Assembly (NCBI GenBank): GCA_015222055.1
Contig: JADFUR010000065.1
Span: 1 to 42,175, forward strand
Source of the DNA: Bacteroidota bacterium
GTDB lineage: Bacteria > Bacteroidota > Bacteroidia > Bacteroidales > B39-G9
Direction of reading: 5' to 3'
DNA: 42,175 bases
The notes under the pieces were generated by a model. That model did not search any database, was not told the origin of the DNA, and saw only the letters and a list, made by a program, of their open reading frames with translations. A program made the translations under genes and the position numbers. Below, in pieces: positions 1 to 42,175 of the stretch. Position 1 is the stretch's first letter, and every line of letters begins with the position of its first letter.

Positions 1-322
1 ACAACTATATTCAATATTTAAAAACTACTACGAAACAAATATTCTTCTTAAATAATTCTTCTTCCTCTGTGAATCTCTGTGTAATCTCCGTGTTCCTCTG
101 TGTAATAACTATACCACAGAGTTGCTCAAAGGAAACTCAAAGTTACACAAAGGTGTTTAATACAACTATATTCAATATATAACAACTATTTACCAATCAA
201 AAATATTTGTTAATAATTCACATTTTTAATCATAATAATTTACTTTCTCTGTGAATCTTTGTGAAATCTCTGTGTTCCTCTGTGTAACAGCTCTTGCTCA
301 AAGTTACATAAAGGGTTTTAAT
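1..322. repeat. Diverged tandem duplication of about 160 bp, CTCTGTG-rich intergenic repeat
   Basis: Two similar blocks follow each other (about 1-160 and 162-322). Both begin ACAACTATATTCAATAT, carry a run of CTCTGTG/CTTTGTG/CCTCTGTGTAA motifs (66-109 and 246-287) and end with GCTCAAAGTTACA followed by AAAGG. Copy 1 also holds the reverse-complement form CCACAGAG at 113-120, so it could fold. No gene is visible before the minus-strand gene ending at 328. Short CTCTGTG-type repeats are common between genes in environmental Bacteroidota; their function is unknown. Confidence 0.75.
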
Positions 323-327
323 GTTAT

Positions 328-2325
328 TTATTTCTTTAATTGTTTTGCTTGTTCAAAATATTTATTGGCTTTATTTGTATCACCAAGTGCTCTATATGTT
401 ATTCCAAGATTAATTAAAACCTGAGGGTCATTTTTATCTAATTTTGCAGCTATTTGCAAAATCTGAGCCGATTTTTTAAATTCATGCAACATGCCATAAA
501 CAACTCCCAAATCTTTATAAGCCTCAGCCTTTCGCGGTTTAATTTTAACAGCCCTTTGAAAATATTTAATAGCTTTAGTAAAATCATTTTTATATCTGCC
601 GTATAACAAAGCTAAATTGTAATTTATATCGTAACGGTTTGGATTAATTTTATAAAGTTCATTATAAAGCTTTATTTTATAATCAGCACTGTCTAACTTG
701 TTAAAAATCAATGAAATATTATTATACACATTTTCGTAATTCGGATTACGCTTTAAAATTCTCTTATAATAATAAATTATTTTGTCATAGTCTTTATTGT
801 ATTCAAAATAAGCATTACCAAGCAAGAGCAAGGCATCATTATAATTTGGATAAATCTCAATTGACTTTTGTAAATATTTTATTGATAATTTAAGATATTC
901 ATCTCTTGTTTTCTTATCAGAAGTTTTTTGAGCTTTCTCAATGAGTTTCCCACCTGCCGAACAATTACTCTTTGCACTATTTGTTGATGTTTTAACATCG
1001 GTAGTAAAAAGAACGAAATCATTTTTCCATGCTTTGTTTCTGTCAATTGTTTTAAATGAATATAAGGATAAAATTACAACTAATAACAGAGGTGAGAATA
1101 TTGCTATAAACTTCTTATTATTAATGTGTTTTGGAATAATATAAAATAAAAAATATACCATTATCAAACAAAACCCAATTGAAGGCATAAACATAAAACG
1201 TTCGTTCATAAACGTTCCTACAGGAAAAAATATGTTTGATACTATTGAAAAAGCAATTAAAAAATAAAGAATTGTATAGGCAATAATATTTTTACTTTTT
1301 ATCTTAAATAAAGAATAAATAAGAATAAACGAATAAAAAACAAAAGGTATAATTGCTCTTAAATCAATCCAGTTTATAATTGGTATTTGCTTTGGATAAT
1401 AATCGAAAGTTAAAGGATGCGGGAATATTAAAAGTTTGATATAAAGACCGAGAGTGTAAGATATTGTAGCATATTTCTCTGCAAAAGTAGCATGCAAAAA
1501 TGGATTATTCATTAATTCTGTTGGTGCTTTGGATAAAGAATTTCCAATAATCAAATGTCTTATTATAAGGAAAAGACCTGATGCAAGAATTAAAGGAATA
1601 ATTGATAGAGCAATTTTTTTAAATTTTTTATCAGTAAAAAAATATATTGTTAATGGGATTATTAAAACAAAAGTTATTGAATTTTCTTTCGACATTAAGG
1701 CAAGAAACAATGATAAAAAGCTATAAAAAAGGGTTCTCGACTTATTTTTCGCAAAATATTTTATGATAAAATAAAGAGCAAGCAATGAAAACAAAAGAGC
1801 CATTATCTCGTCGCGTCCTTTAATGTTTGCAACGACTTCGGTATGAATTGGATGTGCAATAAAAAGTAATGCTGTAAGAAACGGTATAGAAAAACACCAT
1901 TTCTTATTTTGATATTTAGTTAACAGATTAGATAAAATGACATAGATTAACACCCCAATTAAAGCATATAACAATACATTAATGAAATGACTAATGTGAG
2001 GATTCTTGCCAAAAAATTGATGTTCAACAGCAAATGTAACAATTGACAAAGGGCGATATCTGCCACCTGCAACTAATTTTTTATCTTTTCCGAAAAATCC
2101 GGTAAACGAATCGTGAGTTAAAATATCTTTAACACCAGCAAAACCTTTTTGTGTAAATCTATTATCAGCAATTACAATTGCGTCGTCTAAAGCATAACTA
2201 TGATTAAATGTGTTTGCATATAGCAAAAACGACAAAAAAAATAATATAGAATAAATTATAAAATTTTTATTCTTAAAAATTAATTTACAATCGGTTGATT
2301 TAATATTCTTTTTTGTTTTTGTCAT
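328..2325 (-). CDS. TMTC-like GT-C membrane glycosyltransferase with C-terminal TPR repeats
   Basis: A 665-residue multi-pass membrane protein. An N-terminal membrane segment (about residues 24-42) is followed by an acidic DD pair (about 48-49) in the first outside loop. Further segments carry GRYRPLS (about 88-94), HPIHTE (about 158-163), KGRDE (about 169-173) and ERFMFMPSIGF (about 375-385). This layout is that of the TMTC/DUF1736 branch of GT-C glycosyltransferases, whose animal members are O-mannosyltransferases. The last 190 residues are four or five TPR repeats, predicted to face outwards. I chose the ATG at 2325; a TTG one codon upstream is also open. It starts 5 bp after the stop of the FKBP lipoprotein gene at 2331, so the two are probably cotranscribed. 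Activity and substrate are inferred from the family only. Confidence 0.75.
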   Translation of the reverse strand: MTKTKKNIKSTDCKLIFKNKNFIIYSILFFLSFLLYANTFNHSYALDDAIVIADNRFTQKGFAGVKDILTHDSFTGFFGKDKKLVAGGRYRPLSIVTFAVEHQFFGKNPHISHFINVLLYALIGVLIYVILSNLLTKYQNKKWCFSIPFLTALLFIAHPIHTEVVANIKGRDEIMALLFSLLALYFIIKYFAKNKSRTLFYSFLSLFLALMSKENSITFVLIIPLTIYFFTDKKFKKIALSIIPLILASGLFLIIRHLIIGNSLSKAPTELMNNPFLHATFAEKYATISYTLGLYIKLLIFPHPLTFDYYPKQIPIINWIDLRAIIPFVFYSFILIYSLFKIKSKNIIAYTILYFLIAFSIVSNIFFPVGTFMNERFMFMPSIGFCLIMVYFLFYIIPKHINNKKFIAIFSPLLLVVILSLYSFKTIDRNKAWKNDFVLFTTDVKTSTNSAKSNCSAGGKLIEKAQKTSDKKTRDEYLKLSIKYLQKSIEIYPNYNDALLLLGNAYFEYNKDYDKIIYYYKRILKRNPNYENVYNNISLIFNKLDSADYKIKLYNELYKINPNRYDINYNLALLYGRYKNDFTKAIKYFQRAVKIKPRKAEAYKDLGVVYGMLHEFKKSAQILQIAAKLDKNDPQVLINLGITYRALGDTNKANKYFEQAKQLKK

Positions 2326-2330
2326 CAAAT

Positions 2331-3191
2331 TTATTCAACGCAAATCAATTCTACCTCAAAAATTAAAGTTGAATAAGGAGCCACAGGACCTCTTTTTTTA
2401 TCTCCATAAGCAAGATATGAAGGAATAATAATTTTTGCTTCTCCACCTTCTCTCATTTTAGATATTCCTTCGTCTAATCCTTGTATTACATCGCCTGCAC
2501 CATAAGAATATTCAAAAGCTTTATGACGTTTATAAGTAGAATCAAAAATTTTTCCATCAACAAAATAAGCTAAATAATTAATCATAACTTTATTGCCAGG
2601 TTTGGGACTTTTGCCTTTACCTTTAAGCTTCTCAACATAATATAAACCACTTTGTGTTGGTTCAACAGTTACATTTGTATTTTTAAGATATTGGGTAAGC
2701 AATTCCTCTTCTTTATCGCTGTCCGAAATTTTCAAAGCACGTCTTTCCTGTTCAAATTCTTTATAATTTAAAACATCAATAAGTTTAATATGAAAAGTTA
2801 ATTTGCTGTCAGACTTTAGAAATTTTGGAAATTTTTGTTTTCTGTTAATATTATAAAAAGTTTTGGCATCGACAATAAATACTGCACTATCGCCGGTATG
2901 CATCAAAGCTAAACCATCCTGAATGCTTGGGTTTTCACCTACGGGTTCTTTAAGCTGCATTCTAAAATAATTATTTTCATCAATAACAGAATCATTCTCT
3001 GTAGTATATTTCATTCTAAGCACGAGAATATCTCCAATTTCGGGCTTAAGAGAATCTTTATTTTCAATAATAAATTTATATTTCAGTCCTGACTTATTGG
3101 TTTTAAAACCTCCTGTATTACACGAAACAAAAGACAAAAACAGAATTGTTACAATAACGAATTTAGATAAAAAATAAAATTTGGTTTTCAT
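2331..3191 (-). CDS. FKBP-type peptidyl-prolyl isomerase lipoprotein (first of a paralogous pair)
   Basis: A 286-residue lipoprotein. The signal peptide ends in the lipobox FVSC with the lipidated Cys at 24. The C-terminal 100 residues are a good FKBP domain: GNKVMINYLAYFVDGKIFDS, then GDVIQGLDEGISKMREGGEA and a closing IIPSYLAYGD and FEVELICV. The first half (about 48-140) has the same outline in weaker form (GDILVLRM, DGLALMHTGDSAVFIV), so two FKBP-fold units may lie in tandem, the first probably degenerate. It likely assists folding of exported or outer-membrane proteins in the periplasm. The start ATG is unambiguous. It shares length and architecture with the next gene upstream (3321-4196), and the TMTC-like gene follows 5 bp downstream. 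Confidence 0.88.
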   Translation of the reverse strand: MKTKFYFLSKFVIVTILFLSFVSCNTGGFKTNKSGLKYKFIIENKDSLKPEIGDILVLRMKYTTENDSVIDENNYFRMQLKEPVGENPSIQDGLALMHTGDSAVFIVDAKTFYNINRKQKFPKFLKSDSKLTFHIKLIDVLNYKEFEQERRALKISDSDKEEELLTQYLKNTNVTVEPTQSGLYYVEKLKGKGKSPKPGNKVMINYLAYFVDGKIFDSTYKRHKAFEYSYGAGDVIQGLDEGISKMREGGEAKIIIPSYLAYGDKKRGPVAPYSTLIFEVELICVE

Positions 3192-3250
3192 GTGTTTATT
3201 GTTTAATTACGAATTAAAAATTACGAATTAGGAATGCTTTTTCCCAACCG

Positions 3251-3283
3251 TTGCTCTTTCGGATTACAAATATGAAAGAGCAA
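3251..3283. repeat. GCTCTTTCGGATT-type palindromic intergenic repeat, copy 1
   Basis: TTGCTCTTTC at 3251-3260 is mirrored by GAAAGAGCAA at 3274-3283 around GGATTACAAATAT. It belongs to the same family as the elements at 13851-14010, 19433-19459 and 27831-27858. It lies between two minus-strand FKBP genes. Just beside it (3207-3234) is a short direct repeat of ATTACGAATTA. Confidence 0.7.
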
Positions 3284-3320
3284 ATTTTTTGTTAATTTTA
3301 TTTAGACAAAAATAAAAAAA

Positions 3321-4196
3321 TTATTTTTTTGATTTCACTTTTAACAATTCTATTTCATAAATTAATGAAGTGAAAGGCGGAATAATTCCTGTTGACGAGC
3401 CATTATCTCCAAAAGCAAGAGAAGATGGAATAATAACTACAGCTTTTTCTCCTTGTTCCATCATTCCAATTGCCTCATCAAGTCCGGGGATAACCTGCAA
3501 TTCAGAGCCATAAACAAAATCTAAGGCTTGGTTTCTTTTTTTTGTAGAATCGAAAAATTTGCCATTCAAGAATCTCCCATCATAATCAATAGTAATAAGA
3601 TCTCCTTTTTCAACTTTTTTCCCATCACCTTTTTTTACAGTAAAGAAATACAATCCGGATTCGGTAGGTTTAACATCAATTTTTTGTTCGTCAATAAATC
3701 GCTTTAAAATCATTTTTTCATAATCACCAAAATCTTCTATCCATTTTAAAAATTCTTCTTTATCTCTATTATATTGCTGTTCAGTTCTAATGTCGTTCAT
3801 TTTAACATCCACTTTCATTTGGCTTTTATCTGCAATAAATTTAGGTAATGAAGTGAGAAGTGTTTTTTTAAAAAAATTATCGGCATCAATAATAAAAGTT
3901 GAACTATCACCTTTTGACATCATTAAAAAGCACTCATCAATAGAACCTTTATAATCAGGCTTAGTAACTTTGAAAGTTCTTTCTTCGTGGAAAAAAGACG
4001 AATCGTTAATTGTTCGATAATTAAGGTCAGCGGTAACATAAGCTCCCTGAATAGCAGGTGCTACTTCTTCTCCAATAGTGTGAAGTTTATAATATATACC
4101 TGTTTCGGTTTTAGAAAACCCGCGATGTTTTGAAAAATAATCGCAAGAAGTAAAAAAGAAAATTAAAATCAGAATGCAAAAAAAATTTTTTTTCAT
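3321..4196 (-). CDS. FKBP-type peptidyl-prolyl isomerase lipoprotein (second of a paralogous pair)
   Basis: A 291-residue lipoprotein when started at the ATG at 4196, which gives a compact signal peptide ending FFTSC with Cys 18. An in-frame ATG at 4217 would add seven residues before the signal peptide and is less likely. The C-terminal FKBP domain shows GDLITIDYDGRFLNGKFFDS, VIPGLDEAIGMMEQGEKAVV and IPSSLAFGDNG. The N-terminal half repeats the outline weakly (MMSKGDSSTFIIDA). Length and layout match the neighbour at 2331-3191, so the two are likely an old tandem duplication. A 124-bp gap holding a palindromic repeat separates them. Role: probable periplasmic folding factor. Confidence 0.87.
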   Translation of the reverse strand: MKKNFFCILILIFFFTSCDYFSKHRGFSKTETGIYYKLHTIGEEVAPAIQGAYVTADLNYRTINDSSFFHEERTFKVTKPDYKGSIDECFLMMSKGDSSTFIIDADNFFKKTLLTSLPKFIADKSQMKVDVKMNDIRTEQQYNRDKEEFLKWIEDFGDYEKMILKRFIDEQKIDVKPTESGLYFFTVKKGDGKKVEKGDLITIDYDGRFLNGKFFDSTKKRNQALDFVYGSELQVIPGLDEAIGMMEQGEKAVVIIPSSLAFGDNGSSTGIIPPFTSLIYEIELLKVKSKK

Positions 4197-4352
4197 GGGT
4201 TGATATTTTAAAAACATAAAAATAAAGAAGTAATTTAAAATAAATACTAAAAATTGAAATATATTCCTTTTAAAAATAAATATTAAGTTAACACTTTGGT
4301 CTGTAAATTTATTAGATAAATTTTAATAAAAAAAATTTTTCATTATTAAGTC

Positions 4353-4382
4353 AAAAAAAAATCCGACATATAGTCGGATTTT
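4353..4382 (-). terminator. Rho-independent terminator after the RRM-csp operon
   Basis: Read on the minus strand, the stem AATCCGAC/GTCGGATT (4360-4367 paired with 4373-4380, five-base loop) is followed by a run of eight T (complement of 4353-4360). It lies 29 bp past the stop codon of the cold-shock gene. Confidence 0.85.
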
Positions 4383-4410
4383 CAAATAAAAATTTTAGCA
4401 AAAAATTTTA

Positions 4411-4605
4411 TTAAATTTTTTTAACATTTTCAGCTATAGGACCTTTTTCGCCATCTGATACTTCAAACTCAACAGCTTGTTCTGGTTCTAATCTCTCAGA
4501 AACATTTTCCAAACCTGAACGATGAACAAAAATATCTTTTCCTTCTTCTGTTTGTATAAATCCGTAACCTTTTACTTCATTATACCATTTTACTGTGCCT
4601 TTCAT
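4411..4605 (-). CDS. Cold-shock domain protein (CspA family)
   Basis: A 64-residue single-domain cold-shock protein. It begins MKGTVKWYNEVKGYGFIQ, which contains RNP1 (KGYGFIQ), and continues with RNP2 (DIFVHRSGL) and the usual GPIAENV near the end. Proteins of this family bind single-stranded RNA or DNA and melt mRNA structure, often in the cold. The gene starts 6 bp after the stop of the RRM protein gene, and a strong terminator follows. The two are therefore an operon of two small RNA-binding proteins. CspA, CspC and similar subtypes cannot be told apart from the sequence. Confidence 0.95.
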   Translation of the reverse strand: MKGTVKWYNEVKGYGFIQTEEGKDIFVHRSGLENVSERLEPEQAVEFEVSDGEKGPIAENVKKI

Positions 4606-4611
4606 AATATA

Positions 4612-4881
4612 TTAATTAGGGGTGTTTTCATCATCAGTTTTTTTCTCCCGAGCAACGTTTACTTTAACGTTTCTTCCCTTAATGTCAGTGTCATTTGTTT
4701 CGTCAATAGCTTTTTGACCTTCTTCGTCGTTTAACATTTCAACAAATCCAAAACCTTTACTTCGTCCTGAGTATTTGTCAGTAATTATCTTAACAGCGTT
4801 TACTGCTCCATATTCAGAAAAAATTTTGCTTAATTCATCTTCGCTAATAGTATAAGGAAGATTTCCTACATAAATATTCAT
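4612..4881 (-). CDS. Small RRM-type RNA-binding protein
   Basis: An 89-residue protein that is almost entirely one RNA-recognition motif: RNP2 is IYVGNL at residues 3-8 and RNP1 is KGFGFVEM at about 42-49, followed by a short charged tail. Such glycine-poor single-RRM proteins are common in Bacteroidota and cyanobacteria and are thought to act as post-transcriptional regulators. It is the first gene of an operon with csp. A candidate -7 element TACCTTTG lies 28 bp upstream (4909-4916 on the minus strand), giving a short leader. Confidence 0.93.
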   Translation of the reverse strand: MNIYVGNLPYTISEDELSKIFSEYGAVNAVKIITDKYSGRSKGFGFVEMLNDEEGQKAIDETNDTDIKGRNVKVNVAREKKTDDENTPN

Positions 4882-4908
4882 AATTGTTTTTTTAATTAAA
4901 AGTTATTA

Positions 4909-4916
4909 CAAAGGTA
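4909..4916 (-). promoter_or_regulatory. Candidate Bacteroidota -7 element (TACCTTTG) for the RRM-csp operon
   Basis: The minus strand reads TACCTTTG, matching the Bacteroidota -7 consensus TAnnTTTG, 28 bp upstream of the ATG. I see no well-spaced TTTG at -33, so this rests on the -7 match and position alone. Confidence 0.45.
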
Positions 4917-4994
4917 AAATTTAAAATTGAATAAAAATAAAAAAAGATTACAATTTATTCAATTTAAATTTATTTTAATTGTATCATAAATTAA

Positions 4995-5528
4995 TCAATT
5001 TGATACATTAACTAACTTAACATCATACACAATTGTTGATCTTCGGGGGATTTTGTTGTCATCGCCCACTAAGCCAAAAGCTAAATGAGGGAGTAAAATA
5101 AATCTAGCTTTATCTCCTTCTCTCATTAATAAAATTCCCTCTTCAAGCCCTGCTTCTACGCCTCCCTGACCAATTTTAAATTTTTTAACACCTAATGAAT
5201 CAGAAGAATAACAAAGTGTTCCATCTAATAAATTAATATTATATTCAATTGTTGCTATTTTACCTTCTTTGGCATTTCTGCCATTACCTTTCTCATAAAT
5301 CATGTGCCACAAGCCGGTTTTACTAACTTTCATTTCCCATTTTCGGCGTTTTGCATAATCAGCAATTTGTTCAGCATCTTTTTTTATCAGATATTTATTA
5401 ATTTTTATTAATGGTTCTTTAAATTGAGCCACTTCAGCATCAGATCTATATTGTTGTTTGCGTGAGCAAGAAACAAAAAAAATAAATATCATCAATAGAC
5501 TACAAAACAGTATCTTATTAATCTTCAT
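4995..5528 (-). CDS. GldI-like FKBP-fold lipoprotein
   Basis: A 177-residue lipoprotein (signal peptide ending FFVSC, Cys 21). A charged linker is followed by a single FKBP-type domain from about residue 75: KTGLWHMIYEKGNG, IATIEYNINLLDGTLCYSS, GVEAGLEEGILLMREGDKA, LPHLAFGLVGDD. The GLW(H/Y) opening, the glycine-poor flap and the GDDNKIP stretch resemble GldI, the gliding/T9SS-associated isomerase of Flavobacteria. The neighbourhood (DHH phosphoesterase overlapping its start, ndk beyond) is one I associate with gldI. Its start codon lies inside the last 11 bases of the DHH gene, suggesting translational coupling. The GldI assignment is an inference; a generic PPIase lipoprotein is the safe call. 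Confidence 0.8.
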   Translation of the reverse strand: MKINKILFCSLLMIFIFFVSCSRKQQYRSDAEVAQFKEPLIKINKYLIKKDAEQIADYAKRRKWEMKVSKTGLWHMIYEKGNGRNAKEGKIATIEYNINLLDGTLCYSSDSLGVKKFKIGQGGVEAGLEEGILLMREGDKARFILLPHLAFGLVGDDNKIPRRSTIVYDVKLVNVSN

Positions 5529-6543
5529 CTAATTCATTTTTATAATTAGGCAACAGGCATACAAATTTCTCAATTGCTTCTTCAAGCGATAAATCTGATT
5601 TTCCTCCCGAAGCATTAATGTGACCTCCGCCTTCAAAATTCTGCTTTGCAAATTTATTAGTTGCGAAACTCCCTTTTGAACGAAATGAAATTTTAACATT
5701 TTTATCTTTTTCAGTAAAAATAGCTGAAAAAATTATCCCTTTAATAGATAAAGGGTAATTTACAAAACCATCGTCGTCGCCTTGCTTAAAATTAAATTTT
5801 TCTAATTCTTTTTTTGTGAGCGAAATAATAGCTGTGTGATATTCCGGAAAAATTTTCAATTTTTCGTTCAGGCAATATCCTAAAAAACGAAATCTGTCAG
5901 ATGAAAAATTATCATAAAGATTACTAATAATCTCATCTTTATTAATATTAAATTTTAACAATTCGGCTACAATCTCAAATGTTCGTGATTTTGAAGAATT
6001 ATAGCTAAAGCAACCTGTATCTGCCATTATTCCTGCAAATATACATTTTGCTATTTCTACGTCTATCAAATTAATATTATTTAACAAAGCAATAAACTCA
6101 TAGACCAATTCAGCTGCCGAACTAGCTTTATCATCAGACAAAGTATAATCAGCCTTATCATTAAACAGAGGATGATGATCAATAATAATTTTAATTGCGA
6201 TTGATTTGCTCACATATTTTTCAAGCTTATCTATGCGAGATGTCTCATTAAAATCGACATAAAAAATTATCTGAGCTTTATCAATTTTCTCAATAGCAAT
6301 TTTCTTATCTTCAGTAAAATTAACAATGCTTTTATTACCTGGCATCCACCATAAAAATTCAGGGTAGCTATTTGGGGTAATAACTTGCACATTTTGTCCT
6401 TTCTTTATTAAAAAATTATATAAGCCCAAAGACGATCCTATTGCATCTGCATCTGGGTTAGCATGAGTTACAATAACAATATTGTTTGTAACAGACAGAA
6501 GTTTATCAACTTCCTTAGTAAAATTATCAGAAATATGTTTCAA
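5518..6543 (-). CDS. DHH/DHHA1 phosphoesterase (NrnA-like oligoribonuclease / pAp phosphatase)
   Basis: A 341-residue cytoplasmic enzyme with all expected metal motifs: THANPDADAIGSSLG (His 27, Asp 31, Asp 33), YVDFNETSRI (Asp 97), the signature IIDHHP (Asp 122, His 123, His 124) and IMADTGCFSY (Asp 175). The C-terminal DHHA1 domain carries GGGHINASGG near residue 306. The length is typical for NrnA, which degrades short RNA oligonucleotides and dephosphorylates 3'-phosphoadenosine 5'-phosphate; c-di-nucleotide intermediates are also possible substrates in this family. It is divergent from ndk across about 106 bp and overlaps the downstream FKBP gene by 11 bp. Confidence 0.9.
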   Translation of the reverse strand: MKHISDNFTKEVDKLLSVTNNIVIVTHANPDADAIGSSLGLYNFLIKKGQNVQVITPNSYPEFLWWMPGNKSIVNFTEDKKIAIEKIDKAQIIFYVDFNETSRIDKLEKYVSKSIAIKIIIDHHPLFNDKADYTLSDDKASSAAELVYEFIALLNNINLIDVEIAKCIFAGIMADTGCFSYNSSKSRTFEIVAELLKFNINKDEIISNLYDNFSSDRFRFLGYCLNEKLKIFPEYHTAIISLTKKELEKFNFKQGDDDGFVNYPLSIKGIIFSAIFTEKDKNVKISFRSKGSFATNKFAKQNFEGGGHINASGGKSDLSLEEAIEKFVCLLPNYKNELDED

Positions 6544-6568
6544 TTATTTTTCGTTTTTATATAAAAGT

Positions 6569-6595
6569 CAAAGATATAAATTTAATATAAAGCAA
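6569..6595 (-). promoter_or_regulatory. Candidate promoter of the DHH phosphoesterase-GldI-like operon
   Basis: On the minus strand TATCTTTG (6569-6576) fits the Bacteroidota -7 consensus TAnnTTTG and a TTG lies at 6593-6595, 16 bases further upstream. The spacing is slightly shorter than usual. The ATG is 26 bp downstream. Confidence 0.4.
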
Positions 6596-6649
6596 GTTAA
6601 AATCTCATAAAAATTATTTATATTTAACAAAATAAAAATTTTAAATATT

Positions 6650-7096
6650 ATGTCAGGGAATATAACTTTTACAATGATTAAGCCTGGTGCTGTGCAAAAT
6701 GAGCACATAGGACCCATTTTATCTATGATTAATGATGCAGGTTTCAGAATTGTGGCAATGAAATATGTTAAGCTCCGAACGACACAAGCAGAAGTCTTTT
6801 ACAATATTCATAAAGAAAAAGCTTTTTTTAAAGATTTAATAAAATTTATTACTTCAGGACCTGTTGTTGCAATAATATTAGAAAAAGAAAATGCTGTACA
6901 AGACTACAGGAAATTAATAGGAACAACAGACCCTACGAAAGCAGAAGAAGGAACAATAAGAAAACTCTTTGCAAAGTCGATTGAGCATAATGCCGTGCAT
7001 GGTTCGGACAGTAATGAAAATGCTATTATTGAATGTAATTTTTTCTTTTCTTACAGCGAAAAATTTGCAAAAGACGGTAATTGTATGTCTGTTTAG
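6650..7096 (+). CDS. ndk: Nucleoside-diphosphate kinase
   Basis: A 148-residue NDP kinase that transfers the gamma phosphate from ATP to other nucleoside diphosphates through a phosphohistidine. Visible are the opening TFTMIKPGAVQNEHIGPI, GTTDPTKAEEGTIRKLFA and NAVHGSDS with the catalytic His at 117, the canonical position. The opening reads KPGAV where many homologues have KPDGV, a variant I believe occurs in other Bacteroidota. It is a stand-alone plus-strand gene, divergent from the DHH gene. No clear -7 element is seen upstream and no hairpin terminator follows. Confidence 0.96.
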   Translation: MSGNITFTMIKPGAVQNEHIGPILSMINDAGFRIVAMKYVKLRTTQAEVFYNIHKEKAFFKDLIKFITSGPVVAIILEKENAVQDYRKLIGTTDPTKAEEGTIRKLFAKSIEHNAVHGSDSNENAIIECNFFFSYSEKFAKDGNCMSV

Positions 7097-7153
7097 TTAG
7101 TGTTTATCTTTACGCATGCTTGTCATTCCGATGACTTTATAGACAGGCACTAA

Positions 7154-7435
7154 TTATAATAAAATCAGACTGACTTTCCCGCTTTTATTTGCCACTTGTT
7201 TATTTTTTTCAAAAATTTTGTGGTTCTTCTCTTTCTATATTTCTGAGGTTGATGCTTCTGATGCTTATATTTTTCGCTTTTTACCATCAGCAGTCAACAT
7301 TGCAACTTGGGTACAAATTGTACCCAAGTTGGCATTGAATTCAGGATTTCGGTTTCGCATTTTTTTCATGTACAGTTTTACATCTTTGGTCTCAGATAGT
7401 GTTTCTAAAACATCATGAACCGAAAAGCAACATTT
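7154..7435 (-). pseudogene. Decayed DinD/BRO-N family gene (internal deletion and in-frame stops)
   Basis: One minus-strand frame reads FSVHDVLETLSETKDVKLYM, then KKMRNRNPEFNANLGTICTQ, then VAMLTADGKKRKI before a TAA at 7265-7267. This is the start of the BRO-N domain as found in DinD-like (DNA-damage-inducible protein D) proteins, where the expected text is close to (D/N)VxxYIKKMRxRDPELNxxWGTICTxVxMxxADGKxRKxQAS. After the stop the same frame reads ASEASTSEI, a TAG at 7235-7237, then KEKNHKIFEKNKQVANKSGK, resembling the C-terminal tail of the same family. The middle (well over 100 codons) and the N terminus are missing. No start codon remains. It sits in the 419-bp gap between ndk and the DUF721 gene; the rest of that gap (7097-7153 and 7436-7515) holds nothing I recognise. 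Confidence 0.72.
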
Positions 7436-7515
7436 TTAGTAATTGATCAACAACAATACTTAAACTCAACATTTTTTCTTTACTTAAAAAACCCGTCACT
7501 TTTAATAATTCTATT

Positions 7516-7806
7516 TTATCTAATCACAATATCATCAACCAAATTTTCTCCTGCATGTTCGTTCAATCTTTTTTTAAGTTCATCTTTAATCATTAACAAT
7601 TCATTGCGAATAACTGCCGAATTAAGATAAACGAATAATATTCTTTTTTTAAAAAATATTTCATTTGTAGCTCTTGCAACATTTCTTCCAATTATTTCTT
7701 CCCAAGCACTTATCAAACTTACCTGTTTCATTTTTTTATCAATACGTAGGGCTTTTAAATACTGACTAATAACGTCTCCTAATTTTTCTACTTTTTGTCT
7801 TCTCAT
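7516..7806 (-). CDS. DUF721 (DciA-like domain) protein
   Basis: A 96-residue protein of the DUF721 family, seen in the spacing of AWEEIIGRNVARATNEIFFK and LFVYLNSAVIRNELLMIKDE. The DUF721 domain is shared with DciA, the replicative helicase operator/loader of bacteria that lack DnaC/DnaI, but Bacteroidota members are short and their function is not settled. It lies 209 bp downstream of recF on the same strand, a neighbourhood (dnaN/recF/DUF721) frequent in bacteria. The gap holds a heptamer array and the 130-bp repeat. Start ATG at 7806. Confidence 0.85.
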   Translation of the reverse strand: MRRQKVEKLGDVISQYLKALRIDKKMKQVSLISAWEEIIGRNVARATNEIFFKKRILFVYLNSAVIRNELLMIKDELKKRLNEHAGENLVDDIVIR

Positions 7807-7840
7807 ATACTGATTTAAGTTTCGTGTTTAAAGTTTAATG

Positions 7841-7875
7841 TTTCGTGTTTCGTGTTTCGTGTTTCGTGTTTCATG
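7841..7875. repeat. Heptamer tandem repeat TTTCGTG, five units
   Basis: TTTCGTG is repeated head to tail from 7841 to 7875, the last unit being TTTCATG; a lone copy (TTTCGTG at 7820-7826) lies just upstream. The array abuts the 130-bp repeat that begins at 7876. Confidence 0.8.
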
Positions 7876-8005
7876 AAACTCCTCGCAGCAAGCTGACGAG
7901 GTATCTCAATGGAATATTTTATTTTACATACGCACCAAGGTTCGGGAAATATAACACTTGAGATCCCTCGAATACCGCTCGGGATCAGTTCTGCTATATG
8001 ATTTT
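7876..8005. repeat. 130-bp interspersed repeat, copy A
   Basis: This block and 13866-13995 are the same length with about 13 differences by eye (near 90% identity). Both start AAACTCCTC, contain a hairpin formed by CCTCG and CGAGG around CAGCAAGCTGA, and a second inverted element (TGAGATCCC with GGGATCA here), and end GCTATATGATTTT. No coding frame is evident. It ends 10 bp before the recF stop codon. Confidence 0.9.
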
Positions 8006-8015
8006 GTAATCAAAA

Positions 8016-9125
8016 TCATAGTCTCACTGATTCAATAGTGTCATTATTAACATTAAACAATTTATATTCAATTGAGAATTCAGATAAAATATTTTTCATT
8101 CTGTCTTTATTAGTATCTGTAATAAAAATTTGACCAAAGTTATTATCAGCAACTAACTTAATAATTTGCGTAACACGAAACAAATCAAATTTATCAAAAA
8201 CATCATCTAAGAGTAATATTGGTTTATAGCCATAAATATTTTTCATATAATCGAACTGAGATAATTTTAAAGCCACCGAAAAAGTTTTTTGTTGACCTTG
8301 TGAGCCATTTTTTTTAATTAAAAAATCATCTAACTTGAATATTAAATCGTCTTTATGAACACCTGTTGTAGTATATTGTAAAATACGGTCTCTTTCTAAA
8401 GAATCTTTTAACAGTTCTTGAAAATCGAAATCATGCAGTTGGGAGTTATATAGCAATTTTACTTTTTCGTTTCCATCAGAAATAAACTCATAATATTTTT
8501 GAAATACCGGCAATAACTCATTAATAAATTTCACTCTCTTTTCATAAATACTTGTACCTAATTTACTTAATTGCTCATCCCAAATCTCTATTGTTTCAAG
8601 ATTAAATGTGTTTGTTTTTGCAAAATTTTTCAAAAGGCTGTTTCTCTGACTAAGTGCTCTGTTATATTTTATTAAATCTACAAGATATTGTTTATCAAAC
8701 TGAGAAATAACTCCATTAAGAAACTTACGACGTTCTTCGCTACCACCAATAATTAAATTCGAATCATAAGGCGAGATTAACACAAGAGGTATTAATCCAA
8801 TATGGTCTGATAATTTAGTATATTCTTTTTTATTTCGCTTAAACTGTTTTTTCTTATTTCTCTTTATGCCACAATAAATGCTCTCATTCTCATCACTTAT
8901 TTTATAATTTCCTTGTATAACAAAAAAATTCTCACTGTGTTTAATATTCTGACTATCAATTAAATTAAAACGACTTTTACAAAATGACAAATAGTAAACG
9001 GCATCTAATAAATTTGTTTTTCCAACACCATTATCTCCAACAAAACAATTAATTTTTTGCGAAAATTCTATTTCTAATTGTTCGTAATTTTTAAAATTTA
9101 TTAAAGATAAATCCTTTAAATACAT
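8016..9125 (-). CDS. recF: DNA replication and repair protein RecF
   Basis: A 369-residue SMC-like ATPase that loads RecA at single-strand gaps and helps at stalled forks. Visible are the Walker A GDNGVGKT (residues 30-37), the ABC signature region NGSQGQQKTFSVALKLSQF (about 272-290) and Walker B PILLLDDVFDKFD (about 300-312). IYCGIKRN and SPYDSNLIIGGSEERRKFLN are typical RecF blocks. Length matches the family. The minus-strand ATG at 9125 is the natural start, since the N terminus MYLKDLSLINFKNYEQ is standard. DUF721 follows downstream; the TPR-ribH genes are divergent across 256 bp. Confidence 0.96.
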   Translation of the reverse strand: MYLKDLSLINFKNYEQLEIEFSQKINCFVGDNGVGKTNLLDAVYYLSFCKSRFNLIDSQNIKHSENFFVIQGNYKISDENESIYCGIKRNKKKQFKRNKKEYTKLSDHIGLIPLVLISPYDSNLIIGGSEERRKFLNGVISQFDKQYLVDLIKYNRALSQRNSLLKNFAKTNTFNLETIEIWDEQLSKLGTSIYEKRVKFINELLPVFQKYYEFISDGNEKVKLLYNSQLHDFDFQELLKDSLERDRILQYTTTGVHKDDLIFKLDDFLIKKNGSQGQQKTFSVALKLSQFDYMKNIYGYKPILLLDDVFDKFDLFRVTQIIKLVADNNFGQIFITDTNKDRMKNILSEFSIEYKLFNVNNDTIESVRL

Positions 9126-9318
9126 TTATTATACATTTAATTATTAATAATTGACATTGTAAAATTACATTTATTGAGTTTAAAAATAAAATTTAATTAA
9201 GTGCACACAAAACAATTTTTTTATTATTTAACTGATTAATAGTATAATACTAAAATAAAACTATTAAAATTAAATAAATTGATAAAATAATCTATGTATC
9301 AACAAAAAAAATATGCTA

Positions 9319-9353
9319 TTTGTTTTATTATCATGTAAAAACGATTATTTTTG
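9319..9353 (+). promoter_or_regulatory. Candidate promoter of the TPR gene (TTTG ... TATTTTTG)
   Basis: TATTTTTG at 9346-9353 fits the -7 consensus TAnnTTTG and TTTG at 9319-9322 could be the -33 element; the 23-base spacer is a little long. The ATG is 28 bp downstream. Confidence 0.45.
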
Positions 9354-9381
9354 CGTCTAAATTATTATTAATAAGAATAAA

Positions 9382-10074
9382 ATGTCGAAAAAGAAAAATA
9401 CAAAAAAAGCAGATAATTTTCAAGAGGTAGAAAATGTTTTAACTAAAACAGAACAGTATATTGAAGAAAACCAAAAAACAATTACAACAATAGTGCTTAT
9501 TATTATAGTCGTTGTTGCAGGTTACTTTGCATATATGAAATTTTATGTTAGCCCATTAGAAGGAGAAGCAGCATCGCAAATGTTTGTTGCAGAGCAATAT
9601 TTTGAAAAAGATTCATTTAATTTAGCAATAAACGGAGACGGTAATTACCTTGGTTTTATTGATATTATTGATGAATATGGAGTAACTAAATCAGCTAATT
9701 TGGCACAATATTATGCAGGTATTTCTTATTTGAAATTAGCTCAGTATGAAGAAGCTATTGATTATTTAAAAGATTTTGATTCTGACGACCATATTATAGC
9801 ATCAATTGCAAAAGGGGCTATTGGTGATGCATACATTGAACTTGGAGATAATGATAAAGCAATATCTTATTATTTAAAAGCTGCTGATGAAGATAATAAT
9901 AAATTAACTGCTCCAATGTATTTAATGAAAGCTGCAAAAGCCTATGAAGCAAACGATGATTATCAAAATTCGCTGGATATTTATAATAACATTAAAGATA
10001 ATTATTCAAAAACTACACAAGCTAGATTTATTGAAAAATATATTACAAGAGCAAAATTAAATATTGAAAAATAA
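9382..10074 (+). CDS. Membrane-anchored tetratricopeptide repeat protein (YfgM-like)
   Basis: A 230-residue protein with a lysine-rich cytoplasmic start, one membrane helix at about residues 36-55 and an outside part built of three or four TPR units, for example ANLAQYYAGISYLKLAQYEE and AKGAIGDAYIELGDNDKAIS. Topology and size are those of YfgM/TPR_21 ancillary proteins, which associate with the Sec translocon and periplasmic chaperones; that role is inferred. The gene precedes ribH, an order I recall from many Bacteroidota, but a strong terminator-like hairpin separates them here. Confidence 0.85.
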   Translation: MSKKKNTKKADNFQEVENVLTKTEQYIEENQKTITTIVLIIIVVVAGYFAYMKFYVSPLEGEAASQMFVAEQYFEKDSFNLAINGDGNYLGFIDIIDEYGVTKSANLAQYYAGISYLKLAQYEEAIDYLKDFDSDDHIIASIAKGAIGDAYIELGDNDKAISYYLKAADEDNNKLTAPMYLMKAAKAYEANDDYQNSLDIYNNIKDNYSKTTQARFIEKYITRAKLNIEK

Positions 10075-10099
10075 TATTCTTTTATAATAAACATTATTT

Positions 10100-10140
10100 A
10101 AAGTATCATTAACAGTAATGTTTTTGATACTTTTTTTTTT
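10100..10140 (+). terminator. Strong intrinsic terminator or attenuator just upstream of ribH
   Basis: AAAGTATCA (10100-10108) pairs with TGATACTTT (10125-10133), with an alternative inner stem CATTA/TAATG, and the stem runs into ten T (10131-10140). It lies 26 bp after the TPR stop and ends only 13 bp before the ribH ATG at 10154. Confidence 0.75.
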
Positions 10141-10153
10141 AATACTTGAAGCT

Positions 10154-10648
10154 ATGTCAACTAAGTTAAAAAACTTATCCGATTACGATCCAGAAACAAT
10201 ACCAAGTGCTGAAAACATGAAATTTGGTATTGTTGTTTCTGAATGGAATACAGAAATAACAGAATCTCTTTTTAAGGGAGCACTTAATACTCTTATAAAA
10301 AACGGAGCCCAGAAAAAAAACATTATAAAAAAATATGTTCCGGGAAGCTTTGAGTTAACTTTGGGAGCACAATTACTTTCAGAAAATACTGATATTGACG
10401 CTGTTATTTGTTTAGGCTGTATTATTCAAGGAGAAACACGCCATTTCGATTTTATTTGTGAAGGAGTTGCAAACGGTATTACTCAATTGAATATCAAACA
10501 TGACAAACCTATTATTTTTGGAGTTTTAACCACAAACAATCAACAACAAGCAATTGACCGTGCCGGGGGAAAACATGGTAACAAAGGCGACGAAGGTGCA
10601 ATTGCAGCAATTAAAATGATTGCGTTAAAAGATTCGTTTAAAAAATAA
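10154..10648 (+). CDS. ribH: 6,7-dimethyl-8-ribityllumazine synthase
   Basis: A 164-residue lumazine synthase, the penultimate enzyme of riboflavin synthesis, joining 5-amino-6-ribitylaminouracil and 3,4-dihydroxy-2-butanone 4-phosphate. Typical blocks are [53 protein letters not shown] with the catalytic-region His, and [21 protein letters not shown] ending near GNKGDEGA. I chose ATG 10154 (MSTKLKN). A longer frame from 10118 would translate the T-run of a terminator hairpin and is not credible. No other rib gene is in the window. Confidence 0.96.
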
Positions 10649-10720
10649 AATATAGCTTGTAAATTTTTGAATATTGAAGTAGAATTCTGCATCAAAAAAT
10701 TACTCATACTTTTAATATCT

Positions 10721-11605
10721 ATGCTGAAAAATATAAAAACTTGGTTAAATAAACCTTTCCCTTTTTATGAAACATATAGACAAAAAGTAATAGCTCCATT
10801 TTTATTTGCATTATTTATAGTGTTTTTTCTCATACTTTTTAATCCTTCCCATAATACAGATTTTGTATTAGTTCAATTTTTAAAAATTTCTTCATATGCC
10901 ATAATAACTTTTTTCACAATGGTTTTTTATAACACCATTCCTGCCATTATTTTCCCCAATGTATTTAATTCTGAAAAATGGAACATTAAAAAAACAATAA
11001 TCTTTGCTTTATTAACAATTATTTCGATTGGTCTATTTAACGGCTTATATGCATTTAAATTTGACAATGCTGGGCACAACAACAACATTATATTATTTCT
11101 ACTCACAGTTCTTGTAAAGACCTTAACTATTGGCGTTTTACCAACTATAATTTTTATTTCTTATTTAGAGAAACGCTTATATAAAAAGCATCACTTATCT
11201 GCACTCGAAACTATTGAAAAGTTAAAAAAATCGAACAGAAATAAAAAAAACTATTCGGAAAACAAATATGTTATTAATACTAAGGCAAAAGAGATTCTCG
11301 AATTTACAAACAATGATTTATATTGTATAAAATCTGAAGGTAATTATTGCATATTTTTCTTGCAAAAAAATAATGTTATTGAAAAAAAAATAATTCGTGC
11401 CAGTCTAAAAGAAATTGAACAAAATTTCACTAAATCTGATAAAATTACCAGATGTCATAAGTCTTACATTGTTAATCTCGACAAAGTAAATGATATAACA
11501 GGAAATGCAAGAGGTTACTTTTTTTCAGTAGATGCCTTAAAATTTAAAATCCCGGGTTCAAGAAATATGTCGAAAAAATTAATTTCTGAAATCAGAACCT
11601 TTTAA
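10721..11605 (+). CDS. Membrane-bound LytTR-family transcriptional regulator
   Basis: A 294-residue protein with four predicted membrane segments (about 23-41, 52-72, 92-110, 122-148) and a C-terminal LytTR DNA-binding domain from about residue 188. The domain shows NNDLYCIKSEGNYCIFFLQ, then RASLKEIEQNF and RCHKSYIVNLDKV, the usual LytTR pattern. There is no response-regulator receiver domain, so it is probably a membrane sensor that binds DNA directly, a form common in Bacteroidota. I chose ATG 10721 over an upstream in-frame TTG at 10667. The plus-strand genes that follow are candidate targets, which is inference only. Confidence 0.85.
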   Translation: MLKNIKTWLNKPFPFYETYRQKVIAPFLFALFIVFFLILFNPSHNTDFVLVQFLKISSYAIITFFTMVFYNTIPAIIFPNVFNSEKWNIKKTIIFALLTIISIGLFNGLYAFKFDNAGHNNNIILFLLTVLVKTLTIGVLPTIIFISYLEKRLYKKHHLSALETIEKLKKSNRNKKNYSENKYVINTKAKEILEFTNNDLYCIKSEGNYCIFFLQKNNVIEKKIIRASLKEIEQNFTKSDKITRCHKSYIVNLDKVNDITGNARGYFFSVDALKFKIPGSRNMSKKLISEIRTF

Positions 11606-11689
11606 TTTATTATTCACCTGCCTTAATTCCATTTTGTAACATATTGTTCCCATACGTCACATTAATTTCCTATTTAAAAAAGCATCCGT

Positions 11690-11697
11690 TATTTTTG
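11690..11697 (+). promoter_or_regulatory. Candidate -7 element (TATTTTTG) before the DUF2141 gene
   Basis: TATTTTTG matches TAnnTTTG and lies 17 bp before the ATG at 11715; no well-placed -33 TTTG is seen. It would give a very short leader. Confidence 0.35.
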
Positions 11698-11714
11698 TTT
11701 AGAATTTTAGTGAT

Positions 11715-12128
11715 ATGAAAAAAACACTCTTTTTTATAATTTTGATTCTAATGGTTGTTAGCAAATCATCCGCACAAACGCATTTATATTCGTTAGAAAT
11801 ACAGATCGTTGGGTTAAAAAGCAATACGGGAAAAATATTATTACAATTATTTACTAATAAAAATAAAATAATTAGTAAAAAACACGCAAAAATCAACAAT
11901 AAAAAGTGCACTTTAAGTATAAAAAATTTAAAATTAGGGAATTATTTAGTGAATTATTTTCATGACGAGAATGAAAATAAAAAACTTGATTCTAATTGGC
12001 TGGGCATTCCTTCTGAAGGATATGGATTTTCAAATAATGCTTCCGGTACATTTGGAATTCCATCAATCAAAGATAGATTATTTAATATTAATAGAAACAC
12101 TATAATAACATTAACAATAAACTATTGA
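11715..12128 (+). CDS. Secreted DUF2141 domain protein
   Basis: A 137-residue exported protein with a Sec signal peptide (MKKTLFFIILILMVVSKSSA, cut before Q). The mature part is one DUF2141 domain: LEIQIVGLKSNTGKILLQLF, YLVNYFHDENENKKLDSNWL and GIPSEGYGFSNNASGTFGIP. The family forms a small beta-sandwich found in periplasmic or outer-membrane proteins and has no settled function. The DENENKKLD stretch is EF-hand-like and might bind calcium. The CPBP gene starts 4 bp after its stop, so the two form an operon. Confidence 0.88.
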   Translation: MKKTLFFIILILMVVSKSSAQTHLYSLEIQIVGLKSNTGKILLQLFTNKNKIISKKHAKINNKKCTLSIKNLKLGNYLVNYFHDENENKKLDSNWLGIPSEGYGFSNNASGTFGIPSIKDRLFNINRNTIITLTINY

Positions 12129-12132
12129 ATTA

Positions 12133-12789
12133 ATGAAAACAGAAATAAAAAATTATTTAAAATTACTAATTATACCCTTTTCAATTATTTTACTTGGAGT
12201 GATTGTGGGCAGGGTATTTTTTATTTTCATAAAAAACTGGGCTTGGATACCAATTATTTTATTCTATTGGTCGGCTGTATCATTGGTTTTATATGTTGAC
12301 TATAAAAAGAACCATAAAAAACCAATTGATTATTTTAAGGGATATAAATTCAAACTCTCAACTATAATACTGTCATTGCTTGTAGGCTTTATACCATTAC
12401 CTATATTATTAAAATATTTTCATCTTTTTAATAATAATTACCTAATAGTTTTTTGGATATTAGTGGCAATTATAAATCCATTTTTTGAAGAAATTTTTTG
12501 GAGAGGCTATATGTTAAAAATTTCTTCAGAAATATCTTTATGGATTAAAGTAATTGTTTCCTCACTGTTATTTGCTGCATCTCATCCAATAATTTGGGGC
12601 ATTTTTACACCAAGCATGTTAACAATAGAAATGATAATTTCAGTTTTTATAATGGGAATAGTGTGGTCTTTTGTTTACATAAAAAGCAAAAGCCTTATAC
12701 TTCCATATTTTTCACACTTACTGGTAGATTTATTTAACTGTTCGGTATTGGCTTTTTTAAACTTATTACCAATAATATCTAATATTTAA
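12133..12789 (+). CDS. CPBP family intramembrane metalloprotease (CAAX protease-like)
   Basis: A 218-residue membrane protein with about six to eight hydrophobic segments. The conserved motifs are all present: FEEIFWRG (Glu 119, Glu 120, Arg 124), SHPIIWG with His 151, and HLLVD with His 195 and Asp 199. In Rce1-like relatives these residues form the active site. Bacterial members process or protect peptides or act in protein sorting, but the substrate here is unknown. The last 22 codons and the following bases are duplicated at 12902-12973. It follows the DUF2141 gene by 4 bp. Confidence 0.88.
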   Translation: MKTEIKNYLKLLIIPFSIILLGVIVGRVFFIFIKNWAWIPIILFYWSAVSLVLYVDYKKNHKKPIDYFKGYKFKLSTIILSLLVGFIPLPILLKYFHLFNNNYLIVFWILVAIINPFFEEIFWRGYMLKISSEISLWIKVIVSSLLFAASHPIIWGIFTPSMLTIEMIISVFIMGIVWSFVYIKSKSLILPYFSHLLVDLFNCSVLAFLNLLPIISNI

Positions 12790-12901
12790 TAATTGAGGCC
12801 TCTCCGAAAAGCCACTAAGCGGTTTGCTTACAAAAAGTACGAATGCTATAAATCTGCACGTTAGCTTATTACAAAACCGATAAGCGGTTAAAACACTTAC
12901 G

Positions 12902-12973
12902 GGAAGATTTGTTTGGTTGTTCGGTATTGGCTTTTTCAAACTTATTACCAATAATATCTAATAATTAATAATT
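12902..12973 (+). pseudogene. Duplicated 3' end of the CPBP gene (72-bp remnant)
   Basis: These 72 bases match 12723-12794 with about seven differences by eye. The copy keeps the frame and reads EDLFGCSVLAFSNLLPIISN followed by N and a stop, where the intact gene ends VDLFNCSVLAFLNLLPIISN followed by I and a stop. One change (TTA to TTG) is silent. No upstream homology to the rest of the CPBP protein is seen; a 107-bp spacer with a direct repeat of TAAGCGGTT separates the copies. It looks like the tail of a deleted tandem paralogue, or a segmental duplication. Confidence 0.75.
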
Positions 12974-12979
12974 TAAACT

Positions 12980-13762
12980 ATGAAGAAGCTTTTTTCTTAT
13001 AATTTTCTTTCAAGAATTATTTTCTTGTTGTTAACACCTGTTTTTTTTCAATACTTTGCATTAGGATTTGTCTGGCATTCAATTTATTGGGGAGTTATAA
13101 CAACCGTTGTTTTAATATGGGGAATGTTTATTCTTATTTCACCAATTTTTGGAAGAATAGGCTGCGGTTGGTTTTGTTTTATGGGTGCAACCAGCGATTT
13201 ATCTTCACAACATTCATTAATAAAAATAAAATGGAGAAAACCTAAAGTATGGACAAGACTACTTCTTTTAATTCCATTTTTTGCAAGTGCAATTACCTTC
13301 TATTTTATTAATAAAGAAAGAGGTATTACTAATAACTTTGCCATATTGCCTTCATTTCTAAAAGCTGACTTTAATATCCATTATAAATATGTTTGGGTAA
13401 TTGATATTACATGTTCTCTTTTATTTGGTTTGCTTCTCGAACGACGATGGGCATGTAAAAATTTATGTGTTATGGGAGCATTATGCTCAGTCGGTGCAAA
13501 ATATTCAAGGCTTATTACTGTTGTTGATACTAACAAATGTACTTTATGTGGTCAATGCGAAAAAAATTGCTTAGTGAGAATACCAATAACTGATTATATA
13601 AAAAACAATCAAGGCTTAGTTACAAACTCAGAATGTATTCTTTGTGGCAAATGTATTGAATCTTGCAAATTTGATGCAATAAAACTTAAATTCGTTTGGA
13701 ATAGAAAAAAATACAAACAATCAATAATAGAAAGAGATAAGGAATTTGAAGTAATTAATTAG
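12980..13762 (+). CDS. NapH-like membrane ferredoxin (4Fe-4S binding protein)
   Basis: A 260-residue membrane protein with four predicted helices and two bacterial ferredoxin motifs near the C terminus: CTLCGQCEKNC (Cys 187, 190, 193, 197) and CILCGKCIESC (Cys 219, 222, 225, 229). GCGWFCFMGA (Cys 62, 66) and CKNLCVMGALC (Cys 159, 163, 169) match the cysteine pairs conserved at the membrane interface in NapH/CcoG/RnfB-related polyferredoxins. It probably moves electrons between the quinone pool and a partner, but no nitrate-reductase or other partner gene is here. It follows the CPBP remnant by 6 bp; neighbours suggest a shared plus-strand transcript. Confidence 0.85.
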   Translation: MKKLFSYNFLSRIIFLLLTPVFFQYFALGFVWHSIYWGVITTVVLIWGMFILISPIFGRIGCGWFCFMGATSDLSSQHSLIKIKWRKPKVWTRLLLLIPFFASAITFYFINKERGITNNFAILPSFLKADFNIHYKYVWVIDITCSLLFGLLLERRWACKNLCVMGALCSVGAKYSRLITVVDTNKCTLCGQCEKNCLVRIPITDYIKNNQGLVTNSECILCGKCIESCKFDAIKLKFVWNRKKYKQSIIERDKEFEVIN

Positions 13763-13778
13763 TTTTTGTCCATAAAAT

Positions 13779-13841
13779 CATCGGAATTTCATTCCGAGTA
13801 AGGGAAGGGGATTTCTCCCTAAAAGTCGAAATGACAAATAG
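13779..13841. repeat. REP-like GGAATTTC/GAAATG sequence after the NapH-like gene
   Basis: The stretch holds GGAATTTCATTCC, AAGGGGATTTCTCCCT and GTCGAAATGACA, short complementary pieces of the kind found in Bacteroidota intergenic palindromes. No coding potential is evident. Confidence 0.4.
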
Positions 13842-13850
13842 ACAATCCCT

Positions 13851-14010
13851 TGCTCTTTCGGAATAAAACTCCTCACAGCAAGCTGACGAGGTATCTCAAT
13901 GTAATATTTTATCTTACATACGCTCCAAGGTGTGAGGAATATAACCCTTGAGACCCCTCGACTACCGCTCGAGATCAGTTCGGCTATATGATTTTAAATC
14001 CGAAAGAGCA
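13851..14010. repeat. GCTCTTTCGG palindrome split by the 130-bp repeat (copy B)
   Basis: TGCTCTTTCGGA (13851-13862) and TCCGAAAGAGCA (13999-14010) are perfect inverted arms of the same palindrome family found uninterrupted at 27831-27858. Between them lies the second copy of the 130-bp repeat (13866-13995). The arrangement reads as one repeat nested in another. The region ends 9 bp before the stop codon of the ABC permease. Confidence 0.85.
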
Positions 14011-14019
14011 AAGCATTAT

Positions 14020-15240
14020 TTACTCATATCTTAATGCATCAATAGGATTAAGACTAGCAGCTTTTCGTGCAGGATACCAGCCAAAAAATATTCCAATAAC
14101 TGTACAAAAAATAAACGATAATATTATTGAATCCATAGTAATGTGAACAGGCCAACTCATAAAATTTGAAACAAATTTTGAAACACCAATACCAAGTAGA
14201 ATACCAATTATTCCTCCAATAACACTTAAAAGAGTTGATTCAATAAGAAACTGAAGTAAAATATCTAAACCCTTACCTCCTACTGCCATTCTCAGACCAA
14301 TCTCCCGCGTTCGTTCAGTAACTGACACATACATAATATTCATAATACCTATACCTCCAACCAATAATGAAATTCCAGCAATAGCAGATAATAATGCTGT
14401 TAAAATATCACTTGTTGAAGTTAATCGGGTCATTATCTCTTCTTGTGTTCTAATTTTAAAATCAGATTCGTCTGATGGCAATATTTTGTGACGCCTACGC
14501 AATAGCTCTTCAATTTCAATAGATGCTTTTTGCGACACATCAGAGCTCGTGGCTGAAACATAAATACTGTGAACATGGGTTATTGCGAGTATCCTTTTTT
14601 GAACGGTTGTATATGGTGCAATAATTATATCATCCTGATCTTGTCCAAAGTTGCTTTCACCTTTTGCCTTAAGAATACCAATAATTTTAAAAGGAATTTT
14701 ATTATATCTAATACTTTCCCCTATTGGATTATAAGCTTCACCAAATAATTTTTCAACAACCGTATTTCCTAAAAGACATAACTTTTGAGAACTTTTAATC
14801 TCTTTATTAGTAAACAATCTGCCGTCTTTAAGCTCCCAGTTTTTAATTGAAAAATAATCAATATCAACACCATAAATATTTGTAGGCCAGTTATCATAAA
14901 TTGAAACTGCCTGCCCACCGCCTCTTACCATAGGCGATACTGCAGATACAAATTCAGATTCTCTTTTTATTGCATTAGCATCAGCAACAGTAAGAAACTT
15001 AGCACTACCTGCACCCATTTTAACTCCGCCTCTGGTTTGTGTAGCAGGACGTATAAAAAGTAGATTAGTTCCTAAAGTCGAAATTTGTTCTTCAATGCTT
15101 TGCTTTGAACCTTGTCCAATAGCCATCATTGCAATAACTGATGCTACACCAATGATAATACCAAGCATTGTAAGAAAAGACCTAAATTTATTCTTTGTCA
15201 AAGAGTTTATTGCTACTTTCAATAAATTTAAAATATTCAT
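14020..15240 (-). CDS. MacB-like ABC transporter permease
   Basis: A 406-residue permease with one membrane helix near residues 20-43, a large periplasmic MacB_PCD domain, and three C-terminal helices of the FtsX domain. The landmarks are LTMLGIIIGVASVIAMMAIG, LLVGGIGIMNIMYVSVTERT, REIGLRMAVGG and the final WYPARKAASLNPIDALRYE. Unlike E. coli MacB it lacks a fused ATPase; the ATPase is the separate gene 55 bp upstream. With the MacA-like adaptor this forms a type VII-fold tripartite exporter, which needs an outer-membrane TolC not present here. Substrate unknown; lipopeptides, antibiotics or signal peptides are typical. Confidence 0.93.
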   Translation of the reverse strand: MNILNLLKVAINSLTKNKFRSFLTMLGIIIGVASVIAMMAIGQGSKQSIEEQISTLGTNLLFIRPATQTRGGVKMGAGSAKFLTVADANAIKRESEFVSAVSPMVRGGGQAVSIYDNWPTNIYGVDIDYFSIKNWELKDGRLFTNKEIKSSQKLCLLGNTVVEKLFGEAYNPIGESIRYNKIPFKIIGILKAKGESNFGQDQDDIIIAPYTTVQKRILAITHVHSIYVSATSSDVSQKASIEIEELLRRRHKILPSDESDFKIRTQEEIMTRLTSTSDILTALLSAIAGISLLVGGIGIMNIMYVSVTERTREIGLRMAVGGKGLDILLQFLIESTLLSVIGGIIGILLGIGVSKFVSNFMSWPVHITMDSIILSFIFCTVIGIFFGWYPARKAASLNPIDALRYE

Positions 15241-15295
15241 AAAAAAACTTTTATATAATTAATGTTCCTGTTTACAATATTTTGCGAACTGCTTT

Positions 15296-16042
15296 TTAAT
15301 AATCTACTTCAACAGGCATTTGTGCCAATGCTTCTGAAGCATTCTTTATATTTTCTACAATAATCTCACTCTTAATTCTACCATCACGAAATGTAACATT
15401 TCTTGATGTAAATTGTGCAATATCACTCTCATGAGTAACTAATCCAATTGTAATACCTTTACTATTCAATTTTTGAAATACATCCATAATATCATAGCTT
15501 GTTCTAGTATCTAAATTACCAGTTGGCTCGTCTGCTAAAATAATTACAGGGTCGTTTACTAATGAACGGGCAATAGCTACTCGCTGCTGTTGTCCTCCCG
15601 ATAATTGATTTGAAAAGTGATACATCCTATCTGAAAGACCAACCGTTTCTAAGGCAGCCACAGCTCTTTCTCGTCGCTCTTTTGCACTTACTGAGCTATT
15701 ATAAAACAATGGCAACTCAACATTTTCTAGTGCAGTCGTTCGGGCGAGAAGATTATATGATTGAAAAACGAAACCAATTTTTTCATTTCTAAGAGTAGCT
15801 AATTGATCTTTCGTTAGTTTCTTTACATCTACATCATCTAAAAAATAATTGCCGGATGTAGCATTATCAAGACAACCCAAAATATTTAGCAAAGTAGATT
15901 TACCCGAACCACTTGGTCCCATTATAGCTACAAACTCACCTTTTTCTATATTAAAATCAATTCCTCTTAAAGCATGAACAGTCAAATCACCTAAATCGTA
16001 ATTTTTAACTAAATTTTCTATTTTTATTATATTATGCGACAT
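15296..16042 (-). CDS. MacB/LolD-type ABC transporter ATPase
   Basis: A 248-residue ABC ATPase. It shows Walker [11 protein letters not shown]-loop FVFQSYNLL, signature LSGGQQQR, Walker [14 protein letters not shown] and the switch His in GLVTHESD. The pattern is that of the MacB/LolD/FtsE group. I chose the ATG at 16042 ([10 protein letters not shown]); an in-frame TTG at 16060 would add six residues but has no advantage. It sits between the adaptor gene (21 bp upstream) and the permease (55 bp downstream), so the three genes are one operon. Confidence 0.95.
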
Positions 16043-16063
16043 AATTTTTTTTATTAACAATAA

Positions 16064-17284
16064 TTATTTCCCGTGACGAGAAGGTAAAAAAGGACTTCTT
16101 TTCTTTGTTGATGCATTTTTAACAATATCTTGTCCAATAATAACACTATCTCCTTGTTCTAGTCCTGAAACAATTTCTACATTTTCCCCATCGTTAACAC
16201 CTATTTTCACTCTTTTAGATTTAATATTATCACCTTTTGTTATCCAAACTTTTGTTAAACGTTTTTTCTTCCCTTGTTGATCAGACTGATTTGAACCAGA
16301 CTGTTTCATTCTCACCATTCTTTTTTGTTTTACAGAATCTGGGAGATTAGAAAAATATGACTTCAACAAATCTTGCGAAGGATTATATCTCAATGCTTTA
16401 CTCTGAATTTTAAGAACATCGTGTTTCTCATTAACATAAACAACAATATTTGCCGTCATGCCGGGCATTAATTTCAAACTCTTATTTGGTGCATCAACAA
16501 TAACATTATAGGTAACAACATTTTGAACAACAATTGGTTGCAATCGTTTTTGAATAATCTTCCCCTCAAAAATCAAATCAGGATAAGCATCAACGGTAAA
16601 TTCCACTTTTTGACCTTGCTCTACCTGACCAATATCTGCTTCATCAATACTTGCTTGAACCTGCATTTTTGTTAAATCGTTAGCAATTGTAAAAAGAGTT
16701 GGAGTATTAAAACTTGCAGCTACAGTTTGTCCAATATCAACATTTCTTGAAATTACTACACCATTTATTGGAGCAGTAATTGTAGCATACCTTAAATTTG
16801 TTAAAGCTCTATTTAATTGTGCTTTGGCCGACATATAGTTTGCTTTTGCTGTTTGAAAACCATTCAATGCCTCATCATAATCAGTTTCTGGAAGAACTTT
16901 ATTTTCGTAAAGTTTTTTTATCCTGTTATATTTTTTCTTATTAAAAAGAAGTGTTGCCTCGTTTCTCGCTAATGATGCCTTACTGTCGAGAACTGCTGCA
17001 GCTAAGTTTGTAGTATCAATAACGCCAATAACCTGTCCCTTTTTCACCATTGAATTAAAATCAACAAAAATATTTCGAATAACTCCCGAGACTTGTGTTC
17101 CAACTTGCACGGTGGTTATGGCTTCTAATGTTCCTGTAGCTGTAATTGTTGTGTTTATATCACCTCGTTCAACTTTTGTGGTTTTAAAAATTACTGTACT
17201 ATTATTGCTTTTTCTAAAAATAAAAAAAACTACTACAATAGCAACAATAATAGTAGTGGTAATAATAAATAACTTCTTTTTCAT
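16064..17284 (-). CDS. MacA-like periplasmic adaptor (HlyD/RND membrane fusion protein)
   Basis: A 406-residue membrane-fusion protein with an N-terminal membrane anchor (residues 5-22). The halves of the lipoyl/barrel-sandwich domain are seen in TATGTLEAITTVQVGTQVSG and ATITAPINGVVISRNVDIGQ, and between them a coiled-coil hairpin of about 80 residues. Beta-barrel and membrane-proximal domains follow, with YNVIVDAPNKSLKLMPGMTA. A charged insertion (about 325-350: SGSNQSDQQGKKKR) breaks the membrane-proximal region. It is the first gene of the operon and would link the MacB-like pump to a TolC-type outer channel. Confidence 0.93.
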   Translation of the reverse strand: MKKKLFIITTTIIVAIVVVFFIFRKSNNSTVIFKTTKVERGDINTTITATGTLEAITTVQVGTQVSGVIRNIFVDFNSMVKKGQVIGVIDTTNLAAAVLDSKASLARNEATLLFNKKKYNRIKKLYENKVLPETDYDEALNGFQTAKANYMSAKAQLNRALTNLRYATITAPINGVVISRNVDIGQTVAASFNTPTLFTIANDLTKMQVQASIDEADIGQVEQGQKVEFTVDAYPDLIFEGKIIQKRLQPIVVQNVVTYNVIVDAPNKSLKLMPGMTANIVVYVNEKHDVLKIQSKALRYNPSQDLLKSYFSNLPDSVKQKRMVRMKQSGSNQSDQQGKKKRLTKVWITKGDNIKSKRVKIGVNDGENVEIVSGLEQGDSVIIGQDIVKNASTKKRSPFLPSRHGK

Positions 17285-17591
17285 AGGTTTATAATTTTAT
17301 AATTATTGATAATCATCTGACTAAAAGTATATTAAAAAAATATTCTGAAACAAGTTCAGAATGACTAACTTAGATGGTATTGATTAAAAAAGACTTTCTG
17401 CTTTCAAATTTCATTTCCCTTTTTAGACAAAAAAAAATGCTAATTTATTCCAATTATAATTTTTTTTATTAAAATTACATTATAAAATTTTATAAGACAT
17501 TCTTAATAATTTTTAATTATCTTAAAAATTATTAAAACAACTATTTATTAAGCAAATTAATTAATTGTCTTAAATATTTTAATCAACTTAG

Positions 17592-17628
17592 AAAAGGGAA
17601 TGTTATTTATTAACATTCCCTTTTTTTT
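17592..17628 (+). terminator. Orphan intrinsic terminator on the plus strand
   Basis: AAAAGGGAATGTTA (17592-17605) pairs perfectly with TAACATTCCCTTTT (17611-17624) around a five-base loop and is followed by a T run to 17628. No plus-strand gene precedes it; the nearest plus-strand gene upstream ends at 13762. Confidence 0.75.
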
Positions 17629-17650
17629 GCATTTTTTTATTAGCCAAAAG

Positions 17651-17719
17651 GTGCAAGCTTCTTCGCTTGTACCTTTGTTTACTTATTTATTAAAAGCACA
17701 AGCGAGGACGCTTGCACTA
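17651..17719. repeat. Two GCAAGC-type REP-like hairpins
   Basis: GGTGCAAGC with GCTTGTACC (17651-17674) and GCACAAGCG with CGCTTGCAC (17696-17718) form two short hairpins in tandem, the second related to the first. Such paired palindromes are typical mobile or amplified intergenic repeats. Confidence 0.55.
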
Positions 17720-17742
17720 GTTGTCATGGCTTATACGAATAT

Positions 17743-17780
17743 TTAAAAAATAAGCTGTTTGTTGAATTAACAAACAGCTT
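17743..17780 (-). terminator. Intrinsic terminator of the SiaB-SiaC operon
   Basis: On the minus strand AAGCTGTTTGTT pairs with AACAAACAGCTT (17752-17763 with 17769-17780, loop GAATT) and is followed by a T-rich tail (complement of 17743-17750). It lies 35 bp after the SiaC-like stop codon. Confidence 0.8.
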
Positions 17781-17815
17781 AAAACTCAAAAAAAAAAAAT
17801 CAAACCGTGAAAAAT

Positions 17816-18196
17816 TTATTCTTCTATTTCAATCATTTTAAAAGGAATCTTAATAATTGATTGGTAATCTTCTCCTGCCTCTAACATATCTTCATCATCC
17901 TCTTCATAATACCAATTAACAACAACTTCATTTCCACTTTTAAAAATTGTTTCTAATTTCTTAAAAACATCAAGAATACACTTCGACGAACTTGTGTTAA
18001 AATACTCTAATTGAATATTAACCTGAGTTAATTCTTTTGGTGATGATTGATATGCTTCTAACCAATCAACTAGTGGCTTATAAAACTCAATAGAGTTTTC
18101 TGGGATAGATCTCCCTTTAACCTCAACGGTTCCTTTGTTAGCATCAAAATTAACTGTTGGTGTTTTTGGTGTACCTTCAATCGAAATTGGATCCAT
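17816..18196 (-). CDS. SiaC-family regulatory phosphoprotein (DUF1987)
   Basis: A 126-residue protein of the DUF1987/SiaC family, which works like an anti-anti-sigma factor in a partner switch. In Pseudomonas aeruginosa SiaC is phosphorylated by the kinase SiaB on Thr 68 and, unphosphorylated, activates the diguanylate cyclase SiaD. Here the segment LEYFNTSSSKCILDVFKKL places a Thr at residue 68, followed by three Ser, and N-terminal GTPKTPTVNFD and VVNWYYEEDDEDM fit the family. The gene follows the SiaB-like kinase by 36 bp and ends at a terminator. Which output protein it controls in this organism cannot be seen. Confidence 0.88.
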   Translation of the reverse strand: MDPISIEGTPKTPTVNFDANKGTVEVKGRSIPENSIEFYKPLVDWLEAYQSSPKELTQVNIQLEYFNTSSSKCILDVFKKLETIFKSGNEVVVNWYYEEDDEDMLEAGEDYQSIIKIPFKMIEIEE

Positions 18197-18232
18197 AATA
18201 TTATATTATTTTATTTTATTAAATTTCTAATT

Positions 18233-18781
18233 TTACGAAATATAAACATTTAAATTGAAAAATAAAAACTCATCTGAAAAATCATATACTTTATAATCCA
18301 GCTTCCCGCCTGTTTTTCTGACCAAATCAATCATTCCAAGACCGCCACCTCCTTTTTCAGAAAAATTCTGATTATTCAATATCACTTTATATAATGTTCT
18401 TATTTCATCTTTTGTTAAAGAATTTAAATGTTCAATATGTTTAATTAAATGGTCTGACTTACTTTTTTTAATTAAATTTCCTGTTGATACTGTAAAGGTG
18501 TTATTCTTTTTTGTAACAAAAAAAACCACATAATTATTATCTCTTGCAAAACTATTTTTCCCAGATATCTTATCTGAATGATGATAAAGATTTTGAAGTG
18601 ATTCTACTAACACATTATAAATCCTTTTTACTATTTTAAATTCGACATCCGCATTTACAAGTTTTATTTCAAATAAATCAAGAATATCTGTAATTATACT
18701 TGGTGTAATTACTCCCTTAAAAGATATCAAGACATCTCCTCTGTTCATTTTATTATACCAATTCTTGATATCAAACTCCAT
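18233..18781 (-). CDS. SiaB-family protein kinase (DUF6272)
   Basis: A 182-residue protein resembling SiaB, the GHKL-fold kinase that phosphorylates SiaC. The N-box-like segment VLVESLQNLYHHS carries the Asn expected to bind magnesium and the C-terminal EKGGGGLGMIDLVRKTGGKL carries the glycine-rich ATP-lid region. It is followed on the same strand by the SiaC-like gene and preceded by a good promoter. The phosphatase SiaA and cyclase SiaD are not next to it, unlike in Pseudomonas. The kinase role is inferred from family and gene order. Confidence 0.85.
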   Translation of the reverse strand: MEFDIKNWYNKMNRGDVLISFKGVITPSIITDILDLFEIKLVNADVEFKIVKRIYNVLVESLQNLYHHSDKISGKNSFARDNNYVVFFVTKKNNTFTVSTGNLIKKSKSDHLIKHIEHLNSLTKDEIRTLYKVILNNQNFSEKGGGGLGMIDLVRKTGGKLDYKVYDFSDEFLFFNLNVYIS

Positions 18782-18824
18782 AAATATTTTTTTTCAATAA
18801 ATATAAAAAAAATGTTTTTATTAA

Positions 18825-18856
18825 CAAATATAAAAAATTTGATTTTAATTGCACAA
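18825..18856 (-). promoter_or_regulatory. Promoter of the SiaB-SiaC operon (TTG-N21-TATATTTG)
   Basis: On the minus strand TATATTTG (18825-18832) matches the Bacteroidota -7 consensus and TTG (18854-18856) lies 21 bases upstream, a standard spacing. The kinase ATG is 44 bp downstream. Confidence 0.6.
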
Positions 18857-18949
18857 TATTATTGATTATATTAATAAAAAAAAATACGGAAATTGAAATA
18901 GCTTAAGTTCTCATTATATTTTTCAGTACTTCTTCTTTTTAATTTAAAA

Positions 18950-18985
18950 TTTGTAACAACAACAAATAATTATTTTATAAATTTG
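18950..18985 (+). promoter_or_regulatory. Candidate promoter of the NifX/NifB-like gene
   Basis: TAAATTTG (18978-18985) matches TAnnTTTG; TTTG at 18950-18953 could be the -33 element with a long 24-base spacer. The ATG is 24 bp downstream of the -7 element. Confidence 0.45.
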
Positions 18986-19008
18986 CAACTTATTTATAAA
19001 TAGAAAAA

Positions 19009-19347
19009 ATGAAAAAAATCGCTTTACCTACAGAAAACGGAATATTATGTGCTCATTTTGGGCATTGTCAACAATTTTTCATCTACGATATTGATGAAAA
19101 TAACAATATTATTAACGAAAGTTCTTTAACCCCTCCTGCACACGAACCGGGAGTTTATCCTGCTTGGCTAGCTCAATATAAAGTTAGCGATGTTATAGCA
19201 GGTGGTATTGGTCAAAAAGCTATTGACTTATTTAAGCAATCTAAAATTAATGTTCATGTTGGTGCTCCTGCTAAAGAACCAAAACTATTAGTTGAAGATT
19301 TTCTTGCAGGAAATCTTAATACTAATTCAAATTTATGCGACCATTAA
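19009..19347 (+). CDS. NifX/NifB-type dinitrogenase iron-molybdenum cofactor-like protein
   Basis: A 112-residue single-domain protein of the Nitro_FeMo-Co family (RNase H-like fold; Thermotoga TM1290/MTH1175 type). It shows KKIALPTENGILCAHFGHCQ, then ESSLTPPAHEPGVYPAWLAQ and VIAGGIGQKAIDLFKQSKIN. The C-terminal NLCDH may add metal ligands. Stand-alone members occur in anaerobes that do not fix nitrogen and are thought to carry iron-sulfur or molybdenum-type clusters. No nif gene is nearby. It is followed 12 bp later by a perfect 62-bp palindrome that may act as its terminator. Confidence 0.9.
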   Translation: MKKIALPTENGILCAHFGHCQQFFIYDIDENNNIINESSLTPPAHEPGVYPAWLAQYKVSDVIAGGIGQKAIDLFKQSKINVHVGAPAKEPKLLVEDFLAGNLNTNSNLCDH

Positions 19348-19359
19348 TAAATATTTTCT

Positions 19360-19421
19360 AACAATAATAAAATTAAAAAGAATGCTCAATATTGAGCATT
19401 CTTTTTAATTTTATTATTGTT
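19360..19421. repeat. Perfect loopless 62-bp palindrome, probable bidirectional terminator
   Basis: Bases 19361-19390 (starting ACAATAATAAAATTAAAAAG) are the exact reverse complement of 19391-19420, and 19360/19421 extend the pairing, with no central loop. The inner arm AAAAAGAATGCTCAAT followed by ATTGAGCATTCTTTTT makes a hairpin ending in a T run on either strand, so it can act as a terminator in both directions. Confidence 0.95.
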
Positions 19422-19432
19422 TACAGTTCACA

Positions 19433-19459
19433 GCTCTTTCGTAATTGTAATTCGAAAGA
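19433..19459. repeat. GCTCTTTCG-type palindrome, diverged copy
   Basis: GCTCTTTCGTAATTGTAATTCGAAAGA is an imperfect palindrome (CTTTCG with CGAAAG) related to the elements at 3251, 13851 and 27831. It sits 12 bp after the 62-bp palindrome. Confidence 0.6.
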
Positions 19460-19603
19460 ATTGAAACTGAAAAAGCCAAGTAATTTTTTGAGTATCAACA
19501 AATCGAGCTCAGGCATACAAATTTAAGAGAGTGAAAAAAACTATTTGTTTTGTAAAAAAAATTGATGTAAATTTAAAACCAATTTTCTTAAAAAAATATT
19601 GTA

Positions 19604-20455
19604 ATGAAGACAAAAAAAATTCGTTTTATTATTTTATTATCTGTTCTGTTTTTTGCTTTTGTATCTTGTGATATTAATAATAAACTAAATATCCCTGATG
19701 CTCAATCAACAGATACAAAATCAATTGAAGATAACACCGATGCAGAATTAACTGTTATTAATGTTTTTCAAAATATTTATAATTATGGAATATATGGCGA
19801 TCTTGAAAAATCTTATACACAAAGCACAGACACTAATAATTATGTTATTAGAACAATAAATAATAATAAGGTGATTCTGGATTTTTCTCTTTGCGATAAT
19901 CAAAAAGGAAAAATTATTATTGATTTTTCAGATTCACCAACATATAAAAACACCAAACTTACCGGAGAAATTTCTTTTGAAAATTATTCTTATAATAATA
20001 TGAAAATATCGGGAACCGGTAATATGAAAATGACACATTCCATTGATACAGCCGGGCCAAATTTTACTTTTAATACTGACACTTTAAAATTTTTTAAAGA
20101 CAACAAAACATTCTTATTGGGAGGTAAACGAGACATTATTTGGAAAAGAGGATTTCAATCGTTGGCTGACAGAATAGACGATGAGTATTTAATTTATGGT
20201 AACACTTGGGGGATAAATTCTGATGGCATTCACTACAATGTTAAAATTGAAAAAGAAAAAGCTTTAAAAAAAGCTTTGAGCTGTGAATATATTACCGAAG
20301 GAGAAATGACTTTAACCGACTACTTAGATACAGAAGATGAAAAATCTCTTATTATTGACTTTGCTCCCGGAGAAGATGAGGAGTTTTGCCAATGCGATTC
20401 GTGGCTTACTATTACCGTTAATGGTTTTACTTTTAAAACAAATATAGATAATTAA
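19604..20455 (+). CDS. Lipoprotein of unknown function
   Basis: A 283-residue protein with a signal peptide and lipobox AFVSC (Cys 22). The mature part is acidic and beta-rich. It has no motif I can name. The stretch KLTGEISFENYSYNNMKISG and the later CEYITEGEMTLTDY are the alternating pattern of Bacteroidota lipoproteins whose residues form repeated beta-strands, often reported as surface or outer-membrane lipoproteins. FCQCDSWLTITVNG near the end has two close cysteines. It lies 115 bp before the large multidomain gene on the same strand and may be co-regulated with it. Confidence 0.75.
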   Translation: MKTKKIRFIILLSVLFFAFVSCDINNKLNIPDAQSTDTKSIEDNTDAELTVINVFQNIYNYGIYGDLEKSYTQSTDTNNYVIRTINNNKVILDFSLCDNQKGKIIIDFSDSPTYKNTKLTGEISFENYSYNNMKISGTGNMKMTHSIDTAGPNFTFNTDTLKFFKDNKTFLLGGKRDIIWKRGFQSLADRIDDEYLIYGNTWGINSDGIHYNVKIEKEKALKKALSCEYITEGEMTLTDYLDTEDEKSLIIDFAPGEDEEFCQCDSWLTITVNGFTFKTNIDN

Positions 20456-20467
20456 AAATTAATAATG

Positions 20468-20547
20468 TTGTCCACAAAAAAAGTGTTTAACTAAGGAAAC
20501 TGAATGTAAGATTAATGTTCAACATTAAGCTCAGTGGACACATTCAG
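20468..20547 (+). promoter_or_regulatory. Possible structured leader before the giant exported protein
   Basis: Three inverted pairs interleave: GTCCAC (20470-20475) with GTGGAC (20534-20539), CTGAATGT (20500-20507) with ACATTCAG (20540-20547), and AATGTT (20514-20519) with AACATT (20521-20526). The first two cross, as in a pseudoknot. It lies 24 bp before the ATG at 20571. Function is unknown and the fold is unverified. Confidence 0.3.
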
Positions 20548-20570
20548 CCTTTATAAATTAAATTTATGTT

Positions 20571-23500
20571 ATGAAAAAACTTACTTTTTTAAAAACAAAA
20601 CTCTCGGGATTTATTCTCGGGCTTTTGATGATTATGGCGTTTGGCAATTTGTCTTTTAGCCAAACAGACTTAAATGCAGGTGACATTGCAATAATTGGAG
20701 CAAATTATGACGCCCCAGATCAATTTTCTTTTGTGTTATTAGTGGATATTACATCTGGCACAGAAATAAGATTTACCGATAGTGGTTGGTTAAGCACAGA
20801 TTCATTTAGAGGTGGTGAAGGCGGTATAAAATATACTGCACCAAATGCAATTGCTGCTGGTACAGTTATCACATTTACTTATCCTGCTAGTGGCGATTGG
20901 ACTGTTGATAATGATGCCACTCTTGGAAATAATGGTGTGTCATTATCAGGTAGTGGAGATCAAATATTTGCATTCCAGGGGGAAAGTACTAGCCCTAATT
21001 TTATTTTTGGTTTTAACAGTGAAGGTTCTGGTTGGCAAGCTGATGCAACTTCATCTAACACTTCAGCCTTACCTACAGGATTAACTGATGGAACTAATGC
21101 TATTGCTTTAAATGAAATTGACAATGCTATTTATGACGAATCAACAACTACCGGTACACAAGCTGAATTATTAGCTGAAATTTGTAGTCCTGCAAATTGG
21201 TCTGGTAATAATTCAACATTACAGACTATGCCAAGTGGTTCTTTTACAGTTACATCCGGCTCTTCATCACCCGACCCACTAACCGCATTCACAGCAACAA
21301 CAAACGGCGAAACAGAAATTGACCTTGCATGGACACAAAATGCAAGTACAGATGCTGTTATGCTTATCGTTAATGAAACTGGTACTTTTACCGATCCTGT
21401 TGACGGAACCGCTTATGCTGTTGCTAACACAGACCTTGGTGGTACAGTAATATATAACGAAAGTGGAGTTTCTTTTAATCATACAGGTTTAACTGATGGT
21501 ACACAATATTTCTACAAAGCATGGTCAGTTGATGGAAGTAGCAATTACTCTACAGCTGTCACAGGTGATGCAACAACTATTGTTGCTGATGTTACTGCTC
21601 CTGCTTTTGTTACAGGTTATCCAAAATCAGCAAATATCTCAACAACTGGTTGTGATGTAGTTGTTCAACTAGACGAAATAGGAACAGCATATTATCTTGT
21701 TTTAGTTGATGGTCAAACGGCTCCAACAGTTAATGAAGTTAAAGCAGGTACAGCAATTGCTGTTGCTGCTGCAAATACTGACGCTTCTGCTTCAATTACC
21801 GGATTAACATCTGCTACAGCTTACGATATTTATATTGTTGCCGAAGATGACGAAACTACTCCAAATGTTCAGACTACAGTAACAAAATTAGAAGTTACTA
21901 CTGCTGCTATTTTAAGCACAGACGCTGAAATACTTACTTTTGTTTTAACAAAACAAACAAGTGAAGCAACAATTGGTGATAATACAGTTTCAATTGAAGT
22001 TGCAGAAGGAACAAACGTTACTGCTCTTGCTCCTACTGTTACAATTTCTGCAGGTGCACAAGTAAGTCCTACATCAGAAACTGTAAAAGACTTTACAGAC
22101 CCTGTTCCTTACGAAGTTACTGCTGAAGACGGAACAACAACTAAAGATTGGACAGTTACTGTAACAGTAGAAGCTACTGCTCCTATTTTTGTTACAGATT
22201 ATCCAAAATCAGCAAATATCACAAAAACTTCATGTGATGTTCTTGTTCAATTAGACGAAATTGGAACTGCTTATTATCTTAAATTAGATGATGGTGCAAC
22301 TGCTCCAGATGTAGCTACAGTTAAAGCTGGTACTGCAATTAATATTACCGCTGCAAACACTGATGCTACCGCTACAATTAGCGGATTAACAGCTGCTACT
22401 GCTTATGATATTTATTTTGTTGCCGAAGATGCTTATTCAAATACTCAGGCATCAGTTACTTTATTAGAAGTTACAACAAAAGAAGAGGCTCCAGCAATTA
22501 CTGATTTATTCTTCTCTGAATATATTGAAGGTTCAGGATTCAGTAAAGCATTAGAAATTTATAATGGTACAGGCAGTGATATTGATTTATCTAATTATGT
22601 AATTAGAGGTAATAGTAATGGAAGTGCATGGAAAGAAGCTTTTGAACTACCAGCAATATCTCTTGCAAGTGGTGATGTTTATGTAATAGCACACGCTGAG
22701 GCAGATGCAACAATACTTGCTGTTGCCGATACTGCTGTAGTTAGTCCTTACAGTGATGGTACAAGTTACATTGTAAATTTCAATGGCGATGATGCACGTG
22801 CTTTATGTAAAGTGTCAGGTACAGATACTACTATTATTGATGTTATTGGAAATTATACAGAAGACCCTGGAGATGGTTGGGATGTAGCAGGTGTTACAAA
22901 AGCAACTTTGGATCATACTTTATCAAGGAAACTAACTACAACTTCAGGTAATACAGATTGGACAGCTTCTGCCGGAACAAATGCAGACGATTCTGAATGG
23001 ATTATATATGATAAAAATGTATTTGATTACATTGGTTATTTTGGAGCAAGCTCATCAAATGATATTTTATCATTTACTTTACCAACACAAACAAAAGAAG
23101 CTACTATTAACACTACCGAGCATACAATTGCAATTACTTTAGGATCTGGAACAGTTGTTACAGCATTAAAACCTATGATTGAAATATCTGCAGGTGCAAC
23201 AATTAGTGATACTACAATTGCTCACGATTTTACAGCTTCTGTTGTTTATACAGTTACTGCTGAAAACGGAACAGCTCAAGAATGGACAGCTACTGTTACT
23301 GTTGCTACTGTAAGCAGTGAGGCAGAAATAACTTCATTTGCTTTTGCAAAACAAACAGGTGATGCAGTAATTGATGCTACTGCAGGAACTATTGCTATTG
23401 AAGTAGCTTTTGGTACTAAACTTGATACTCTAAAACCTACAATTGCAATTTCTTACGGAGCAACAATTACTCCTGACACATCTGTTACTCGCGACTTCAC

Positions 23501-24725
23501 AGCCCCTGTTGTTTATACTGTTACTGCTGAAGATGGAACAACAACTAAAGAATGGACAGCTACTGTAAGTGTTCAAGAATCTACTGTAGTTACTATTTAT
23601 GACATTCAAAATACAACTGATGCAAGTGGAGATTCTCCTTACTTAGATAAACTTGTTACTACAAGTGGTATTATTACAGGAGTTGCTTCTAAAGGTTTCT
23701 TTATTCAAGACAAAAAAGGACTTTGGAATGGTATTTATGTTTATACAGAACACGATGTAACATCTCCAGCTCGTGTAGTTGGTGATAGTATTACAATTAC
23801 AGCTAAAGTGGTAGAATTTTTAGGCACAACAGAATTGTCATATATCTCAAGTTATGTTATTGAATCTTCAAATGCTAAAATTCCTGAAGTTGAAATTATT
23901 ACAGCTGACGATATTGACGAAGCTATTGAAGGAGTTCTTCTTAAACTTGAAGGTTACAAATGTATTAATGTTGATTTTGACGATCATCATAACTCATTAT
24001 ATGTTAAAGAAGGTATTGCTGATACTCTTATGGTTCACAATTTAATTTATAGAGACATTTCTCCTGTTTTAAACAATGAATATACAATTACAGGTATCGG
24101 CCATTATGACTGGAACAACTTCAAGGTTGAACCAAGAGATGCTGACGACTTTGTAGCGACAACTGTTGTTAACAATCCTCCAACAATTGAGAATATAGTT
24201 CTTTCACCTACAGTTCCTACTTCAGGAAATGAAGTTGCTGTTGTTGCTGATTATAACGATGATGTTGCAGTTACTGAAAAACATTTCTATTATGGTTTTG
24301 ATATTGATAATGTAAAAACAGAAATTACATTAGAAGCTGTTGGTTTCTCAGGAAATACATTTAGAGCTATTATTCCTGCACAAGAAACAGGTGTAACAAT
24401 TTATTTCACAATTGAAGCTACTGACGTTGAATTTACAACTACTCATTCTGGAAGTTATAATGTTATTACCGGTATTGATGATGTTAATATGAATAATATT
24501 AATATTTATCCAAATCCTGTAAGAGACATGTTACATATTGGAAATTTAACAAACGTTCAAAACATTACAATATCTAATGTTATTGGTCAAAAAGTTAAAA
24601 CAATTAATAATATTAATTCTCAGGAATTACATATTAATACTTCAGACTTTGAAAGAGGTATTTATATTATCTCAATTACTGATAACAACGGAAACGTACG
24701 TTCAAATAGATTATTGAAAAAATAA
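20571..24725 (+). CDS. Large multidomain exported protein with T9SS type A sorting domain
   Basis: A 1384-residue secreted protein. A signal peptide (cut near residue 30 after LSFS) precedes a lamin-tail-like domain (about 32-228), an FN3-like domain (about 235-338), a YPKSANI-type repeat in two copies (about 342-445 and 538-637), a beta-rich unit of about 83 residues in three copies (about 450-533, 830-912, 915-1001; shared motif YxVTAExGTxxxWTxTV), a second lamin-tail-like domain (about 644-825, starting LFFSEYIEGSGFSKALEIYN), an OB-like domain (about 1005-1195, with KGFFIQDKKGLWNGIYVYTE) and an Ig-like domain (about 1202-1299). It ends in a sorting domain (about 1307-1384) with INIYPNPVRDMLHI and RGIYIISI. 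It is likely surface-attached or released, for adhesion or nucleic-acid or polymer binding, but no catalytic residues are evident. Confidence 0.9.
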   Translation: MKKLTFLKTKLSGFILGLLMIMAFGNLSFSQTDLNAGDIAIIGANYDAPDQFSFVLLVDITSGTEIRFTDSGWLSTDSFRGGEGGIKYTAPNAIAAGTVITFTYPASGDWTVDNDATLGNNGVSLSGSGDQIFAFQGESTSPNFIFGFNSEGSGWQADATSSNTSALPTGLTDGTNAIALNEIDNAIYDESTTTGTQAELLAEICSPANWSGNNSTLQTMPSGSFTVTSGSSSPDPLTAFTATTNGETEIDLAWTQNASTDAVMLIVNETGTFTDPVDGTAYAVANTDLGGTVIYNESGVSFNHTGLTDGTQYFYKAWSVDGSSNYSTAVTGDATTIVADVTAPAFVTGYPKSANISTTGCDVVVQLDEIGTAYYLVLVDGQTAPTVNEVKAGTAIAVAAANTDASASITGLTSATAYDIYIVAEDDETTPNVQTTVTKLEVTTAAILSTDAEILTFVLTKQTSEATIGDNTVSIEVAEGTNVTALAPTVTISAGAQVSPTSETVKDFTDPVPYEVTAEDGTTTKDWTVTVTVEATAPIFVTDYPKSANITKTSCDVLVQLDEIGTAYYLKLDDGATAPDVATVKAGTAINITAANTDATATISGLTAATAYDIYFVAEDAYSNTQASVTLLEVTTKEEAPAITDLFFSEYIEGSGFSKALEIYNGTGSDIDLSNYVIRGNSNGSAWKEAFELPAISLASGDVYVIAHAEADATILAVADTAVVSPYSDGTSYIVNFNGDDARALCKVSGTDTTIIDVIGNYTEDPGDGWDVAGVTKATLDHTLSRKLTTTSGNTDWTASAGTNADDSEWIIYDKNVFDYIGYFGASSSNDILSFTLPTQTKEATINTTEHTIAITLGSGTVVTALKPMIEISAGATISDTTIAHDFTASVVYTVTAENGTAQEWTATVTVATVSSEAEITSFAFAKQTGDAVIDATAGTIAIEVAFGTKLDTLKPTIAISYGATITPDTSVTRDFTAPVVYTVTAEDGTTTKEWTATVSVQESTVVTIYDIQNTTDASGDSPYLDKLVTTSGIITGVASKGFFIQDKKGLWNGIYVYTEHDVTSPARVVGDSITITAKVVEFLGTTELSYISSYVIESSNAKIPEVEIITADDIDEAIEGVLLKLEGYKCINVDFDDHHNSLYVKEGIADTLMVHNLIYRDISPVLNNEYTITGIGHYDWNNFKVEPRDADDFVATTVVNNPPTIENIVLSPTVPTSGNEVAVVADYNDDVAVTEKHFYYGFDIDNVKTEITLEAVGFSGNTFRAIIPAQETGVTIYFTIEATDVEFTTTHSGSYNVITGIDDVNMNNINIYPNPVRDMLHIGNLTNVQNITISNVIGQKVKTINNINSQELHINTSDFERGIYIISITDNNGNVRSNRLLKK

Positions 24726-24743
24726 TTTATAAATCACTATATT

Positions 24744-24770
24744 AAAAAGGGGCTTTTAGCCCCTTTTTTT
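24744..24770 (+). terminator. Rho-independent terminator of the giant exported protein gene
   Basis: AAAAAGGGGCT (24744-24754) pairs with AGCCCCTTTTT (24758-24768), loop TTT, followed by more T to 24770. It is 18 bp past the stop codon. Confidence 0.9.
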
Positions 24771-25720
24771 ATACCCAAAACCCTACGAGGAATTTAATAT
24801 TTGATTTAAGTTACAAACTTAAACCATAGGCATATAACAATTGAACACATTTCAGGGTTCTTTTTTTACTTCCTATTTTTACCCTGCATTTCATACAGGG
24901 CTATTATTGTTAAATCCTTTCAGGATTTTTTATTGCAACAACCTTTAATCTGGTTTAAGTTTGTAACTTAAACCACAATAAATATAAGTTAGAACGGATT
25001 CTAAAAATTCAGCTGCTGCGAAAGTTGAAAAATTCTAATTTAAAAACACGTTGAAAAGTCTTACAGACATTTTTAAGTATTTTTAGACTTTTCATCGTTC
25101 CGTAAGGAACATAAAAACGTCTGAAAAAAATTTAATATTTGGTTTAAGTTACAAACTTAAACCATAGGCGTCATGTTGAACTTGTTTCAACATCTGTTAA
25201 TTGGGGAAAGGGATTCTTAAACAAACTTGCTTAAACCTGCCGGGTTCTATATTATCCATATTACCAAGGTTTTAAGTTTCTGGCTTTAAATTACCCAAAC
25301 CCGGCAGGTTTTCTATCATAAATAATTTTAATGATTTGGAAAATTTAACATTAACGTAATAGCAGCTAAAAACAGCTCAATATTTTTTTCTCTTCGCTTA
25401 CTTTTATTTTATGCTTAAAAATATATAGTTTTATACAATCAAAATTGTAATTTTACATATTGATTTTTTTATCCTTAATAAAAAAAATATTTATCATGAT
25501 TAGATTTCCCTGAATAAAAAAAAACATAATGCACTCTGGCATAAATTACGTTTTACTATTTATCATTATTAGTGTCATTTGTTTCACTGCCATTATATTA
25601 TTTTAGACAACAATGAATGACTATAAGTAACTTAATGACAATTAATGACCTTTGATATAAAATGTAACACAATAAAATACTATTTATAAAAATTACAAAA
25701 AATATTATAATTAGATAATT
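24771..25720. repeat. 950-bp intergenic region full of palindromic repeats
   Basis: No gene is seen. The palindrome GGTTTAAGTT(T)GTAACTTAAACC occurs three times: 24803-24825, 24952-24974 and 25141-25163. Copies 1 and 3 also share a flanking context (TTTAATATTT before, ATAGGC after), so a segment of about 40 bp is repeated. A hairpin ATGTTGAACTTGTTTCAACAT lies at about 25171-25191. AAACCTGCCGGGTT (25233-25246) pairs with AACCCGGCAGGTTT (25298-25311) over 51 bases. The last 400 bases before hutU are very AT-rich with no clear element. Confidence 0.75.
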
Positions 25721-27724
25721 ATGACACAAAAAGAATTCAAAAATTCAATTTTAGAAGGTATTCCATCAATTTTACCTGAATTAAAACCTTATGACAATAA
25801 AATTAGTCACGCACCTAAAAGAAGAGATATATTATCAGCTGACGAAAAAAAACTAGCTTTAAAAAATGCTTTACGTTATTTTGATAAAAAGCATCATGAA
25901 ACTTTAGCACCTGAATTTGCCGAAGAGTTAAATAAATATGGTAGAATTTACATGTACCGTTTTCGTCCAGATTATGATATGCATGCCAGAAACATCGAAG
26001 AATATCCATATAAATCAAAGCAAGCAGCATCAATAATGGTGATGATACAAAATAATTTAGATTATGCTGTAGCTCAACATCCTCATGAATTAATTACTTA
26101 TGGAGGTAATGGATCAGCCTTTCAAAATTGGGCACAATACCGTTTAACAATGAAGTATCTTGCAGAGATGACTAACGAGCAAACATTAATTCTTTACTCG
26201 GGTTATCCTTTAGGTTTATTTCCATCACATAAAAACGCTCCACGCTTAGTAATATCAAATGGTATGGTAATACCAAATTACTCATCAAAAGATGATTATG
26301 AAAAATTTAATGCTTTAGGTGTATCTCAGTACGGACAAATGACAGCAGGTTCATTTATGTATATTGGACCACAAGGAATTGTACACGGCACAACAATTAC
26401 AGTATTGAATGCAGCACGTATGCACAGCAAAGGCGATATTGCAGGCAAAGTGTTTGTAACATCAGGTTTAGGTGGTATGTCGGGAGCACAAGCAAAAGCA
26501 ACTGTTATAGCCGGAGCAATTGGTGTTGTAGCAGAAATAAATCCACAAGCCGTTGAAAAACGTCACTCACAGGCTTGGGTTGATGAAGTATTTACAGACC
26601 TTGACAAAATAGTAGAACGCATTAAAAAAGCTAAAGAAAACAAAGAAGCTGTTTCATTGGCTTACGAAGGAAACATTGTTGATTTATGGGAAAAATTTGT
26701 TGAATCAGACTTAAAAATAGAATTAGGTTCAGACCAAACATCACTTCACAATCCGTGGGCAGGCGGTTATTATCCAGCAGGCTTAACATTTGAAGAGTCT
26801 AATGAGATGATGGTAAAAGACCCTGAGCAATTTAAAGAAAAGGTTCAAGCCTCACTTCGCCGACAAATTGAAGCCATTAATAAAATAACAGCTCGAGGAA
26901 TGTATTTCTGGGATTATGGAAATGCTTTCTTACTAGAAGCAAGTAGAGCAGGTGCTGATGTTATGAAGAAAGACGGGACATTTACTTATCCTTCTTATGT
27001 TCAAGATATTATGGGACCATTGTATTTTGATTACGGATTTGGTCCTTTCCGTTGGGTATGTACATCATGCGACCCAAAAGACATTGAGGTAACAGACAAA
27101 ATTGCAGCCGATGTATTAAGCGAAATAGCAAAAACAGCACCAAAAGAAATTGCATCTCAATTAGCCGACAATATTCACTGGATTAAAGAAGCAGGTGCAA
27201 ACAAACTGGTAGTTGGCTCTCAGGCACGTATCTTATATGCCGATTGCGAAGGACGAACTAAAATAGCTACCGAGTTTAACAAAGCAATAAAAGATGGACG
27301 AATTAATGCTCCTATTGTTTTAGGACGCGATCATCACGATGTATCGGGAACAGATTCTCCTTATCGCGAAACTTCAAATATTTACGATGGTTCACAATTT
27401 ACTGCTGATATGGCAATACAAAATGTTATTGGTGATTCTTTTAGAGGAGCTACTTGGGTTTCAATCCACAATGGTGGCGGCGTTGGCTGGGGCGAAGTTG
27501 TTAACGGCGGATTTGGTTTGGTTCTTGATGGCTCTGATGATGCAGAACGTCACTTAAAAGAAATGCTATATTGGGATGTTAATAACGGTATTGCTCGTAG
27601 AAGTTGGGCTCGTAACGAAAGTGCTATATTTGCAGCGAAACGTGCTATGGATGAAAATCCTGACTTAAAAATTACTCTTCCAAATATTGCAGATGATGAT
27701 TTGATTGATTCTGTAAAATTTTGA
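25721..27724 (+). CDS. hutU: Urocanate hydratase, long UROC1-like form
   Basis: A 667-residue urocanase. It adds water to urocanate to give imidazolonepropionate in histidine breakdown, using tightly bound NAD+ as an electrophile. Strong blocks are TYGGNGSAFQNWAQYRLTMK, SGYPLGLFPSHKNAPR, FVTSGLGGMSGAQAKA, RDHHDVSGTDSPYRETSNIY and NGGGVGWGEVVNGGFG. The length and the ILYADCEGR segment resemble the animal UROC1 form (about 676 residues) more than the 555-residue Pseudomonas form, where the corresponding position is ARIC with the reported catalytic Cys 410; here it reads ARIL. VCTSCDP at residues 446-452 gives two nearby cysteines. No hutH, hutI or ftcD gene is in the window, so it stands alone. 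Confidence 0.96.
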   Translation: MTQKEFKNSILEGIPSILPELKPYDNKISHAPKRRDILSADEKKLALKNALRYFDKKHHETLAPEFAEELNKYGRIYMYRFRPDYDMHARNIEEYPYKSKQAASIMVMIQNNLDYAVAQHPHELITYGGNGSAFQNWAQYRLTMKYLAEMTNEQTLILYSGYPLGLFPSHKNAPRLVISNGMVIPNYSSKDDYEKFNALGVSQYGQMTAGSFMYIGPQGIVHGTTITVLNAARMHSKGDIAGKVFVTSGLGGMSGAQAKATVIAGAIGVVAEINPQAVEKRHSQAWVDEVFTDLDKIVERIKKAKENKEAVSLAYEGNIVDLWEKFVESDLKIELGSDQTSLHNPWAGGYYPAGLTFEESNEMMVKDPEQFKEKVQASLRRQIEAINKITARGMYFWDYGNAFLLEASRAGADVMKKDGTFTYPSYVQDIMGPLYFDYGFGPFRWVCTSCDPKDIEVTDKIAADVLSEIAKTAPKEIASQLADNIHWIKEAGANKLVVGSQARILYADCEGRTKIATEFNKAIKDGRINAPIVLGRDHHDVSGTDSPYRETSNIYDGSQFTADMAIQNVIGDSFRGATWVSIHNGGGVGWGEVVNGGFGLVLDGSDDAERHLKEMLYWDVNNGIARRSWARNESAIFAAKRAMDENPDLKITLPNIADDDLIDSVKF

Positions 27725-27830
27725 ACTTGTAAAAATTTAAGGTCGTGAGATACTAAATGCACGAATTAACGCGAAAAATTAATTCTAAGATATAATCGCT
27801 TAGCGGATTGTTGTTTAAACATATATACTT

Positions 27831-27858
27831 GCTCTTTCGGATTTGCAATCCGAAAGAG
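27831..27858. repeat. GCTCTTTCGGATT palindrome, perfect copy
   Basis: CTCTTTCGGATT (27832-27843) pairs perfectly with AATCCGAAAGAG (27847-27858) around TGC. This is the cleanest copy of the family and shows what the split element at 13851-14010 may have looked like before insertion. Confidence 0.85.
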
Positions 27859-27893
27859 TTGGCTAAGCTGTTATTAACATAAACTAAACTACT

Positions 27894-28283
27894 ATGAAAA
27901 AAATTGTAATGTTAATATTTGCATGTGCACTTCTATTTTCATGTAAAGACAAAAACACTTATGACCCTGCATATTTAACAGGTGCATGGCAATGTGAAGA
28001 ACTCGGCTCAATAACACTACCCCGAAGATATCAGGTTGATATTGAAAGAGATATTCTCGATACTACGATTTATATAATTCACAACTTTTACAAAACAGGT
28101 TACGAAACAGATGTTTGGTTCTCATTAAAAGACAACTTAATTGACATAAAATTTCAGCCTGTTGGTCGGTTTTCTTTTACAGGGAATGGTACAATATCTG
28201 ATGATTTAACAACAATTGAATTAGAATATGATGCCACAATTTTCGAAGGTGTTGATGAAATTAGAGCTACTTATAGAAGATAA
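27894..28283 (+). CDS. Small lipocalin-like lipoprotein of unknown function
   Basis: A 129-residue lipoprotein (lipobox LLFSC, Cys 17). The mature part starts DPAYLTGAWQCEELGSITLP, the LTGxW opening seen in lipocalin-like DUF4488/lipocalin_4 proteins, then alternates polar and hydrophobic residues as expected for a small beta-barrel. Ligand unknown. It is separated from hutU by 169 bp that hold a palindrome, so cotranscription is not certain. No terminator is visible. Confidence 0.7.
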   Translation: MKKIVMLIFACALLFSCKDKNTYDPAYLTGAWQCEELGSITLPRRYQVDIERDILDTTIYIIHNFYKTGYETDVWFSLKDNLIDIKFQPVGRFSFTGNGTISDDLTTIELEYDATIFEGVDEIRATYRR

Positions 28284-28804
28284 TAGTTAATTATTGAAAA
28301 CGCCCTGGCTCACTTTAAAATTCGGGTGGATTAGTCATGAATTTTAGTAAGTCTAAATAATATATATGTTACAATTTGAAAATTTCGGGGTCTGTATTTT
28401 TTTTTTAATTAAGGCTAAAAGTCTTTGACAATAAAATATAGAATCGCTAATAATTTCGGAATTTATCAACATATAAATTTTTCACCTCACTTATTTTTCA
28501 ATCTAAAAACTAATAGCCTGTAAGTGTCTATAACAACCTAACTTGGGGCAACGCCACAAGTATAGAAATAATTATTTTTAAATCACCCTGAAGGGGTGAG
28601 AGAAATTACTACCAAAATAATTCTTATCATATTTTATTAACCTTTATCTCAGTCTTACAGACTGATGAAATATTTCCTGATATTTTTCTTGGGGCGATGC
28701 CCCAAGTTATTAATGTATAAGCCCTTCAGGCTATTAGTACGCTTCAAAAAAATATAGCGTAAGCACCTTCATTTTTTCTATTATTAATAAATGGCAAAAT
28801 AAAA
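28284..28804. repeat. 521-bp intergenic region with four REP-like palindromes
   Basis: No gene is seen. Short palindromes are CTTGGGGCAACGCCACAAG (28542-28560, imperfect), TCACCCTGAAGGGGTGA (28583-28599), CAGTCTTACAGACTG (28650-28664), CTTGGGGCGATGCCCCAAG (28688-28706) and AGCCCTTCAGGCT (28720-28732). The CTTGGGGC element flanks the set on both sides in the same order, so the block may be one composite unit. Confidence 0.7.
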
Positions 28805-31800
28805 TTAATTTAGAACAATTTTTTTTGTAACAAATTTCTTATTATCATTCACTTCGAGAAAATAAATTCCCGATTTTAAACTACTGTTTGTAAAACAAAT
28901 ATTGTTAATACCTGAATAAACATTCTTTTTAAATTTCATTAAAACCCTACCATAAACATCAACAAGTCGAATATTAATTTTACTATCGGTAGCAGAATTA
29001 ACAGAAAATTTAATTGTTTTATCAGAATTATTGACATAAAAATTCTTAATTTCAAAACTTTCTTTATCGTATGAGCTACAAGAAACTTTAATAATATCTG
29101 AATAAGTAAATCTGCCATCGTAATCCGTTTGTTTTAATCTGTAATAAATAATTTGGTATTCATTATTTTCAAATGAATTATCATCAGCCGAATAATTCAA
29201 AACAGAATTACTAAAACCAGCTGCTGGAACGGTTGTAAAAACATCAAAATTTTGAGCGTCAAAACTCTTTTCAAGCGTAAAATAATCGTTATTTTCTTCA
29301 GATGCAGTTGCCCAGCTGAGAGTAATAATATTATTGTTACATTGAGCATTAAAATTAATTAGTTCAATGGGTAAAGAAAAAGGTGTTGTAGCAATACCAT
29401 ATTCACATAAACTTGTAAATCCTGTACGTTGAGCATATCCATCGGCAATAGTTCTACCTGCAGCATCGTCGACCGGTATTGTTGTTGAAGAATAGAAGCT
29501 ATCCCAATCTTTATAATCAGTTGAACCTGTTGAACGTTTTAACACACCAAACTGATTATCGGTTAAACTAGCTAACTGATTTCCAAAATACAAATTAACT
29601 CCATAAGAACCTCCTGAAGGAGAATTGTCAGGAGAGATATTCCAAACAGCTCCTTCAACCAAATTTGTATATGGATTACCATTACTTTGCACAGTAACAA
29701 GATTTGCATCAACATTATTACCAAATTCGGTAATAGCTTTAGCTGAAGTTGTTAGACAAGAAACGCCTTCAATATTATTATTAATAAAATTTAATCTATA
29801 GTAATCGGTAGTTGCAGTACCTAATCCAACAGGAAAAGAATACGTATCTGTGTTTGAAGCAATTTTACGTTTTAAATTTCCATAAACAAAACAATCATCA
29901 TCACCACCAATTAAGCTTGATGCTAAAATATTTGAAAGACATACAGAATTAGCTCCTGTGCTTATAATTCCTTTATTAAGATTTAAATTGTTTGATATGT
30001 TCAAATCATTAGATAAAGTAAGTTTTTCGGCTGTTTTATTAATCTCAAAATTATAAAAATCGGTAGTTCCTGATATTGTTTGAGCCAGCGAACCTTCAAA
30101 TAAAACTGTTCCCAGACGTTTAGTAAAAATTCCATTGCTTTGAATATCTAAATCACCTTTCACTGTAACTTTGCGATTATCTGTGCTAACATCCAAATCG
30201 CCATTAATAATTGTGAGGTTGTTAACAGTAATTGATGAATTTAGGGTAAGCTTATCAGTTGAATTTGTTTTATTAATCTGAACATTTGTTAATACCTCAG
30301 GTTGACCTCCATCAATAGTAATAATATTTGAGCCTAAAGCATATCCTGCTATTTCTTCTTCTGCAGCAGCAGTATTATTAAATTCAGAAGGTCCTTTGTG
30401 TAAAAAATACCAACGACTTTGCCAGGGTGAAAAAGTAATACATGACATTTTTCCTAAACCATCGGCGGTGAAAGTGAAATCGGCAAAATCGGCAACATCC
30501 ATAGTAGTAAGATTAACACGACGAAAACGGTCTTCATCTTTCATTTTATAGATAAGATGATAATCTTCACCATCGAACTCACCAAAGCCCCATGTAGCCC
30601 AACTTTCTGATATTTCCATTTCGGGAGTAATATTTTTAAAACCCATATCTTTCACAACGCCACTCTGAATATCAATAACATACATATTTTCTGAACCGCT
30701 TTCATTATCAGCAAAAATACATACAAAACCATATCCGGGATAAATTCCTGTACGAGTGACCCAAGTAGAATTTTGTCCACCTTTACACACAAAACGGGTA
30801 GAATTTCCATTCTCATCAATAAGAGGAATAATTGTGCTACTTAAACTAAGATCTTCATTCATTTCTCTTAAAGAAGTAACAGTAAACTCCTCGACACAAG
30901 AATTTCCGCTTCCTGTATTATTATCCGCACATGGACAAATTGGAACTGTACCTTCACCATTAATAACTGAATTTCCCCAAAGAGTATAAAGTTTTCCGGT
31001 TAATAAATCACTAAACATGCCATCTCTCTTAAGCCCCATTGATGTTATTCCTGAAAGATCGGAAGCATTCATTCGAACAGTATTATCATCACCTGTAACA
31101 TACAGATAATCTTTTGTTACAGCTATACCTCCACGGTAATCACCGGCAGTTGAAGTAATATCACCAGTTGTGCTTGAGCCGTCAGCGGATAATCCATCAA
31201 TCACATATACAGAATTTGCATAAGCCGACAAAAAGCTTGAAGCACCTTCAAAGACTACTGTTCCTGAATTGCCGTTATAAGTACCAAAATAATCGTTCCA
31301 ATCACCTAAAACCGATAAATTATGTGAGCTATTATTAATAACACCACCGGTTTCAAAAGTGATATTTTTCACTGTAGCTGCTTCGTTTATGGTTGGTTGA
31401 TTTGCACCCGGTTCGACTACTGGTATTAATATATTCTTAGTATTATCGGGGACTCCATTACTCCAATTTCCTGAATTGCTCCAATCAGAGCTAGTTGCAC
31501 CTGTCCATGAAGTATAAGTATCAGGATCTATTGTTGTGAAAGAAATAATTGGACAATCAGAAGCTGTACATCCTGAATTATATGGAACGACTTGGAAATA
31601 ATAAGTTTTGTTTGCTGTTAAATCGGAATTAACATAATAAGCTGTGCTTTTGGTTTCTTCTCCATTTAAAATGTTAGATGGTGTTGTTAATCCTTCTCCA
31701 TCTGTACCAAAATATAATTTATATCCTAAAGCATTAAAGGTTTTTTCCCAAACAATAATAGGGTTTTGTGATATTTCTGCAGCTAAATTTTGAGGATATG

Positions 31801-32407
31801 TAACTGTTGTGCTGTTAACACTTCCCATACCTGTTAATACAATATCGTCAACAGTAAAAGGTGGATTGGAACCAAAATTACTATTATTAATCCATTCAAA
31901 GCCAAGGTAAAATTCTTTATTATCACATGTAGAAATATCAAGGTTAACAACATGATGAATAGAACTTTGATTATAAAATTTTTCATCACTAAGATTATAC
32001 CATTTATTACCATTAGTAGAATATTTTATCATTCCATAATCAGAAGGTTCACCATCACACTTCCACGAAAAACTAAGACGCAAATCATAATAATCTTTTG
32101 CATCTATTTTAGTATTACAATAAGCTACCTTATCACAATTATCAGAACGATTATATCTAAAATAATTTGAACCATCATTAATTGTTAATGAAAAAAAACC
32201 TGATAAAGGCGAATCGTCTGAAAAACCCCATGAGTTAATAGATTTCCCTCCAGGAAAACATTTTATTTTCCACTCTTGTACAACACCTGTAGAAATAATA
32301 GCTTCTGTTTTAGTTTCAAAATTTTCCTGATAAAGAGTATCTTGGGAAAAAACTTCTGTTATGGCAAAGAAAAAAAATAATAAAAAAAATAATTTATTTG
32401 TCGTCAT
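28805..32407 (-). CDS. Large exported protein with T9SS type A sorting domain
   Basis: A 1200-residue secreted protein. A signal peptide is cut near residue 21 (FSQ). A choice-of-anchor J-like jelly-roll (about 25-193) is followed by an FN3-like domain (about 202-293), a linker with WTGATSSDWSNSGNWSNGVP (about 301-320), a long segment resembling a beta-propeller or surface-layer portion (about 400-700) with no motif I recognise, a beta-helix-like region rich in Asn/Thr (about 700-850), and an FN3-like region near 1015-1108. The end (about 1118-1200) has the sorting-domain pattern VYGRVLMKF and SGIYFLEV. Divergent from folC across 67 bp. No catalytic signature is seen; adhesion or polymer binding is a guess. 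Confidence 0.85.
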   Translation of the reverse strand: MTTNKLFFLLFFFFAITEVFSQDTLYQENFETKTEAIISTGVVQEWKIKCFPGGKSINSWGFSDDSPLSGFFSLTINDGSNYFRYNRSDNCDKVAYCNTKIDAKDYYDLRLSFSWKCDGEPSDYGMIKYSTNGNKWYNLSDEKFYNQSSIHHVVNLDISTCDNKEFYLGFEWINNSNFGSNPPFTVDDIVLTGMGSVNSTTVTYPQNLAAEISQNPIIVWEKTFNALGYKLYFGTDGEGLTTPSNILNGEETKSTAYYVNSDLTANKTYYFQVVPYNSGCTASDCPIISFTTIDPDTYTSWTGATSSDWSNSGNWSNGVPDNTKNILIPVVEPGANQPTINEAATVKNITFETGGVINNSSHNLSVLGDWNDYFGTYNGNSGTVVFEGASSFLSAYANSVYVIDGLSADGSSTTGDITSTAGDYRGGIAVTKDYLYVTGDDNTVRMNASDLSGITSMGLKRDGMFSDLLTGKLYTLWGNSVINGEGTVPICPCADNNTGSGNSCVEEFTVTSLREMNEDLSLSSTIIPLIDENGNSTRFVCKGGQNSTWVTRTGIYPGYGFVCIFADNESGSENMYVIDIQSGVVKDMGFKNITPEMEISESWATWGFGEFDGEDYHLIYKMKDEDRFRRVNLTTMDVADFADFTFTADGLGKMSCITFSPWQSRWYFLHKGPSEFNNTAAAEEEIAGYALGSNIITIDGGQPEVLTNVQINKTNSTDKLTLNSSITVNNLTIINGDLDVSTDNRKVTVKGDLDIQSNGIFTKRLGTVLFEGSLAQTISGTTDFYNFEINKTAEKLTLSNDLNISNNLNLNKGIISTGANSVCLSNILASSLIGGDDDCFVYGNLKRKIASNTDTYSFPVGLGTATTDYYRLNFINNNIEGVSCLTTSAKAITEFGNNVDANLVTVQSNGNPYTNLVEGAVWNISPDNSPSGGSYGVNLYFGNQLASLTDNQFGVLKRSTGSTDYKDWDSFYSSTTIPVDDAAGRTIADGYAQRTGFTSLCEYGIATTPFSLPIELINFNAQCNNNIITLSWATASEENNDYFTLEKSFDAQNFDVFTTVPAAGFSNSVLNYSADDNSFENNEYQIIYYRLKQTDYDGRFTYSDIIKVSCSSYDKESFEIKNFYVNNSDKTIKFSVNSATDSKINIRLVDVYGRVLMKFKKNVYSGINNICFTNSSLKSGIYFLEVNDNKKFVTKKIVLN

Positions 32408-32432
32408 AGTATAAAATATTGCTACTTAAGAT

Positions 32433-32440
32433 TAATTTTG
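32433..32440 (+). promoter_or_regulatory. Candidate -7 element (TAATTTTG) of folC
   Basis: TAATTTTG matches TAnnTTTG and lies 34 bp before the folC ATG. No well-spaced -33 element is seen. It overlaps the leader of the divergent gene. Confidence 0.4.
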
Positions 32441-32454
32441 TAAAAACATTAAAG

Positions 32455-32486
32455 CAAATTTATTGCAATAAAAAATGAAATACAAA
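32455..32486 (-). promoter_or_regulatory. Promoter of the 1200-residue T9SS protein (TTTG-N20-TAAATTTG)
   Basis: The minus strand reads TAAATTTG (32455-32462) with TTTG (32483-32486) 20 bases upstream, the best full match to the Bacteroidota consensus I found here. The -33 element lies inside the first codons of folC (ATG 32475), so the two divergent genes share control DNA. Confidence 0.65.
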
Positions 32487-33764
32487 AAAACTTTAGACTT
32501 TTTATTCAGTCAACTACCCATGTATCAAAGAATAGGCAAAGCCGCTTATAAAGGCGATTTAAACGATACTCTGGCTTTAGATAAACACTTTGAACATCCT
32601 CATAAAAAATTTAAAACCATTCATGTTGCAGGCACAAACGGCAAAGGTTCGGTTTCTCATTGCCTAGCCGCCATATTGCAAACCGCAGGTTACAAAGTTG
32701 GTTTATACACCTCTCCCCACTTAAAAGATTTTAGAGAAAGAATAAAAATCAACGGTAATAAAATACCTGAAAATAATGTGACTAATTTTGTTGAAAACAA
32801 TAAGGATATTATTGAAAAATTAAAGCCTTCGTTTTTTGAGATTACGGTTGCTATGGCATTTGACTATTTTGCCAAAGAGAAAGTTGACATTGCTGTAATT
32901 GAAGTCGGCATGGGAGGCAGATTAGATTCTACTAACATAATAAGCCCTATTGTTTCAATAATAACAAACATAAGCCCTGACCACACTCAGTTTTTAGGTA
33001 ACACAATTGAAAAAATTGCTTGCGAAAAAGCCGGCATTATTAAGCATAATACCCCTGTTGTGATTGGTGAGACGCAAGAGCACACAAAACATGTATTTGT
33101 TAAAAAAGCAAAAGATGTAAACACAAAAATTTATTTTGCCGACAATAAATATTCTATTGATTACTCTATGCAAAGCATTGACAACAAACAAGTATTCAAT
33201 ATCTTGGAAAATAATGAAATAGTTTATCAAAATTTAGAAGTTGATTTGTTAGGCCTTTATCAGAAAAAAAATATTATTACAGTTTTGCAAGCGGTTGACA
33301 TTATTAAAAAACAAGGTGTAAATATTGAAACAGAAAACATTTTTTCCGGACTCAAAGATGCAAGCAAGATAACAGGATTACTCGGCAGATGGCAAATTCT
33401 TGACAACAACCCTTTAATAGTATGCGACACCGGTCATAATGTAGATGGTATAAAAAATGTTGTTGCTCAAATTAAGAATACGCCATATAAAAAACTTCAT
33501 GTTGTTATAGGTTTTGTTAATGATAAAAATATTGACGAAGTTTTATCATTATTGCCAAAAGATGCAACATATTATTTTACTCGTGCAAGCATACCAAGAG
33601 CATTAGACGAAAATATTTTAACAGAAAAAGCACATTTAATAGGATTGCAAGGCAAGCAATATCACACAGTTGAGAAAGCCTTAAATGCTGCAAAAAACAA
33701 TTCTGACAAAGAGGATTTAATATTTATTGGTGGCAGTAATTTTATTGTTGCTGAAGTGGTGTGA
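32475..33764 (+). CDS. folC: Folylpolyglutamate synthase / dihydrofolate synthase
   Basis: A 429-residue Mur-ligase-type enzyme that adds glutamate to dihydropteroate and to folates. Typical blocks are VAGTNGKGSVSH (P-loop, about 51-62), GLYTSPHLKDFRERIKING, EVGMGGRLDSTN, ITNISPDHTQFLG and CDTGHNVDGI. Length matches the family. The start ATG at 32475 gives the expected N terminus with PMYQRIGKAAYKGDL. It is a stand-alone gene, divergent from the T9SS-sorted protein. No terminator follows; a 262-bp gap leads to the minus-strand peptidase gene. Confidence 0.95.
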   Translation: MKYKKTLDFLFSQLPMYQRIGKAAYKGDLNDTLALDKHFEHPHKKFKTIHVAGTNGKGSVSHCLAAILQTAGYKVGLYTSPHLKDFRERIKINGNKIPENNVTNFVENNKDIIEKLKPSFFEITVAMAFDYFAKEKVDIAVIEVGMGGRLDSTNIISPIVSIITNISPDHTQFLGNTIEKIACEKAGIIKHNTPVVIGETQEHTKHVFVKKAKDVNTKIYFADNKYSIDYSMQSIDNKQVFNILENNEIVYQNLEVDLLGLYQKKNIITVLQAVDIIKKQGVNIETENIFSGLKDASKITGLLGRWQILDNNPLIVCDTGHNVDGIKNVVAQIKNTPYKKLHVVIGFVNDKNIDEVLSLLPKDATYYFTRASIPRALDENILTEKAHLIGLQGKQYHTVEKALNAAKNNSDKEDLIFIGGSNFIVAEVV

Positions 33765-34026
33765 GGAAAATACTGATTTTACTGATTAAACACAGACAGG
33801 GATTTCACTAATTTGCAGGAATTGAAAATTACATAAATTTTTGTAGAAAAGATTATTGATTAATTTTTCATTCAATAAACACAATACTTTTTTTCTTAAC
33901 AATTTCAATATTATCCCATTTTATTTTCCCTTTTTGTCGATATTGAATTCTAATTTGTTATCTGCCTATTTTAAAACGCGTATTTTCAGAAGAAAATTGA
34001 ATATATTCATTATGTAGACATCATTA
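33765..34026. other. Intergenic gap with a GATTTTACTGATT-type repeat and a possible decayed reading frame
   Basis: 33775-33822 resembles the ACTGATTTTACTGATTA / CACAGAC / GGATTTCAC elements common between genes in such genomes. From 34017 down to 33868 the minus strand shows a frame interrupted by one TAA (33958-33960): SENTRFKIGR, stop, QIRIQYRQKGKIKWDNIEIV ending KKKSIVFIE and TGA. It begins 9 bp past the peptidase stop. I do not recognise it; it may be chance. Confidence 0.35.
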
Positions 34027-35841
34027 TTATTTTTCAAAAAGCTTTTCGTAAATTCTTTTTTGAGAAAAATTCATATTTCTATTAATAAAAATGTTTGGAT
34101 AATATGGAATTTTGGGGACATTGACTAATATCGGCTTAATTGTAGCACTTTGCAAAACTCCCTTTTCAATATATTTTATTTCGAAAGCAATTTCTTGATT
34201 ATAATACCTCCTATATAAAAATGAAAATGAATATGATGATACTTTATAATTATTAATCTCAGTAATTTCTATTTGTTTGTTTTTAACAAATGGTGAAATG
34301 TTTTCCTGAAATTCTATCGTTATAGTTTGTGTCTTGGAATTATAAGCTATTATTTTAATAGGGAAATAGTAACCAAATTCTTTATGAATCATTGTATACG
34401 ATAAGCCCGCCTTAGATAAATAAAATGATAAATCGGGATATTTATCACTGATAATATATTTATTTGCAAAATTATCAATTCCAGGTGCAATGCTATTCAT
34501 TTTAAAAAATAGGGAATCCTTATTAAATTTGTTGTTTTGCTTGTAAATCTGTTTAATAACTGAATACAAACTGTATTTACCTTGTGACAATTCAGCAACT
34601 TCAATATCCATTAAAAAACACAAAACTGCTGCTCTGTCATAAAAAATGTTTAGATTAGACTTATCATAAATATTTTCACTGGCTTCTGCAAGGCTAATTT
34701 TGTAACCCATTTTCACATACTTGCTGTAATTATATATTTTTTCTGCTAATTTTGAAAAAAAATAATCTTTATCAATTATTCCAGCATCTAATAATATTTT
34801 TAAAGAATAATACTCTACAAAGCCCTCATACAACCAGAGATGCGGAGACATTTTTAAAGTATCATTATAAAAGCAATCATCAAAGTTATCTCTAAAATTT
34901 ATAGGTGTAAAAACATGAAAAAGCTCATGAGCTACCATTTGTTGTAAATCTTGATAATAATTAATACTATCTCTTTTATTAATAAAACTTGGTGTAGAAA
35001 AAAAATGATAAACAGATGAATTCGGATGTTCTAATGCTATTTTTTGATATACTTTTTCATTTAATCCCTCATCATATATAAAAGTTAAATTGTAATTATC
35101 TTTAAAAACAAAGCCAATTTTATTAATTATGGCACTAGTTACGGGTTTTAAAATAGTGGATAATAAACTTGCTTTGACCATAGAATTTGGACTATGCACA
35201 CTTAAAACAAATTTAGTTGAACCAATAAAAAATGTGTCATTTGTACTAATTCTAGAATAAATAATTGGAGAATTAATCATTTGTTTATAATCCCTAAATC
35301 TTATTATATCTATTGAATCATTTTTATGATAAACTTGTTGATTTGATATATTATTAAAATTCGTTCCTTTTTTAATTTCAACTTTATAATTACGATTTTC
35401 ACCAATAAAATCACCAAACAGAATATTATTATTTAATACAATTAAATCTTTATCAACAATAACTCCAGAAGACACCAAATTTATTGATGTTTTGTCTGAA
35501 CAATTTACATTATAAGTTATTGAATTTAAATCGCCAGATCCATAAATAACAAACTTATTACCAATGGTTTTTATATTCAATTTTTCTCCTTTTGAGTTAA
35601 AAGCTGTAAAATCATTAACTTTATTTTTAATAAAATGATAAGTGCCTAATAAAGTTTTAGGAAAATTCAAGAGTGTAGTATCTTTATCAATCCTAAAATT
35701 CCAAATTTTAATATTAACAGTTGATCCCGTTGAAATTTCAATATTTATATCCGTTTCTGTATCAATGGGTATTCCAGAACCTTTACAACTGGTTATAATT
35801 AAAACATTTAGTACTAAAAAAAAAAATTGAATATTTTTCAC
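34027..35841 (-). CDS. M61-like metallopeptidase lipoprotein
   Basis: A 604-residue exported lipoprotein (signal peptide ending ITSC, Cys 19). The zinc site is AHELFHVF (His 305, Glu 306, His 309) with the third ligand Glu 339 in LYEGFVEYY, the order seen in the gluzincin M61 (glycyl aminopeptidase) and M1 families. An N-terminal beta-rich domain precedes it and no clear PDZ domain follows, unlike many M61 proteins. The start is GTG at 35841: it places the signal peptide correctly, and no ATG fits. It is likely a cell-envelope aminopeptidase. The fused oligopeptidase gene lies 49 bp upstream on the same strand, suggesting joint peptide breakdown. Confidence 0.8.
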   Translation of the reverse strand: MKNIQFFFLVLNVLIITSCKGSGIPIDTETDINIEISTGSTVNIKIWNFRIDKDTTLLNFPKTLLGTYHFIKNKVNDFTAFNSKGEKLNIKTIGNKFVIYGSGDLNSITYNVNCSDKTSINLVSSGVIVDKDLIVLNNNILFGDFIGENRNYKVEIKKGTNFNNISNQQVYHKNDSIDIIRFRDYKQMINSPIIYSRISTNDTFFIGSTKFVLSVHSPNSMVKASLLSTILKPVTSAIINKIGFVFKDNYNLTFIYDEGLNEKVYQKIALEHPNSSVYHFFSTPSFINKRDSINYYQDLQQMVAHELFHVFTPINFRDNFDDCFYNDTLKMSPHLWLYEGFVEYYSLKILLDAGIIDKDYFFSKLAEKIYNYSKYVKMGYKISLAEASENIYDKSNLNIFYDRAAVLCFLMDIEVAELSQGKYSLYSVIKQIYKQNNKFNKDSLFFKMNSIAPGIDNFANKYIISDKYPDLSFYLSKAGLSYTMIHKEFGYYFPIKIIAYNSKTQTITIEFQENISPFVKNKQIEITEINNYKVSSYSFSFLYRRYYNQEIAFEIKYIEKGVLQSATIKPILVNVPKIPYYPNIFINRNMNFSQKRIYEKLFEK

Positions 35842-35890
35842 AATTACAGATTTTCACTTGGATAAAATGACAAAATATTTATTTGTTGAC

Positions 35891-38800
35891 TTACTTATTT
35901 ATATAAAAATTGGACAATACGAAATTATAAATAAAAGCTGAATTCCAATTATGAGTTACATCATCAAAACCAAGATTATGAGAAGCATTAAAAATTGGTC
36001 TCATCAAAATTGTACTTTCTCCCGAATAATATTCTCTCAATTTCGCTACAGTTTTTGCACTTTCCCAATATTTCACTTTTGGGTCTTGTAAGCCAAAAAT
36101 AAAAAGCATATTTGGATATGGTTGTTTTTTAATATTATCATAGGGCGAATAAGACTTAATATAATTATAATATTTTTTTTGATATGGATTTCCGAACTCT
36201 CTCCAGTTGCCCGTTGATGAATATGTTGTAGAATCAAGTAAGTCAGATAATAAATCAACTTCAGAAACAATCAAAATAATTGAATTGAAAAATTCTGGTC
36301 TCTTATTTGCCACAACACCCATTATTAAACCTCCTGCACTTGAACCATAAGCTGATAAATATTGAGGGACAGTGTATTTTTCTGATATTAAATATTCGGC
36401 ACATGTAATAAAATCATTAAATGAATTTTTTTTCTTTTCTTTTATGGCATTTTTATGCCACATATTACCCAATTCATTGCCTCCTCTAACATGTGCAACT
36501 GCATACACCACTCCTCGGTCAAGCAAACTGAATAAATCCGAATTAAAAGACGGTTCCTCTCCCATACCATAGCATCCATAAGCATATAATAACATTGGTG
36601 TTTTTGCATTCTTTTTTAAACATCTTTTTTTATAAAATAATGTAATTGGAATTTTTACACTATCAACTGATGTAGTCCATATTCGTTTAACTTCATATCG
36701 TTCAGGTTTATAATTATTTATCGTTAATTGCTTAATCTTTTTTAATTCTTTAGTGTCTAAATTAAATTCATATTCTATGTTTGGAGTTACGTAAGAAGAA
36801 TAAGTCAATTTAAGGATATTTGAGTTATAATCTTGAGAATAAGAAAAATGAACAGAATAAATTTCTTCCTTATCAAATGGTATGTAGTATTGTATATTTT
36901 TTTCTTTTAAAGAAATTACCTTAATTCTATTTTGCATATTTTGTTTCTCTACAATAACATAATAATTTTTAAAAAAATGATTTTCACATATTAGAATTTT
37001 GTTGTCATGTGGCACAAAAGTTTTCCAGTTTTTCTTTGAAGGTTTATCTATATTTGTGTACATAATTTTTCCATTGGTAGCCCCCTCATTAGTATATATA
37101 TAAAATAATTTATTTTTATGCTGAATATTATAACGAACGTTATTCTTAATTGGAGATAATAGTCTAAAACCATTATCGGATAAATCAGACAGTCTATAAT
37201 AATATCCATTTGCATTTTCTTTTGATTTATATATATAAATATACTTTTTTGAGTTAGATTTCATTAATTCGAAAACAGTGTTTGAGTCTTTAGTTGTTAA
37301 TATTATTTTTTTCTGTTTATTATAATTATTATTAACTTTATATTCAAATACTGTATGATGATTTAAACTGTCGGTGCAATAATAAAAAATATTGTTTATG
37401 CTTGACCACACAATTGAACTAACATCAAATAATGTATCAACTATATTACAATCGTTTATATCATATAAAAAAGCATCGGAATTTATTTTACCCGGAATAA
37501 ATTTAGAATAAACCAAAAATTTATTATCAGGACTTACAACAAAATCTTCTATATAGAAAAATGATGCAGATATTTGCATTTTGTTAAAATCAATTAATAA
37601 TTGCTTTTTTAGTGTTTCGTTATTTTTTCTGTATAACAATGGATATTTTTTGTCTTTTCTTTTTTCTGTATAATAAATATATTTTTTTTGCGTAGCTAAG
37701 GTGTCAACATCTTGCGTTTCGCTAGTATCTTCACTATTAAAATTTCTGTCAGATATTTCGTTAAACAATTTACTTTGCAAATTGAAATGTTTCTGTAAAT
37801 AATTGTTTGAGTAATTATACTCATTTTCAATATATTTCATTACATCAGGATTTGTTAAATTGTGTAACCATTTGTAATGATCTACCCTAATTTCGTTATG
37901 AATAGTATCGACATAATACTGTTTTTTTGCAACAGGTGGTTTTAGACTATCATTAACTTTGAACCGCTCCGAAAATTGAAGCTCAAGCGGTTTTCGTTTT
38001 TCCAACTCTTTTCGTATGCTATCTTCTAAATGAGTGGGCTGTATTTTGTTGTATGCATCCCAGAACGCTTTATTATAATTTTGATGAAAACTATTAGTAG
38101 AACTTATTAAATTACAATCCAGAATGCTGTCTCTGCTTTCTTTGCTAAATTTTCGGACTCTATTATTTGTTATTATATCATTAACAAGCAAATCTTCGTA
38201 AGTAGTAAATTTTAATGCAGGTCTAATTTTTTTAAAAACATAGTATTTTGAAAAATCTAAATTATATTCCATCATTCTATATATCTTACTAAGATACCAT
38301 CTTTCTCCAACTTCCGTATAATTTATTATTACATGATAGTCTGATAAAATTAGAGTATCAATACCTTTCGACTGGTTACTATAGTAAACTCCAGGCGATC
38401 CAAAAAAAATATCCAATTTAATTTTAGGATGTTGCTTGATTAATGAATAATCACAACCGACTATAGCAAAAGATCTTTTTTCAATATAAATTTCTCCTTT
38501 AAAATATGTTTTTACAGAACCTTTTCTAGGCTCAAATTTAATAACATATACTTTACTATTATTATAATTTGTTATACCTGCAAGTGTATAATGATATTTA
38601 TCAAAATTATTTCTATGCAAGAACATGCTTTTAAATCTATATTTTGCTTTATCTGTTGCAGTAATTGGCAGTATCCCTCCTCCTATCATTGGGAATATAT
38701 GCGTTGTGTAATAATTTTTAGATGAACGGATAGCATCTACTTTTACTAAATCTTTTGATGAAGGAGGATAATCCCATTTACCGGGACATAGATTAATTGG

Positions 38801-39394
38801 CATACCAAAATTATCGGGTAAGCTAGTAGCTCTAATTTTATTATAGAATAAATTCTTAAAACTTGATTTTTTTTCATTAAAATGCTTTTTATATCTACCA
38901 TAATAGATAGTACAAGCAACATCTGTATAATTAATATATTTATCATCCTCTTTAATCATTTCTCGATAATAGGCTTTTAAATATACATCTTGCTTTGAAA
39001 AATTATTTGTAATATTATTAATAGCTTTCTTAATAATTTTAAGCGGGTCAATATATTTTATATTTATTTCTTTTATTTTATAATTTTTTGTGCTTAAAGC
39101 AATATTTATTTTGCCTTTGCAGGTTTTTTTGTTTATTGAAAATTCATAATTTTCATACCCGATACAAGAAATAACTAACTTGTCATTTTTATACTTCATT
39201 GGCAATTGAAATGTAAAAGCTCCATTAACATTTGAACTTACACCAATTGCTTTTTGTGAAATCTGAATATTTGCAAAAGGAACAGGTTCGGATGTAGTAG
39301 CATCAATTATTTTCCCGTGTATTGTAATGTTTTTTTGAGCATTTGAAAAAAAGACACAAAAGAGGCAAAATATTGTGTAGATTAATTTTTTCAT
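35891..39394 (-). CDS. Fusion: CarboxypepD_reg-like module plus prolyl oligopeptidase (S9A, oligopeptidase B-like)
   Basis: A 1167-residue exported protein. A signal peptide (about 1-19, cut after SNA) is followed by a carboxypeptidase-regulatory-like domain (about 24-102; ITIHGKIIDATTSEPVPFAN, NGAFTFQLP) and a DUF5686-like region (about 103-460). From about 486 begins a complete S9A peptidase: PPVAKK, RVDHYKWLHNLTNPDVMKYI, a beta-propeller, then an alpha/beta hydrolase with VRGGNELGNMWH, nucleophile Ser 1019 in GSSAGG, Asp 1104 in GLQDPKV and His 1139 in NASHN. The final motif departs from the GHGG of oligopeptidase B. The two halves normally belong to separate proteins. No stop or frame break separates them, so the fusion appears real. 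Likely periplasmic or surface peptide hydrolysis. Confidence 0.88.
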   Translation of the reverse strand: MKKLIYTIFCLFCVFFSNAQKNITIHGKIIDATTSEPVPFANIQISQKAIGVSSNVNGAFTFQLPMKYKNDKLVISCIGYENYEFSINKKTCKGKINIALSTKNYKIKEINIKYIDPLKIIKKAINNITNNFSKQDVYLKAYYREMIKEDDKYINYTDVACTIYYGRYKKHFNEKKSSFKNLFYNKIRATSLPDNFGMPINLCPGKWDYPPSSKDLVKVDAIRSSKNYYTTHIFPMIGGGILPITATDKAKYRFKSMFLHRNNFDKYHYTLAGITNYNNSKVYVIKFEPRKGSVKTYFKGEIYIEKRSFAIVGCDYSLIKQHPKIKLDIFFGSPGVYYSNQSKGIDTLILSDYHVIINYTEVGERWYLSKIYRMMEYNLDFSKYYVFKKIRPALKFTTYEDLLVNDIITNNRVRKFSKESRDSILDCNLISSTNSFHQNYNKAFWDAYNKIQPTHLEDSIRKELEKRKPLELQFSERFKVNDSLKPPVAKKQYYVDTIHNEIRVDHYKWLHNLTNPDVMKYIENEYNYSNNYLQKHFNLQSKLFNEISDRNFNSEDTSETQDVDTLATQKKYIYYTEKRKDKKYPLLYRKNNETLKKQLLIDFNKMQISASFFYIEDFVVSPDNKFLVYSKFIPGKINSDAFLYDINDCNIVDTLFDVSSIVWSSINNIFYYCTDSLNHHTVFEYKVNNNYNKQKKIILTTKDSNTVFELMKSNSKKYIYIYKSKENANGYYYRLSDLSDNGFRLLSPIKNNVRYNIQHKNKLFYIYTNEGATNGKIMYTNIDKPSKKNWKTFVPHDNKILICENHFFKNYYVIVEKQNMQNRIKVISLKEKNIQYYIPFDKEEIYSVHFSYSQDYNSNILKLTYSSYVTPNIEYEFNLDTKELKKIKQLTINNYKPERYEVKRIWTTSVDSVKIPITLFYKKRCLKKNAKTPMLLYAYGCYGMGEEPSFNSDLFSLLDRGVVYAVAHVRGGNELGNMWHKNAIKEKKKNSFNDFITCAEYLISEKYTVPQYLSAYGSSAGGLIMGVVANKRPEFFNSIILIVSEVDLLSDLLDSTTYSSTGNWREFGNPYQKKYYNYIKSYSPYDNIKKQPYPNMLFIFGLQDPKVKYWESAKTVAKLREYYSGESTILMRPIFNASHNLGFDDVTHNWNSAFIYNFVLSNFYINK

Positions 39395-39735
39395 TTATCA
39401 GAAATATTTAAACATATAAAAATAATACCGTCAATCAAATAAGTAAAATGTTTGACTAAAAATGATAGAAATGTTTTTTTGTTGCTGAGCATAACTTTAA
39501 TAAAATTTTTATTACAAAAAATATTAAAGCAAATTTAACAGAAAAAAAATGATAAAGTCAATTTTTTGGGGGTGTTTTAGAGTATGTTAAAAAACAATAT
39601 TTTTTGTATTTGCTATAATTTTGGTATTGCTTTGGGCTTTGTTCCCGTAACGTTTACAAAATATAATTTTGCGGAATACTCCATTAATTTTTTAATATAA
39701 AAAGGTAATTCTTTTGAAAAAACTCAGCACTCACT
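39395..39735. other. 341-bp intergenic region with a diverged 170-bp duplicate
   Basis: About 39428-39597 resembles 40883-41051 (shared pieces include GAGCATAA/TTAGCATAA, AAATTTTTATTACAAAA, AAATTTAACA and AAAGTCAATTTT). From 39724 to 39613 the minus strand has a 36-codon open stretch ending in a stop after GTKPKAIPKL; it has no start codon and I do not call it. Confidence 0.45.
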
Positions 39736-40671
39736 TTACAAATTTTCATTAAAAAATCTGACAATTTTTTTCTTAAATTCCTCATAAGCAACAATTTCCG
39801 GAGCTTCTTCTCCTCCATGAGATGCATTTTTAACAATCCATAACTCTCGCACATTACTTTTTACAGTATTTAAAATTTTTATTGACATTAAAGGCGGAGT
39901 TCTTTTATCATTTTCACCAACAATTAAAAAAATTGGAGTATGATAATTTTCAGCTAAAATTATTGGAGCGTATTTTTTATCAAAATCTTTTGGAACAAAA
40001 TAAGTGTCGTTTGGTTTAATTTTTTTTAAATTTGGAATAACTTCCTTATCCGATGTAAACAGAGCCCTCCCTGCATAAGCTTTTATTTCAGGACGCAATG
40101 CAGAAATTATAAACGATAATTGAGCACCTGTAGAAAAACCAAATACTCCTATTTTAGTTGTATCAACTCCGGCTTGTATTTTTACAGCATTAATAGCTGA
40201 CTGATAATCAGTAATAAATTCTTCATACACCATATAATTTGTATCAACCGGAAAATACTGACTTTTGCCAAAACCTCTCCAATCAAAAGTTAATACATTA
40301 AATCCTTTAGTAATAAAAACATAAGCTAAACTCATTAATTGATACATATTGGCAGCATCTCCATTACTAATAATAATCGTTGGTTTTTTAACAGTGTCTG
40401 CTTTATATTCTCTTTTTAAATTTTCTTTAAAAATTTTATTCTTTTTATCATAATTTTTTTTAAAATAAACATTAATTGAATCTTTAGACAAAGCTTCTTG
40501 AGCTGGGTAGAACCATGCATTTAACCGAAAATTATCTTTTGTATAAATACTGAATTCTTTATACATAACTCCCAACAGACTTGGAGTATAAACATATACA
40601 GAATCAGGCTTTAAAGCATAAGTATTAATAGAACATAAAATAGCTACACATATAATTATTATTTTTTTCAT
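39736..40671 (-). CDS. Exported alpha/beta hydrolase
   Basis: A 311-residue protein with a Sec signal peptide (about 1-19, ending NTYA). The hydrolase core shows the oxyanion-loop region IIISNGDAANMYQL, LTFDWRGFGKS, the nucleophile elbow GFSTG (Ser 180), the acid Asp 255 in GENDKRTP and His 285 in NASHGGEE, so the triad is complete. An insert of lysine-rich sequence (about 60-95) lies before the core. The family includes peptidases, esterases and lipases; substrate unknown. It is in the same direction as the two upstream-lying peptidase genes but separated by 341 bp. Confidence 0.87.
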   Translation of the reverse strand: MKKIIIICVAILCSINTYALKPDSVYVYTPSLLGVMYKEFSIYTKDNFRLNAWFYPAQEALSKDSINVYFKKNYDKKNKIFKENLKREYKADTVKKPTIIISNGDAANMYQLMSLAYVFITKGFNVLTFDWRGFGKSQYFPVDTNYMVYEEFITDYQSAINAVKIQAGVDTTKIGVFGFSTGAQLSFIISALRPEIKAYAGRALFTSDKEVIPNLKKIKPNDTYFVPKDFDKKYAPIILAENYHTPIFLIVGENDKRTPPLMSIKILNTVKSNVRELWIVKNASHGGEEAPEIVAYEEFKKKIVRFFNENL

Positions 40672-40779
40672 TTTTTTTGTTGTTAACTAATAAATAATCT
40701 TCTACAAATTATTTGTATGATGATTGTCTGCTACTAAATAAATAATATCATCAATGAGACTACTCAAAAAAGTGTTTTT

Positions 40780-40859
40780 CGTCATTGCGAACGATAGTGA
40801 AGCAACCCCTATACACTGACCATCAACAGATTGCTTCGGGCTTCGCTCTCGCAATGACG
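40780..40859. repeat. CGTCATTGCGA ... CGCAATGACG hairpin repeat
   Basis: CGTCATTGCGAACGATAGTG (40780-40799) opens a long inverted repeat; GAAGCAA (40799-40805) pairs with TTGCTTC (40831-40837) and the right arm ends TCGCAATGACG at 40859. This ATTGCGA/TCGCAATGAC type is widespread among bacteria and is likely a mobile or amplified intergenic element. Confidence 0.8.
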
Positions 40860-41272
40860 GCTATGAAGACTTTTCGAAATGCACTCATCAATTGAATAAG
40901 CAATATGTTTACCGTAAGATGACAAAAATATTTTTTTCTTGATTAGCATAATTTTAGTAAAATTTTTATTACAAAATTATTAAATCAAATTTAACAACAA
41001 AAAAATGAGAAAGTCAATTTTATTTTGCTGCTTACGGTATGTTTAAAAACAACTCATGAGCTTTGTTTAAATTAGTTTCTTAAATATCTAATATCGTCAA
41101 TAAAGAATGATATTTAGAAAACTCAAACTGTCTTAAAATCAATTTGCTACAAAAATATTTTGCTTGATATTAATGCAAAAAAAACTTCGTAATTCCGCAG
41201 GGAAATAAATTTTATGCATAAATAAAAAGACTGCTCCCTGCGGTTATCTTGTTTATTATCAATACCCCCGAT

Positions 41273-41690
41273 TAAAATCGGGGGCTATTCATATTTTTTC
41301 CCTTCGGGAAAACATCCATTTACAAACAAAAGGACAATTCTATTTTTGCTTAGCAAAGCAATTGGATTTTAATTTATATAAATTTCATCTGCGATTATCT
41401 GCATAATCTGTGTCATCTGAGTTCTATAACTATATAAAAAGTCTATCGGCATTATACCAAATTTAACAGTTTCTTCTATATTTCATATATTATCGATACT
41501 TAGTATAAAATCGGGGGTTATTCATATTTTTTCCCTTCGGGAAATTATCTATTTAAAAAAAATTACAATTTTATTTTTAATTAACAACCTTCTTGAATTG
41601 TTATTAAAACATATTGCTTTAAATAAATTTTATCTGTGCTTAATTGCACAATCTGCGTTCTATCTTTTATATTTTATTCACATAAAAATT
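41273..41690. repeat. Diverged tandem duplication with TTCCCTTCGGGAA hairpin
   Basis: Two blocks (about 41273-41443 and 41505-41690) share AAAATCGGGGG, TATTCATATTTTTTCCCTTC, GGGAA, ACAATT(C/T)TATTTTT and a final ATCTG(C/T)G / ATAATCTG(C/T)GT segment. Each copy has the TTCCCTTCGGGAA hairpin. The TCTGCG text is also a known intergenic repeat type. Confidence 0.65.
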
Positions 41691-41764
41691 ATTTTTGAAA
41701 TTTGTTTAAATTAGGTTCTTAGTCAATTAATGAAATTTAAACTTTTAACTACAAACTTTCTTTG

Positions 41765-41772
41765 TACATTTG
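41765..41772 (+). promoter_or_regulatory. Candidate -7 element (TACATTTG) of the ChaN-like gene
   Basis: TACATTTG matches TAnnTTTG, 29 bp before the ATG at 41802; no TTTG at a proper -33 distance is seen. Confidence 0.4.
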
Positions 41773-41801
41773 ATTACTAAAAATCAAAAATCATTTTTGC
41801 C

Positions 41802-42175
41802 ATGAAAACAAAATCCTTAATTATCTTATTAAGTCTTTTTAGTTTTATATTATTATCCTTCAAGAATGACAAACCTGCATATCAGCTGTTTGACAAACAA
41901 GGCAATCAAATTATTTATTCGGAAATGATAACTAAAATAAAAGATGCCGACATCGTTTTTTTTGGTGAACTGCACGACAACCCTATTTCACATTGGATGG
42001 AAAAGCAAGTTACCATAGACTTATATCAACAACGAAAAAATGATTTATTGTTAGGTGCAGAGATGTTTGAATCAGACAATCAACTAATTATAGATGAATA
42101 TCTTAGCGGATATAGTAATACTAAAACATTTGAAGCTGAAGCAAGATTATGGTCAAATTACAAAACCGATTATAA
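41802..42175 (+). CDS. ChaN/Tiki-like (DUF399) protein, partial at the window edge
   Basis: The first 124 codons of a gene cut by the window end. It starts MKTKSLIILLSLFSFILLSF, a signal peptide or membrane anchor, then DADIVFFGELHDNPISHWME, the opening block of the ChaN/EreA-related family (haem-binding ChaN lipoproteins and Tiki-like metallopeptidases) with its conserved FGExHDN motif, followed by LLLGAEMFESDNQ. ChaN-like proteins are linked to iron or haem uptake. No lipobox Cys is visible near the start, so it may be periplasmic or anchored. Its downstream neighbours are outside the window. Confidence 0.82.
   Translation, partial: MKTKSLIILLSLFSFILLSFKNDKPAYQLFDKQGNQIIYSEMITKIKDADIVFFGELHDNPISHWMEKQVTIDLYQQRKNDLLLGAEMFESDNQLIIDEYLSGYSNTKTFEAEARLWSNYKTDY

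Follow-up and report, generated by a model that had tools for sequence, protein, structure and literature searches.

To our knowledge, little is known of how lanthipeptides and radical-SAM peptides of Bacteroidota are finished after export, and an obvious final protease is often absent from their clusters. Among peptidases found in lanthipeptide clusters are the S9 enzyme FlaP and the M61 enzyme MfuP (PMC10885120); LanPB has also been named (PMC7268733), and genes for C39 exporters that handle double-glycine (GG) leaders are frequent in Bacteroidota clusters (PMC7268733; PMC10352776). In oligopeptidase B (OpB), Glu576 binds Arg or Lys at P1 and is the source of specificity, and the family accepts peptides below about 3 kDa (PMC9917282). 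The fusion proteins described here resemble FlaP and LanPB (PMC10885120, PMC7268733) in that an S9 peptidase is tied to a lanthipeptide system. They differ in belonging to the OpB-like S9A branch, in carrying a signal peptide and a fused N-terminal module (N-module), and in their setting, since FlaP and LanPB come from class III clusters whereas the fusions are found with Bacteroidota class I and radical-SAM clusters, where leader cleavage by them is putative.

In the window (the whole 42,175-nucleotide stretch analysed, from genome G000), positions 35891-39394 form a single unbroken minus-strand frame of 1167 codons, which places the N terminus of the protein at 39394. It encodes a probable Sec signal peptide (residues 1-19, MKKLIYTIFCLFCVFFSNA; 39338-39394), judged by eye and with no lipobox Cys seen within it, followed by an NTE/CarboxypepD_reg-like domain (residues ~20-112; 39059-39337), a predicted LolA/LolB/RseB-like half-barrel (residues ~113-430; 38105-39058), a junction bearing a Y[N/D]..FW ... 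QF motif conserved in an alignment of 15 fusions (residues 431-485; 37940-38104) and an OpB-like S9A peptidase (residues 486-1167; 35894-37939), all on the minus strand. The earlier note had read this frame as a CarboxypepD_reg/DUF5686-like module joined to a peptidase and had proposed a domain search, which returned CarbopepD_reg_2, Peptidase_S9_N and Peptidase_S9. The fusion and the CarboxypepD_reg assignment were thereby borne out, while the DUF5686 label proved wrong: Pfam gave no PF18939 match in the protein up to E 0.1, as against more than 600 bits in real OpB-DUF5686 fusions. The joining of these modules is shown by the sequence itself, and the architecture is without precedent in the literature searched, which lay largely outside subscription journals.

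The N-terminal domain matched CarbopepD_reg_2 (PF13715) at residues 25-111 with 60.9 bits (cut-off 32.2). In an AlphaFold2 model of the N-module built from 65 sequences, residues 20-108 grouped with SusC NTE and carboxypeptidase-D TTR-like domains, the best match being to the SusC NTE 9hfj (VIA-align Z 13.2, 80 residues, 1.5 Å). Residues 112-430, modelled separately, formed a half-barrel (pLDDT 83, pTM 0.86) that matched 3bk5 (Z 9.7), LolA3 of P. gingivalis (Z 9.4) and MucB/RseB (Z 8-9) in VIA-align. LolA, RseB and LprG accounted for most of the top matches, and the Z of 9.7 was obtained with a model over 183 residues at 4.9 Å and just 11% identity. On this basis the middle module is predicted to be LolA/LolB/RseB-like, at low sequence identity; the structure prediction that had been proposed for this region thus gave LolA-type proteins as the best structural matches, instead of DUF5686. 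Standalone Bacteroidota CarboxypepD_reg proteins of ~435 residues are homologous end to end with the first 465 residues of the fusion and have the FYRE and terminal FW..Y motifs in common with it, in agreement with the earlier view that residues ~24-460 resemble the N-terminal part of such proteins. These relatives are unfused and adjoin ECF sigma/FecR genes, neighbours that differ from those of the fusion. In Cognataquiflexum nitidum (L334, 3851-8127), a standalone N-module without a peptidase precedes a 226-aa ORF and then an ABC exporter of the C39 type, a setting of possible RiPP export. Together, the signal peptide, the NTE and the LolA-like module make it plausible that the peptidase is positioned in the envelope.

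The peptidase half was matched by Peptidase_S9_N at residues 486-889 (181 bits) and by Peptidase_S9 at 948-1163 (162 bits). It opens with PPVAKK at 486-491 and retains an intact triad, so the description of residues 486-1167 as a complete S9A oligopeptidase holds. Oligopeptidase B was the nearest S9A group by both NCBIfam (358 bits over 487-1133, under the equivalog cut-off of 1313) and PDB (E 1e-103). Like the enzymes of Serratia proteamaculans (7ne4/7ywp) and Trypanosoma brucei (4bp9), which it matches over their full length, the window protein combines a propeller, an alpha/beta hydrolase and the triad, and it adds to these the signal peptide and an N-module of ~465 residues. By alignment with relatives the catalytic residues are Ser1019 (GSSAGG; 36338-36340), Asp1104 (36083-36085) and His1139 (NASHN; 35978-35980), all on the minus strand; they are invariant in the fusion set, and the triad is complete in every full-length copy. 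The NASHN motif noted earlier as unusual is indeed present, and it matters less than was supposed, because the position following the catalytic His is variable in the OpB family (GHIG, GHRG, HHN).

The larger departure, absent from the earlier note, is in the S1 pocket. Here N1063-W-R1065 (36200-36208, minus strand) replaces the Glu576-x-Asp578 of oligopeptidase B, in which the role of Glu576 was established (PMC9917282). Asn at the Glu position with Arg two residues on was found only in the window protein and in that of genome G067 among 14 fusions compared, while the Glu was retained in the other 12 and in all standalone OpB proteins compared. Since these two proteins have lost the S1 Glu, an altered P1 preference, with loss of the preference for Arg and Lys, is expected of the window enzyme, and it is because Glu576 is missing that we class this peptidase as OpB-like rather than OpB.

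A survey of other genomes for the same architecture, as the earlier note had proposed, yielded no fewer than 14 more proteins whose modules follow this order, giving at least 15 independent proteins in Bacteroidia in which the junction is conserved; in all 15 that were aligned, Y..xxW and Q[FY] motifs precede the peptidase at similar spacing. Carriers include G005 (another genus of the same family), G067, G331, G729 (two copies), G721, G759 and G690, as well as Marinilabiliaceae JC017, a Saprospiraceae MAG, Roseivirga UBA6061, Cytophagales and Flammeovirgaceae MAGs and a Cytophagaceae chromosome. The fusion is rare (8 of ~770 genomes by profile search, ~1%), and its halves usually occur separately, as had been claimed, as standalone N-modules of ~435-530 aa and standalone oligopeptidase B of ~700 aa. 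The closest relative of the window fusion is that of G067 (47% identity in the N-module and 43% in OpB), which has the same N-W-R pocket. In quick trees with long branches, the fusions all fell on one side of a branch for OpB (support 97 with nine fusions and 99 with fifteen), and the nine tested for the N-module formed one clade (99) whose inner pairs matched the OpB tree. Since both halves are monophyletic with matching topology, the fusion probably arose once, in a single, ancient event. Other proteins (in G014, G441 and others) likewise join OpB to an envelope protein bearing CarbopepD_reg; they are an independent fusion that has the reverse order, contains DUF5686 and forms separate groups in both trees. 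These reverse-order proteins (L041 2383-6954; L074, L075, L076, L238, L239) are ~1515-1543 aa where complete, and in those of L075 and L076 the S1 Glu is replaced by His.

Of 15 fusions, 5 have RiPP genes no more than 8.5 kb away, as against none of 41 standalone OpB loci; the five include G331, whose gene is cut by a contig end and falls below the automated OpB threshold (automated tally 4). The linked clusters were of the class I lanthipeptide or the GG/radical-SAM type. In G067 the fusion is grouped with a GG precursor (TIGR04149), a TIGR04148 maturase and a TIGR04150 pseudo-rSAM; a cluster of this kind, with a maturase and a pseudo-rSAM of the same two families, occurs in G331 as well. The G759 fusion has LanC on one side and LanB on the other, in a cluster that also includes a GG precursor and a C39 exporter; that of G690 follows LanB, and in G729 (copy G729a) LanB is 5 kb away. 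OpB was never found near LanB in 13 control genomes with LanB. A further count, of RiPP maturases in 6 of 8 fusion genomes and 13 of 67 controls, mixes two markers and was discounted. The other TIGR04148 clusters examined lack this peptidase, so the fusion is an accessory of GG/radical-SAM clusters, not their core. On contig G067:C18 (L072, 1068-6062), the radical-SAM maturase frame runs stop-free into the fusion gene to give 1664 aa; this may be a protein of three parts, or a stop may have been lost.

The window fusion gene itself is outside any RiPP cluster, and it is five relatives that have such neighbours. No RiPP maturase or precursor was found in the 42 kb window, nor any convincing remnant of rSAM, pseudo-rSAM, LanB or LanC there; three consecutive FKBP-type prolyl isomerase genes occupy 2331-5528 on the minus strand. 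A hidden GG/radical-SAM maturase elsewhere in the genome was rejected, as no TIGR04148 match in G000 was above the family cut-off. The same genome does carry, on contig C38 (L207, 421-10563), a class I lanthipeptide cluster that comprises a C39 exporter, a split LanB, LanC, a LytTR-like regulator and a GG precursor whose leader belongs to NF038153.

Immediately downstream of the fusion, separated by 49 bp and on the same strand, is an M61-type metallopeptidase gene (34027-35841, minus strand; 604 aa, HELFH and EGFVEYY). In a search of 393 genomes, its closest relative was a decayed gene of G314 (42% identity, the others being mostly 23-29%) that stands beside a GG precursor and rSAM in a GG/radical-SAM cluster. 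Like this relative, MfuP of a Myxococcus class II lanthipeptide cluster (PMC10885120) pairs M61 with a GG exporter system, whereas the window M61 adjoins an S9A fusion, away from any maturase. M61 relatives are not RiPP genes in general, the other neighbourhoods examined looking ordinary. The G314 locus (L164, 6603-9475) comprises a precursor, an M61 gene with stops and a maturase shortened before a transposase-like ORF.

Upstream of the fusion we noted a candidate promoter of the Bacteroidota type (TTGAC...TAAATTTG; 39530-39561, minus strand), 135 bp from the start codon, and a 118-nt region (39431-39548, minus strand) with copies in the window at 40888-41052 and on contigs C38 and C57 of G000. 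The window copy (about 80% identity; 75% when the 118-nt stretches 39431-39548 and 40888-41005 are compared) is upstream of a neighbouring hydrolase gene, so that both genes behind the copies in the window encode exported hydrolases. The C38 copy precedes the lanthipeptide cluster (E 1.5e-19, about 80%), and C57 has one site, again at about 80%. That the fusion and the C38 cluster have this region in common suggests shared control. The region also precedes hydrolase and T9SS-tailed protein genes with no known RiPP link, and it may be a dispersed repeat. A separate 57-nt repeat pair (41273-41329 and 41506-41562, 89%) is probably a dispersed repeat, since a similar string occurs near the C38 precursor locus (L193, about 2870-2905).

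Since the fusion recurs often inside clusters for modified peptide antibiotics, the enzyme probably has an accessory part in the maturation or clearance of these compounds; for the window gene itself, we put a RiPP-linked maturation or turnover role at an even chance. The steps below, in which we infer location, binding role, substrate and order, would run as follows. Once the signal peptide is removed, the protein would be periplasmic and might be located at the outer membrane, and its NTE and LolA-like module may bind a hydrophobic peptide, a lipid or a partner protein. The OpB-like part would admit unfolded peptides of a few kDa via its propeller for cutting by the Ser/Asp/His triad, and an S1 pocket without the Arg/Lys-selecting Glu would favour a different P1 residue. 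A C39 exporter would first remove the double-glycine leader, and the fusion would then carry out second-step trimming or turnover of the modified peptides, for which an exported enzyme of a family that accepts small peptides would be well suited. The adjacent M61 peptidase perhaps acts with it, and in G000 the fusion may act in trans on the product of the C38 class I lanthipeptide cluster. Taken as a whole, the picture of a distinct Bacteroidota NTE-LolA-OpB family, whose carrier module hands exported lanthipeptides or radical-SAM peptides to a retuned S9A site, in some genomes in trans with an M61 enzyme and from a cluster-shared promoter, is tentative and rather doubtful in its entirety.

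Alternatively, the fusion could be a general envelope peptide scavenger serving nutrition, its N-module a mere anchor or partner binder, with RiPP clusters borrowing the peptidase occasionally. We regard this as possible though somewhat unlikely. For ten of the 15 fusions no RiPP gene was found nearby (the flanks being just 4 kb for many of them), exported standalone OpB is common in the class, and nothing else in G000 comes as near to the OpB type, the next S9A match having 27% identity. These observations must be set against the RiPP adjacency seen for fusions and for no standalone OpB locus, and against the S1 change common to the window protein and the RiPP-cluster copy of G067. Moreover, G067 and G690 each carry a standalone OpB in addition to the fusion, which is therefore not merely a housekeeping copy.

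The linkage evidence that speaks for maturation speaks equally for self-protection, that is, periplasmic destruction of mature or misprocessed RiPPs as immunity or quality control. Since PCAT exporters already take off GG leaders (PMC10352776), a further peptidase would not have to act on the leader; the M61 and S9 cluster precedents act in maturation or core cleavage, and we consider self-protection improbable. That two neighbouring genes were joined in assembly or by chance read-through can be dismissed, since order, spacing and junction motif are common to 15 proteins from independent assemblies, including the chromosome-level L323, and composition is even across the junction.

The window protein represents an OpB-like enzyme with a naturally lost S1 specificity residue. 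If the maturation or turnover role is true, a recognisable fused protease, encodable far from its cluster, would offer a concrete gene for the finishing step of exported Bacteroidota peptides, and the LolA-like carrier module would give a fold-based clue to how hydrophobic peptides are delivered to a gated oligopeptidase.
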